Origin: a virus
DNA: 37,676 nucleotides
Reading direction: 5' to 3' (one strand)
IMG/VR virus record: IMGVR_UViG_3300046012_000698
Coordinates: 1 to 37,676 of that record
Shown here: in pieces, positions 1 through 37,676 of the stretch
Numbering within the stretch: the stretch's first letter is position 1
Layout: the number at the start of each line of letters is the position of its first letter
The notes under the pieces: generated by a model
What the model saw: the letters and a program-made list of their open reading frames with translations, nothing else
What the model was told of the DNA's origin: nothing
The model's database searches: none
Position numbers and translations under genes: made by a program

Positions 1-85
1 AATGCTGCACGCCGTACTCGACGAGGACGTTGATGCCGTCCTCAGGGTCGGTCGGGTGTGGAATGGTCATGACGAAGTCAGGCAT
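1..85 (-). CDS. Small phage protein, 3' part outside window
   Basis: The first 28 codons of a leftward gene are present; the rest lies beyond the window edge. The ATG at 85 follows a strong ribosome site (GGAGA, five bases before the ATG) that is part of a 17-bp leader shared with the next two genes. The visible residues (MPDFVMTIPHPTDPEDG and on) match no family I know. It is the third member of a cluster of short leftward genes with near-identical leaders, so it is probably regulated with them. Function unknown. Confidence 0.6.
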   Translation of the reverse strand, partial: MPDFVMTIPHPTDPEDGINVLVEYGVQH

Positions 86-90
86 GGTAC

Positions 91-107
91 TCTCCTATAG
101 TAGGGTA
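91..107 (-). promoter_or_regulatory. Repeated 17-bp leader, copy 1
   Basis: On the minus strand this reads TACCCTACTATAGGAGA, five bases before the ATG at 85. The GGAG is the Shine-Dalgarno sequence, but the conserved block extends well upstream of it. An identical copy sits at 338-354 and a 16/17 copy at 626-642, each in front of a small leftward gene. Confidence 0.75.
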
Positions 108-116
108 AGTTCGTGA

Positions 117-329
117 TCACCGACGCGCGCACACTTCTTTGACCGTGTGGCACTCGATGTACGACGACTGATCGTCCACATCGCGCATGAACACTTGGCA
201 CGACATGGTGAGTCCATAGAACAGATCGTGAGCCATGCTGAACACTTCATTGCAGGCTCGTTCCCACGTTTCTGCCTGGAACGACACAGGCGATGCATCA
301 GGCTTTACGATCAGGACATTGATTCGCAT
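117..329 (-). CDS. Hypothetical small protein, 70 aa
   Basis: A 70-residue protein starting MRINVLIVKP and ending CARR. It is preceded by the repeated leader at 338-354, with GGAGA eight bases before the ATG, which makes the start firm. No domain is recognisable. An alternating hydrophobic N-terminus (INVLIVK) followed by a helical centre (ETWERACNEVFSMAHDLFYG) suggests a small alpha/beta fold. It lies between two other short leader-bearing genes and ends just upstream of the leader of the next one. Small accessory or host-takeover proteins often sit in such clusters, but nothing here shows a function. Confidence 0.65.
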   Translation of the reverse strand: MRINVLIVKPDASPVSFQAETWERACNEVFSMAHDLFYGLTMSCQVFMRDVDDQSSYIECHTVKEVCARR

Positions 330-337
330 AGCGTTAG

Positions 338-354
338 TCTCCTATAGTAGGGTA
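338..354 (-). promoter_or_regulatory. Repeated 17-bp leader, copy 2
   Basis: Identical to the copy at 91-107 (TACCCTACTATAGGAGA on the minus strand). It precedes the ATG at 329 by eight bases and includes its ribosome binding site. Confidence 0.75.
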
Positions 355-392
355 GGCGCGCGCCGGACTGTGGACCGGCACCGTGCATTACA

Positions 393-414
393 CGCTGAGT
401 TCCGGGACTCAGCG
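393..414 (-). terminator. Perfect 8-bp hairpin after small gene
   Basis: CGCTGAGT (393-400), a six-base loop (401-406), ACTCAGCG (407-414). It lies just past the stop of the 426-620 gene and before the leader of the 117-329 gene. There is no T-tract, so it may be a processing or stabilising hairpin rather than a true intrinsic terminator. Confidence 0.4.
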
Positions 415-425
415 CGCCATCTGCA

Positions 426-620
426 TCAACCGACGACCGCGAACCCCGCGTGAACGACATCGAGATTGGTGGTGCCGATGAAGACCGGGAAGAACCGGCC
501 TTCCTGTGTTGCGGCGATTAACCACCGACGCTGCATGAGTCCAGCTTTCTCGATGGACGCGACCGCGTTGTCGTACGATGCATACGTCTTGCGCGATTTC
601 GATTCCGGAAGTGCTGACAT
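426..620 (-). CDS. Hypothetical small protein, 64 aa
   Basis: The ATG at 620 is chosen because the third leader copy (626-642, GGAGA) ends five bases before it; an open frame runs further upstream but without a ribosome site. The 64-residue product begins MSALPESKSRKTYASYDNAV and contains a beta-rich centre (RRWLIAATQEGRFFPVFIGT). It looks like a small single-domain protein with several aromatic and basic residues. No family recognised. Short stretches upstream (705-719 and 746-757) resemble the DNA encoding its FIGTT segment. Confidence 0.65.
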   Translation of the reverse strand: MSALPESKSRKTYASYDNAVASIEKAGLMQRRWLIAATQEGRFFPVFIGTTNLDVVHAGFAVVG

Positions 621-625
621 GGTGT

Positions 626-642
626 TCTCCTGTAGTAGGGTA
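626..642 (-). promoter_or_regulatory. Repeated 17-bp leader, copy 3
   Basis: Minus strand TACCCTACTACAGGAGA: one mismatch from the other two copies, in the TATAG core. It ends five bases before the ATG at 620. Confidence 0.7.
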
Positions 643-1006
643 GGTGGATGTTGGCCCTGCAAGTTCCTTCGCGCTGCATTCCCGTTTCAACTGAACCAGT
701 GTCCGTAGTGCCGATGAAGGATGCGGAGTGTGCTGGCCGATTCCGGTAGTGCCGATGTCGTAGCGGGCTGGCTGTCACCTCAGCGCTCGCGGCGGCTCAT
801 GCGTTGCGAAGACCTAGGCGGTTCGATTACTCATTCCTCCGCCCTGAACAGGTTCTGTGGGAGCTTGGCGATGGTGCGTCGGGTTCGCGCTAGCGAGGCG
901 ACTGCCACCTTCGGGTCCTGTTATTTGTCAAGTAGCTTCGGGGTAGCGTGCCGTTTCCGGTTGTCGCGGCTGCGCACGCAGGTTGTTGGTCACCCGACCA
1001 GGTTGA
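643..1006. other. Stretch without a convincing gene
   Basis: About 360 bases with no open frame that has a ribosome site or recognisable product. It contains a 12-base exact direct repeat GTAGTGCCGATG at 705-716 and 746-757, and a related 469-483 copy inside the neighbouring gene where it encodes FIGTT on the minus strand. This could be a decayed duplicate of that gene's 3' end and also the 5' untranslated leader of the small-gene cluster. Confidence 0.5.
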
Positions 1007-1035
1007 ATGATACTACCATATACTGTGCACCGCAA
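1007..1035 (-). promoter_or_regulatory. Candidate leftward sigma70-like promoter
   Basis: On the minus strand: TTGCGG (1035-1030), a 17-base spacer, TATCAT (1012-1007). The -10 matches consensus at 5/6, the -35 at 3/6. It lies beyond the hairpins that end the long left operon and would start transcripts toward the small leader-bearing genes. Five bases upstream of the -35 is CAAGCACTTAC, the same 11-mer found upstream of the candidate promoter at 11981-12009. Confidence 0.5.
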
Positions 1036-1040
1036 GAGCT

Positions 1041-1067
1041 GTAAGTGCTTGATTTTCATGCACTTAC
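1041..1067. repeat. Inverted repeat beside promoter
   Basis: GTAAGTGC (1041-1048), an 11-base AT-rich loop, GCACTTAC (1060-1067): perfect 8-bp arms. It abuts the -35 of the 1007-1035 promoter, so it could be an operator or activator site as well as an RNA hairpin. Confidence 0.6.
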
Positions 1068-1087
1068 GCTCCCAGGGTGGGGGCTCC

Positions 1088-1113
1088 TGCCCCAGGAAGG
1101 ACCGTCTGGGGCA
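1088..1113 (-). terminator. GC-rich hairpin, second of three
   Basis: TGCCCCAG (1088-1095), ten-base loop, CTGGGGCA (1106-1113). A perfect 8-bp, very stable stem downstream of the left operon. No T-tract on either strand. Confidence 0.45.
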
Positions 1114-1130
1114 CCAGCCAGCGTGCCGCG

Positions 1131-1158
1131 TGAATCGTTAGTGTTCGCTAACGATTCA
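1131..1158 (-). terminator. 11-bp hairpin at end of left operon
   Basis: TGAATCGTTAG (1131-1141), six-base loop, CTAACGATTCA (1148-1158): a perfect 11-bp stem. It includes the stop codon of the last gene of the long leftward operon (1156-1158), so the transcript folds right at its end. No T-tract follows, so a Rho-independent mechanism is not certain, but the position fits a terminator or a 3'-end stabiliser. Confidence 0.55.
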
Positions 1159-1383
1159 GGTCGATCGTCGCTTCGATTTCGTTCGCCCGACCGCTGTACG
1201 GACCCGCGTGGCGGCGACCGTTAGCTTCCGCGTGGCGGCATCATACACCGACGGGCCGAACTCGCCTTGCAACATCTGGTTCCGCGCGGTCTGGTAGGAT
1301 TTTCCAATCGCAGCGGCCACCTGCACGACATTCCACTGTTCCTCGGTGGCTGGCGCGGTCTTCGAACGGGACTTGGATCGCAT
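1156..1383 (-). CDS. Small HTH (excisionase/MerR-like) DNA-binding protein
   Basis: Seventy-five residues. Residues 18-45 (NVVQVAAAIGKSYQTARNQM and on) have the spacing of a winged helix-turn-helix of the excisionase/MerR type, where the recognition helix reads KSYQTARNQM and a short wing follows (VYDAATRKLTV). Both termini are strongly basic (RSKSRSK, GRTKSKRR), which suits nucleic-acid binding. The ATG at 1383 lies five bases past the upstream gene's stop, so it is probably translated by coupling; there is no clear Shine-Dalgarno. It is the last gene of the leftward operon and its stop codon is inside the terminal hairpin. It could regulate one of the two leftward promoters; this is inference. 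Confidence 0.6.
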   Translation of the reverse strand: MRSKSRSKTAPATEEQWNVVQVAAAIGKSYQTARNQMLQGEFGPSVYDAATRKLTVAATRVRTAVGRTKSKRRST

Positions 1384-1388
1384 GAGAG

Positions 1389-2336
1389 TCAGGGAGGAAA
1401 GTGAGTGCTGCAATACCGATGATAGGTTGTGGCCACACGCGTCACGAGCTGATTCCGAAAGTCACTCCACCAGAGGTTGTGCTGTGCATCGTGGATCAGC
1501 TTGCGGTGACGGAATGCTCGCTGCACGTCGCGCTGATTGGTGACCACGAAATCATCGATGATGTAGCCTGCACGACGCAGCATCGGTGCGGCTTCTGGCT
1601 CGAAGACCATCGGCAAACCAGCCGATAGCATCTCGTAGAATCGATTGGCGGGACTGTGGAAGTGCGCGTGTGATCGTGGATCTTCAATGTAGAGTCCCAA
1701 GCCGTGCGCGTTCAGCTCGGTATAGAAACTCCCTTTGGCCATCGTGGTCTGGCAGGTCGCGTGCGGATAGCGCGCGGCAAACTTCTTGCTGGCCGAGCTG
1801 ATCGACAGATCAATCCGGTGCTTGGCGAAGTAGCGATCGAACGATCGGGCACGACTCACGCGGAACGCACCATAGTAGAACAGATCGGTGCTCGCGTCGG
1901 AGCGAAACGGTAGCGGAGAACGCCGTGCGGTCAGCAGATTCCAGTTCATGTATCGGCTGGACGGTGTGCTCTTCGCATTGTCCTTCACCGTTGTCCAGAG
2001 ATCCATGTCTGGTAGTCCTTTGGCCTTGCGGATACGGAACGCTTTGCGAAACGGGCTCTCCGCTTGTCCCGAGTTGATCGGTGGATAGATGGCGTAGTCG
2101 TTCTGAATCCAGATGATGCGGCCTGCGCGTCGAATAGCCACGGCCAGATCAGGCAAGTGCGCGCAGAACGCGAACGCGCCATTCACCAGAATGAGCACGT
2201 CCAGGCGCTGCGCTCGAATGTCAGCTTCCCAGAACAGTGGTACATCCAACACACGTGATACGAATCGTGCAATCCGTACACTCGCGACAGTGCTGTGCTC
2301 ACTCGGTCGCAGAAACGAGAACACGCCAGCGTTCAT
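1389..2336 (-). CDS. GT-B fold glycosyltransferase
   Basis: A 315-residue protein. The C-terminal part carries a sugar-nucleotide binding region typical of GT-B enzymes: a VYIED-like segment (LGLYIEDPRSHAHF, about 213-226) followed by SPANRFYEMLSAGLPMVFE (228-246), where a conserved Glu contacts the donor sugar in this fold. The N-terminal half contains Rossmann-like strands (DVLILVNGAFAF, RIIWIQNDYAIY). Length fits a compact phage glycosyltransferase. Its ATG overlaps the stop of the P-loop kinase gene (ATGA at 2333-2336), so the two are translationally coupled, next to a methyltransferase. That context suggests it could add sugar to a modified base made by the same operon, but capsid, lipid or host glycan targets are possible. 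Family call is firm in fold, weak in substrate. Confidence 0.75.
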   Translation of the reverse strand: MNAGVFSFLRPSEHSTVASVRIARFVSRVLDVPLFWEADIRAQRLDVLILVNGAFAFCAHLPDLAVAIRRAGRIIWIQNDYAIYPPINSGQAESPFRKAFRIRKAKGLPDMDLWTTVKDNAKSTPSSRYMNWNLLTARRSPLPFRSDASTDLFYYGAFRVSRARSFDRYFAKHRIDLSISSASKKFAARYPHATCQTTMAKGSFYTELNAHGLGLYIEDPRSHAHFHSPANRFYEMLSAGLPMVFEPEAAPMLRRAGYIIDDFVVTNQRDVQRAFRHRKLIHDAQHNLWWSDFRNQLVTRVATTYHRYCSTHFPP

Positions 2337-2884
2337 CGGTCCCTCAGCTGCTTGAGAATCCACGGCACCGCATCCCGACGAGGATCGGTAAACCGTTTGA
2401 CGGTCATCCCCATCCAGTCAGCATCCACATACATCTCTCGTGCGCGCGCCAGTTTCGTGCGCATCGCCGTCATGCTGATCGGTGAGACGCGGCCTTTCCG
2501 CTGTTGTCGGCGTTTGATATTCGCAAGACAGCGCGCCAGCGGAGGATCGAAGAACGCATACCGCACATCCACACCGCGTTTGAAGTACTGAAGATACGGA
2601 CGCGTGGCGAGCACGACCCCTTCCAGCACGGCGTGGTAGTTTTCCGCCTCCGCCCACTGAAGTGCGGCGTAGATTAACGACGGCTGACGGATACAGTCGC
2701 AGCCGCCCATTGATCGTCCCTTCGTGTACGGACCAACGATCACGATCGGTCGCCGCACGCCGGGAAGATAGATGATCTGCGACATCGGCGGCGCGTATGG
2801 CTCGGTATCCGTGCTTCGGTCGATCAGCGCGCGCACCGCTGACGACTTTCCACTGCCATTGGTTCCGCGAATAACGATGATCAT
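2333..2884 (-). CDS. P-loop kinase, likely 5-hmdU DNA kinase-type
   Basis: A 183-residue P-loop kinase starting MIIVIRGTNGSGKSS, with Walker A GTNGSGKS at 7-14. The core reads IVIVGPYTKGRSMGGCD (47-63) and HAVLEGVVLATRPY (84-97); the GxY...GGCD pattern followed by an EG Walker-B-like strand is what I associate with phage kinases found beside DNA-base hypermodification genes, where they phosphorylate 5-hydroxymethyl-deoxyuridine in DNA. A basic lid (NIKRRQQRKGR, 122-132) follows. The start at 2884 overlaps the methyltransferase stop (ATGA). In some phages the kinase is fused to a helical domain; here a protein resembling that domain is encoded at 5174-6034. An ordinary deoxynucleotide kinase is the alternative. 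Confidence 0.7.
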   Translation of the reverse strand: MIIVIRGTNGSGKSSAVRALIDRSTDTEPYAPPMSQIIYLPGVRRPIVIVGPYTKGRSMGGCDCIRQPSLIYAALQWAEAENYHAVLEGVVLATRPYLQYFKRGVDVRYAFFDPPLARCLANIKRRQQRKGRVSPISMTAMRTKLARAREMYVDADWMGMTVKRFTDPRRDAVPWILKQLRDR

Positions 2885-3471
2885 GCCTGAGGCTTCAGGA
2901 GAAAGATGTGCCATCCTTGCGTGAACACCGACTGGTCCTTTGCGATCTTCCATCCGTGCTTCTTCAGCAGCGCCCGGAACTTCCGCTCGTCGTGCGTCGC
3001 GGTGTTGCTCTTCGGCACATAGGACTCGCCGAGTCGAATGGTACAGATGATGGCCCGCGAGCTGACCGCGAACAACTTGACCAGCACGGATCGCATGGCG
3101 GGTTCATCGATCAGATCGAGAAATCGCATGCACACTGACACGTCGACCGTTTTCACCTTGAGTTTCCGTACGTCCTTGCAGATCAACGACACGTGCGCGT
3201 GCCGCGTGGTCTTCTTGCGCGCGATGTCCAACATCGCATCAGACACATCGACCGCGATCACGCGTTTCACGCGGAGTGCATCGTAGAGCTCGAAGTAGCG
3301 CCCGGTCCCGCACGGCACATCGAGCACGGAACGGGGACGCAGCTTGTTCAACATCTGCCGCACCGTGTCGTTCTCCTCGTGCCAGCGTTGCTGCTTCTTT
3401 CGCTTCGTTTCGTACGTCTCGGCCATCCGGCCGTGGTACTTCCGACTCGTGGTGTCAATGGATACGGTCAT
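2881..3471 (-). CDS. Class I SAM-dependent methyltransferase
   Basis: 196 residues with a Rossmann methyltransferase core: motif I VLDVPCGTGRYFEL (49-62), the acidic end of strand 2 in VIAVDVSDAML (71-81) that binds the adenosyl ribose, and KDVRKL (99-104). The region after strand 4 (CMRFLDLID) lacks the NPPY or ENV motifs of DNA adenine or cytosine methyltransferases, so a small-molecule, sugar or modified-base substrate is more likely than an unmodified DNA base. ATGA overlap joins it to the DUF4406 gene upstream and to the kinase downstream, giving a coupled three-gene set with the glycosyltransferase. It may cap or trim a hypermodified base or its sugar; substrate is not visible in the sequence. 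Confidence 0.8.
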   Translation of the reverse strand: MTVSIDTTSRKYHGRMAETYETKRKKQQRWHEENDTVRQMLNKLRPRSVLDVPCGTGRYFELYDALRVKRVIAVDVSDAMLDIARKKTTRHAHVSLICKDVRKLKVKTVDVSVCMRFLDLIDEPAMRSVLVKLFAVSSRAIICTIRLGESYVPKSNTATHDERKFRALLKKHGWKIAKDQSVFTQGWHIFLLKPQA

Positions 3472-3950
3472 GATCCCTGCACTCCGTAGGCTTCGTCCAA
3501 TTCCGGCAGAAAAGGACGCTTGGCGATGTCAGAATGATGCGGATACTTCGCGATGTCCACGTGCTGCCACAGCGTCGCCTGCGCCGCGCGAATGTCCATC
3601 AGCACCTGATCGCGCCAGGACTCGTGCTGCATATCGAGCAGCACCAGTTCGCGCTTCATGGAGAATGCGACGAAGCACTCGATCAGCGCGCCCTTGCTCC
3701 GCTTGAACGTCGGGAGCACGCAGATACCCATGCAGCGCGGACTGACGATCACCGCGATGTCGCGGCACAGCGCCCGAGTCCACGCGTCCTGATCCGTGTT
3801 CGCTTCGGGGATGTCCAGTGTCAGCGGATTGAAGACACGATAGCCCGCGAGGCGGAGCTCGCGATCAGCCTCGTGAAACATCTCCAACTCCGCTGGAGAC
3901 GCGCCCGTGATCGAGCCGGACACGTAGACGAGATTGTTCTTCTGTGGCAT
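3468..3950 (-). CDS. DUF4406, nucleoside deoxyribosyltransferase-like
   Basis: 160 residues with the hallmark N-terminus LVYVSGSITG (7-16), then a helix (EMFHEADRELRLAGYRVFNP) and the SKGALIECFVAF segment (85-96), where Glu91 corresponds to the catalytic acid of nucleoside 2'-deoxyribosyltransferases. Proteins of this family cleave or exchange the base of a nucleoside or nucleotide, or act on related N-glycosides. In phages DUF4406 genes lie among nucleotide metabolism genes. Here it is coupled to the methyltransferase (ATGA at 3468-3471). A role in removing unmodified nucleotides from the pool, or in making a base-modification precursor, is plausible but inferred. AGG lies about six bases before the ATG. 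Confidence 0.75.
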   Translation of the reverse strand: MPQKNNLVYVSGSITGASPAELEMFHEADRELRLAGYRVFNPLTLDIPEANTDQDAWTRALCRDIAVIVSPRCMGICVLPTFKRSKGALIECFVAFSMKRELVLLDMQHESWRDQVLMDIRAAQATLWQHVDIAKYPHHSDIAKRPFLPELDEAYGVQGS

Positions 3951-3974
3951 TGGCCTGAGGGTGAAGGAAACGAG

Positions 3975-4406
3975 CTACTGCGCGGATTCCTGCTTGGCGA
4001 TCGCTTTTCGTCTACTCCATGATCGCTTTAATGCACGGCTGTGTTTTCGCTTTGCGTCAGGCATGTTGATTGCTCGTATCATTTTCTTACGTTGCGTTTT
4101 CCAGAGGTGAATCGCATTCACTCGGTTCTTTTCTTTCGCGCTTTCGGGATACGCATGCTTGTTTCGCTGCTGCTGAGAACGCGTCGCCCATCGCGCGTTA
4201 CCCGGTCTGTAGTCTCCATCATTGTCGATGCGATCCACACTATGGTCCTTGCTCGGGCGCTTTCCGAGTTCCTCGAACCATTCATCGAACGATACGAATC
4301 GGAACTTGATTCCACGTCGGTACGCATAGCATTTCGAAAATCGGCAGCGCGCTCGCGCATTGTAGTACGCCCTACGCTCCGGGCTTGTCGCCTTGACTTT
4401 TCGCAC
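3975..4406 (-). CDS. HNH homing-type endonuclease, copy 1
   Basis: 143 residues, very basic. The HNH core is [20 protein letters not shown] (55-74), the typical His...Asn pattern of phage free-standing HNH nucleases, preceded by a conserved lead ([22 protein letters not shown]). The tail is a long run of Lys/Arg-rich sequence suited to DNA binding. The best start is GTG at 4406, inside the end of the DUF3310 gene; no strong ribosome site is visible. It is clearly paralogous to the HNH gene at 4783-5187: both share KxGIKFxFxSF, LGKRPS and SVDRIDNDG. The DNA is AT-richer than its neighbours, consistent with a mobile gene. It probably nicks or cuts intron-less alleles in related phages. Confidence 0.85.
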
Positions 4407-4779
4407 GCTCCACCTCTATGAGTTTCTCGATATAGTGCTTGGCCTTTTCGAGATCCTGGATTCCGTTCTTGTTACGCCAGCGGAACAAGTACTTCGTCGC
4501 TTGGCCTTCGAAATATCCAAGCTCGAAGAGCACGACCATGTCCCAGTGCTGGAATGACGAACCCTGCGTGCGGTAGTGATCACCACCGACTTGCCGTGCA
4601 TTGGCGCTAACTCCAGACTGCACCCCGAAAATCTCGATGCCCGTCATATCGATGATATCGATGCCGTTCTCTGTCCGGGCTCCGCTTCCGTATCCAGCGC
4701 GCAGCAGCTTCTTGGAAATCTCGTCGAACGTTTCCTTGCTGACCGGAAGACGCGAACAGGTGTGTGTGTGAGTCGACAT
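4372..4779 (-). CDS. DUF3310 (SaV-like) phage protein
   Basis: 135 residues. The C-terminal half matches DUF3310: [10 protein letters not shown] (about 63-72), a central helix [18 protein letters not shown], then [20 protein letters not shown] and [10 protein letters not shown]. This domain is very common in phages, usually among nucleotide and replication genes; some members are annotated as nucleotide-kinase-like but the biochemistry is unsettled. The first 50 residues ([30 protein letters not shown]) form a separate N-terminal part I do not recognise. The start is firm: AAGGAGTAGGAT precedes the ATG. It lies between two HNH genes, so the operon has been invaded on both sides of it. Confidence 0.85.
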
Positions 4780-4782
4780 ATC

Positions 4783-5187
4783 CTACTCCTTGCTCCAAGT
4801 TTGTCGTCCAAATTTCCCATCGCGATGTTGCTTCTTAACTCGCCTACTCACCGCTTGTCTCCATTGCGGTGTACATCGTTTCTTCGCAGCGATACTCATG
4901 TTACGACGCGCTTGCTGCGAGTGTTTCCTGCGATTCTTTAGCTGTTGGCGCTGCGTCGCCCATCGCACATTGCACGGTTCGTAATGCCCATCGTTATCTA
5001 TGCGATCAACAGAATGAAATCGCGATGGTCGTTTTCCGAGCACGTGAAGCCATTGTTCGAACGACGTGAATAGGAATTTGATGCCGTGTTTCTTGTATGC
5101 AGGATAGTCGCATCGATAAATCGCATTCCAGTATGCTCGATACTCTGGAGTCTTCTGTCGCGGCGCGATGTACTTAGTCTTGTTCAC
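4783..5187 (-). CDS. HNH homing-type endonuclease, copy 2
   Basis: 134 residues with HNH core [20 protein letters not shown] and the lead KKHGIKFLFTSFEQWLHVLG, followed by a basic C-terminal tail (NRRKHSQQARRN, KKRCTPQWRQ). I place the start at GTG 5187, overlapping the end of the hypermodification-family gene by 14 bases, because the upstream extension of the frame is a shadow of that gene; no good ribosome site is visible, so the start is uncertain. It ends three bases before the DUF3310 ATG region. Paralogous to the 3975-4406 gene. The AT-richer composition marks a recent arrival. Confidence 0.82.
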   Translation of the reverse strand: MNKTKYIAPRQKTPEYRAYWNAIYRCDYPAYKKHGIKFLFTSFEQWLHVLGKRPSRFHSVDRIDNDGHYEPCNVRWATQRQQLKNRRKHSQQARRNMSIAAKKRCTPQWRQAVSRRVKKQHRDGKFGRQTWSKE

Positions 5188-6034
5188 GAGGCACGAATCT
5201 CTGCTTGGGTCGTCCTGTTCCGAGCTGAGTTCTTTTCCACTTGCTGAACTCACACAGACAGTTCTGCAGATCTTGTGCGTGCATCGGCGGCATCCCGGCA
5301 TGCCGGATCTGCGGACGCATCAAGATTCGTAGCTCAGTCAGTGCACGTCGCCACTCTGACTCGCGCCATCGAGTCGTGGGATCCATCGCCATCACATAGC
5401 TCATCCCGCGGCGACTCCCCGATCCACTAGCCGCGAAGGTCCACCAATCCACCGCTTGATCGAGTGGTGCGACATACTTGATATCGGCAATCACCTGTGC
5501 GGACATGAAGGATCCCATGTCTTGCTCATCGGACAACCGATTGTGGAACGCGCGCAGTGTTTCCGCATGGCGTGGCATGATCTTGACTCGGCGAGCCCAG
5601 AGCGGATCAAGCACGCGATCAGCTAGATAATCCGCCTTGGGCCGGGACTCTCCACAGTGGATCATGTACGCGCCGCTGAATGTCTTCAGTCCTGCATCGC
5701 GCCGTGCGTGCATGACTCGGAGAAACTGGTTCTTGTTCCAGCGTCCTGGAAGCGAGAACTCGGCCAGCGTCTCCGGATTGTTGATCAGCCGCGCCACCAC
5801 CATCGCGAACCACAGATGCGGATCATCCTTGTGCGGTTCTCTCCAGTGCTGCGCGATCCATCGTGTTGTCCGATCGAGTTCGCGATACACGTTACAGAAA
5901 CGATAGGCCGCGAGGATGGGATCGCTCGTCCACGGGCCCCGATGTCCGGCTTGTCGCCGTTCCCAGATGCGGTAGCGCTCGACCACGAACGCCACGAACT
6001 GTTCGAAGTGCGGAAAGGCGATCAACTGTTTCAT
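5174..6034 (-). CDS. DNA base hypermodification protein (HMUDK helical-domain family)
   Basis: 286 residues that I recognise as the family annotated as 5-hmdU DNA kinase helical domain or putative DNA base hypermodification protein. Signature blocks in order: WTSDPILAAYRFCNVYRELD, RWIAQHWREPHKDDPHLWF, VVARLINNPETLAEF, GLKTFSGAYMIH, DEQDMGSFMSAQVIADIKY, DWWTFAASGSGSRRGM and MHAQDLQNCLCEFSKWKR, ending in GRPKQRF. The mostly helical, DNA-glycosylase-like architecture is thought to engage DNA carrying a modified thymine. The gene starts at ATG 6034 inside an ATGA overlap with the KGG gene. The partner P-loop kinase is likely the 2333-2884 product, and the TS-like enzyme at 9039-10274 would supply hydroxymethyl-dUMP. 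An alternative is the related glutamyl/putrescinyl-thymine pyrophosphorylase group; I recall the family from sequence pattern only. Confidence 0.75.
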   Translation of the reverse strand: MKQLIAFPHFEQFVAFVVERYRIWERRQAGHRGPWTSDPILAAYRFCNVYRELDRTTRWIAQHWREPHKDDPHLWFAMVVARLINNPETLAEFSLPGRWNKNQFLRVMHARRDAGLKTFSGAYMIHCGESRPKADYLADRVLDPLWARRVKIMPRHAETLRAFHNRLSDEQDMGSFMSAQVIADIKYVAPLDQAVDWWTFAASGSGSRRGMSYVMAMDPTTRWRESEWRRALTELRILMRPQIRHAGMPPMHAQDLQNCLCEFSKWKRTQLGTGRPKQRFVPREQD

Positions 6035-6321
6035 GCCGTCTCGCTCCGAGCGATTGCCTGCACATAGCTGGCGCGATTGTCTTCGATCTCCGCGAGCCGT
6101 GCCGCTTTCCGCTGCGCCGCGCGGGTCGCTGCACCTTTCCGGCCGATCTCCGCCATGTGTGCGCGATTCTTCGACACGACGCGTCCACCTTTCCGTCCTG
6201 CCGTGACGGCTTCTTCCGTCGTGAACTCGTGCGCCGTCCCCTTCGCGTGCGCGGCCCGACCGCCTTTGCTGGCGATCTTCTGATGCGCGTCCTTCGTGAT
6301 CCGATGAAATCCATGCTTCAT
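6031..6321 (-). CDS. KGG-motif small basic protein
   Basis: 96 residues with repeated KGG-type motifs: IASKGGRAAHAKG (about 16-28), AGRKGGRVVSKN (42-53) and IGRKGAATRAA (58-68), followed by a charged helix (RKAARLAEIEDNRASYVQ). The repeats resemble those of the bacterial stress-protein KGG family (GsiB/YciG-like), small hydrophilic proteins whose biochemical role is not settled; basic KGG proteins are also seen in phages and may bind nucleic acid. AAGGA sits nine bases before the ATG at 6321. It is coupled by ATGA overlap to the hypermodification-family gene downstream. Confidence 0.7.
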   Translation of the reverse strand: MKHGFHRITKDAHQKIASKGGRAAHAKGTAHEFTTEEAVTAGRKGGRVVSKNRAHMAEIGRKGAATRAAQRKAARLAEIEDNRASYVQAIARSETA

Positions 6322-6335
6322 GATACGGGTCCTTG

Positions 6336-6464
6336 TTAGGGGTGAGGGAGCGGAGTCGCACCGCGCATGCGCGCGACCATGTATACAATCAGGAGCACAA
6401 CGTACACGAACACGATACACCGAACGATACGATGCATGCGATAGGGATCACGGATGCGCGTCAT
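6336..6464 (-). CDS. Single-span membrane mini-protein, 42 aa
   Basis: Only 42 residues: a basic N-terminus (MTRIRDPYRMHRIVR), one hydrophobic helix (CIVFVYVVLLIVYMVA, about 16-31) and a short tail. The ATG at 6464 overlaps the stop of the zinc-ribbon gene upstream (ATGA), which is the main reason to believe it is real. The positive-inside rule puts the N-terminus in the cytoplasm. Function unknown. Confidence 0.6.
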   Translation of the reverse strand: MTRIRDPYRMHRIVRCIVFVYVVLLIVYMVARMRGATPLPHP

Positions 6465-6643
6465 GGTCGCACGATCATGAAGATACGCTGCACGAAATCG
6501 ATCGCCAACGGGAGTAACATCGCATGCGCGCAATGCGTACACTGTCCGATCTTCGGCATCGGCGACGGCGAATAGTCCGTCCGCCGTGCGTACACGGTGC
6601 CGCATCCCGAACAGACATACAGATGCACTTCTTCTGGGGTCAT
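6461..6643 (-). CDS. Zinc-ribbon mini-protein, 60 aa
   Basis: Sixty residues with two CxxC knuckles, VCSGCGTVYARR (10-21) and GQCTHCAHAM (33-42), the arrangement of a rubredoxin-type zinc ribbon, followed by a hydrophobic helix (LLPLAIDFVQRIFMIV). Linked by ATGA overlaps to both neighbours. Such ribbons in phages bind nucleic acids or proteins; no specific role is visible. Confidence 0.65.
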   Translation of the reverse strand: MTPEEVHLYVCSGCGTVYARRTDYSPSPMPKIGQCTHCAHAMLLPLAIDFVQRIFMIVRP

Positions 6644-6882
6644 GATCCACGCTCCGGAGGTGTCCGACGTCGCCCCTGCGCCGACGGAGGTAACGTTCCC
6701 TCCAGCCGACGCAGCTTGCGGATGAGCGCCGACTTGGCGCGCACATACTCAGGCATTGTCTCCGAGTCGCGGGCCAGCGCGCGGACCGATCGCTCGAACC
6801 GCAAGAGCACGCTCTGCGTCCCGAGCGAGACGTGCTTGAGCCCGATGTTCCGTCGGGACACGGGCAGGTTGTTCATGTTCAT
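6640..6882 (-). CDS. Hypothetical helical protein, 80 aa
   Basis: Eighty residues starting MNMNNLPVSRRNIG. The middle (RFERSVRALARDSETMPEYV then RAKSALIRKLRRLEGTLPP) is charged and helical, with heptad-like spacing that could form a short coiled coil; the C-terminus is basic and Pro-rich. Its ATG lies in an ATGA overlap with the HD phosphohydrolase stop, and its own stop overlaps the zinc-ribbon ATG. No family recognised. Confidence 0.6.
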   Translation of the reverse strand: MNMNNLPVSRRNIGLKHVSLGTQSVLLRFERSVRALARDSETMPEYVRAKSALIRKLRRLEGTLPPSAQGRRRTPPERGS

Positions 6883-7547
6883 AGCCCATCATCATCCAGG
6901 AAGATTTTCCGATACCGCGTCATGAACGCGAGCTTGGCCAGATCCGGTGGCATCGGATGCGTCCAGTGTCCGTTGCTGATCAGCAACTGCTGCGCGACTC
7001 CAAGATCTGGGAGCGGCGTGTCGTCCTGCTGACGCGATCGCAGTTGAATGGTCGCCGGCATCAGCAACTGCGCTTCGAGCTTGATGATCTGGTCATCGTA
7101 GTGTTTCAGCTCGGGCGGCACGGGCCACGGCAGATTGAACTTGTCCGCGATCGCATGCAGCACGCGCTCTTCGATCGCCTTGAATTCCGGGAGCATCCAC
7201 TTGAGTGACCGGGTCATGTCGCCGACATAGGCCTCGGCGGCATCGTGGAGCAGTCCCCACGGTCGAAGGTCAAACGGCACGATCCGCGACACGAGAATAC
7301 TGTGCTGCGCAACGCTGAAGAACGACCGACAGGCGCCATTCCAGTGGCAGATATTCGACAGGTGATGGGCGATGTCTTCGAGATCCACCATCTCCCATGA
7401 TGGATTGGTGAAGTACATCCGTCGTCCACTGACCGTGGTCAGGAACGGACCAACCTGGCGCATCGCCGTGTACGCGATCGGACTGATGTCGCAATTCGCC
7501 GGAGTGCACTCCATCGTGTGCTCGTGCTCATGATCCCATTCAGGCAT
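6879..7547 (-). CDS. HD-domain phosphohydrolase (YfdR/YfbR-like)
   Basis: 222 residues with an HD metal-dependent phosphohydrolase core: DIAHHLSNICHWNGACRSFF (58-77), VAQHSILVSR (79-88) with a metal-ligand His82, the LLHDAAEAYVGD signature (99-110) with His101-Asp102, and a distal Asp in KHYDDQIIKLE (148-158). Phage and prophage members with this FTNPSWEMVDLEDIAHHLSN-like N-terminus resemble YfdR; relatives such as YfbR are 5'-deoxynucleotidases acting on deoxynucleoside monophosphates. In this operon, with a TS-like enzyme and DUF4406, it plausibly reshapes the deoxynucleotide pool, for example by removing normal dTMP or dUMP. The start overlaps the upstream gene by eight bases. Confidence 0.82.
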   Translation of the reverse strand: MPEWDHEHEHTMECTPANCDISPIAYTAMRQVGPFLTTVSGRRMYFTNPSWEMVDLEDIAHHLSNICHWNGACRSFFSVAQHSILVSRIVPFDLRPWGLLHDAAEAYVGDMTRSLKWMLPEFKAIEERVLHAIADKFNLPWPVPPELKHYDDQIIKLEAQLLMPATIQLRSRQQDDTPLPDLGVAQQLLISNGHWTHPMPPDLAKLAFMTRYRKIFLDDDGL

Positions 7548-7725
7548 CGGAAAGAAGGTGAGAAGGTGAATGATAGTTCAGGAACCCAATCGGCTCCGGG
7601 CGGAAATTAGGCAGTAGTGGCTTCGTATCGCCGAACGCATAATCGCACATCCGCGCAATCATTTCAGCTCGCGTGCCCGGAAGGATCAGTGCGAGCACCA
7701 AACAGCGGCAGTTGAATTCTTTCAT
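7540..7725 (-). CDS. Hypothetical small protein, 61 aa
   Basis: Sixty-one residues starting MKEFNCRCLVLALILPG. The ATG at 7725 overlaps the stop of the gene upstream (ATGA), and its stop overlaps the HD gene start, so it fills the operon without a gap; the longer frame extending upstream in this phase is a shadow of the 110-aa gene. Residues 8-16 are hydrophobic, and a Pro-rich C-terminus follows (PLLPNFRPEPIGFLNYHSPS). Too short for a confident membrane or signal call. Function unknown. Confidence 0.55.
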   Translation of the reverse strand: MKEFNCRCLVLALILPGTRAEMIARMCDYAFGDTKPLLPNFRPEPIGFLNYHSPSHLLSDA

Positions 7726-8054
7726 CGAGTGTCTACGCTCGCAGAGATGATTCGCATTTCGTCGATCACGCGGACCGAACCTTCCTGGTGTTCCTTGATC
7801 ACGAGACCGTGCACGCCAACCGACAGAAAGTTGGTGAGCGCGGCTTTGTAGGCTTCGCCCGTGATGAACTCGTCCGGACCCATGCGATAGAGTTCGTGGT
7901 CGACGAGCGAATCCCGATGATGTTCCACCATCTGCTTCGCTTCCGTGTCGGCGCGCTCGTCTGGAATCCGTGGTGTATCTGGAGTCGGTTGATCTGCGGT
8001 CATGATCGTGTGCCAGAAGGTGTACGAACAACGGATACGAAGCAGATTAGACAT
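7722..8054 (-). CDS. Hypothetical protein, 110 aa
   Basis: 110 residues from ATG 8054, preceded by GCAGGACACCG. A second in-frame ATG at 8003 would remove the first 17 residues (MSNLLRIRCSYTFWHTI), but has no ribosome site. The body is acidic and helical (DERADTEAKQMVEHHRDSLV), then GPDEFITGEAYKAALTNFL and a beta-rich end (VHGLVIKEHQEGSVRVIDEM). No family recognised. It lies between the protease and the 61-aa gene, coupled downstream by ATGA. Confidence 0.6.
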   Translation of the reverse strand: MSNLLRIRCSYTFWHTIMTADQPTPDTPRIPDERADTEAKQMVEHHRDSLVDHELYRMGPDEFITGEAYKAALTNFLSVGVHGLVIKEHQEGSVRVIDEMRIISASVDTR

Positions 8055-8073
8055 CGGTGTCCTGCGTGAATGA

Positions 8074-9042
8074 CTACCCTTCGATCAGCCGGATGACCCA
8101 GAAGTCTTCCGCGAGATCCGGGCTGAGCACGTAGTCCCACGGCAGCGTGAAGTAGCCCTTGTCGCCCCAGTCCTTTCCCCACGAGTTCCGCACTTCCACG
8201 CGATCGGCCGAATAGCCGACGAGCAGAATGGCGTGTCCGCCTTGCAACTGCTCCGTCGGTGCAGGGAGTGGGACCGTGCCCGTGGTCGCGACCGCATCGC
8301 TTTCAAACGAGTCGAACACGCTGATGCCCGTGATGATCGGATGTCCGGCCGCGAGTGCCTGTTGAATAGCCATCCGGGTCTGGCGCACGCGCGCGTATTC
8401 CAGCGCCTGATGCTGAATGGCCGCGGAGTCATACTTCTGATCCGGCGCATCGCGGAATCGCTGCGGAATGTACGGCCAGAACTGCTCTGGGGCGACTCCT
8501 TCCTGCGCGACGACCGTGATTGCATCGCGCACCATGCAGCCCGCGTCGGATCCGATGGTCCCTTCGATCTTGCGCGCGCCGTAGTAGATGGCGAGGCGTG
8601 ACGGGGTGAAGTTCGGCAGATGCTGCTTCCGGAGCAGATACTGCATCGCGGCGGCGGTCGCATTGCCGACACACGATCCGAGCTCGCCCTGATCGTAGAT
8701 CGGGAACTGGAACGGACTCGAATGTTGCAGGTGCACTTCTTCCGGCGGGGTCGCCGCCAGTTCGTGCGGCGCGAGTTGCAACACGTGATCCCGATGATCC
8801 GGCAGATCGGGGATGTAGCCGTAGTAGTGATTGTCACGCGGTTGAATCGCGGTCATGATGGATTCCTGGAGTTGTGCACGGAGTCGCGCCTCGTCCGTGA
8901 TGGGATGAATGGTGATTTCGTGCTGGCCCACGTGCGCGTAGATAACTTCACCAGCGCCGTGACAGAGCGTGCAGAATGCCACGAGCGGCGAGCGATCCAG
9001 GCACGAGGGGCACAGCACACGTTCGACATGATGCAGCTTCAC
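8074..9042 (-). CDS. Papain-like (C1) cysteine protease with N-terminal zinc finger
   Basis: 322 residues from a GTG at 9042 that overlaps the TS-like stop (GTGA). Residues 11-27 hold two CxxC pairs, the second as CTLCHGAGEV, the CxxCxGxG pattern of DnaJ zinc fingers. From about residue 70 it is a C1-type protease: YYGYIPDLPDHRDH (propeptide-like lead), YDQGELGSCVGNATAAAM with Gln118 and nucleophile Cys124, QLQGGHAILLVGYS with His270, and VEVRNSWGKDWGDKGYF with Asn286. The full triad and oxyanion Gln are present, so it should be active. An ATG at 8856 with AGGAA upstream would give a 260-aa form without the zinc finger; both could be made. Possible targets are capsid or host proteins. No signal peptide. 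Confidence 0.85.
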   Translation of the reverse strand: MKLHHVERVLCPSCLDRSPLVAFCTLCHGAGEVIYAHVGQHEITIHPITDEARLRAQLQESIMTAIQPRDNHYYGYIPDLPDHRDHVLQLAPHELAATPPEEVHLQHSSPFQFPIYDQGELGSCVGNATAAAMQYLLRKQHLPNFTPSRLAIYYGARKIEGTIGSDAGCMVRDAITVVAQEGVAPEQFWPYIPQRFRDAPDQKYDSAAIQHQALEYARVRQTRMAIQQALAAGHPIITGISVFDSFESDAVATTGTVPLPAPTEQLQGGHAILLVGYSADRVEVRNSWGKDWGDKGYFTLPWDYVLSPDLAEDFWVIRLIEG

Positions 9043-10274
9043 AGCGTGGGAGCGGTGGACGGTGAAGGGGCGGGGAACAGGGAAGGCCGATGCCGATTGG
9101 CTTCCTGCCGATGTGCGAACGAGCGATTGAGCCACTGTTCGCCGGCGGTACACCAGTCGATCGTGTAGCCGTAGCGCTCCAGCATCGCGGTGTTGAGATC
9201 AGACAGCAGCCCGATGGCACTCGGCGTGTCGCCGCGCTGATGCACGAGAAACGCGACGCACATGGGAATGACGACGTGTGGGAAGAACTGATTGCCGTAC
9301 AGGTTCTCTTCGATCAGATACTGTCGTCCGCGCGCGTACACCGGAAAGAGCGGAAACTCCGCCATGCTCGCAATCTGGCTGACGGTGCGCGTCAGCTCGG
9401 CGTCGAACAGATCGGGCATGGTGACCAGCGGATAAGGACGAATCGGCGCGATGGTGAGGTCGTACGGATTCTGGAACAGGAGATCGTCATCTGTCCAGTC
9501 CATGTCAGACGGATCAACCAATCCGTCGGTGGCAAAGTTGATGTCCGGATCCAGTGGCCAGAACGTGCTCCACCGATAGGGCTGCGTCTGATACGCATGG
9601 AAGTCGCCGCTGATCTGCCAGTAGCGACCGACCGAACACCCGATGCGCGCGGCGAGGTATTCCTGGAGCACGGAGAACTGCACGGCGTTTGCCCCGTAGC
9701 AGCCCCAGATTGCATCGTTGCTGCGACAGTACACGTGCAGATCCAGCGCGCCGTTCGTGATCCGCAGCTTGATCAGGTCGTTGCACGGAATGTCCTTACT
9801 GGCGATGCCGAGGTCGAGTGCGGGATCCCACATGCCGATGACCACGCGGCGATCGGCCGAATTCTGTTTCAGCATCCGCACCGCGACATCAAGCTGATCG
9901 AGTTCGGGAGTGCGTCCGCTGGGATCTCGATGGTTGGGCAAGGCCCATCGCCGCCACCGATGCCCGTAGGCGCCGTGGAACGTCATACCGTCGTCGCTGA
10001 ACTCCGCCATGCGCGGAATGAACTGCGTGAGCGTGCGCGTGTCATTCCGCCCGTTGAGCATCCACAGGCTCTCGATCAGATGGAAGAACGGATTGGCGTT
10101 CCGCTGCGCGGAGAACAGCACTCGCTCGGTCGGATGATCGTACACGGTCGTGACGGGATCATCGACGCGCAACACATCACCGTTCCGGGACGGCGACAGT
10201 TGCCCTTCGGCGTAGAGGAGACGCAGTCCTCTTCGATACGCGTCGTTGACATTGCGTGCTGCGATGACGTGCAT
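9039..10274 (-). CDS. Thymidylate synthase / dCMP-hydroxymethylase family enzyme
   Basis: 411 residues, longer than bacterial ThyA (264). Family blocks: NPFFHLIESLWMLNGRNDTR (61-80), MTFHGAYGHRWRRW (97-110), a phosphate-binding segment DRRVVIGMWDP (141-151), the catalytic loop KDIPCNDLIKLRI with Cys164, CRSNDAIWGCYGANAVQFSV (183-202) and YWQISGDFHAYQ (218-229). The GCYGANAVQF block replaces the GLPFNIA of ThyA; phage members of this subgroup include true synthases and dNMP hydroxymethylases. With kinase and hypermodification-family genes in the same operon I favour dUMP 5-hydroxymethylation, but the sequence alone does not settle dUMP versus dCMP or methyl versus hydroxymethyl. GGAG lies about ten bases before the ATG. 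Confidence 0.85.
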   Translation of the reverse strand: MHVIAARNVNDAYRRGLRLLYAEGQLSPSRNGDVLRVDDPVTTVYDHPTERVLFSAQRNANPFFHLIESLWMLNGRNDTRTLTQFIPRMAEFSDDGMTFHGAYGHRWRRWALPNHRDPSGRTPELDQLDVAVRMLKQNSADRRVVIGMWDPALDLGIASKDIPCNDLIKLRITNGALDLHVYCRSNDAIWGCYGANAVQFSVLQEYLAARIGCSVGRYWQISGDFHAYQTQPYRWSTFWPLDPDINFATDGLVDPSDMDWTDDDLLFQNPYDLTIAPIRPYPLVTMPDLFDAELTRTVSQIASMAEFPLFPVYARGRQYLIEENLYGNQFFPHVVIPMCVAFLVHQRGDTPSAIGLLSDLNTAMLERYGYTIDWCTAGEQWLNRSFAHRQEANRHRPSLFPAPSPSTAPTL

Positions 10275-10279
10275 GGTGT

Positions 10280-10465
10280 TCAGGCTCCAGTCCGTGAGGG
10301 TAGACCATCGTCTTCATCGTCGAACAGATCATCGAAGATGCCGTCTGCTGCTTCTTCGTCTTCCGGTGGATCTGCTTCCTCTCGCATCAGCTGATCTTCA
10401 AGCAGATCGAGATCGTCTGCGATCAGGCCCTCGTCGTCCTCTTCCGGCTCACGTTTCTGCGACAT
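10280..10465 (-). CDS. Acidic small protein, 61 aa
   Basis: Sixty-one residues, almost entirely acidic (EPEEDDEGLIADDLDLLEDQ, then GIFDDLFDDEDDGLP). AAGGTGAG precedes the ATG at 10465. It starts inside the end of the membrane-protein gene and stops five bases before the TS-like start. Such polyacidic phage proteins can act as DNA mimics or as chaperones for basic partners; here that is only a possibility. Confidence 0.6.
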   Translation of the reverse strand: MSQKREPEEDDEGLIADDLDLLEDQLMREEADPPEDEEAADGIFDDLFDDEDDGLPSRTGA

Positions 10466-10760
10466 GGCTCACCTTGGGCGCGGGAATCCAACTGATGAGG
10501 CGCTCCCAGAGCACCGCTTCATCTGGGCGCACCCAGAACCACGAGCAACTCAGCGCGCTCGGTGGGTACACGCACTCGACGACGCCGGAGCGCCTCCGTC
10601 GCGTGACGGCGTCGTAGAATACGACCAGATCTCCTGGACGTGCGTTCTTCCGGAAGAACAGGACGAGTCGTGCGTGGCGACGATCCTGAAACCGGATCCA
10701 CGCGACTGCGGCGATGATCCAGAGCACCAGCACGCCGCTGAAGGCGATGATCAGTCGCAT
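10449..10760 (-). CDS. Membrane-anchored small protein, 103 aa
   Basis: 103 residues from the ATG at 10760; the longer open frame upstream is Ser/Arg-rich shadow sequence. The N-terminus is one hydrophobic helix (LIIAFSGVLVLWIIAAVAWI, residues 3-22) followed by a basic segment (RFQDRRHARLVLFFRKNAR). The rest is a small beta-rich domain (RPGDLVVFYDAVTRRRRSGV, VVECVYPPSALSCSWFW). It looks like a signal-anchored protein with a cytoplasmic SH3-like domain. Function unknown. Confidence 0.6.
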   Translation of the reverse strand: MRLIIAFSGVLVLWIIAAVAWIRFQDRRHARLVLFFRKNARPGDLVVFYDAVTRRRRSGVVECVYPPSALSCSWFWVRPDEAVLWERLISWIPAPKVSHVAET

Positions 10761-10764
10761 GCGA

Positions 10765-11061
10765 CTAGCGTTCCCGTGGTGCGGCGTGCGGCGCGACCGA
10801 TGGCATGGGTCCACCGGTCTTGATGGACAACTGCGCGGACGGTTTGCGCGGTGCTTTGTTCGGGACGATGACTTCCAACTGCTCGACGTCGAACGTGTCC
10901 GCGGACCGCATGAGTCCTTTCTCGTCGACGGTCGGTTGCACCGTGGCGCGCTGACACGCATTGAACCACTCGGTCAGCGACACGACAATGCCGGTAAAGC
11001 CGGTGACGCTGTCCTTGACTTCATCACCGAGGCTGACGGGAAACGTGATGGTGGATTGCAT
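10765..11061 (-). CDS. KOW/SH3-like small phage protein
   Basis: 98 residues from ATG 11061 with GTGAGGACC upstream. Residues 10-60 read LGDEVKDSVTGFTGIVVSLT EWFNACQRATVQPTV (split here), the pattern of a small SH3-like phage family in which a VTGFxGI turn and a CxRxxVQP strand are conserved and which usually ends in an EQLEVI strand, as here (FDVEQLEVIV). The tail (NKAPRKPSAQLSIKTGG) is flexible and basic. Members occur in many phages near structural or replication genes; no biochemical role is established that I know of. Confidence 0.6.
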   Translation of the reverse strand: MQSTITFPVSLGDEVKDSVTGFTGIVVSLTEWFNACQRATVQPTVDEKGLMRSADTFDVEQLEVIVPNKAPRKPSAQLSIKTGGPMPSVAPHAAPRER

Positions 11062-11066
11062 GGTCC

Positions 11067-11321
11067 TCACTCGAAGTGTGAATGATTCGATGGCCGCGGA
11101 GATGCGCCACCGTCCTGCCCAAATTCTTCTAACGTGCGCGTGTCTGTTTCGGGCAGCGCGCACCAGCGTTCAAAGACTGCATCGTCCGTGATGTTCAAGG
11201 GCTCTCGCGGCGGGAGTCCGAGTGCTTCGCGGAGTACGCTCGGTGCAAATCGGTGCAGTCCGTTCAACGACATCCGCAAGACTCCCGTCTCGATTGGTGG
11301 TGGCGGTGGCCGATAGCCCAT
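11067..11321 (-). CDS. Hypothetical protein, 84 aa
   Basis: 84 residues starting MGYRPPPPPIETGVLRMSLN; the ATG at 11321 is two bases past the stop of the first gene of the operon, and the long frame upstream in this phase is a shadow. After a Pro-rich start comes a helical body (LHRFAPSVLREALGLPPREP) and an acidic-polar end. No family recognised. The C-terminus of the gene abuts the ribosome site of the KOW-like gene. Confidence 0.55.
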   Translation of the reverse strand: MGYRPPPPPIETGVLRMSLNGLHRFAPSVLREALGLPPREPLNITDDAVFERWCALPETDTRTLEEFGQDGGASPRPSNHSHFE

Positions 11322-11323
11322 GA

Positions 11324-11893
11324 TCAGCGTTCCGTCTTCGTTCCGTAGAATCGTTCGGCCGCTGCACGCTCCCGGGCGGGATACAACGTCCGCAGATCCC
11401 GGACGCGTGGCGGCGGGAGTGGCGTGTCGGGAAAGACGGCCTGATACAGCGCGCTGCACCATTTCCACTCGAGCGCGATGATCTGCTGGACGAGGAGTCG
11501 CTTGCGGATGGTCTGCTGGCGCGCGACCGTATTCCGCTCCGGATGCGCGATCCCCGGCCGTTTGCGAATGGCGTAGTATTTCGCGACGAGTCGGGCATGC
11601 CGACTGAAGGTCGTATGATCGAGCGGATCTCCCTCGGGGACTGGGGCCATGTAGAGATCCGGATGCTGCGTCGCATCCGCGCACCGTTGCAGCAATTCGC
11701 GTTCGACGACGCGGAGTCGCGCATCGACGGTCCAGCGACGGGCCCGCCGTTTCCGATCCGCGCTGGCGCGCTGCGGCGACCAGTGCCGTCGTCGGAGACA
11801 GTGCGCGTGGATCTGGAGGAGATTCCGCCATTGCGCGACGAGCGCGATGACGGCACGGTCGGTGACGAGAGATTCGGGCAGGACGATGGACAT
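11324..11893 (-). CDS. Hypothetical basic protein, first gene of left operon
   Basis: 189 residues, rich in Arg and His, mostly helical (VIALVAQWRNLLQIHAHCLR; RRWTVDARLRVVERELLQRC). It is the promoter-proximal gene of the leftward operon: the candidate promoter at 11981-12009 lies about 80-100 bases upstream. No good Shine-Dalgarno precedes the ATG at 11893, so the start is uncertain; a ribosome-site-like AGGAGG at 11980-11975 is too far away. I recognise no domain. Early placement and basic charge would fit a nucleic-acid-binding or regulatory protein, but that is inference. Confidence 0.55.
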   Translation of the reverse strand: MSIVLPESLVTDRAVIALVAQWRNLLQIHAHCLRRRHWSPQRASADRKRRARRWTVDARLRVVERELLQRCADATQHPDLYMAPVPEGDPLDHTTFSRHARLVAKYYAIRKRPGIAHPERNTVARQQTIRKRLLVQQIIALEWKWCSALYQAVFPDTPLPPPRVRDLRTLYPARERAAAERFYGTKTER

Positions 11894-11980
11894 CGGGATT
11901 GCGGAGGGACGATTCGGGGAAACGACAACGCTCCGTCGCGGTGGTCTGCGATTCGGAGCGTGGTGGTGGGGCGGCCTCCT

Positions 11981-12009
11981 ATTATATACTTGGGGCGCAG
12001 CAGGCGCAA
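11981..12009 (-). promoter_or_regulatory. Candidate main leftward promoter
   Basis: On the minus strand: TTGCGC (12009-12004), 17-base spacer, TATAAT (11986-11981). A perfect -10 at ideal spacing, -35 3/6. Transcription would start near 11974 and run into the left operon. Seven bases upstream of the -35 is CAAGCACTTAC (12027-12017), shared with the 1007-1035 promoter. Confidence 0.65.
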
Positions 12010-12035
12010 GCGGACCGTAAGTGCTTGTGTGGCAA

Positions 12036-12048
12036 GGGGTTACACCCC
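12036..12048. repeat. Small GC hairpin upstream of leftward promoter
   Basis: GGGGT (12036-12040), loop TAC, ACCCC (12044-12048). It follows the shared GTAAGTGCTTG element, in the same relative place as the hairpins that follow that element at 1041-1067. Confidence 0.35.
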
Positions 12049-12067
12049 GCGCAGGGATACTCGGCCC

Positions 12068-12414
12068 GTAGCAGGGTTCCGGTACGGACCGATTTCGTGG
12101 GTGGAGGTGATCGCGTATAGTAGATTACACATAGAATGGGTCCGTGCTCGTGGTCGGTAGGTAGCAGGATTCTCCGGTACGGACCTCCGACGGACTGACT
12201 GAATCCGATAGGATGAAATGGAAAATCGGCCCCGTATATAACTGGACCGTTTCATGGGGGAACCGCGTAGCAATGATATGCGGTACGGGGCCGAAATTCG
12301 GACGGCGCGGTAAAGTGCCCTATATACCCTATTTTCTTGCTACTCTTTAGAATGAAATCTGCACACCCTTAAACCTGCCCCGTGCTTGCTAGGTAGCAGA
12401 AAAACAGGGTACAT
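12068..12414 (+). repeat. Four iteron-like direct repeats
   Basis: A bipartite motif GTAGCA-N6/8-CGGTACGG occurs at 12068-12087 (spacer 6), 12161-12182 (spacer 8) and 12267-12288 (spacer 8), all in the same orientation. A weaker fourth copy, GTAGCA-N8-GGGTACAT, lies at 12393-12414. The first two copies are longer: they extend to a shared GGACC end. Spacings are 93, 106 and 126 bases. The arrangement resembles replication-initiator iterons or repeated operators. Confidence 0.6.
12226..12294. repeat. Long-range inverted repeat with inner hairpin
   Basis: TCGGCCCCGTA (12226-12236) and TACGGGGCCGA (12284-12294) are perfect 11-bp arms enclosing 47 bases. Inside, CCGCGTA (12263-12269) can pair with TATGCGG (12277-12283) with one G-U. 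The inner hairpin contains the third iteron. It could be a structured RNA, an origin cruciform or an operator. Confidence 0.5.
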
Positions 12415-12430
12415 GGGAGAGTCCTCGCCG

Positions 12431-12451
12431 GGGCCAAAAAGCGGCCCTTTT
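12431..12451 (+). terminator. Terminator-like hairpin
   Basis: GGGCC (12431-12435), seven-base loop AAAAAGC, GGCCC (12443-12447), then TTTT (12448-12451). A short GC stem with a T-run on the plus strand. It would end any rightward transcript started in the repeat region before the terminase genes. Confidence 0.4.
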
Positions 12452-12639
12452 CGTAGTAGAACACTAACGATCAGTCGACGAGCGTGCGATTCTGCCATGC
12501 AGCATTGGGAGGGATGGAATGATGTACTCGCGTCTGGTACTTCCATGGGGGAAGGTTGCGGAAGTGCGGTTCCTGGACTAGCTTGAGCCCCGGCGCCCAG
12601 AGTGCCACGGAACCCCGGTCCAGAATAACGGAGGACGGC

Positions 12640-13299
12640 ATGAGCAGTCGGAAGGACCCGAGCACAACGCGACGGAAGACCACGCGATCTCCGAAAGGGA
12701 CCACGCGGTCTGCCGAGACGTTGTATGCGGGATTCCGACTCTGGACGAGTGACTCGTCTCCCCAGTGGCACGGCGTGAAGAAGATGCGCTACGTCTTCTG
12801 GCGGATGATCGCGGGACTCACGGTGACCGATGCCCTCGCGGAGATCCACTGGCATCCGGTGGAATTCTGGACGCTGGTGGATCTCGAGCGTCATGCCCCG
12901 TTCTGGCAGGAATACAAGTATGCGCGGAGTTTGCAAGCCCGCGCGATCAGTGACGGGATTGTCGCGATTGCCGAAGGACGTGATCGAGTCTCGCGCGTGG
13001 CGAATCGGAATCTGCGCCGGATCATCCGGAAGTCTGTGCGGCGCCTACACAAACGGTCATCGCGATCAACCATCCTCACGGCGCAACTGGCCGATGCGGT
13101 GACCATGCAGCAGCGGGATGTCCTCGCGCGGAATAAGCTCCAGATCGTCGCGGCACAGTGGATTGCCAAGACGGCGAATCCCGCCGAGTTCGGGGACCGC
13201 TCCACCGTAGGACTCGAGACTCCGCCGGGACCGAATGGGCACGCCACCGCGATCCACGTGCAGTTTGTCGCGCCTGACGGCAGCGTGGTGCAGCCATGA
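12640..13299 (+). CDS. terS: Terminase small subunit
   Basis: 219 residues from the ATG at 12640, preceded by GGAGGACGGC. After a basic disordered lead (RKDPSTTRRKTTRSPKG) comes an HTH-like region (RYVFWRMIAGLTVTDALAEI, about 48-67) and the block YKYARSLQARAISDGIVAIA (92-111). The distal part, RNKLQIVAAQWIAKTANPAE then FGDRSTVGLET, is typical of Sf6-type small terminases, which recognise the packaging site and feed DNA to the large subunit. It is followed by a 77-aa gene and the large subunit with ATGA overlaps. Packaging sites of such phages often lie in or just upstream of this gene. Confidence 0.85.
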   Translation: MSSRKDPSTTRRKTTRSPKGTTRSAETLYAGFRLWTSDSSPQWHGVKKMRYVFWRMIAGLTVTDALAEIHWHPVEFWTLVDLERHAPFWQEYKYARSLQARAISDGIVAIAEGRDRVSRVANRNLRRIIRKSVRRLHKRSSRSTILTAQLADAVTMQQRDVLARNKLQIVAAQWIAKTANPAEFGDRSTVGLETPPGPNGHATAIHVQFVAPDGSVVQP

Positions 13300-13529
13300 T
13301 CACGATTCCGGTGCAGTACTCGTGCGTGCTGTGTGGAGTCAAGGACTATACGATCCAGGTGCCTGCACGCGCCGAAGCGGATGATCTGATCATCTGGATG
13401 CAGGCCACCATCGCGCTCATCGCCCAAGATCATCGCGCGACACATCCGGACTGTCTATCCGCCACCTTGCAGGATTTGAAGATTCCGATTGACGGCGCAG
13501 AGTGGGTGGGAGGTCCTCCCGTCCAATGA
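13296..13529 (+). CDS. Small Cys-containing protein between terminase genes
   Basis: 77 residues, ATGA-coupled to the small terminase before it and the large terminase after it. It has CVLC (10-13) near the N-terminus and HPDC (about 49-52) further on, which could together bind one zinc ion, and a hydrophobic helix (IIWMQATIALIAQ) between. I recognise no family. Its fixed place between terS and terL suggests a packaging-related accessory, but this is inference. Confidence 0.65.
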   Translation: MITIPVQYSCVLCGVKDYTIQVPARAEADDLIIWMQATIALIAQDHRATHPDCLSATLQDLKIPIDGAEWVGGPPVQ

Positions 13530-15133
13530 CGACTCGCCAGAAGACTCAGCGGACGATTCGTCGTCGGCGCTCCGGCCGTCAGGACCCGATGGCCTACGCC
13601 CCAGTCCCGACGAACACCGAAGTCGCGAACACGGCACTCGCCAAGATCGTGCAGTTGCCGTCGTACGCGACGCATCTCTGGGAACCGTATCGCTACAAGA
13701 TTCTCTGGGGTGGACGCGGCGGGGCACGCTCGTGGACGATTGCGCGCGTGCTCTTGCTCAAAGCCGCGCAGCAGAAACTGCGGATCCTCTGCGCACGCGA
13801 GATTCAAAGCTCGATCCGTGACTCGGTGCATCAACTGCTCCGGGACCAGATCGATCTCATGGAGTTGCCCGGCTTCACGGTCACGGATCGCGAGATTCGC
13901 CACGCCAACGGCAGCATCTTCCTCTTCAAAGGACTCTACCATAACACCACGTCGGTCAAGTCGTTTGAAGGGGTGCACATTGTCTGGGTGGAAGAAGCGG
14001 AGCGCATCTCCAAGGAATCGTGGTCCACGCTCATTCCCACGATTCGGAAGACGGGATCAGAGATCTGGGTGTCGTTCAATCCCGACCAGGAAGAGGACGC
14101 CACCTACCAGCGGTTCATTCTGCATCCGCCGAAGTCGTGCTGGCAGCAGAAGGTCAATGCCGACGACAATCCGTGGCTGTCACAGGAACTCCGCGATGAA
14201 CGCGACTATGCGTATGCGACCGACCCCGAATCCGCCGACCACGTGTGGGGCGGCAACATTCGGCGCATCAGTGATGCACAGATTCTGCGCGGCAAGTGGC
14301 GGATCGAAGAGTTCACGGTGCCCACGGACGAACATGGAGATGCGACGTGGGAGGGTCCGTATCAAGGACAGGACTTCGGCTTCGCGAATGATCCCTCAGC
14401 AGCGGTCCGGCTCTGGGTCCATAACGAGGTGCTGTATGTCGAGCACGAAATGTGGAAGCTGCATCTCGAGATCGACGACACGGCGACCCAGTGCGCGATG
14501 GACATTCCGGGCTTCGGCGAGTACATCTCGCGTGCGGACTCGGCGCGACCAGACAGCATCAGCTATCTCAAGCGCCACGGTATTCCGCGCATCAAACCCG
14601 CACACAAGCACGCGGGCAGTATCAAGGACGGTATCGCGCATCTGCGCAGCTATCGGGAGATCGTCGTCCATCCGCGCTGCAAGCACTTCATCGACGAGTG
14701 CAAGCTGTATGCGTACAAGGTGGACAAGCGCACCGGCGACGTCCTCCCGGTTCCGGTCGATCGGCACAATCACTTGATGGACTCCGCGCGCTACGCCCTG
14801 GATCCGCTGATTCAGACCAAACGCAAGGCCGGATTCATCTTCGCCAACGGCGAGCGCATCCCGACCTGTCCCACGTGCGAGTCCATGCTGCCGGACGATG
14901 GGGAGTGTCCGCACTGTGGCGCAATCGTGGACATGGACACCGGAAAGCTGATCGATCCTGCCGACGTGGTCCACCTCGTGGACGAGGGGCCTGCACCGCA
15001 AGAGACCGACCTGACTGATATCGTCGCACCGCTGCACGCGGTTGCCAACGGCAATGGGAACGGAACGCACAACAGCAATGGACATCATCACGGCAACGGA
15101 CGTCGGAGTCTGCTGCGAGGGATCAATGACTAA
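13526..15133 (+). CDS. terL: Terminase large subunit, PBSX-type
   Basis: 535 residues. ATPase domain: Walker A WGGRGGARSW (61-70), Walker B HIVWVEEAE (151-159), coupling motif SFNP (183-186). RNase-H-like nuclease: QDFGFANDP with Asp283, ADSARPD with Asp338, and HLMDSARYAL with Asp419. These are the expected motor and headful/cos-cleavage parts of Terminase_3 proteins, which pump DNA into the prohead through the portal. Unusually, a C-terminal extension follows the nuclease: a four-Cys zinc ribbon (CPTC at 448-451, CPHC at 461-464) and a Gly/Asn/His-rich tail (508-525). The start overlaps the upstream stop (ATGA); an ATG at 13589 is a less likely alternative. Confidence 0.95.
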   Translation: MTTRQKTQRTIRRRRSGRQDPMAYAPVPTNTEVANTALAKIVQLPSYATHLWEPYRYKILWGGRGGARSWTIARVLLLKAAQQKLRILCAREIQSSIRDSVHQLLRDQIDLMELPGFTVTDREIRHANGSIFLFKGLYHNTTSVKSFEGVHIVWVEEAERISKESWSTLIPTIRKTGSEIWVSFNPDQEEDATYQRFILHPPKSCWQQKVNADDNPWLSQELRDERDYAYATDPESADHVWGGNIRRISDAQILRGKWRIEEFTVPTDEHGDATWEGPYQGQDFGFANDPSAAVRLWVHNEVLYVEHEMWKLHLEIDDTATQCAMDIPGFGEYISRADSARPDSISYLKRHGIPRIKPAHKHAGSIKDGIAHLRSYREIVVHPRCKHFIDECKLYAYKVDKRTGDVLPVPVDRHNHLMDSARYALDPLIQTKRKAGFIFANGERIPTCPTCESMLPDDGECPHCGAIVDMDTGKLIDPADVVHLVDEGPAPQETDLTDIVAPLHAVANGNGNGTHNSNGHHHGNGRRSLLRGIND

Positions 15134-15148
15134 CACCGAGAGGACGGC

Positions 15149-17371
15149 ATGGCGTTGATTCCGCGACTGTTCGGTCGAGCATCGACTGCACCAGTCCCCG
15201 CGATCATCGAGCCAAAGCGGCTCATTCCGGAACACGACGTGAAGGACCTTGTCGTGCCGGAAGGAAAGAGTTCGTCCGTTGGTCTGCTGCCGCAAGGCGC
15301 CTACGGAATGAACTATGCGTTCTTCAGCCCGGACGGCGGACAGACGATTCTGGATGTCTCGGATGGGCCGACCGTCATCGCTTTCATCGCCTACTGGTAC
15401 ATCGCCACGCGCTGGCGCGCACAGAAGATTGCCGAGCCACCGCTCATGGTCGTCGAGGAAGATCAGGACTCGGGCGATGAACAGTGGCTGCCGGATCATG
15501 AATTGGTGCCGATCCTGGAGGAACCCTCGCCCGACTACGACATGGGCGAGCTACTCGAGTCGACGTCGCACTATCTCGACAACACCGGCTACGCACTCTG
15601 GGTGTTGGACAAGGATCGAGCGGGTCGCATCGCCCGTATCACCCCATTCAGTCGGCACGAATTCGAGCCGGTCTCCGACGGCACGCGCCTCTATGCGTCG
15701 TTCCAGGTGCGGACCTCCACCGGCAGCCAGGAGTTCCCGGCAGAGACGTGTTGCTTCTTCCGCGATGCGCAGAGTCTGATCCGCTGGGGGAAGGGCAAGT
15801 CGCGGCTCGACATCGCGATGTCTTGGTTGAAGCTCGGCGCCAAAGCACAGGCCACCATCTTCGATCTGCTATCCAATTCCGTGTGGCCAAGTGCCGTGGT
15901 CATGCCGGACAAGGATTGGGATCCCGACCCGAAGGTGTTCGCCGAATACAAGCAGGATCTCGAAGGGTACGCACGGCAAGGGCGGAAGGGTCGTCCCTTC
16001 GTCGCGCTCGGTGGTGGATCCTTCCAGGCGCTGGCCGCGAACATCAAGGACCTGGTGCCCGATGAGGTGCTCGGTCGCGTGGAGTCCATTGTCGCGGCAG
16101 TCAGTGGCGTACCTGCCATCGTGCTTCAGTTCCAGATCGGTCTCGAGAACTCGCCGTGGTCGCAAATGGAAGAGGCGCGCAAGATGGCGTACGACGACTG
16201 CGTGCAGCCCGCGTGGAAGAAGATCGAACGCGTGATCACGCGACAGATGCTGCGTCCGGTGGACGAGGACCCGACACACTTCGTTCGGTTCGATGCGACA
16301 CATGTTGCGGCACTCCAGGTCAATCGCTCTGAACAGGCGAACATCGCAGCGATCATGGGCCGTGCCGCCTCGGTCAATGAGCGCCGTGCGGTCATGGGCT
16401 TGGAACCGGCCACCCCTGATCAAGACCCGAACCAGCGCGCGGATGAAATCCCCGAACTGACTGCCCCGTCGTTCTTGGATATCGCAAAGGGGCTGAGTGG
16501 CAACAACGCCAGCGGCGGAGGAGGCAATGCGGATGGGAATTCAGAAGATGCCAACGCGAACAAAGATGGCGTACCGCAAAAAGATTCCGCGAACAAAGCG
16601 GCGCGGCAGAAGCTCGGACGGAAATTCCAGGCCGCTGTACTGCGTGACGCGTTCATCTCAGAAGCGATCCCCGTCTGGCAGGTTCACGCCCTCCTCCAGC
16701 TGAAGCGCGATCGGGACACCATCGCCGACATCGTGCGCACGGTGCTCGTGGATGCGAGCCACAAGTCCATCGAGAGCAAGGCACGCGGGAAGGACCGCGT
16801 CATGTCAGCGGTGAAACGCTACCTGAATGAGGAAGGGCGCGCGACTTGGACCAAGACCATGCAGCCGCTCTTCACGCAAGGCGCGCAGCGGAGCGGAGCG
16901 GTGGCCGCCGCGGACCTGAATGTCAACTATGGCCTGCTGCATCCCAACCTGCTCAAGTTCGCGCAGAAGCAGACTGGCAGTATGATCACCACGGTCAACA
17001 AGACCACGCAGTCCCTGATCTCCGACATCATTCAAGGAGGACTCGACGCCAACAAGAGCACGCGCGATATCGCCCAACTGATCAGCGACGCTACGGGATT
17101 CGACACGGATCGCGCACTTCTCATCGCGCGCACCGAGACGACGAAGGTGTTCAATGGTGGACCGGAAGAGTCACTGACCGCATTGGGTGAGGACACGGGC
17201 CAGCAGTTCACGAAGGAATGGTCCGGGGTCCTGGATGATCGGGAACGGCCCGAGCATGTGGCCATGGAGGGGGAGACGGTTCCCGTGGGCGAAGCGTTCA
17301 GCAATGGACTGCTCTATCCATCGGAACCGAACTGTCGGTGCGTCTTAATCTTCGACGAGGTATCTGTATGA
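15149..17371 (+). CDS. Portal protein fused to MuF head-morphogenesis domain
   Basis: 740 residues. Residues 1-430 form an HK97/SPP1-type portal, the dodecameric ring at the head vertex: TVIAFIAYWYIATRWRAQKI (75-94), YLDNTGYALWVLDKDRAGR (142-160), the long-helix region VLGRVESIVAAVSGVPAIVL (307-326) and GLENSPWSQMEEARK (331-345). A low-complexity linker (450-483, Gly/Asn/Asp) leads to a MuF/gp7-type domain: RTETTKVFNG (661-670), then GVLDDRERPEHVAMEGETV (693-711) and YPSEPNCRCVL (723-733), the classic C-terminal Cys-rich end. MuF proteins are minor head proteins needed for morphogenesis, usually a separate gene after the portal; here they are one chain. Ribosome site GAGAGGACGGC precedes the ATG. 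Confidence 0.92.
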   Translation: MALIPRLFGRASTAPVPAIIEPKRLIPEHDVKDLVVPEGKSSSVGLLPQGAYGMNYAFFSPDGGQTILDVSDGPTVIAFIAYWYIATRWRAQKIAEPPLMVVEEDQDSGDEQWLPDHELVPILEEPSPDYDMGELLESTSHYLDNTGYALWVLDKDRAGRIARITPFSRHEFEPVSDGTRLYASFQVRTSTGSQEFPAETCCFFRDAQSLIRWGKGKSRLDIAMSWLKLGAKAQATIFDLLSNSVWPSAVVMPDKDWDPDPKVFAEYKQDLEGYARQGRKGRPFVALGGGSFQALAANIKDLVPDEVLGRVESIVAAVSGVPAIVLQFQIGLENSPWSQMEEARKMAYDDCVQPAWKKIERVITRQMLRPVDEDPTHFVRFDATHVAALQVNRSEQANIAAIMGRAASVNERRAVMGLEPATPDQDPNQRADEIPELTAPSFLDIAKGLSGNNASGGGGNADGNSEDANANKDGVPQKDSANKAARQKLGRKFQAAVLRDAFISEAIPVWQVHALLQLKRDRDTIADIVRTVLVDASHKSIESKARGKDRVMSAVKRYLNEEGRATWTKTMQPLFTQGAQRSGAVAAADLNVNYGLLHPNLLKFAQKQTGSMITTVNKTTQSLISDIIQGGLDANKSTRDIAQLISDATGFDTDRALLIARTETTKVFNGGPEESLTALGEDTGQQFTKEWSGVLDDRERPEHVAMEGETVPVGEAFSNGLLYPSEPNCRCVLIFDEVSV

Positions 17372-18339
17372 AAACGAAACACGCACGCCACACGAAGTCA
17401 CGAGTGCAGTCGCTCGTGCGCATCGTGGTGCCGATGCAGATCAAAGCTGCTGCGGACCCCGCGTCCCACACCTTTGAGGGACTCTCCGCGGTCATCGGCC
17501 AGATGGATCTCGGCAACGACATCCTCGAGCCGGGAGCGTTCAAGCGCACGCTGGCCGAGTGGAAGAGCGGCACCGATGCGATGCCGTTGCTCAACTCGCA
17601 CAATCAGTACGACATCATGTCGGCGCTCGGGCAGGCGATCGACCTGAAGGAAATCAAGGAGGGACTCTGGTCGCAGTGGGAAGTGATCGATGGTCCGGAA
17701 GGGGACGCGGTCATGAACCGACTGCGCCCGAGCAAGACCACGGGGCGCGCGATCGTCGGCAAGATGTCGATCGGCTACTACCCGGTGAAGTGGGAAATCG
17801 AACAGCCCGAAGGGACAACCGGCTACTACGACCAGATCCGGCATCTCACGGAGGTGGAGTTGAAGGAGGTGTCACTGGTGTTGTTCCCGATGGCACCGGG
17901 TGCGGCAATCGACGCGACGACGGTCAAGAGCTTCTTGCTTTCCGCCGACGCGACCGATCCGCGCATGTTGGACCTCGTCACGAAGTCGCAGCTCCGTAAG
18001 CTCAGTTCGCGCATCGGCAATCTGCTCAAGAAGCAGGATGCCCCTCCGGCGAACAGCGGCGACTCAGACGAGGAAGTCGATGACGATGTAGAAGCACTCG
18101 AGCCGAATACGCCGCCGACTCCGCCCTCGGGCGCAGGTTCGGAGACGGTCGACCCGGAGGATTCTGCAGACGACACCGACGAAGATGACTCGGACGATGC
18201 GGCCGATGGAGGCGCCAGCGGTGACGTACCGGACGAGCAGAAGTCCACGGTGTATCCGTTCCAGGAAGCCTTGCAGCAGCGACTGCAGAAGCTCAAGGTG
18301 CACAATCTGGTCAGCGAGATCAATCAGCCGAAATCCTGA
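17368..18339 (+). CDS. HK97-type prohead protease with scaffold-like tail
   Basis: 323 residues, start ATG 17368 overlapping the portal stop (ATGA). The protease domain is about 15-190: FEGLSAVIGQMDLGNDILEP (36-55), AMPLLNSHNQ (71-80) with catalytic His78, GKMSIGYYPV (131-140) with Ser134, and LKEVSLVLFPMAPGA (165-179). The remainder is acidic and Ser/Pro-rich (DEEVDDD, PEDSADDTDEDDSDDAADGG) with a C-terminal amphipathic helix (FQEALQQRLQKLKVHNLV), typical of an internal scaffold. It would act as fused scaffold and maturation protease that processes the capsid N-termini and then itself. It lies directly before the major capsid gene, as expected. Confidence 0.9.
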   Translation: MKTKHARHTKSRVQSLVRIVVPMQIKAAADPASHTFEGLSAVIGQMDLGNDILEPGAFKRTLAEWKSGTDAMPLLNSHNQYDIMSALGQAIDLKEIKEGLWSQWEVIDGPEGDAVMNRLRPSKTTGRAIVGKMSIGYYPVKWEIEQPEGTTGYYDQIRHLTEVELKEVSLVLFPMAPGAAIDATTVKSFLLSADATDPRMLDLVTKSQLRKLSSRIGNLLKKQDAPPANSGDSDEEVDDDVEALEPNTPPTPPSGAGSETVDPEDSADDTDEDDSDDAADGGASGDVPDEQKSTVYPFQEALQQRLQKLKVHNLVSEINQPKS

Positions 18340-18372
18340 CCCACGTCACGTAGTCCACACGAGGAATCATTC

Positions 18373-19944
18373 ATGTTTCGACGGAAGCACGAGAGCGTCG
18401 TCCTCCGGAAGTTCAACGGGCGGTTCGACGCAGTCATGGCGAATGGCGACACGATCAACGGCGGCTATGGCATGGCCAGCAGCGGATCCTCGCTATCGTT
18501 CTTCATTCTGGTCGGCTTCGCGCTGGTCTGCCTCATTGCGTTGGTCTTCGCGATGCTCGGGCATCCCATCGCGCTGGACCCGACGCACAGCATGGCCTTC
18601 GCCGGCATCACGGGCGGAGCCGTTGCGCGCAAGAGCGGCACGGAGCAGAAGAAGCCTGCCAAGATTCGCGAGATGGAAGCGAACCTGAAGTCGCTGGCGA
18701 AGGAACTCGAGACCGGTCAGTCCGAGATGGCAGCGGGCCCGATCTCGGCCGAACGCGGTGAGGAGCTCGAGCAGAAGGCGCACGAGATGGAAGAGCTCCA
18801 GGATCACATCGATCGCTACAACAAGATCGCCGGCATCGTCTCCTCGTCCAAGCAGGTTGACAAGGTGACGCTTCCGGGCGAGGACGGCACCAACACGAAG
18901 ACGATCTACACGACGCCGGGGCACCTGTTCATCGCCTCCAAGTCGTTCGATCACTATCGGCAGCAGGGGAAGCAGGGCTGGTCGGCGAAGGTAGACATCG
19001 GTCGTCGGTTCGGTAAGAAGGTGCGGATGACGGGCGAAGCGGCGGCGGAATTCGAACGGAAGGCGTTCGATCCTTCAACGCTGTCTGACCTTGGCACCGA
19101 CGCGGTGATCTACGTGGATCGCGATCCCGAGATTGTCCGCTACCAGGAGCCGGAAATTCTCACGATCCGCGACGTGCTGAACGTGGTGCCCACGCAGAGC
19201 GACGCAATCAAGTTCGTGCGTCACACGGCGACCACGCGCGGTGCAGCGACACAGGCCACGCGCGGCGGGCTGAAGAACTACCTGAAGCTCGCATTCGAAG
19301 CCGACACCGTGTCGGTCGAGACGATCGCCGTGCTGAGCAAGGTCACCGAGCAGGATGTCGATGACGCGCCTCGGCTCGTCGGCTACATCAACGGCGAAAT
19401 GACGCTCGACGTGCGCGTCGAAGAGGAGCGTCAGCTCACGTGGGGCGACGGCAGCAACGGATCGCTGAAGGGTCTCTTCAACGTGGATCAGGGCATGGAC
19501 GAATTCGATCGCGCGGCGGCGGGTGACACCGTCATCGACACGATCCGCAAGATGCGCACGGATCTCCGCAAGCGTCGCGTGTCCCCGAACTTCGTGGCGA
19601 TCGATCCGCTCGACTGGGAAGAGATCGAACTCGCGAAGGGTACGACCGAGCAGTACATCTGGGGTCTGGTCACGGATCTGCGTGGTCCGCGCATCTGGAG
19701 CCTTCGCGTCGTCGAGTCCGACGCCATGACCAACCTGGTCACTGGCGAGCGTCGTGTGCTCGTGGGCGACGGAGTCCGTGGTGCTACGCTGTACGATCGC
19801 TCGCAGATCCAGCTGGCGATCGGGTACGTGGACGACGACTTCGCTCGTAATCTGCGCACGCTGCGCGCGGAAGAGCGTCTCGCCCTCGCGGTGAAGCGTC
19901 CCTTCGCGTTCGAGTACGCGGTGACGGCGGAAGCCGGATCCTGA
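18373..19944 (+). CDS. Major capsid protein, HK97 fold, with N-terminal hydrophobic helix
   Basis: 523 residues; GAGGAA precedes the ATG. The C-terminal two thirds fit the HK97 fold: TIRDVLNVVPTQSDAIKFVR (264-283), RLVGYINGEMTLDVRVEEER (334-353), a coat-domain helix DTVIDTIRKMRTDLRKR (385-401), NFVAIDPLDWEEIELAKG (406-423), and RVLVGDGVRGATLYDR with a closing AVKRPFAFEYAV. Residues 97-150 are a charged helix like the scaffolding delta domain. Before it, residues 41-62 (LSFFILVGFALVCLIALVFA) form an uninterrupted hydrophobic stretch that looks like a transmembrane helix, which is not a normal capsid feature. The upstream protease may cleave the N-terminal region off, perhaps around 160-220. 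Confidence 0.9.
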   Translation: MFRRKHESVVLRKFNGRFDAVMANGDTINGGYGMASSGSSLSFFILVGFALVCLIALVFAMLGHPIALDPTHSMAFAGITGGAVARKSGTEQKKPAKIREMEANLKSLAKELETGQSEMAAGPISAERGEELEQKAHEMEELQDHIDRYNKIAGIVSSSKQVDKVTLPGEDGTNTKTIYTTPGHLFIASKSFDHYRQQGKQGWSAKVDIGRRFGKKVRMTGEAAAEFERKAFDPSTLSDLGTDAVIYVDRDPEIVRYQEPEILTIRDVLNVVPTQSDAIKFVRHTATTRGAATQATRGGLKNYLKLAFEADTVSVETIAVLSKVTEQDVDDAPRLVGYINGEMTLDVRVEEERQLTWGDGSNGSLKGLFNVDQGMDEFDRAAAGDTVIDTIRKMRTDLRKRRVSPNFVAIDPLDWEEIELAKGTTEQYIWGLVTDLRGPRIWSLRVVESDAMTNLVTGERRVLVGDGVRGATLYDRSQIQLAIGYVDDDFARNLRTLRAEERLALAVKRPFAFEYAVTAEAGS

Positions 19945-19977
19945 ACGCGGTAGTCTGAAGGAGTGAGTGATGGCCTG

Positions 19978-20008
19978 AGGATGGCGGTGCACGCTCGGCC
20001 GCCATCCT
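19978..20008 (+). terminator. 10-bp hairpin after major capsid gene
   Basis: AGGATGGCGG (19978-19987), 11-base loop, CCGCCATCCT (19999-20008). A stable stem 33 bases past the capsid stop, followed only by TTC, so it may be a partial terminator or a 3' stabiliser that sets capsid expression apart from the genes downstream. Confidence 0.5.
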
Positions 20009-20034
20009 TCACCCGCAACAACGGAATACCATCG

Positions 20035-20541
20035 ATGCACACCAACAAAGGATTGAAAAATCGCGCGTCTCCCATCACGCGACTCGTTGCGGTCACAGCG
20101 GCTGCACTCTATGCGAGTGCGGTCATTGGTCCGGACGGTGGAGAACTGCATCTGCCGGGAGCAGGACTGCGGATCAGCATTCCGCACGGTGCACTGGCTG
20201 AGCCGACGACGATCAGTGTGTCGGCACATCAGGACGTGTACGGATTCTCGGTTTCCATGCCGACCGGCACGACGCTGGCCAAGCGTGCGCGGGTCGAGCA
20301 GCACATCACCGAGCACTCCGCGATCAACGAGTTGGTGTTCGGTCACATCGCTGATGACGGCACGTGCGATGCGTACTACGCCGCGCGGAACGAACATGGC
20401 TGTGCGGTCGCCTATGTCAGCAGCTTCAGCGGCTACCTGCTGGCCAGCGGCGCGCAGGAAGGAATGGCGTGCGACCCGACGGTGATCACCGATGGGACGT
20501 GCGTGTGGGTGGACGACGGAGGACCGGAAGATCCGCGGTAG
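20035..20541 (+). CDS. ZU5-like domain protein with signal-like N-terminus
   Basis: 168 residues from ATG 20035; earlier in-frame starts fall before or within the hairpin at 19978-20008. The start has a basic end (MHTNKGLKNRASPITR) and a hydrophobic stretch (LVAVTAAALYASAVIG) ending in an ASA-type signal cleavage pattern. Then GPDGGELHLPGAGLRISIPH GALAEPTTISVSA (split here), the hallmark of ZU5 domains (GG, gv-x-iPxGAl, then TxIxVxA), a beta fold known from ankyrins and many secreted bacterial proteins. It lies between the capsid and the connector genes, where phages place decoration proteins. It could be a capsid decoration or an exported protein; the sequence does not decide. Confidence 0.65.
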   Translation: MHTNKGLKNRASPITRLVAVTAAALYASAVIGPDGGELHLPGAGLRISIPHGALAEPTTISVSAHQDVYGFSVSMPTGTTLAKRARVEQHITEHSAINELVFGHIADDGTCDAYYAARNEHGCAVAYVSSFSGYLLASGAQEGMACDPTVITDGTCVWVDDGGPEDPR

Positions 20542-20588
20542 GTTCGGGAGATCGACGGTCACGGATTCACTTTCGGTGGGAGGTTCGC

Positions 20589-20945
20589 ATGAAGTACCTG
20601 GACGCGCGGAAAGCCGGAGGCAAGCCAGTCACGCCATCGGTGCGCGAGCAGAACAAGATGCAGTCCGGATCACGGCTCGATCAGCGCGATCCGGAATCGC
20701 TGATCAGTTCCTTCTCCCGCGCACGCACGCGCGAGGAGAACAAGGCGACACAGCACACGCAGCCGACGACCAAGCCACACATCGTGCAGATGGCCGAGCG
20801 ACTCGGTGTCGATCTCGCTACGGTGCAGGGCTCGGGCACGCACGGCGAAATTCTCATGAAGGACGTGAAGGCAGCGCATGAAGATGCGCTGGAGCAGCAG
20901 CGGGCGAAGGACGAGTCGCACGACGAGTCAACCGACGAAGAGTAG
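20589..20945 (+). CDS. E3-binding (PSBD)-like domain protein
   Basis: 118 residues; GGGAGGTTCGC precedes the ATG. The C-terminal half reads IVQMAERLGVDLATVQGSG (about 63-81) then THGEILMKDVKAAHEDALEQ, matching the peripheral-subunit-binding domain of 2-oxo acid dehydrogenase E2 subunits (LAxELGVDLxxVxGTGxxGRIxxxDV), with Glu in place of the usual Arg. The N-terminus is basic and disordered and the C-terminus acidic (KDESHDESTDEE). In a phage head operon it is more likely a structural protein-binding module than part of a dehydrogenase. A Rho-N or LEM-like small helical fold could give similar pattern. Confidence 0.65.
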   Translation: MKYLDARKAGGKPVTPSVREQNKMQSGSRLDQRDPESLISSFSRARTREENKATQHTQPTTKPHIVQMAERLGVDLATVQGSGTHGEILMKDVKAAHEDALEQQRAKDESHDESTDEE

Positions 20946-20974
20946 CGCACGTGGCCTTCGGTGAGGATCTGCGC

Positions 20975-21607
20975 ATGATCGTTTCATTGGATGAGTTGAA
21001 GCGTGTGATTGGTATCGCGCTGACCGACACGTCAGAGGATGACAACCTCACTCGGCTGATCACGGCCAAGACCGTCGCGGTGCAAGGGATGACGCACCGT
21101 CGATTCGATTCGCCGGAGCTGACCACGGAGTACCAGCAAGGGCCTGGGACCGACACCCTCTTTCTCGCTGGATACGTGGATGACTCGGCAGACGATAATC
21201 CAAGCGAGACGACCGACTTCACCGTGGTCCACGTGTGGCGTCGGCCCATTGCGGAAAAGTTCCGGGACTGGGAAGAACTGGTGGAAGGGGAGGACTGGGA
21301 ACGCCGTGGGTCGACGTTGCTGTTCTTGCGCGCGTGGGGGCGGTGGGAGCGCCACGACGAATTCAAGATCACGTACTTCGACGGATTTGTTGACGCACCA
21401 GAAGACATCAAGGAAGTCATCATCGAGATGGCACTCAATCAGTACATGCTCGACGTTTCGACCAGCGCCGGCGAGCAGGGACTCAGCAGCGAAACACTCG
21501 GGGACTTCAGTTGGTCGAAGGATCTGAGCGCAGTCAGCACGGGAACGGGCGCGTTGAGTGACGTGTCCACGAAGACTATCAAGCGGTATAAGCGGCAACT
21601 CGTCTAA
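20975..21607 (+). CDS. Head-tail connector (adaptor) protein
   Basis: 210 residues from ATG 20975, with GGTGAGG upstream; a GTG at 20951 is possible but lacks that spacing. The N-terminus, MIVSLDELKRVIGIALTDTS and EDDNLTRLITAKTVAVQGMT, is the helix pair of HK97 gp6-like adaptors that sit beneath the portal. A beta-rich middle (DFTVVHVWRRPI; STLLFLRAWGRWERHDEFKI) and a C-terminal helix (KEVIIEMALNQYMLDV) follow. Position after capsid genes and just before the head-closure gene fits. Its stop overlaps the next start (TAATG). Confidence 0.75.
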   Translation: MIVSLDELKRVIGIALTDTSEDDNLTRLITAKTVAVQGMTHRRFDSPELTTEYQQGPGTDTLFLAGYVDDSADDNPSETTDFTVVHVWRRPIAEKFRDWEELVEGEDWERRGSTLLFLRAWGRWERHDEFKITYFDGFVDAPEDIKEVIIEMALNQYMLDVSTSAGEQGLSSETLGDFSWSKDLSAVSTGTGALSDVSTKTIKRYKRQLV

Positions 21608-22893
21608 TGCGTCCATCGGTGAGTCGCTGGTTCGACAGCCAGATTCGCATCTGGCGACCCACGACCGTGAAGGATTCGGTCGGGGTCGAGGAACGGACGT
21701 ATGTGTCGATCGCCACGGTAGGCTGTCGCATCAATCGGTCGGTGACTGCCGATGTCCCGGATTCGGGCGGACAGGCTCCAGACGGAACGGTGCGGTGGTA
21801 TGGCCTACCGACGATCGACGTGAAAGTGCGGGACGTGTGCGAAGTGATCAGTGGTCCAGACGCGGGGCACACGTGGGAAGTGAACCAGATTCCCGTGCGA
21901 CCAGCGGGACATCACACGCAAGTCGATTGCGTGGACTGGCATGGTCGCCTCATCTCACACGGAACCGGAGGACTGAATCCAGTTGCCGCGCTCAGCGGAC
22001 TGGCCAAGACCATCTTGCAGAAGTTGCGTTTGGTCCCAAGCACAGATCTGGATGGTATCGCCTCAGTGGTCAATCCGGCTGAACCGGCCGAACAATTTAT
22101 CAATCTGACATTACATCCAACGACCGACGCGCACGGTGTCGGAGTCTCACAGCAGCCAACTGATCTGCTTCGCCTCGCGATCGGGGATGCCAACATTGCT
22201 GGATTGTGGACTGGTCATAAGAACGTGACGAAGGACGGCGGAGGAGTTGTGTCTGCATGGGCGGATGTACGCGGTGGAGCATTCGTTGCGACATTCGCTC
22301 AGGCAACTGCAGGAAAACGTCCTGTGTGGAGCATAGGCGGTGACGGTGTGGAAATCGTGACATTCGATGGTGTGGACGACAGCATGCTCGCGGCGGTGGG
22401 CGGCTTGGCGTATATCGGCGCGACGACACTTGCGATTATTGCGAAGCCAAAGTCCTCTACTGCGCTGACGCAATTCGCAGAAATCGAACCGAGCGGTGTC
22501 ACATCCACTCCAGCCTATATGGCCATTGGCGTCAGTACTTCTGGAGGATTTCTTGCATCTACGGAATTTCGTGCAGGTTCGGTCAATTCCACCGTCCTTG
22601 CTTCTGTTGCATCTCGTCGATTAATGATTCTCACACAGACAGCGAATACATCTGACGTGACGACATTTCAGGTTCCCAATAAGGTGTCAGGAACGATTTC
22701 AGGTAGCGCGCAAAATTTCGGGTGGGCGCAATGCAGAATTGGATGCCAGTTCTTTACGAGTAGTGGAGGAACAGAATTGCGCTTCGGAGCGATGGATCTC
22801 GTCGCAGTCATTATCTTGAAGCGCGTTGCGACTGCTGGTGATGTGACAGCGTTGAAGAATTTCGCAGCAGCACTCAATTACGTTCCGGCCTAA
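21607..22893 (+). CDS. Head closure protein fused to lectin-like domain
   Basis: 428 residues. Residues 1-118 look like a head-closure/adaptor barrel (SQIRIWRPTTVKDSVGVEER, then PDGTVRWYGLPTIDVKVRDV, HTWEVNQIPVRPAGHH, VDCVDW), the usual full length of such proteins. The rest, from about 195, has a concanavalin/LamG-like layout: ANIAGLWTGHKNVTKDGGGV, VSAWADVRG, VEIVTFDGVDDSMLAAVGG, and an end LVAVIILKRVATAGDVTALK that is typical of this phage lectin type. The DNA becomes visibly AT-richer from about 22080 to 22890, suggesting that the lectin part was acquired separately. It would be displayed at the neck and may bind host glycans. Confidence 0.7.
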   Translation: MRPSVSRWFDSQIRIWRPTTVKDSVGVEERTYVSIATVGCRINRSVTADVPDSGGQAPDGTVRWYGLPTIDVKVRDVCEVISGPDAGHTWEVNQIPVRPAGHHTQVDCVDWHGRLISHGTGGLNPVAALSGLAKTILQKLRLVPSTDLDGIASVVNPAEPAEQFINLTLHPTTDAHGVGVSQQPTDLLRLAIGDANIAGLWTGHKNVTKDGGGVVSAWADVRGGAFVATFAQATAGKRPVWSIGGDGVEIVTFDGVDDSMLAAVGGLAYIGATTLAIIAKPKSSTALTQFAEIEPSGVTSTPAYMAIGVSTSGGFLASTEFRAGSVNSTVLASVASRRLMILTQTANTSDVTTFQVPNKVSGTISGSAQNFGWAQCRIGCQFFTSSGGTELRFGAMDLVAVIILKRVATAGDVTALKNFAAALNYVPA

Positions 22894-22905
22894 TAGGAGC
22901 TTGTC

Positions 22906-23313
22906 ATGGCGAAATCGGTTCAGTACGACAACTACATTCGCAACCTGAAAGCTCAGGCGGTGCTGACGGCGCTTGCGGGTGGGAACATGAAGCTGTATGA
23001 CGGTGCGATGCCGGCGAACGGACAGGCGCTTCCCGCAGGCACGCTGCTCGTGACGATCAACCTCACCACTCCGGCTGGTGTACTGCTAAATGGGGTGATC
23101 ACCTTCACGGATCCTGGTGTCGCGCTTGGCGTGGCTGCATCGAACGCCAGTGTCGGCGCGCTGTTCACGGCAGGCGGTCAGCATGTCGCGAACTTCAACG
23201 TGGGCCCGACGAACAGCGACGGCTTCGCGTTGGAATTCGATTCGGTCAGCATCCTGGTCGGCGGTGAAGTGGACATGCAGAGCTTCTCTTGGACCGAGGC
23301 CGCGACGGAGTAG
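22906..23313 (+). CDS. Small structural protein, function unknown
   Basis: 135 residues; TAGGAG lies eight bases before the ATG. It begins SVQYDNYIRNLKAQAVLTAL AGGNMKLYDG (split here); a helix followed by GGxxxxYDG and a run of Thr/Val/Ala-rich strands (TLLVTINLTTPAGVLLNGVI) is a pattern seen in many small phage virion proteins. No signal or membrane segment. Sitting between head closure and a membrane mini-protein, it may be a decoration or neck component, unproven. Confidence 0.65.
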   Translation: MAKSVQYDNYIRNLKAQAVLTALAGGNMKLYDGAMPANGQALPAGTLLVTINLTTPAGVLLNGVITFTDPGVALGVAASNASVGALFTAGGQHVANFNVGPTNSDGFALEFDSVSILVGGEVDMQSFSWTEAATE

Positions 23314-23345
23314 TTCGCGGAAGACACTTTCTGGAGGATTGCACT

Positions 23346-23615
23346 ATGGACAGCAGCGTGTACGCACGGGTCAGCCGATTCACGATGCCGAAAGCCGCAC
23401 TCAATCCGGCAGAACAGGCGGTCGTGGATGGCCTGATCTCGAAGCTCGCCCCGTATGTGTGGGTGTGGTATGAGGCGCACAAGGACACGAAGGTGACGAA
23501 GATCTTCGGCATCTACACGGTGACGATCGGTTCGTTCGGCATCGCGGCGTTGATCATCACGCAGATCTTCGGGTCGCAGCCTGCCACGGACTCGCTCTCG
23601 CGGCGCGTTCGGTAA
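23346..23615 (+). CDS. Single-span membrane protein, 89 aa
   Basis: 89 residues from ATG 23346 with GGAGG eight bases upstream. A hydrophilic helical first half (KAALNPAEQAVVDGLISKLA) is followed by one transmembrane helix (IFGIYTVTIGSFGIAALIIT, about 53-72) and a short basic tail. It could be a pinholin-like or membrane-anchoring protein, but the likely holin is at 37109-37573. Placed directly before the glycosyltransferases, it might anchor them; inference only. Confidence 0.6.
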   Translation: MDSSVYARVSRFTMPKAALNPAEQAVVDGLISKLAPYVWVWYEAHKDTKVTKIFGIYTVTIGSFGIAALIITQIFGSQPATDSLSRRVR

Positions 23616-23619
23616 GACG

Positions 23620-25347
23620 ATGCTGCCTGCCTTCTGGACCCCGCTCCTCGGTCGCGAGCTCGACGCGACTCCGCTGCCCGATACTCGGGGACAGCGAGTT
23701 GTGGCGTGCCTCAACGTCTGGAACGATGCGGATGCACTCCGCCATTCGGTTCCGTCTTGGATCCATTCTGTGGATCACGTGATTGCCGTAGATGGCAGCT
23801 ACGGCACGTTGGGGTGCACGATCTCGACCGACGGAACGCGGGAGTATCTGACAAATACATGTCCATCGATCCAGTGGATCGATCGTCCCGGTGTGGATCA
23901 GTGCGCAAAGCGGAATGCGTACCTCCAGGCCGGACGAGTAGGTGACTATCTGTTCATCGTCGATGCGGATGAGTCGGTGCAGTCTGCCGAAGCCTTGCGT
24001 CGGTTGCCCATGTGCGACATCGGCTGGGTCCGCATCCTCAGTCCGATGTACGCACGTCCCTACGGACAGCCGCGCGTGTTGCGCTGGCGTCCTGATCTCG
24101 AGTACCGCGGACGACATCACTGGATCTACGACGGGGACCGCCTGTTCTGCACGCATCAGTATGGCGGGCCAGGATACGCGCACCGTCCCGTGAATCTCAC
24201 GCTGTCCAATGAGCGGAACGCACATCGGTCTGCGTCACGCTTGCAGGTCAAGTCCACGCATCTGGCGCAGCAGACCGCGACCGAACGGGTCGAGTCGGCG
24301 ACACCGCGCACGATCATGTCCGACTCGCAGATCGGCGCGCGCGAGTGTTTGTGGATCTTGAACTATGCGTATCGCGATGACGGCTTGGCCCCGTCACGAT
24401 TCCACACGGCGATCAATCGCACGACTCCGCATAGCTCCCTGTTCTTCAAGGCACGGCCGGGGCCCTTCAGCGTTCCACAGCAGTTCATGGCGAAGCCGGA
24501 TCATGACAAGCTGCGTCAGGCAGCAGACTCATGCGACATCCTGCATCTGCACAGCACGACCGTCTTTCCCGCGCCACTCACGCGCCGTGCCCCGATGGTA
24601 TTCCATCATCATGGATCACTGCTTCGCGCGAATGCGGATGCGCACACGAAAGACGCCATGCGACATCGCGCGCTGGTGCTGGTGTCGAACCTGGAATTGC
24701 TCTCCTGGACCGGGGATCATCCCGCGTTCTTTCTCCCGAACACGATGCCAGTCGCGCGCTACCGTGCGTTGGCCGAGCGCGTCGCAGACACGCAGTCCGC
24801 GGCGGATCGGCCCTTCCGCATCGCGCACTCACCGACGCACCAGCATCGGAAAGGGACGGAGGTGTTTCTGCGAGCGATGACCAACTGCGCGAAGCGCGGA
24901 CTCCATGTGGAGCCAGTGCTCATCGAGAATCAGACACACGCCGCAACGCTGGCGCTGAAGGCGACATGCGATGCGGCGTTCGACAGCTTCTGGCTCGGCA
25001 TCCAGTGCAGCGGATTGGAAGTGGCGGCGATGGGAAAGCCAGTGATTGCGGGCGATCCGATCGTGGCCGAACGCTATCGTGCGTACTTCGGTGCGGTGCC
25101 GTACACCTACGCGAACACGCTGGAAGAACTCGAAGCCGTGATTACGCGGTTGGTGACGGACGAACACTTCCTCGCTGAAGAAGCGGATCGGGTGAATGCC
25201 TACGTGATCGCGCATCATGGAGAAGCGGCAGTCGCACTCACCTATCTCGATTACCTGGACATGGCGTATCAGTGGCGGAAGACCCCGCGTCGGAAGACCG
25301 TGGTCAGCGCGCAGCCTCTCCACACGTTCAAGCGGGTGATGCGATGA
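23620..25347 (+). CDS. Two-domain glycosyltransferase (GT2 plus GT-B)
   Basis: 575 residues. Residues 25-190 form a GT-A (family 2-like) domain: QRVVACLNVWNDADALRHSV (25-44), HVIAVDGSYGT (53-63), QCAKRNAYLQAGRVGDYLFI VDADE (split here) with the DxD-type metal motif at 115-117. Residues 300-575 form a GT-B-like domain: DILHLHSTTVF (306-316), APMVFHHHGSLLRAN (324-338), RIAHSPTHQHRKGTEVFLRA (400-419), SFWLGIQCSGLEVAAMGKPV (456-475) and IAGDPI. It thus has two putative active sites, for two successive sugar transfers. It overlaps the next glycosyltransferase by ATGA. Tail or capsid protein, DNA, or host surface glycans are possible acceptors. Confidence 0.85.
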   Translation: MLPAFWTPLLGRELDATPLPDTRGQRVVACLNVWNDADALRHSVPSWIHSVDHVIAVDGSYGTLGCTISTDGTREYLTNTCPSIQWIDRPGVDQCAKRNAYLQAGRVGDYLFIVDADESVQSAEALRRLPMCDIGWVRILSPMYARPYGQPRVLRWRPDLEYRGRHHWIYDGDRLFCTHQYGGPGYAHRPVNLTLSNERNAHRSASRLQVKSTHLAQQTATERVESATPRTIMSDSQIGARECLWILNYAYRDDGLAPSRFHTAINRTTPHSSLFFKARPGPFSVPQQFMAKPDHDKLRQAADSCDILHLHSTTVFPAPLTRRAPMVFHHHGSLLRANADAHTKDAMRHRALVLVSNLELLSWTGDHPAFFLPNTMPVARYRALAERVADTQSAADRPFRIAHSPTHQHRKGTEVFLRAMTNCAKRGLHVEPVLIENQTHAATLALKATCDAAFDSFWLGIQCSGLEVAAMGKPVIAGDPIVAERYRAYFGAVPYTYANTLEELEAVITRLVTDEHFLAEEADRVNAYVIAHHGEAAVALTYLDYLDMAYQWRKTPRRKTVVSAQPLHTFKRVMR

Positions 25348-26837
25348 CCTTCGACGCATTGACCATCGTCACGTCCTGTGTGAACTACGGCAAGTACCTG
25401 ACGGACTGGGCGAACACGATCGTCGCTCAGTCAGTTCGTCCAGGTCGGGTCTGCATCTTCACGCACGGCACCGTGATCGATCAGGAACAGGGGCACGCGG
25501 CGATGCTGCGGATCCTGGACGCGGGAATCTCGTGCTATCACGTGCACGACCCCAAGCGTCTGGACTTCGGCGCTGCACGCAATCGGGCGGTCGAACTGTC
25601 GGAGTCGTCCTGGGTCATGCATCTGGACGCGGACGACATGCTGCTCCCGAACGCGATTGCCGAACTGCATCGACTGGCGCCGAGCGCAGATGTCGTGCAG
25701 GCGGGCTATGAGCGCGTCGGGACTATCACCGGATTTAGCACGCGCAAGCGGCTGTATGCAGGCGCCGATGGACTCGACGCGCTGAACCTGTCGGCACTGG
25801 CCAGCGGGAACTCGATGTTCCGTCGGTCGTTCTGGGAGTTGTCACCCTATCGCACGGATCTACTCGGTGCCTGGGACACGGCGCTGTGGATTGGCTTCGC
25901 GCGACTTGGTGCACGATTCCGTCCGACGACCATCCCGATCTTCCAGTATCGGCAGCACGCCGATAGTATCTTCAATCAGCGGCGGTCGACGATGGGATGG
26001 ACCCGCGTGCACACGTCGGCGATGCTCAAGAAGCTCCGCCGGAACTATCATGGCGTTGCCGTGATTGTTCCACGCGACTGCGGACGGGCGCGGTCGCCTG
26101 AACGTGATCGGAACTTCGCCTTCGTGCTGGATCACTACGCACGGTATCATCCCGAATGGCCGATCATCGAAGGAATTTGTCCGTCGACGACGTGGATCAA
26201 AGGATCAGCGATCAATCAGGCACTCGGGAGTTGCACGGCCGAGACGCTGATCATTGCCGATGCTGATGTGATCGTCGATCCGGATGCGTTGAACGCAGCA
26301 GTCGCGGCGGTGCAGTCTGGTACGGCGTGGGCAATGCCACATCGTCAGGTGCGTCGAGCCTCGGCGGCCGCGACGGCCGAACTCTGCGGAACACGGACCG
26401 AAGCCATTCGGCTTGATCCCAGCGATCTAGATCGTCCCGCCTATGAGGGTGCTCCCGGCGGGGGAATCGTCGCGGTCCCGCATGCGATGTACGACGCCAT
26501 CGGTGGGATTCCGTACGTGTTCCGTGAATGGGGTTCAGAAGATCGGGCACTCGCGTTGCTCTGCGACACCTTGCTCGGTCCGTGTCTGCGCGGGTCGGCG
26601 GATCTCATTCACCTCTGGCATCCCGCACAGCCGCAGACGCGGACCAGTCAGCAGAACGTGCGCCTGCTCCAGAACCTTGGGCACATCGCGCGTCGCGGAC
26701 CCGACTCATTGGTGCGCGCCGTGCACGCGATGCCGAGGCCTGTCGTGCAGTCTGTGCGGAAAGCAAAGAGCGTGGTCACACCGATCAATCATGCAATGGT
26801 CCGCGGGCGCATTGATCAACGACGGAGTGCACCATGA
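25344..26837 (+). CDS. Tandem GT2 glycosyltransferase
   Basis: 497 residues from ATG 25344 (ATGA with the preceding gene). First GT-A domain: LTIVTSCVNYGKYLTDWANT (6-25), KRLDFGAARNRAVELSESSW then VMHLDADDMLLPNA, with DADD as the metal-binding motif. Second GT-A domain: GVAVIVPRDCGRARSPERDR, TWIKGSAINQALGSCTAETL, IIADADVIVDPDAL, and YEGAPGGGIVAVPHAMYDAI then GGIPYVFREWGSEDRALALL, close to the C-terminal galactosyltransferase-type pattern (GG-x-W-G-x-ED). So again two catalytic units in one chain. Together with the gene before it, four sugar-transfer domains sit inside the structural operon, likely for virion glycosylation, DNA glycosylation being the alternative. Confidence 0.85.
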   Translation: MTFDALTIVTSCVNYGKYLTDWANTIVAQSVRPGRVCIFTHGTVIDQEQGHAAMLRILDAGISCYHVHDPKRLDFGAARNRAVELSESSWVMHLDADDMLLPNAIAELHRLAPSADVVQAGYERVGTITGFSTRKRLYAGADGLDALNLSALASGNSMFRRSFWELSPYRTDLLGAWDTALWIGFARLGARFRPTTIPIFQYRQHADSIFNQRRSTMGWTRVHTSAMLKKLRRNYHGVAVIVPRDCGRARSPERDRNFAFVLDHYARYHPEWPIIEGICPSTTWIKGSAINQALGSCTAETLIIADADVIVDPDALNAAVAAVQSGTAWAMPHRQVRRASAAATAELCGTRTEAIRLDPSDLDRPAYEGAPGGGIVAVPHAMYDAIGGIPYVFREWGSEDRALALLCDTLLGPCLRGSADLIHLWHPAQPQTRTSQQNVRLLQNLGHIARRGPDSLVRAVHAMPRPVVQSVRKAKSVVTPINHAMVRGRIDQRRSAP

Positions 26838-27295
26838 AGATCTCCGTGGTGTTCGGGCAATGGTTTGGACTGAGCGAGCTGACCGAAGACGAGCTCAAGA
26901 AACTCAAGCCAAAGGCGGAAGCAGCGGTGCTCAAGACGGCGCTGTACTTCGAAGGACGCGTGAAGAAAAAGCTGACCGGCATCCGGCATGGGCGCACCTA
27001 TTGGATCGGGCGCGGGAAGCGGAAGCGTCCGCACATTGCGTCTGCTCCGGGCGAAGCACCAGCGGTGTTGACCGGCAAGTTGCGCCAGTCAATCACGCAC
27101 TCGGATGTGCGATGGGAAGGCGACGATGCGGTGTCGGAAGTCGGGTCATCCGTGCCGTATGCGGCACGACTCGAGTTCGGCGGTGTGGATAGTCGTGGCA
27201 TACGGATCCTGCCGCGTCCGTACTTTAGCGCGACATGGCTGGAGGAACAGGACAAGATGCAATCCATGCTCGACGAGGCGGTGAAAGGACGATGA
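26834..27295 (+). CDS. Neck/tail-completion protein, HK97 gp10-like
   Basis: 153 residues; the ATG is in an ATGA overlap with the glycosyltransferase stop. Helical start (KKLKPKAEAAVLKTALYFEG RVKKKLTG, split here), then PGEAPAVLTGKLRQSITHSD and SSVPYAARLEFGG, followed by ILPRPYFSATWLEEQDKM. The PGxAPxxxTGxLRxSI and YAxxxEfG motifs are diagnostic of HK97 gp10-like proteins, which join the connector to the tail. It restarts the structural gene order after the glycosyltransferase insertion and is coupled to the next gene. Confidence 0.85.
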   Translation: MKISVVFGQWFGLSELTEDELKKLKPKAEAAVLKTALYFEGRVKKKLTGIRHGRTYWIGRGKRKRPHIASAPGEAPAVLTGKLRQSITHSDVRWEGDDAVSEVGSSVPYAARLEFGGVDSRGIRILPRPYFSATWLEEQDKMQSMLDEAVKGR

Positions 27296-27696
27296 TGTGG
27301 GATGAAGTCATGTCGCGGATTGCGACCGAGATCGAAAACGATGCGACGATGACCCGCATCTTTCAAGGGCATTTCCGGCACGCGGGCACCAGTGAGATGC
27401 AGATCCCGGGCATCGAATACACGCTGCTCAGCGATACGGAGACCGAGCTCTGGGCACCGATGCTCGTGCAGTTTGATTTATGGACCGCGAAAGCGGCAGA
27501 CTGTCGTGCAGGCGAACGGAAACTGCGTGGGATGTTCCAACAGAACAGAACCATTGAACTCGATGGCGTGACGATGTTTAGCGAGTACTCGGATGCCTCA
27601 GATCTCATGACGCCCGATCGCTCAGGGTTCGTCGGCCGAGGAGTACGGTTCACGTTTACACCCTTGCGGCAGCAATATGCGCTTCCGGCGCATTGA
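27292..27696 (+). CDS. Tail terminator-like protein
   Basis: 134 residues starting MMWDEVMSRIATEIENDATM, coupled by ATGATG to the gp10-like gene. Size, position between the gp10-like protein and the tail tube, and the layout (N-terminal helix, then strands such as GIEYTLLSDTETELWAPMLV QFDLW, split here, and a helix with CRAGERKLRGMF) match tail terminator/tail-completion proteins (gpU-like). A closing strand (GVRFTFTPL) fits. Identified mainly by context; the primary sequence is weakly conserved. Confidence 0.7.
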   Translation: MMWDEVMSRIATEIENDATMTRIFQGHFRHAGTSEMQIPGIEYTLLSDTETELWAPMLVQFDLWTAKAADCRAGERKLRGMFQQNRTIELDGVTMFSEYSDASDLMTPDRSGFVGRGVRFTFTPLRQQYALPAH

Positions 27697-27745
27697 TCGA
27701 TAGATTGTAGGCGCGCGTCCACCTTTTGAGAGGAGTATGTTGGGT

Positions 27746-28426
27746 ATGGCTACCAATTTCAATCTGGCCGATGTCTCTGCAATCGTCGCCTCCTTCGGGC
27801 GCGGAGTGGTGTTCCGCGCGTCGAAGTGGGTGCCGAGCTCCGGAGCACTGGTGATGTCGCAACTCGGCACGACCGAGGGTGATATCACAATCACGCCGAA
27901 CGCGGCCACGGCAGGACTCACGATCCCAGAGCTCACCGGACCGGCCATGCACGACATGGACTATCTGGGCGAGAATCCGACGGTCGAGATTCCGTTGTAT
28001 CTGGCGGATCCGGCACTCATCGCGCTCGTGTCTCCGTCCGGCAGCGCACACGCGGGTCGCTCCCGTCGGGGCCCCGTCGCCGAACACACGCTCGCCATCT
28101 TCCCCGAAGCGCTGTTCCTGGTGAACGATGATCAGGGCATCGTGCACGATCACACCGTCTCGTTCGATGGCGCTGGCGTGTGGGAATTCAACGGGGAAGC
28201 ACTGGATGCGGAGAAGGCATCCCTGCTCGACGCATCGTTCTGGCTCTGGCGCTGCGTGTTCAATCGTCCTCCGCGTCGGTTCCGCGGCGGTGCGGGCGAT
28301 GACAAGAAGAACATCGAGACCGTCTCCACGCAGGCGATGCACCATCCGGACCTACCCGAGGGACATCACATCTACACGACTGGCGATCCATTCCTCGCTG
28401 GCGTCGACCTGAACGGGATGTCGTGA
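27746..28426 (+). CDS. Major tail protein (tail tube)
   Basis: 226 residues from ATG 27746; AGAGGAG lies ten bases upstream, while the ATG at 27737 is too close to it. It sits in the tail-tube slot just before the chaperone pair. Sequence shows beta-rich segments such as GDITITPNAATAGLTIPELT and VEIPLYLADPALIALVSPSG, plus SFWLWRCVFNRPPRRFRGGA. The PTVEIPLYLAD and ALFLVNDDQGIVHDHTVSFD stretches fit a tube-fold subunit. The identification rests on position and size more than on motif. The stop overlaps the next ATG (TGATG). Confidence 0.75.
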   Translation: MATNFNLADVSAIVASFGRGVVFRASKWVPSSGALVMSQLGTTEGDITITPNAATAGLTIPELTGPAMHDMDYLGENPTVEIPLYLADPALIALVSPSGSAHAGRSRRGPVAEHTLAIFPEALFLVNDDQGIVHDHTVSFDGAGVWEFNGEALDAEKASLLDASFWLWRCVFNRPPRRFRGGAGDDKKNIETVSTQAMHHPDLPEGHHIYTTGDPFLAGVDLNGMS

Positions 28427-28926
28427 TGGGCGAATTCAAGTACGTCTCACCTGACGAGGTTGCCCGTCGCCATCGGCTCGCACAGTCGAAGGCTCAACCT
28501 CGTCAGCGCATGGAACCCGACCCACCACAGCAACGGAATGTCAAGCCGGTACTGTCGTTGGGGGACGTGCGCTACATTTCGTTCGGACGGCGCACCTACG
28601 CGATTCCGCCGGTGCCGTTCAAGCTCGGACAGCGAGTGCTCAACACACAAGTCACGGTGCTGGCACACGCGAAACAGGTGGCCAAGACCGGTGACAAGGA
28701 ACCGACGCTCGCATACTATCGTGAACTCAGTCGGCTGGCCGGATTGCTCTGGCTGCATGTGCGTCCGGTCGGAATGATCCGTCGGTGGTGTTGGCGGCTT
28801 GGGCTGATGCGGAATCCATTCCGTCTCGCGTCGGAAGCGGAGATGCGGGCGATCACGGATTTTTTCTTGAAGGGCCGGATGACGTCGAGCGTCCGGTCTA
28901 TGCCGGAGACGGAAGCACGAGCGTAA
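28426..28926 (+). CDS. Tail assembly chaperone, G-like (0-frame product)
   Basis: 166 residues from ATG 28426. N-terminus disordered and basic (RRHRLAQSKAQPRQRM), followed by a compact domain (DVRYISFGRRTYAIPPVPFK LGQRVL, split here) and helices to the end. It is the short chaperone of the G/GT pair that coats the tape measure during tail assembly. Ribosomes reaching codons 145-147 (GAT TTT TTC) can slip to -1 and make the longer form; without slipping, translation ends 20 codons later. Confidence 0.8.
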   Translation: MGEFKYVSPDEVARRHRLAQSKAQPRQRMEPDPPQQRNVKPVLSLGDVRYISFGRRTYAIPPVPFKLGQRVLNTQVTVLAHAKQVAKTGDKEPTLAYYRELSRLAGLLWLHVRPVGMIRRWCWRLGLMRNPFRLASEAEMRAITDFFLKGRMTSSVRSMPETEARA

Positions 28927-29174
28927 GTCCGGATACCGACTGTCTCGACGAGTTGCTGTTGTTCGTGACGTATCGTCCCGCATGGGTGAACGCTGAAGGG
29001 TTTCCGCTGTCGTGGCAGCACTACATCTACGGATTGCGGCACATCGCCCGCGAAGCGATGCGGCAGCAGTTGTGGATGGCCCAGTCGGTGCGGATGGCCG
29101 ATGTCGTGAAGGACGACTGGGAGTCGTGGTCGCGTGATGTCATTCGTCTGACTGAGGTTCCAAAGCATGGCTGA
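28426..29174 (+). CDS. Tail assembly chaperone, GT-like frameshift fusion
   Basis: Translation starts at 28426, slips by -1 at 28860-28866 and continues to the stop at 29172-29174, giving about 249 residues (147 from the first frame and 102 from the second). The T part reads LEGPDDVERPVYAGDGSTSV, then ELLLFVTYRPAWVNAEGFPL, SWQHYIYGLRHIAREAMRQQ LWMAQSV (split here). It has no ribosome site or plausible start of its own in the right place, which supports the fusion. The end overlaps the tape-measure start at 29167, the usual arrangement. Confidence 0.82.
28860..28866 (+). other. -1 ribosomal frameshift site
   Basis: T TTT TTC in the zero frame: the canonical X XXY YYZ slippery heptamer, 60 bases before the zero-frame stop at 28924-28926. 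It sits where the two tail-chaperone frames overlap. Confidence 0.85.
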
Positions 29175-31593
29175 CAACATCATCAAACGCATCATCCAGC
29201 TGGTCCTGGACAAGGACTCGGCGAAGCAGACGCAGGCGGATGCGGAAGCAGTCGCGAAAGGTGTTGAAAGCGCTTGGAAGCGGATGGCGGAAAAGGTGGC
29301 GGAATACCTCACCGTCGCCTTCGCCATCGACAAGATCATGGGCTTGGGGAAAGCAGCGGTCGAACAGGCCGCTGCATCCCAAGCCGCATGGAATCAACTG
29401 AAGGGAACAGTCGATGCGACTGGCGTGTCCTTTAGCTCCCTGGAACTTGATATCCGATCGACGGGTGCGGCGTTCCAAGACGCTACGGTTCACGACACCA
29501 CGCAGTTCGTTGACGCACTCACGACTGTTGTGGCGATCACGGGAGACGCGCGCGCATCGCTGAACAACATGGGGCTCGTGGCCAACGTGGCCGCCGAGTT
29601 CTTCAAGGGCGACTTGGCTCCAGCGGCAGATCTGGTGGCCAAGGTGATGAACGGCAACGTGATGCAGTTGCAGCGGATGGGTATTCACGCGACGAACGCG
29701 CAATCGGCGCTCGAGATTCTTGCGCAGCGGTCGATGGGTGCGGCGTCACGCGAAACGCAGACGTGGAATGGCCAGCTCGAGCAGATGCACAATCAGTGGA
29801 ATGACATTCTGCTTGATCTCGGCAACGCTATCATCTCTAGTGGTGGTGCCACCGATGGCTTCTCGGTGATGCGTGCGGCATTGCAGACGCTATCGCATTG
29901 GGTCGAAGAAAACAAGGGACAGATCCAGACGTGGGTGACGACAGGAGTGAAGTTCGCGATCGATGCGGCGGACGTATTCATACGCGCCATCGTCGGTATG
30001 GGCGATGCACTCATCGGTGGATTCACGACGTCACTCGGACTCAGCGCGCAAGGGGTCGCATTCCTCATGCGCGCGCTGCAAGGCGCTGTGAACGTAATGG
30101 CGCTCTTCGATGCAGCGACTGGCGATCTGGCCGGTGCGGCGAAGAACTCAGTGCTCGCGGTGCAGATCCGCACACAAGCGGATGCCATCGACAAATGGGG
30201 CGACGCAGTCGCAAAGATCGGTGCCGACCGCGTGCAGAAGGGCATCGACGTGTTGAGCAAGCCACTGTTCTCCAGCGACCAGTTTTCGCACGCGCCATCT
30301 GCACCAGCTCCACTGAATGCCAATACACCGATGACGAGTTCTCAGTTATCGCCAGAAGTGCAGCAAGCTATAAAGGCGTATACTGACGCTGGAAAATCTG
30401 CGGCTGCAATGTCCGATCTACTAGGCGACAAATTCGACGCGAATGGTGCAGAAATCAGTCGCATCACTTCTCTATTGAATGTGCTCGTAGCAAACGGTAT
30501 TGATCCATCGGCTATCGGATTCGGAGATCTCGCTGGCCGACTGAATGATTTAACCTACACGATCAAGCCGTTAAACGACGCACAACAGGCGCTCGCCAAG
30601 AGTCTTGGTACAGATCTCGCTCTGAGTGCAATTACGGCGCTCGGAGCAGTGAATCAGTATGATCACGCACTTCAAGAGTTGCAGCAACAACAGAATGATG
30701 TGCAGGCATCGATCAAAGGAATCCTGGACGCACAGTCCAAATCTCAGCCGATGAGCGATGAAACAGCGGCTCGTCTTAAAGTTCTAACTGATCAGTTTGT
30801 CGCGCTAGGTGTTGCGATCCAGAGCGCGCAATTTGATAAGACGATCAATGACATGAATGATAGTGTGGACTTTGATCTGTTTGTTGCATCGTTAGATTCT
30901 GCAACGACTGCAACCGACAAGTTGAAGATCAAGCAGCAGGGACTTCTCCAAGCGATGCAAGCACTGGACAAGAGCTCGATTGATTATCATAAAAATCTAG
31001 CGAACCTCGGAAAGCAGTACAAAGAAACGACCGATGCGATTGCTGAACAGACGTTGACCATGCAGTTGCAGACTGCCGCTGCGGATTTCCTGGCTGACGC
31101 ACTCGGAACAGCGATGCAAGGCGGACTGCATGAAGCCGCAGTCCAGAAGGCAAAGCAGAATGCGATCGAAGCGGCGGAGATGCTGGTGCGCGCGGGTGCG
31201 TTCGCGCTCTTCGGCGATATCCCGCAAGCGACTGCCGCGCTGCATCTCGCCGAAGCTTTCGCTGGCGTTGCGGTGGCGTGGGCAGGCTTGGCGGGAGCAA
31301 CGCACGGCAGCAGCACGACGGACACCAGTTCCGTAACCACGGGCGGAGGTGCATCGTCCGGAACGTCAGATCTGGCCTCGTCACGCGCGTCGTCCAATGC
31401 ATCCGCCACGAACGCACAGCCACTCGGTGCGGAAGTATCAATCTATCTGGTGGGTCCGGGATTCGACATGATGAATCCGGCAGTGCAGAAGGTGGTGTAT
31501 GGCGCAGCACAACAAGCCGAGCAGACGTTCGGCAAGGGGACACAGATCCGCGTTCGTCCGCCGTTTCCTCAGACCTCAGGATTCAACGGATGA
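29167..31593 (+). CDS. Tape measure protein
   Basis: 808 residues. N-terminal coiled-coil region (IIKRIIQLVLDKDSAKQTQA, then DAEAVAKGVESAWKRMAEKV), a typical tape-measure block (FFKGDLAPAADLVAKVMNGN and QWNDILLDLGNAI), then alternating hydrophobic helices (AIDAADVFIRAIVGMGDALI, GVAFLMRALQGAVNVMALFD) and another long helical part to 640. Near the end is an Ala-rich hydrophobic segment (LVRAGAFALFGDIPQATAAL, HLAEAFAGVAVAWAGLAGAT) followed by a Ser/Thr-rich tail. It fixes tail length; at about 800 residues the tail should be fairly short for a siphovirus. Nucleotides 30340-31060 are visibly AT-richer than the flanks, suggesting a recombined middle. Confidence 0.9.
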   Translation: MADNIIKRIIQLVLDKDSAKQTQADAEAVAKGVESAWKRMAEKVAEYLTVAFAIDKIMGLGKAAVEQAAASQAAWNQLKGTVDATGVSFSSLELDIRSTGAAFQDATVHDTTQFVDALTTVVAITGDARASLNNMGLVANVAAEFFKGDLAPAADLVAKVMNGNVMQLQRMGIHATNAQSALEILAQRSMGAASRETQTWNGQLEQMHNQWNDILLDLGNAIISSGGATDGFSVMRAALQTLSHWVEENKGQIQTWVTTGVKFAIDAADVFIRAIVGMGDALIGGFTTSLGLSAQGVAFLMRALQGAVNVMALFDAATGDLAGAAKNSVLAVQIRTQADAIDKWGDAVAKIGADRVQKGIDVLSKPLFSSDQFSHAPSAPAPLNANTPMTSSQLSPEVQQAIKAYTDAGKSAAAMSDLLGDKFDANGAEISRITSLLNVLVANGIDPSAIGFGDLAGRLNDLTYTIKPLNDAQQALAKSLGTDLALSAITALGAVNQYDHALQELQQQQNDVQASIKGILDAQSKSQPMSDETAARLKVLTDQFVALGVAIQSAQFDKTINDMNDSVDFDLFVASLDSATTATDKLKIKQQGLLQAMQALDKSSIDYHKNLANLGKQYKETTDAIAEQTLTMQLQTAAADFLADALGTAMQGGLHEAAVQKAKQNAIEAAEMLVRAGAFALFGDIPQATAALHLAEAFAGVAVAWAGLAGATHGSSTTDTSSVTTGGGASSGTSDLASSRASSNASATNAQPLGAEVSIYLVGPGFDMMNPAVQKVVYGAAQQAEQTFGKGTQIRVRPPFPQTSGFNG

Positions 31594-32552
31594 CTCATAT
31601 CAAGTGGTGCTCCCGCTTTGACTACACGGACGATGGAGACGATGTATCACTCGTGCTCTTGTGGCCGATCACGCCGTGGGAGCGCTCAGTCATATCGGTC
31701 GGTGGAGATATCGAAGCGCCGAGCATGCGGCGCGCGTCCTTCATCGTTCGCCGAGATGAACTGTTGGCGTTCGCACTTCGTTTCATGGAAGATCAATGGA
31801 GCGATGTCGAAGCATTCATCCGCTTTGCACAGTCTGGCGCGACTTTCACTTGGTACCCTGATCAGGACAATCTAGATCTATCATTCACGGTATTCTTGGA
31901 AACTCCAACAGTCGGATCAAGTTTCTCGCTCAGTGCAGAGAGTGTATTCCCAAAGCTCTTCACCCTGAGTATCACGCTCGTTAACGCGGGCGGCGTTCCG
32001 TACGGACAGACGTTTGCAGATCTCCCCGCGTACTATGATCGGGCCCCATTTTCAGACGACACAATCTTCGTGGAACACACACTGGACATCGGACTGGGTC
32101 CTGCGACATCACTTGCAGTGACACAGCCGCCGGTGCTGAACGTAGCGGCGACGTATGAAGGGATCACCATGACAATGGATTCGGTGGTCGTCAATCCGGC
32201 AGGGTTGGACGGCGAACCGACCAAGACATTCCAGCGCAGCGCTGGACAAGGACTGCCGGGACCAACACCACTCTCACTGACCTTCAGTTCGCCCATCCGC
32301 GGATTTCAAATCACCGTGGTCCAGAGCGAAGTTGCACCTGATGCGTCGGGCACGCGCATGAAAGCCTATGATGCCCTTGGCGCGCTACTGATTGACGTAC
32401 CATTCACGTCCGGAGTCTACAATCAGTCGCCCATTACGGCATCATTCGATCTGCTCACCAACGTGGTTTCGAAGATCGAGCTCTATGCACAGTCCACCGA
32501 CTGGGTGGCGTGGAAGGATATGATCATCAGCTTCATGGTCCCACTCTCATGA
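31590..32552 (+). CDS. Distal-tail-like protein with jelly-roll-type C-terminus
   Basis: 320 residues, ATGA-coupled to the tape measure. Residues 15-110 (VSLVLLWPITPWERSVISVG, RRDELLAFALRFMEDQWSDV EAFIRFAQSG, ATFTWYPDQ) share a pattern with the next gene's start: a charged strand, RF-E-xW helix, then FTWYP. This suggests a baseplate/distal-tail family. The C-terminal 150 residues (GPTPLSLTFSSPIRGFQITV, TASFDLLTNVVSKIELYAQS) look like a carbohydrate-binding beta sandwich. Likely sits at the tail tip; exact role inferred from order after the tape measure. Confidence 0.7.
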   Translation: MTHIKWCSRFDYTDDGDDVSLVLLWPITPWERSVISVGGDIEAPSMRRASFIVRRDELLAFALRFMEDQWSDVEAFIRFAQSGATFTWYPDQDNLDLSFTVFLETPTVGSSFSLSAESVFPKLFTLSITLVNAGGVPYGQTFADLPAYYDRAPFSDDTIFVEHTLDIGLGPATSLAVTQPPVLNVAATYEGITMTMDSVVVNPAGLDGEPTKTFQRSAGQGLPGPTPLSLTFSSPIRGFQITVVQSEVAPDASGTRMKAYDALGALLIDVPFTSGVYNQSPITASFDLLTNVVSKIELYAQSTDWVAWKDMIISFMVPLS

Positions 32553-34162
32553 ATCTCGACTGGGTTCCGACGTTTGTCTGCGACGGTGTGACTCTCGCGT
32601 TCTCCTATCCGGTGACGCGATGGATTCCTGGTGCGCGTACGATCGGTTCATCGCAGCGCACAGCGACCGGGGTGCCTGGAGTGACCACGTTGCAGCGCCG
32701 TTACACGCTGGCGCTGTCGCTTCGCTTTGTCGAGTCAGAATGGCCGCTGGTGCGCCAGTTGATTGAGTTCGGCCAGACCGGAGAATCCTTCACGTGGTTT
32801 CCGGGCGGGAATGCGAGCTGGATGACCGATAACGATCTGCCGTCGTCCTACGACGTGACACTCGGTACGCCGAAGGTGGCCACGGCCATCAAGCCGAATC
32901 GAGACGGCTCACTGATCTATCTCTTGACGCTACCGATTACGTTGGAAATGGACGAGCCATTCACTCTCATCTACTTTCCCACGATTGATCCTGTCGGATT
33001 CATCACGCTGCACGTTGCTGATCCGGATAGAAACATCGAGCCGGACGACACAACGCAAGCCACGGCGACCGCATTCGATGGGTCCGATGTTGTCATCGAC
33101 GTGCCGTTCACGTGGTCGTCTAGTGATCCCAGTATCGCCACGGTATCGTCGACCGGATTGATCACAGGCGTGGCTGAAGGAAGCGCGGTGATCACGGTGT
33201 CAGCGCAGGGAATTGAGGCGCATGTAATAATCACTGTGCACTATGTCATTGATCATATCGTAGTCACGCTAGCGACGAATCCGATTCCTGCCGGAAACAC
33301 CGACCAGACGACTGTTGTGCTGTACAATGTGCACGGAGTGGTCATCAGCCCTGTTGGGCGCGTGATTACCTATGCATCCAGCAACGCAGCGATTGCCACC
33401 GTGTCTGGAACAGGACTTGTGACTGCAGTCGCGACAGGCACGGCGACGATCACTGCCACGTCCGAAGGGGTGAACGGCACCGTCGATGTGACTGTCGCTG
33501 CATCGGCTCCCGTGGCGGACTACCAGTGGCGCGCAGATTCTGGCCTGACTGGTACGGGATGGGTCGCGACGCATGGCGGGATGGATTTGAGCTTCGTTGG
33601 AGGGGCGCCTACGGTGTCTCCTGTGACCGGCGCACACATGGTGTCGGGCATCACGGCGCAATCCGTTGCTGCGTGGGCGGCAGATGTAGACATCGGCTGG
33701 GTCTTCGTGCGGTTGGATGGCTATAGCGATGTAGCGAACGGCATTCTGTTCGGACAGTCGGGTATCGCAAACGCCGAGATCTGGTTTAGCGCGAATACGG
33801 CTGCACGATTCATCAACATGACCACGGCAACCGGAACAATCGTCTGGGAGTCCAAGCATTCTACGATCGCCGCGTTCAATCCCGCGTACTTCCAGATTAC
33901 GTTCACAGGTGTCGCGCGACCGACGGTGTTTATCGATAGCGGGGCGGGTGTGATTGCGGACACACCATTGGCGTCAGGCTCGTACAACGGCAAGTACACG
34001 TTCCGATCTGGAAGTCATCTCTGGCTCGGCAGACGACAGAGCGGAACAGCAGGTGTGCTCACGGCAAACATCAAGGAAATCCAGTTCTTCACGGCGACGC
34101 GCGCGTTGTCGGCTGGCGATATTGCTGCAATCAAGGCGGACATCATGTCGCGGTGGCCCTAA
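32549..34162 (+). CDS. Distal-tail-like protein with two Ig (Big2) domains and lectin domain
   Basis: 537 residues, ATGA-coupled. Residues 1-145 are paralogous to the previous gene's start (RRYTLALSLRFVESEWPLVR, GESFTWFPGG). Two bacterial Ig-like group 2 domains follow: about 150-230 (FTWSSSDPSIATVSSTGLIT, GVAEGSAVITV) and 235-317 (ITYASSNAAIATVSGTGLVT, AVATGTATITA). Residues 322-537 form a LamG/concanavalin-like domain ending with IKEIQFFTATRALSAGDIAA, much like the end of the head-closure fusion at 21607. A likely tail-tip adhesin mediating contact with host glycans. Confidence 0.8.
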   Translation: MNLDWVPTFVCDGVTLAFSYPVTRWIPGARTIGSSQRTATGVPGVTTLQRRYTLALSLRFVESEWPLVRQLIEFGQTGESFTWFPGGNASWMTDNDLPSSYDVTLGTPKVATAIKPNRDGSLIYLLTLPITLEMDEPFTLIYFPTIDPVGFITLHVADPDRNIEPDDTTQATATAFDGSDVVIDVPFTWSSSDPSIATVSSTGLITGVAEGSAVITVSAQGIEAHVIITVHYVIDHIVVTLATNPIPAGNTDQTTVVLYNVHGVVISPVGRVITYASSNAAIATVSGTGLVTAVATGTATITATSEGVNGTVDVTVAASAPVADYQWRADSGLTGTGWVATHGGMDLSFVGGAPTVSPVTGAHMVSGITAQSVAAWAADVDIGWVFVRLDGYSDVANGILFGQSGIANAEIWFSANTAARFINMTTATGTIVWESKHSTIAAFNPAYFQITFTGVARPTVFIDSGAGVIADTPLASGSYNGKYTFRSGSHLWLGRRQSGTAGVLTANIKEIQFFTATRALSAGDIAAIKADIMSRWP

Positions 34163-36114
34163 TGCCCAAACTCTATTCGCTAGAACTGCGAGTGTTCGCA
34201 CCGGCGAGTATCTATGATGACTATGCGGATGAGGTGATCGCCTATACGATCTCGACTGATCCCGCGCATGAGTCGCCATATCTACTCATTCCGAATCAGT
34301 ACGCGACGCAAGAGATTGATCCAATCCAGTGCACCGCCAGCATCGGCTCAATTGAAGTAGGCGCGATCGACGTGCCGACTATTCCGGGCGACCAGACCAC
34401 GGGATGGATGACTGCGCGCGTCAGTGATCTTCGTGGACGCCGTTGTCAACTGGTGCGCTGGATGGGCACGGAGTATATCACGATCGCCGATGGCCCTGCG
34501 GGACCGGCGAAGATGGACCCAAGCTACGCAGCGTATCGTTGGACGATCAAGGATACGCGAGAACTCGAGCGCCAACTACAAGCGTTCACGTCGGGAGGAA
34601 CCGCCAGCATCGTGCCGCGCGGAATCATTCCGGGGTTCGGCGCGTACCAGAGCGATGACGGGCCTGCACAAGTGATTGCGCCTGTTGTGCCGTTGACAGG
34701 ACACTACATTCCCGCGTCGTTCGACGATGGTTTCGGACATATCATCGGTGCGGTGGAATTCAACAACGAGTTCTCGGGCGATATTGCGCCAGTTGAAATT
34801 CTGACGGACCGGCTGATCATCAGTGATGAAGGGCTGGCGCTGTTGCAGCCGTCGCAACTCGGGCCGAATACGTGGGCCTGCGTGACGGCCGATGTGCTGT
34901 GGCGTATTCCGGGCGACACGATCTGGAACGTGGCGCGTGCGGCGTTCCCGGCGTCGGTCCGCTTCGGGATCGGCAACATCGAACAGGCGCTCTTCGGGCC
35001 GGACCCTGAGAATCAGGATCTAGTCAACGTGCTTCAGCAGGTCTACCTCTACTTCGATACGGTCATCCCCGACGGGTTCCCGACCGAGGAATGCGATCTC
35101 GAGATTGTCGTGCGGAGCCGTGCAGCGGCGAGCGATGACTTTCCGTATTACCTGGAAGGGATTCTCGGCGATGTACTGACTGACCTGTACACCAGCAAGC
35201 TGACGCGGGCCCCGGACTACGGTGGATTGGTGTATGATCCGGCGGGGCTGGACGCATCGCAGTCCTTGAAGATTGACGCTATCCGCTTCGATCCTGCCCC
35301 GCTGGCATGTATGACCGAGCAGGTGCTGATGCGCGTGGCCGACGTCGCCGATAACGTACGCGACTGGGCAGATACAAATCTTTACGGGCCAAGCGGGTGG
35401 ATCGCCGCGTTCGACAACACGTTGCAGATCAGTCCAATCAAACGCGATCGCCCGACCTCGGTGGACGAGGCATCGACCGCGGCTGATTCGGTCGTGGTTC
35501 CCTCGCCGACATGGCAGGAGGGGAATACGACGGTCAGTGGCGTGACCTACACGTATCCCCGCTTCTTCGCTCCGGATCCCGGGTCGAACATCGCCGTAGA
35601 TCCGGTCGGGCTCGCGCAGCGAGACGTGATCATCGAGTTCACGGATCCCTCATCGGAGTTGCGATACGATGAGAACATCGAAGCATATGACGCATCGGCC
35701 TTTGGCGCGGTGGGTCAGCCGAATGGCGATAGCTTGCCGGGACGCTTGGAGCAGGCCAGTCTCTTCGCGCAGATTGCGAAATTCGAAGTCTTGGATCGCT
35801 ATCGGTCCGGGGCACCGAGCATCACGGTCCTCGCGTTGCGCACGGTCTTTCCCGATGTTCGCGTGGGTGCGTGGCTGCGATGGGATCTGTCGTGGATTCC
35901 CAATGACAAGACCGGTCTACGAGGAGATGTGTCGATCGCACAGGTGCTGTCGATCCGGGACGATGACAGCGTCTGGCGCGCGTTCCTGCTGGAAGGAGTG
36001 AGTGATCTCGGTGCGAATCCGGGTGATGTCACGAGTCTGATCAAGTTGGTCGATGAACTGGAGCCGGGGGACGCCACGTCGCTGGTGCTCATCAGCGATG
36101 AAGCAACGTACTAA
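34162..36114 (+). CDS. Large tail-tip/baseplate protein
   Basis: 650 residues; its start overlaps the previous stop by one base (TAATG). It is beta-rich with scattered helices and contains segments such as RWMGTEYITIADGPAGPAKM, LWRIPGDTIWNVARAAFPAS, DDFPYYLEGILGDVLTDLYT and VRVGAWLRWDLSWIPNDKTG. I recognise no named domain. Its size and place, after the distal-tail paralogues and before a fibronectin-like gene, fit a tail hub or central fibre base. No low-complexity fibre repeats are visible. Confidence 0.6.
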   Translation: MPKLYSLELRVFAPASIYDDYADEVIAYTISTDPAHESPYLLIPNQYATQEIDPIQCTASIGSIEVGAIDVPTIPGDQTTGWMTARVSDLRGRRCQLVRWMGTEYITIADGPAGPAKMDPSYAAYRWTIKDTRELERQLQAFTSGGTASIVPRGIIPGFGAYQSDDGPAQVIAPVVPLTGHYIPASFDDGFGHIIGAVEFNNEFSGDIAPVEILTDRLIISDEGLALLQPSQLGPNTWACVTADVLWRIPGDTIWNVARAAFPASVRFGIGNIEQALFGPDPENQDLVNVLQQVYLYFDTVIPDGFPTEECDLEIVVRSRAAASDDFPYYLEGILGDVLTDLYTSKLTRAPDYGGLVYDPAGLDASQSLKIDAIRFDPAPLACMTEQVLMRVADVADNVRDWADTNLYGPSGWIAAFDNTLQISPIKRDRPTSVDEASTAADSVVVPSPTWQEGNTTVSGVTYTYPRFFAPDPGSNIAVDPVGLAQRDVIIEFTDPSSELRYDENIEAYDASAFGAVGQPNGDSLPGRLEQASLFAQIAKFEVLDRYRSGAPSITVLALRTVFPDVRVGAWLRWDLSWIPNDKTGLRGDVSIAQVLSIRDDDSVWRAFLLEGVSDLGANPGDVTSLIKLVDELEPGDATSLVLISDEATY

Positions 36115-36126
36115 CGGAGAATTCGT

Positions 36127-37065
36127 ATGTCTCGCGATGTAACCTTGCAAGCGACGTTTGAAAATCTGGCGGGCGACGAGTCCTACGAACTATGGCTTCG
36201 TCACATCACGGAAGCGTGGCAACTGATCCACGTAGATGACGTGGTCGTAGATGGCGACAGTCATCAAGAGATTACGATTGCTGATCTGGTGGATGGCGAT
36301 CAGTACACCGCGCAGATTCGGTTGACGCGCGCGGGTCGTTATCGTGCAGGCTACTTGACTGCCGATCCGGACACATGGCCAGGAGCATCGCGCTGCGTGT
36401 TCACACCGGGAGAACTGGTCGGCGTGGCTGCACCGACGATTGTCTCTGGTGCGTGGAGTCGCACGAGTTCCAGCGCATCGCATACGTCAATCGTTGTGAC
36501 TCCAGCTGACGACACGGTGGATCTGGTGCTGTACCGCGATGGATCGCCCGTCGTGACGACGAATGCGCCGCACGTGGGCGATGTCACGATGGTGGATCCT
36601 GATCCGCCGAGTGGCGACTTGCACACCTACGTCGCACATCACGAGTCCGGATTCTTGACGGGCCCGGGAAGCAATGCGCTTGATGTGTTCGGCGGTCTCA
36701 CTGATCTGACCGGACTGGTGCAAACCTCGCCGACGACCGGCGGTCCGGCCTTCTATCAATACGATGTGGACTGGGATGATCCGAGTACGTCTGACGTGCG
36801 CGTGGAAGATGACTATGTGCACTTCGGCGACTTCGTGCTCCGCGACACAATCGTTCCCGGAGCGACCACCATTCACGTGAACACGGAGAAGAACAGCAGT
36901 CATTTCTCGAATGGCAACGTACCTGCGGACTTCGACGTGCGTGCACGGAAAGAGGAAGTGTTGTTCGCGCCGACCCGGGATGTAGGCCCGTGGTCGATTA
37001 TCCGACTCACTATTGCGATTGCTGATGATGAGACAGCGCACACCGGCGGTATTGAACCTGTATGA
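36127..37065 (+). CDS. Fibronectin/Ig-like tail protein
   Basis: 312 residues; ACGGAGAATTCGT precedes the ATG. Residues 1-85 (LQATFENLAGDESYELWLRH; EITIADLVDGDQYTAQIRLT) and 100-190 (VVTPADDTVDLVLYRDGSPV; GDLHTYVAHHESGFLTGPGS) look like two fibronectin-type-III or Ig-like beta domains. The last 110 residues (ASTSDV-type strands, FVLRDTIVPGATTIHVNTEK) form a third beta-rich part. Such domains are common on exposed phage tail and head proteins. It may be a tail-tip or fibre component; no enzyme motif seen. Confidence 0.6.
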   Translation: MSRDVTLQATFENLAGDESYELWLRHITEAWQLIHVDDVVVDGDSHQEITIADLVDGDQYTAQIRLTRAGRYRAGYLTADPDTWPGASRCVFTPGELVGVAAPTIVSGAWSRTSSSASHTSIVVTPADDTVDLVLYRDGSPVVTTNAPHVGDVTMVDPDPPSGDLHTYVAHHESGFLTGPGSNALDVFGGLTDLTGLVQTSPTTGGPAFYQYDVDWDDPSTSDVRVEDDYVHFGDFVLRDTIVPGATTIHVNTEKNSSHFSNGNVPADFDVRARKEEVLFAPTRDVGPWSIIRLTIAIADDETAHTGGIEPV

Positions 37066-37108
37066 TCTTCGTGCTCAGAATCCCGTTGGCCCCTTCTTTG
37101 GAGCTGTC

Positions 37109-37573
37109 ATGACGCGTCATCTGAACACGTGGGCCAAGATCGGAGCCTTGGCCTTGATCTTCTTCGCAGCGGTCCTTGTAGGGATTGAAGTCAGTCTCCA
37201 CGTGGATGCAGCCATTCATGGATCGAAGTACTCGATCAACTACACGATGCTGCTGATCGCGCTGATCGTCGGCTTTGTCGGCATGTACATCCTGAGTCCA
37301 CCGCGCGCGAAAGAAGGGGGACAGTTCATCGTCGACTCAACGGTGAAGATCATTCAGGTATTCCGTGCGGGTCGACGGAAGAACGATCCCGTGGCTGCTG
37401 TCATTGAAGACAAGCAGGGCCACTCGGGGACGATCGTCATCCCAGTTCCGCCGCATGAAAGCGAAATTCCACTGGAGTCTTCGCAGGAAGTCGCGGACTC
37501 TCCGCAACGCCGTTGCACGGATCCCAATCACACGGGCACGCATCCCATTCCGCCACGAGGTATCGACACATGA
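37109..37573 (+). CDS. Two-helix membrane protein, holin candidate
   Basis: 154 residues from ATG 37109, with TTTGGAG upstream; the longer frame is less likely. Two transmembrane helices: KIGALALIFFAAVLVGIEVS (10-29) and YTMLLIALIVGFVGMYIL (45-62). The rest is a cytoplasmic tail, basic then acidic (VDSTVKIIQVFRAGRRKNDP; HESEIPLESSQEVADSP). Two spans, small size and the endolysin-like gene coupled directly after it (ATGA at 37570) make a holin the best guess. The long charged tail is unusual for a class II holin, so an unrelated membrane protein is possible. Confidence 0.6.
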   Translation: MTRHLNTWAKIGALALIFFAAVLVGIEVSLHVDAAIHGSKYSINYTMLLIALIVGFVGMYILSPPRAKEGGQFIVDSTVKIIQVFRAGRRKNDPVAAVIEDKQGHSGTIVIPVPPHESEIPLESSQEVADSPQRRCTDPNHTGTHPIPPRGIDT

Positions 37574-37676
37574 ACGTGATTTCTGTTCCGCGCGGGACAC
37601 GCGGGTTCGACTGCAATGTCCCGCTATCATCTGGACAAGCGTCCGCGTTCTTCGAACGGAAGTATCGCTTCGCCGC
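37570..37676 (+). CDS. Glycoside-hydrolase-like endolysin, 3' part outside window
   Basis: Only 35 complete codons are in the window, starting in an ATGA overlap with the membrane protein. The visible start, PRGTRGFDCNVPLSSGQASA FFERKYRFAA (split here), has the GFDxxxPLxxxxAxxF...G/KYRFA pattern of DUF1906/Rv2525c-like glycoside hydrolase domains, which occur in peptidoglycan-degrading enzymes. Location after a holin candidate supports an endolysin. The catalytic centre is beyond the edge. Confidence 0.6.
   Translation, partial: MNVISVPRGTRGFDCNVPLSSGQASAFFERKYRFA

Follow-up and report, generated by a model that had tools for sequence, protein, structure and literature searches.

An operon on the minus strand of a viral contig probably encodes a thymidine hypermodification pathway that ends in glycosylation and not in amino-acid transfer, with tailoring by a kinase and a methyltransferase, and the best reading of this cassette is a new variant of thymidine hypermodification, namely a 5-hmdU glycosylation system. 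The window analysed here is the whole stretch of 37,676 nucleotides of an IMG/VR linear virus contig (IMGVR_UViG_3300046012_000698), which is probably a fragment. A preliminary description of this DNA had proposed thymidine hypermodification via 5-hmdU, in agreement with the TS-like enzyme and the 5-hmdU kinase family proteins present, and had suggested that the final modification could be new; the latter suggestion survives in a more specific form, as a putative glycosylated 5-hmdU.

Gene content of the cassette

All five genes noted before (TS-like enzyme, kinase, HMUDK_hel, HD and DUF4406 proteins) were recovered on the minus strand at their earlier coordinates, with Pfam and PHROGs scores far beyond chance. 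The earlier list was incomplete, as it lacked a SAM-dependent methyltransferase gene (2881-3471), and a glycosyltransferase candidate (GTL, 1389-2363) was outside the noted coordinates.

The TS-like protein (9039-10274) matches thymidylate synthase PF00303 (E = 2e-20) and phrog_5131 (E = 1.5e-102), and its Cys164 aligns as the catalytic cysteine, as had been proposed for a TS/hydroxymethylase-family enzyme. Because Asn196 stands at the position of the Asp of T4 gp42 dCMP hydroxymethylase, dUMP rather than dCMP fits as the substrate, and with its catalytic Cys and uracil-type Asn the protein is a probable dUMP hydroxymethylase. The HD phosphohydrolase gene described earlier (6879-7547) is predicted to encode a deoxynucleoside 5'-monophosphatase (phage dNMP phosphatase phrog_318, E = 1.1e-52), and an HD gene adjoins TS in M6, PaMx11, FP1 and Pam3 as well. 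The DUF4406 gene is likewise present (3468-3950; PF14359, E = 3e-12), its product being nucleoside 2-deoxyribosyltransferase-like (phrog_355, E = 1e-11), and so is a gene for a DUF3310 protein (4372-4779; PF11753, E = 1e-5), which is commonly tied to the module and was present in 37 HMUDK_hel (HEL) loci.

The cassette continues on the same strand with the methyltransferase P0003 (2881-3471; PF13649, E = 1.2e-13), a tailoring candidate, the P-loop kinase P0002 (2333-2953, likely start 2884), the GTL P0004 (1389-2363, likely start 2336) and a small HTH-like protein (1156-1413), a conserved boundary gene that closes the cassette and whose homologues follow it in the loci L009 and L033. Given the starts 2884 and 2336, 4-nt ATGA overlaps join these genes: the methyltransferase is coupled in this way with DUF4406, the kinase start overlaps the methyltransferase stop and the GTL start overlaps the kinase stop.

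The kinase and HMUDK_hel are separate proteins

HMM searches against hypermodification families, as proposed in the preliminary description, led from the kinase to PF18748 and from the helical protein to PF18723. The kinase scored 31.6 bits against PF18748 (HMUDK_HMUD1; E = 1.4e-7; cut-off 27), in line with the proposed 5-hmdU DNA kinase family, and its G-x-x-G-x-G-K and G..D residues are invariant across 17 relatives. HMUDK_hel (aGPT-PPlase1, P0001, 5174-6034) scored 137 bits against PF18723 (E = 1e-39; cut-off 25) and thus belongs to the HMUDK helical-domain family, as had been proposed, and not to an unrelated one. Separate genes for the two proteins had been regarded as a novelty; this is an ordinary, already known arrangement, found in M6 (gp54/gp55), PaMx11 (gp49/gp50), Bordetella FP1, Pam3 and Rhizobium RHph_TM26.

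The model of HMUDK_hel is all-helical with an HhH-DNA-glycosylase-like fold (AF2 pLDDT 90.3), and its best PDB matches are the PaMx11 glycinyltransferase (8z2m/8z2n) and DNA glycosylases. The closest fold is 8z2n (Z 10.6), although the helical nature of the model and Foldseek E-values of 0.17-0.23 weaken this match as a sign of an ADDT-type fold. This closest solved protein, the 5-PmdU glycinyltransferase gp46 (an amino acid:DNA transferase, ADDT), shares 8-12% identity with HMUDK_hel and belongs to a different Pfam family. HMUDK_hel was also considered as an ADDT itself, to which it is structurally nearest, but this was rejected, as M6 and PaMx11 carry both proteins and the Pfam families differ.

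The earlier view of HMUDK_hel as simply a part of the kinase does not hold. No kinase was detected within 8 kb of HMUDK_hel in 33 of 33 loci bearing a TAGT-type glycosyltransferase, and none in the record of the cultured E. coli phage EP_H11 (titled complete genome), which has HMUDK_hel and TS. Since a PF18748 search (0 of 9 records matched) had no positive control among its records, our own kinase alignment A4 was used, which recovered three positive controls and had no match in EP_H11 or in ten further records.

A BGT-like glycosyltransferase candidate

GTL matches no Pfam, NCBIfam or PHROGs family. For its AlphaFold (AF2) model (pLDDT 91.8), the top PDB match was T4 DNA beta-glucosyltransferase (BGT; Foldseek E = 1.9e-9, Z 20.2 over 285 residues), ahead of AGT (Z 16.8) and generic GT-B enzymes (Z at most 16.6). 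When 31 GTL sequences were compared with 7 BGTs using hhalign, a probability of 97.6% and a pairwise E of 4e-12 were obtained, versus 0.1-0.8% for controls. In this profile alignment, from which residue equivalences were taken rather than from superposed coordinates, BGT residues D100, R191, R195, R269 and E272 correspond to D89, R168, R171, R241 and E244 of P0004; the former are invariant in the 7 BGTs, save for E272 (6 of 7), and the latter are kept in at least 29 of the 31 GTL family members. GTL combines a BGT-like GT-B fold with equivalents of the catalytic Asp and the UDP-binding Arg/Arg/Arg/Glu, as positioned by profile alignment.

An hmmsearch of the GTL alignment A1 against PDB sequences returned no BGT, a direct sequence search of the family against PDB chains gave nothing meaningful, and hhalign gave a weak result (8%) when BGT was represented by one sequence, only the family-to-family comparison being informative. 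Because BGT is found by profile-profile comparison and by no direct HMM search, GTL is classed from its sequence as a remote BGT relative and not as BGT itself. That the similarity emerges only via models or profiles is a point against the glycosylation reading. In contrast to the shared fold, profile homology and equivalent residues, identity to T4 BGT amounts to 12-13% with no direct HMM match, and the genetic neighbours of GTL are HMUDK_hel and a TS of the dUMP type, not a dCMP hydroxymethylase. T4 BGT is able to glucosylate 5hmU in oligonucleotides (PMC4111573). The preliminary description had recognised no amino-transferring end enzyme, which stands in so far as no ADDT was detected in the window, but it overlooked GTL directly downstream of the kinase because 1389-2336/2363 lies just beyond the coordinates noted.

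In 21 of 24 GTL sequence clusters the fetched locus contained HMUDK_hel or TS, against 190 of 50,697 phage records with an HMUDK_hel match overall; both were absent from the fetched piece in three (S13-like T4 relatives, and the pieces L015 and L009 at contig ends). GT-B enzymes are common and what they glycosylate does not follow from the fold alone, so that GTL could act on a protein, a lipid or a surface glycan, e.g., a host receptor, next to the kinase by accident. We consider this very improbable, given that the fold and the profile comparison alike single out a glucosyltransferase of DNA bases as the best match, that GTL is co-located with HMUDK_hel/TS in these 21 clusters and coupled through ATGA, and that other sugar genes replace it in the same slot of a sister contig (L034).

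Glycosyltransferases and ADDT in related loci

Searches with PF18724 and our own ADDT profile gave no match in the window, an incomplete contig, which agrees with the earlier statement that the fragment has no recognised amino-acid transferase; ADDT was also undetected in all GTL-bearing records, including those of 60-111 kb, by a PF18724 search that found M6, PaMx11 and L071 and missed L004, though the near-identical L005 ADDT matches by hmmscan. Similarly, rSAM, PLP, FAD-lyase and acetyltransferase tailoring genes were not found at E<=1 in the window of this incomplete contig. With M6 and PaMx11 the window shares the TS-like enzyme, the 5-hmdU DNA kinase, a separate HMUDK_hel, the HD phosphatase and DUF3310; in place of their ADDT (gp51/gp46) and rSAM/PLP or FAD/acetyltransferase tailoring, it has a BGT-like glycosyltransferase and a methyltransferase.

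Across the 78 HMUDK_hel loci nearest to the window locus, glycosyltransferases occurred in 48 and ADDT in 8, and never together (0/8 with ADDT versus 48/70 without; Fisher p = 2.5e-4, which overstates independence as the loci are related). TAGT-type glycosyltransferases (PF20691) accounted for 33 of the 78 loci, and their co-location with HMUDK_hel loci has been noted in pelagiphages (PMC9599517). Such loci resemble the window in combining TS, HMUDK_hel and a glycosyltransferase, but have a GT-A instead of a BGT-like GT-B enzyme, no detected kinase and no methyltransferase.

The contig being incomplete, an ADDT could lie off it, a possibility that counts against glycosylation. An ordinary amino-acid branch, with ADDT and tailoring enzymes beyond the ends of this linear fragment and GTL serving something else, would fit the M6/PaMx11 core of kinase, HMUDK_hel and TS and the presence of a kinase alongside ADDT in 8 of 8 HEL-seeded loci. 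It seems unlikely, however, since no more than about 4 kb separate ADDT from the kinase in M6, PaMx11, FP1, Pam3 and TM26, since ADDT profiles were negative in the window and every GTL-bearing record, and since ADDT and glycosyltransferases exclude each other in HEL-seeded loci.

The kinase, the methyltransferase and the proposed pathway

Of the 24 GTL clusters, 12 also have a kinase, these kinases falling into two distinct clades, and none is detectable in the other half. As EP_H11 belongs to the latter, combining GTL, HEL and TS, GTL seems not to need a phosphate leaving group. The kinase itself is what a leaving-group mechanism, as in the amino-acid branch, would call for and has no explanation in a sugar pathway, which also speaks against glycosylation.

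The solved structures nearest to P0003 include sugar-biosynthesis methyltransferases, e.g., CalS10, and aminosugar N-methyltransferases. Within HEL loci the methyltransferase occurred only alongside both GTL and kinase (8/8), and among GTL clusters in 6/12 with kinase versus 0/12 without (p = 0.014, overstating independence as loci are related). No relative was found in cultured phages by tblastn at E 0.01, and the methyltransferase-seeded loci L012/L013 had no kinase, HEL or GTL, the TS of L012 being about 7 kb off. In the sister contig L034, a UDP-sulfoquinovose synthase (SQD1 match, E = 3e-98) and two glycosyltransferases occupy the methyltransferase-kinase-GTL slot, preceding the same small HTH-like boundary gene.

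These associations also bear on a glycosyl-phosphate branch, in which the kinase would make 5-phosphomethyl-dU and GTL would glycosylate the phosphate (or the kinase would phosphorylate the sugar) before the methyltransferase caps a phosphodiester- or phosphate-bearing sugar, which would resemble SP-15, whose DNA has a glucuronyl-phosphodiester on a modified uracil (PMC5977210). The kinase-GTL coupling, the two kinase clades among the 12 clusters and the restriction of the methyltransferase to clusters with kinase and GTL favour this idea. We regard it as rather doubtful, given that at least in the half of the GTL clusters without detectable kinase GTL must act without phosphate. Also, the acceptor of BGT is a hydroxyl.

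The computations give the identities of the genes, the conservation of fold and residues, the linkage within the cassette and the anticorrelation of glycosyltransferases with ADDT; from these we infer, for the preferred glycosylation pathway, all catalytic steps and their order, the sugar, its linkage and the role of the kinase. The TS-like enzyme would form 5-hydroxymethyl-dUMP, which on incorporation would replace some of the thymidine, and the HD phosphatase would probably lower competing nucleotides. HMUDK_hel, with its glycosylase-like fold, would probably recognise or flip the modified base in DNA, and GTL would take a sugar from a nucleotide-sugar and attach it to the 5-hydroxymethyl group, so that the product would be a glycosyl-5-hmdU resembling base J. 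Being translationally coupled to GTL, the kinase and the methyltransferase may decorate the product further, by phosphorylating the sugar or separate 5-hmdU sites and then methylating.

Implications

More tentatively, HMUDK_hel/TS loci may serve in general as a platform on which amino-acid transferases and glycosyltransferases of at least three classes replace one another as the end enzyme. The window cassette would then make a phosphorylated, methylated sugar on 5-hmdU, an undescribed base, and the sister virus a sulfoquinovose-bearing one. To our knowledge, all thymidine hypermodifications that depend on a kinase derive from amino acids. If the glycosylation reading is true, sugar attachment would be the commoner fate of 5-hmdU beside HMUDK_hel in uncultured phages (48 versus 8 of the nearest loci), phages would possess a nucleobase similar to base J, and DNA glycosyltransferases acting on 5-hmdU could be drawn from a BGT-related family that has no name so far. 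The reading would also open the role of HMUDK_hel to testing, since the protein is present in many loci with no detectable kinase, and it would give a common pathway that disguises phage DNA against restriction a large sugar branch beside its known amino-acid branch.

Probable hypermodification genes of the window

All proteins named in the preliminary description were found at their places on the minus strand. Pfam assigned the kinase gene (2333-2953, -; likely start 2884) to PF18748, with a score above the cut-off, and the 286-aa protein (5174-6034, -) to the HMUDK_hel family (PF18723, E = 1e-39), named the DUF4406 gene (3468-3950, -) and placed the TS-family enzyme (9039-10274, -), with its catalytic Cys at position 164, in PF00303; PHROGs named the HD protein (6879-7547, -) a deoxynucleoside monophosphatase. 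Members of the TS family with Asn at the relevant position prefer uracil, those with Asp cytosine; because Asn196 takes the place of the Asp when aligned to T4 dCMP hydroxymethylase, dUMP is the expected substrate of the TS-like enzyme. PHROGs (phrog_800) and GenBank label the kinase family 'terminase small subunit', and a separate terminase small subunit-like ORF lies at 12556-13299 (+). Between the TS and HD genes, a papain-family C1 protease is encoded (8074-9153, -; PF00112, E = 2.7e-15), and the operon is interrupted by an HNH endonuclease-like gene (3975-4406, -; phrog_3377) and by another ORF (4783-5301, -) with a similar sequence.

The separation of kinase and helical protein, which had been considered special, is an ordinary arrangement, as both are also encoded by separate, neighbouring genes in M6 (gp54/gp55), PaMx11 (gp49/gp50), Bordetella FP1, Pseudanabaena Pam3 and Rhizobium RHph_TM26. 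The helical partners of M6 and PaMx11 match the same family, PF18723. These two phages encode a further protein (M6 gp51, PaMx11 gp46) that is an amino acid:DNA transferase (ADDT, PF18724); the structure of PaMx11 gp46 (PDB 8z2m) is titled 'glycinyltransferase'. Since a search of the window at a threshold as loose as E = 1 detected no relatives of ADDT, radical-SAM (rSAM), PLP, FAD-lyase or acetyltransferase enzymes, the absence of a recognised amino-transferring end enzyme was correctly described for this fragment. The linear IMG/VR contig (37,676 bases) encodes no tRNA and is probably a fragment.

A candidate end enzyme related to T4 beta-glucosyltransferase

An ORF at 1389-2363 (-; likely start 2336), beyond the module as first delimited, directly follows the kinase and matches no Pfam, NCBIfam or PHROGs family. 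Given the likelier starts, chosen from the family alignment, 4-nt ATGA overlaps join the genes for DUF4406, methyltransferase (2881-3471, -), kinase and this protein, here called GTL. Its AlphaFold model (19 sequences; pLDDT 91.8) had T4 DNA beta-glucosyltransferase (BGT) as top solved match (Foldseek E = 1.9e-9; Z = 20.2 over 285 residues, 3.6 A), compared with Z = 16.8 for T4 alpha-glucosyltransferase and 16.6 and below for other GT-B enzymes. Profile-profile comparison of 31 GTL members with 7 BGTs gave 97.6% (pairwise E = 4e-12), whereas six unrelated control profiles gave 0.1-0.8%. GTL residues D89, R168, R171, R241 and E244 align with BGT D100, R191, R195, R269 and E272, of which we take D100 to be the catalytic base and the Arg/Glu set to bind UDP. 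From sequence and model, the overlooked end enzyme is likely GTL, a member of a BGT-related family. A protein with family-2 glycosyltransferase domains (PF00535) is encoded within the structural gene block (25272-26837, +) and could glycosylate a virion protein.

An IMG/VR scan with GTL retrieved 18 loci, one of them a contig already found with the kinase. When 34 GTL loci were clustered at 80% identity, HMUDK_hel was present in 20 of the 24 groups, TS in 20 and either in 21, against a background of HMUDK_hel matches in 190 of 50,697 phage records; GTL belongs to the hypermodification module. A PF18724 search, which recovered 3 of 4 positive controls, found ADDT in no GTL-bearing record, including the cultured E. 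coli phage EP_H11 (111 kb) and several 60-96 kb contigs, and our own ADDT profile had no match in GTL loci either.

The kinases linked to GTL belong mostly to two separate, well-supported clades: that of the window (support 100/100) and a second comprising ten rows (100/99). The methyltransferase (METHYLTRANSFERASE) occurred in 6/12 GTL clusters with kinase versus 0/12 without (p = 0.014, which overstates independence), and in 8/8 HMUDK_hel loci with methyltransferase both GTL and kinase were present. Among the solved structures most closely related to it are CalS10 and aminosugar N-methyltransferases. The pattern suggests that the methyl group would be placed on a product requiring both GTL and kinase. 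The annotated complete genome of EP_H11 encodes GTL, HMUDK_hel and TS and has no detectable kinase; by this gene content, phosphorylation of the base would not be a requirement for GTL.

Candidate end enzymes at HMUDK_hel loci

A scan with an HMUDK_hel alignment yielded 78 new loci, from the best 80 of at least 577 and hence closest to the window. Within 8 kb of HMUDK_hel, these best matches encoded TAGT-type GT-A glycosyltransferases (PF20691) in 33, GTL in 12, ADDT in 8 and GT4 in 3 cases, no recognised end-enzyme class in 22, and two classes together in none. Among them, any glycosyltransferase was found in 0/8 ADDT loci versus 48/70 others (p = 2.5e-4, independence being overstated as loci are interrelated). 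Because the kinase accompanied ADDT in 8/8, GTL in 4/12 and TAGT in 0/33 of these closest loci, HMUDK_hel is more than a kinase part. The model of this helical protein most resembles the ADDT glycinyltransferase (Z = 10.6) and, after it, HhH DNA glycosylases, with weak Foldseek E-values, and would fit a role in base recognition or base flipping.

GTL is absent from the related locus L034, where HMUDK_hel shares 58% identity with the protein of the window. Methyltransferase, kinase and GTL are replaced there, in the interval preceding the same small HTH gene, by a weak TAGT relative, a homologue of SQD1, the UDP-sulfoquinovose synthase (1i24, E = 3e-98), and a GT4 glycosyltransferase. This swap of other sugar genes into the same interval is independent support, at the level of gene content, for a slot serving sugar transfer. 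SQD1 lies between the two glycosyltransferases (L034:12057-15288), and sulfoquinovose on phage DNA is possible; no SQD1 relatives at E = 1e-30 were found in 50,697 phage records. Other GTL, TAGT and GT4 loci have an added radical-SAM/SPASM enzyme; in L016, L017, L018, L020, L026, L031 and L038 its gene lies just downstream of GTL and possibly serves sugar tailoring. A sulfotransferase-like gene (weak PF17784) lies near the HMUDK_hel/TS loci L029, L045 and L076.

A Twister-P5 ribozyme (363-425, -; RF02684, 44.4 bits), also present in L009 (2702-2771) and L034 (16579-16634), ends in the window and L034 just upstream of a repeated leader element. This element, CCTACCCTACTAYAGGAGA, occurs just upstream of the ATG of small ORFs at 92-106, 339-353 and 627-641 (-), three matches versus 0.17 expected, and also in L025, L033 and L034; it includes a Shine-Dalgarno sequence and is similar to T7-type promoters in their 3' part.

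Proposed pathway

Most likely, dUMP would be hydroxymethylated and incorporated into DNA, where GTL, using an Asp base like BGT, would glycosylate it, and kinase and methyltransferase would decorate it further. Such chemistry is plausible because T4 BGT itself can glucosylate 5hmU in single strands and mispaired duplex (PMC4111573). For paired 5hmU, the exposure of the base that is lacking with T4 BGT may come from HMUDK_hel. As phosphorylation of 5-hmdU by kinase is in itself sufficient to block several restriction enzymes (PMC7653180), a mixed modification is also possible.

Thymidine hypermodification and DNA glucosylation are each already known, and the co-location of a TAGT-like gene with TS and HMUDK_hel (aG/PT-PPlase1) has been noted in pelagiphages (PMC9599517). 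The literature searched, which did not extend to the central papers of the pathway, gave no account of the GTL family, its coupling or the slot pattern. New here are a putative, as yet unnamed BGT-related family, apparently coupled with kinase and methyltransferase, and, among HMUDK_hel loci (best 80 of at least 577), what appears to be an exclusive slot for end enzymes.
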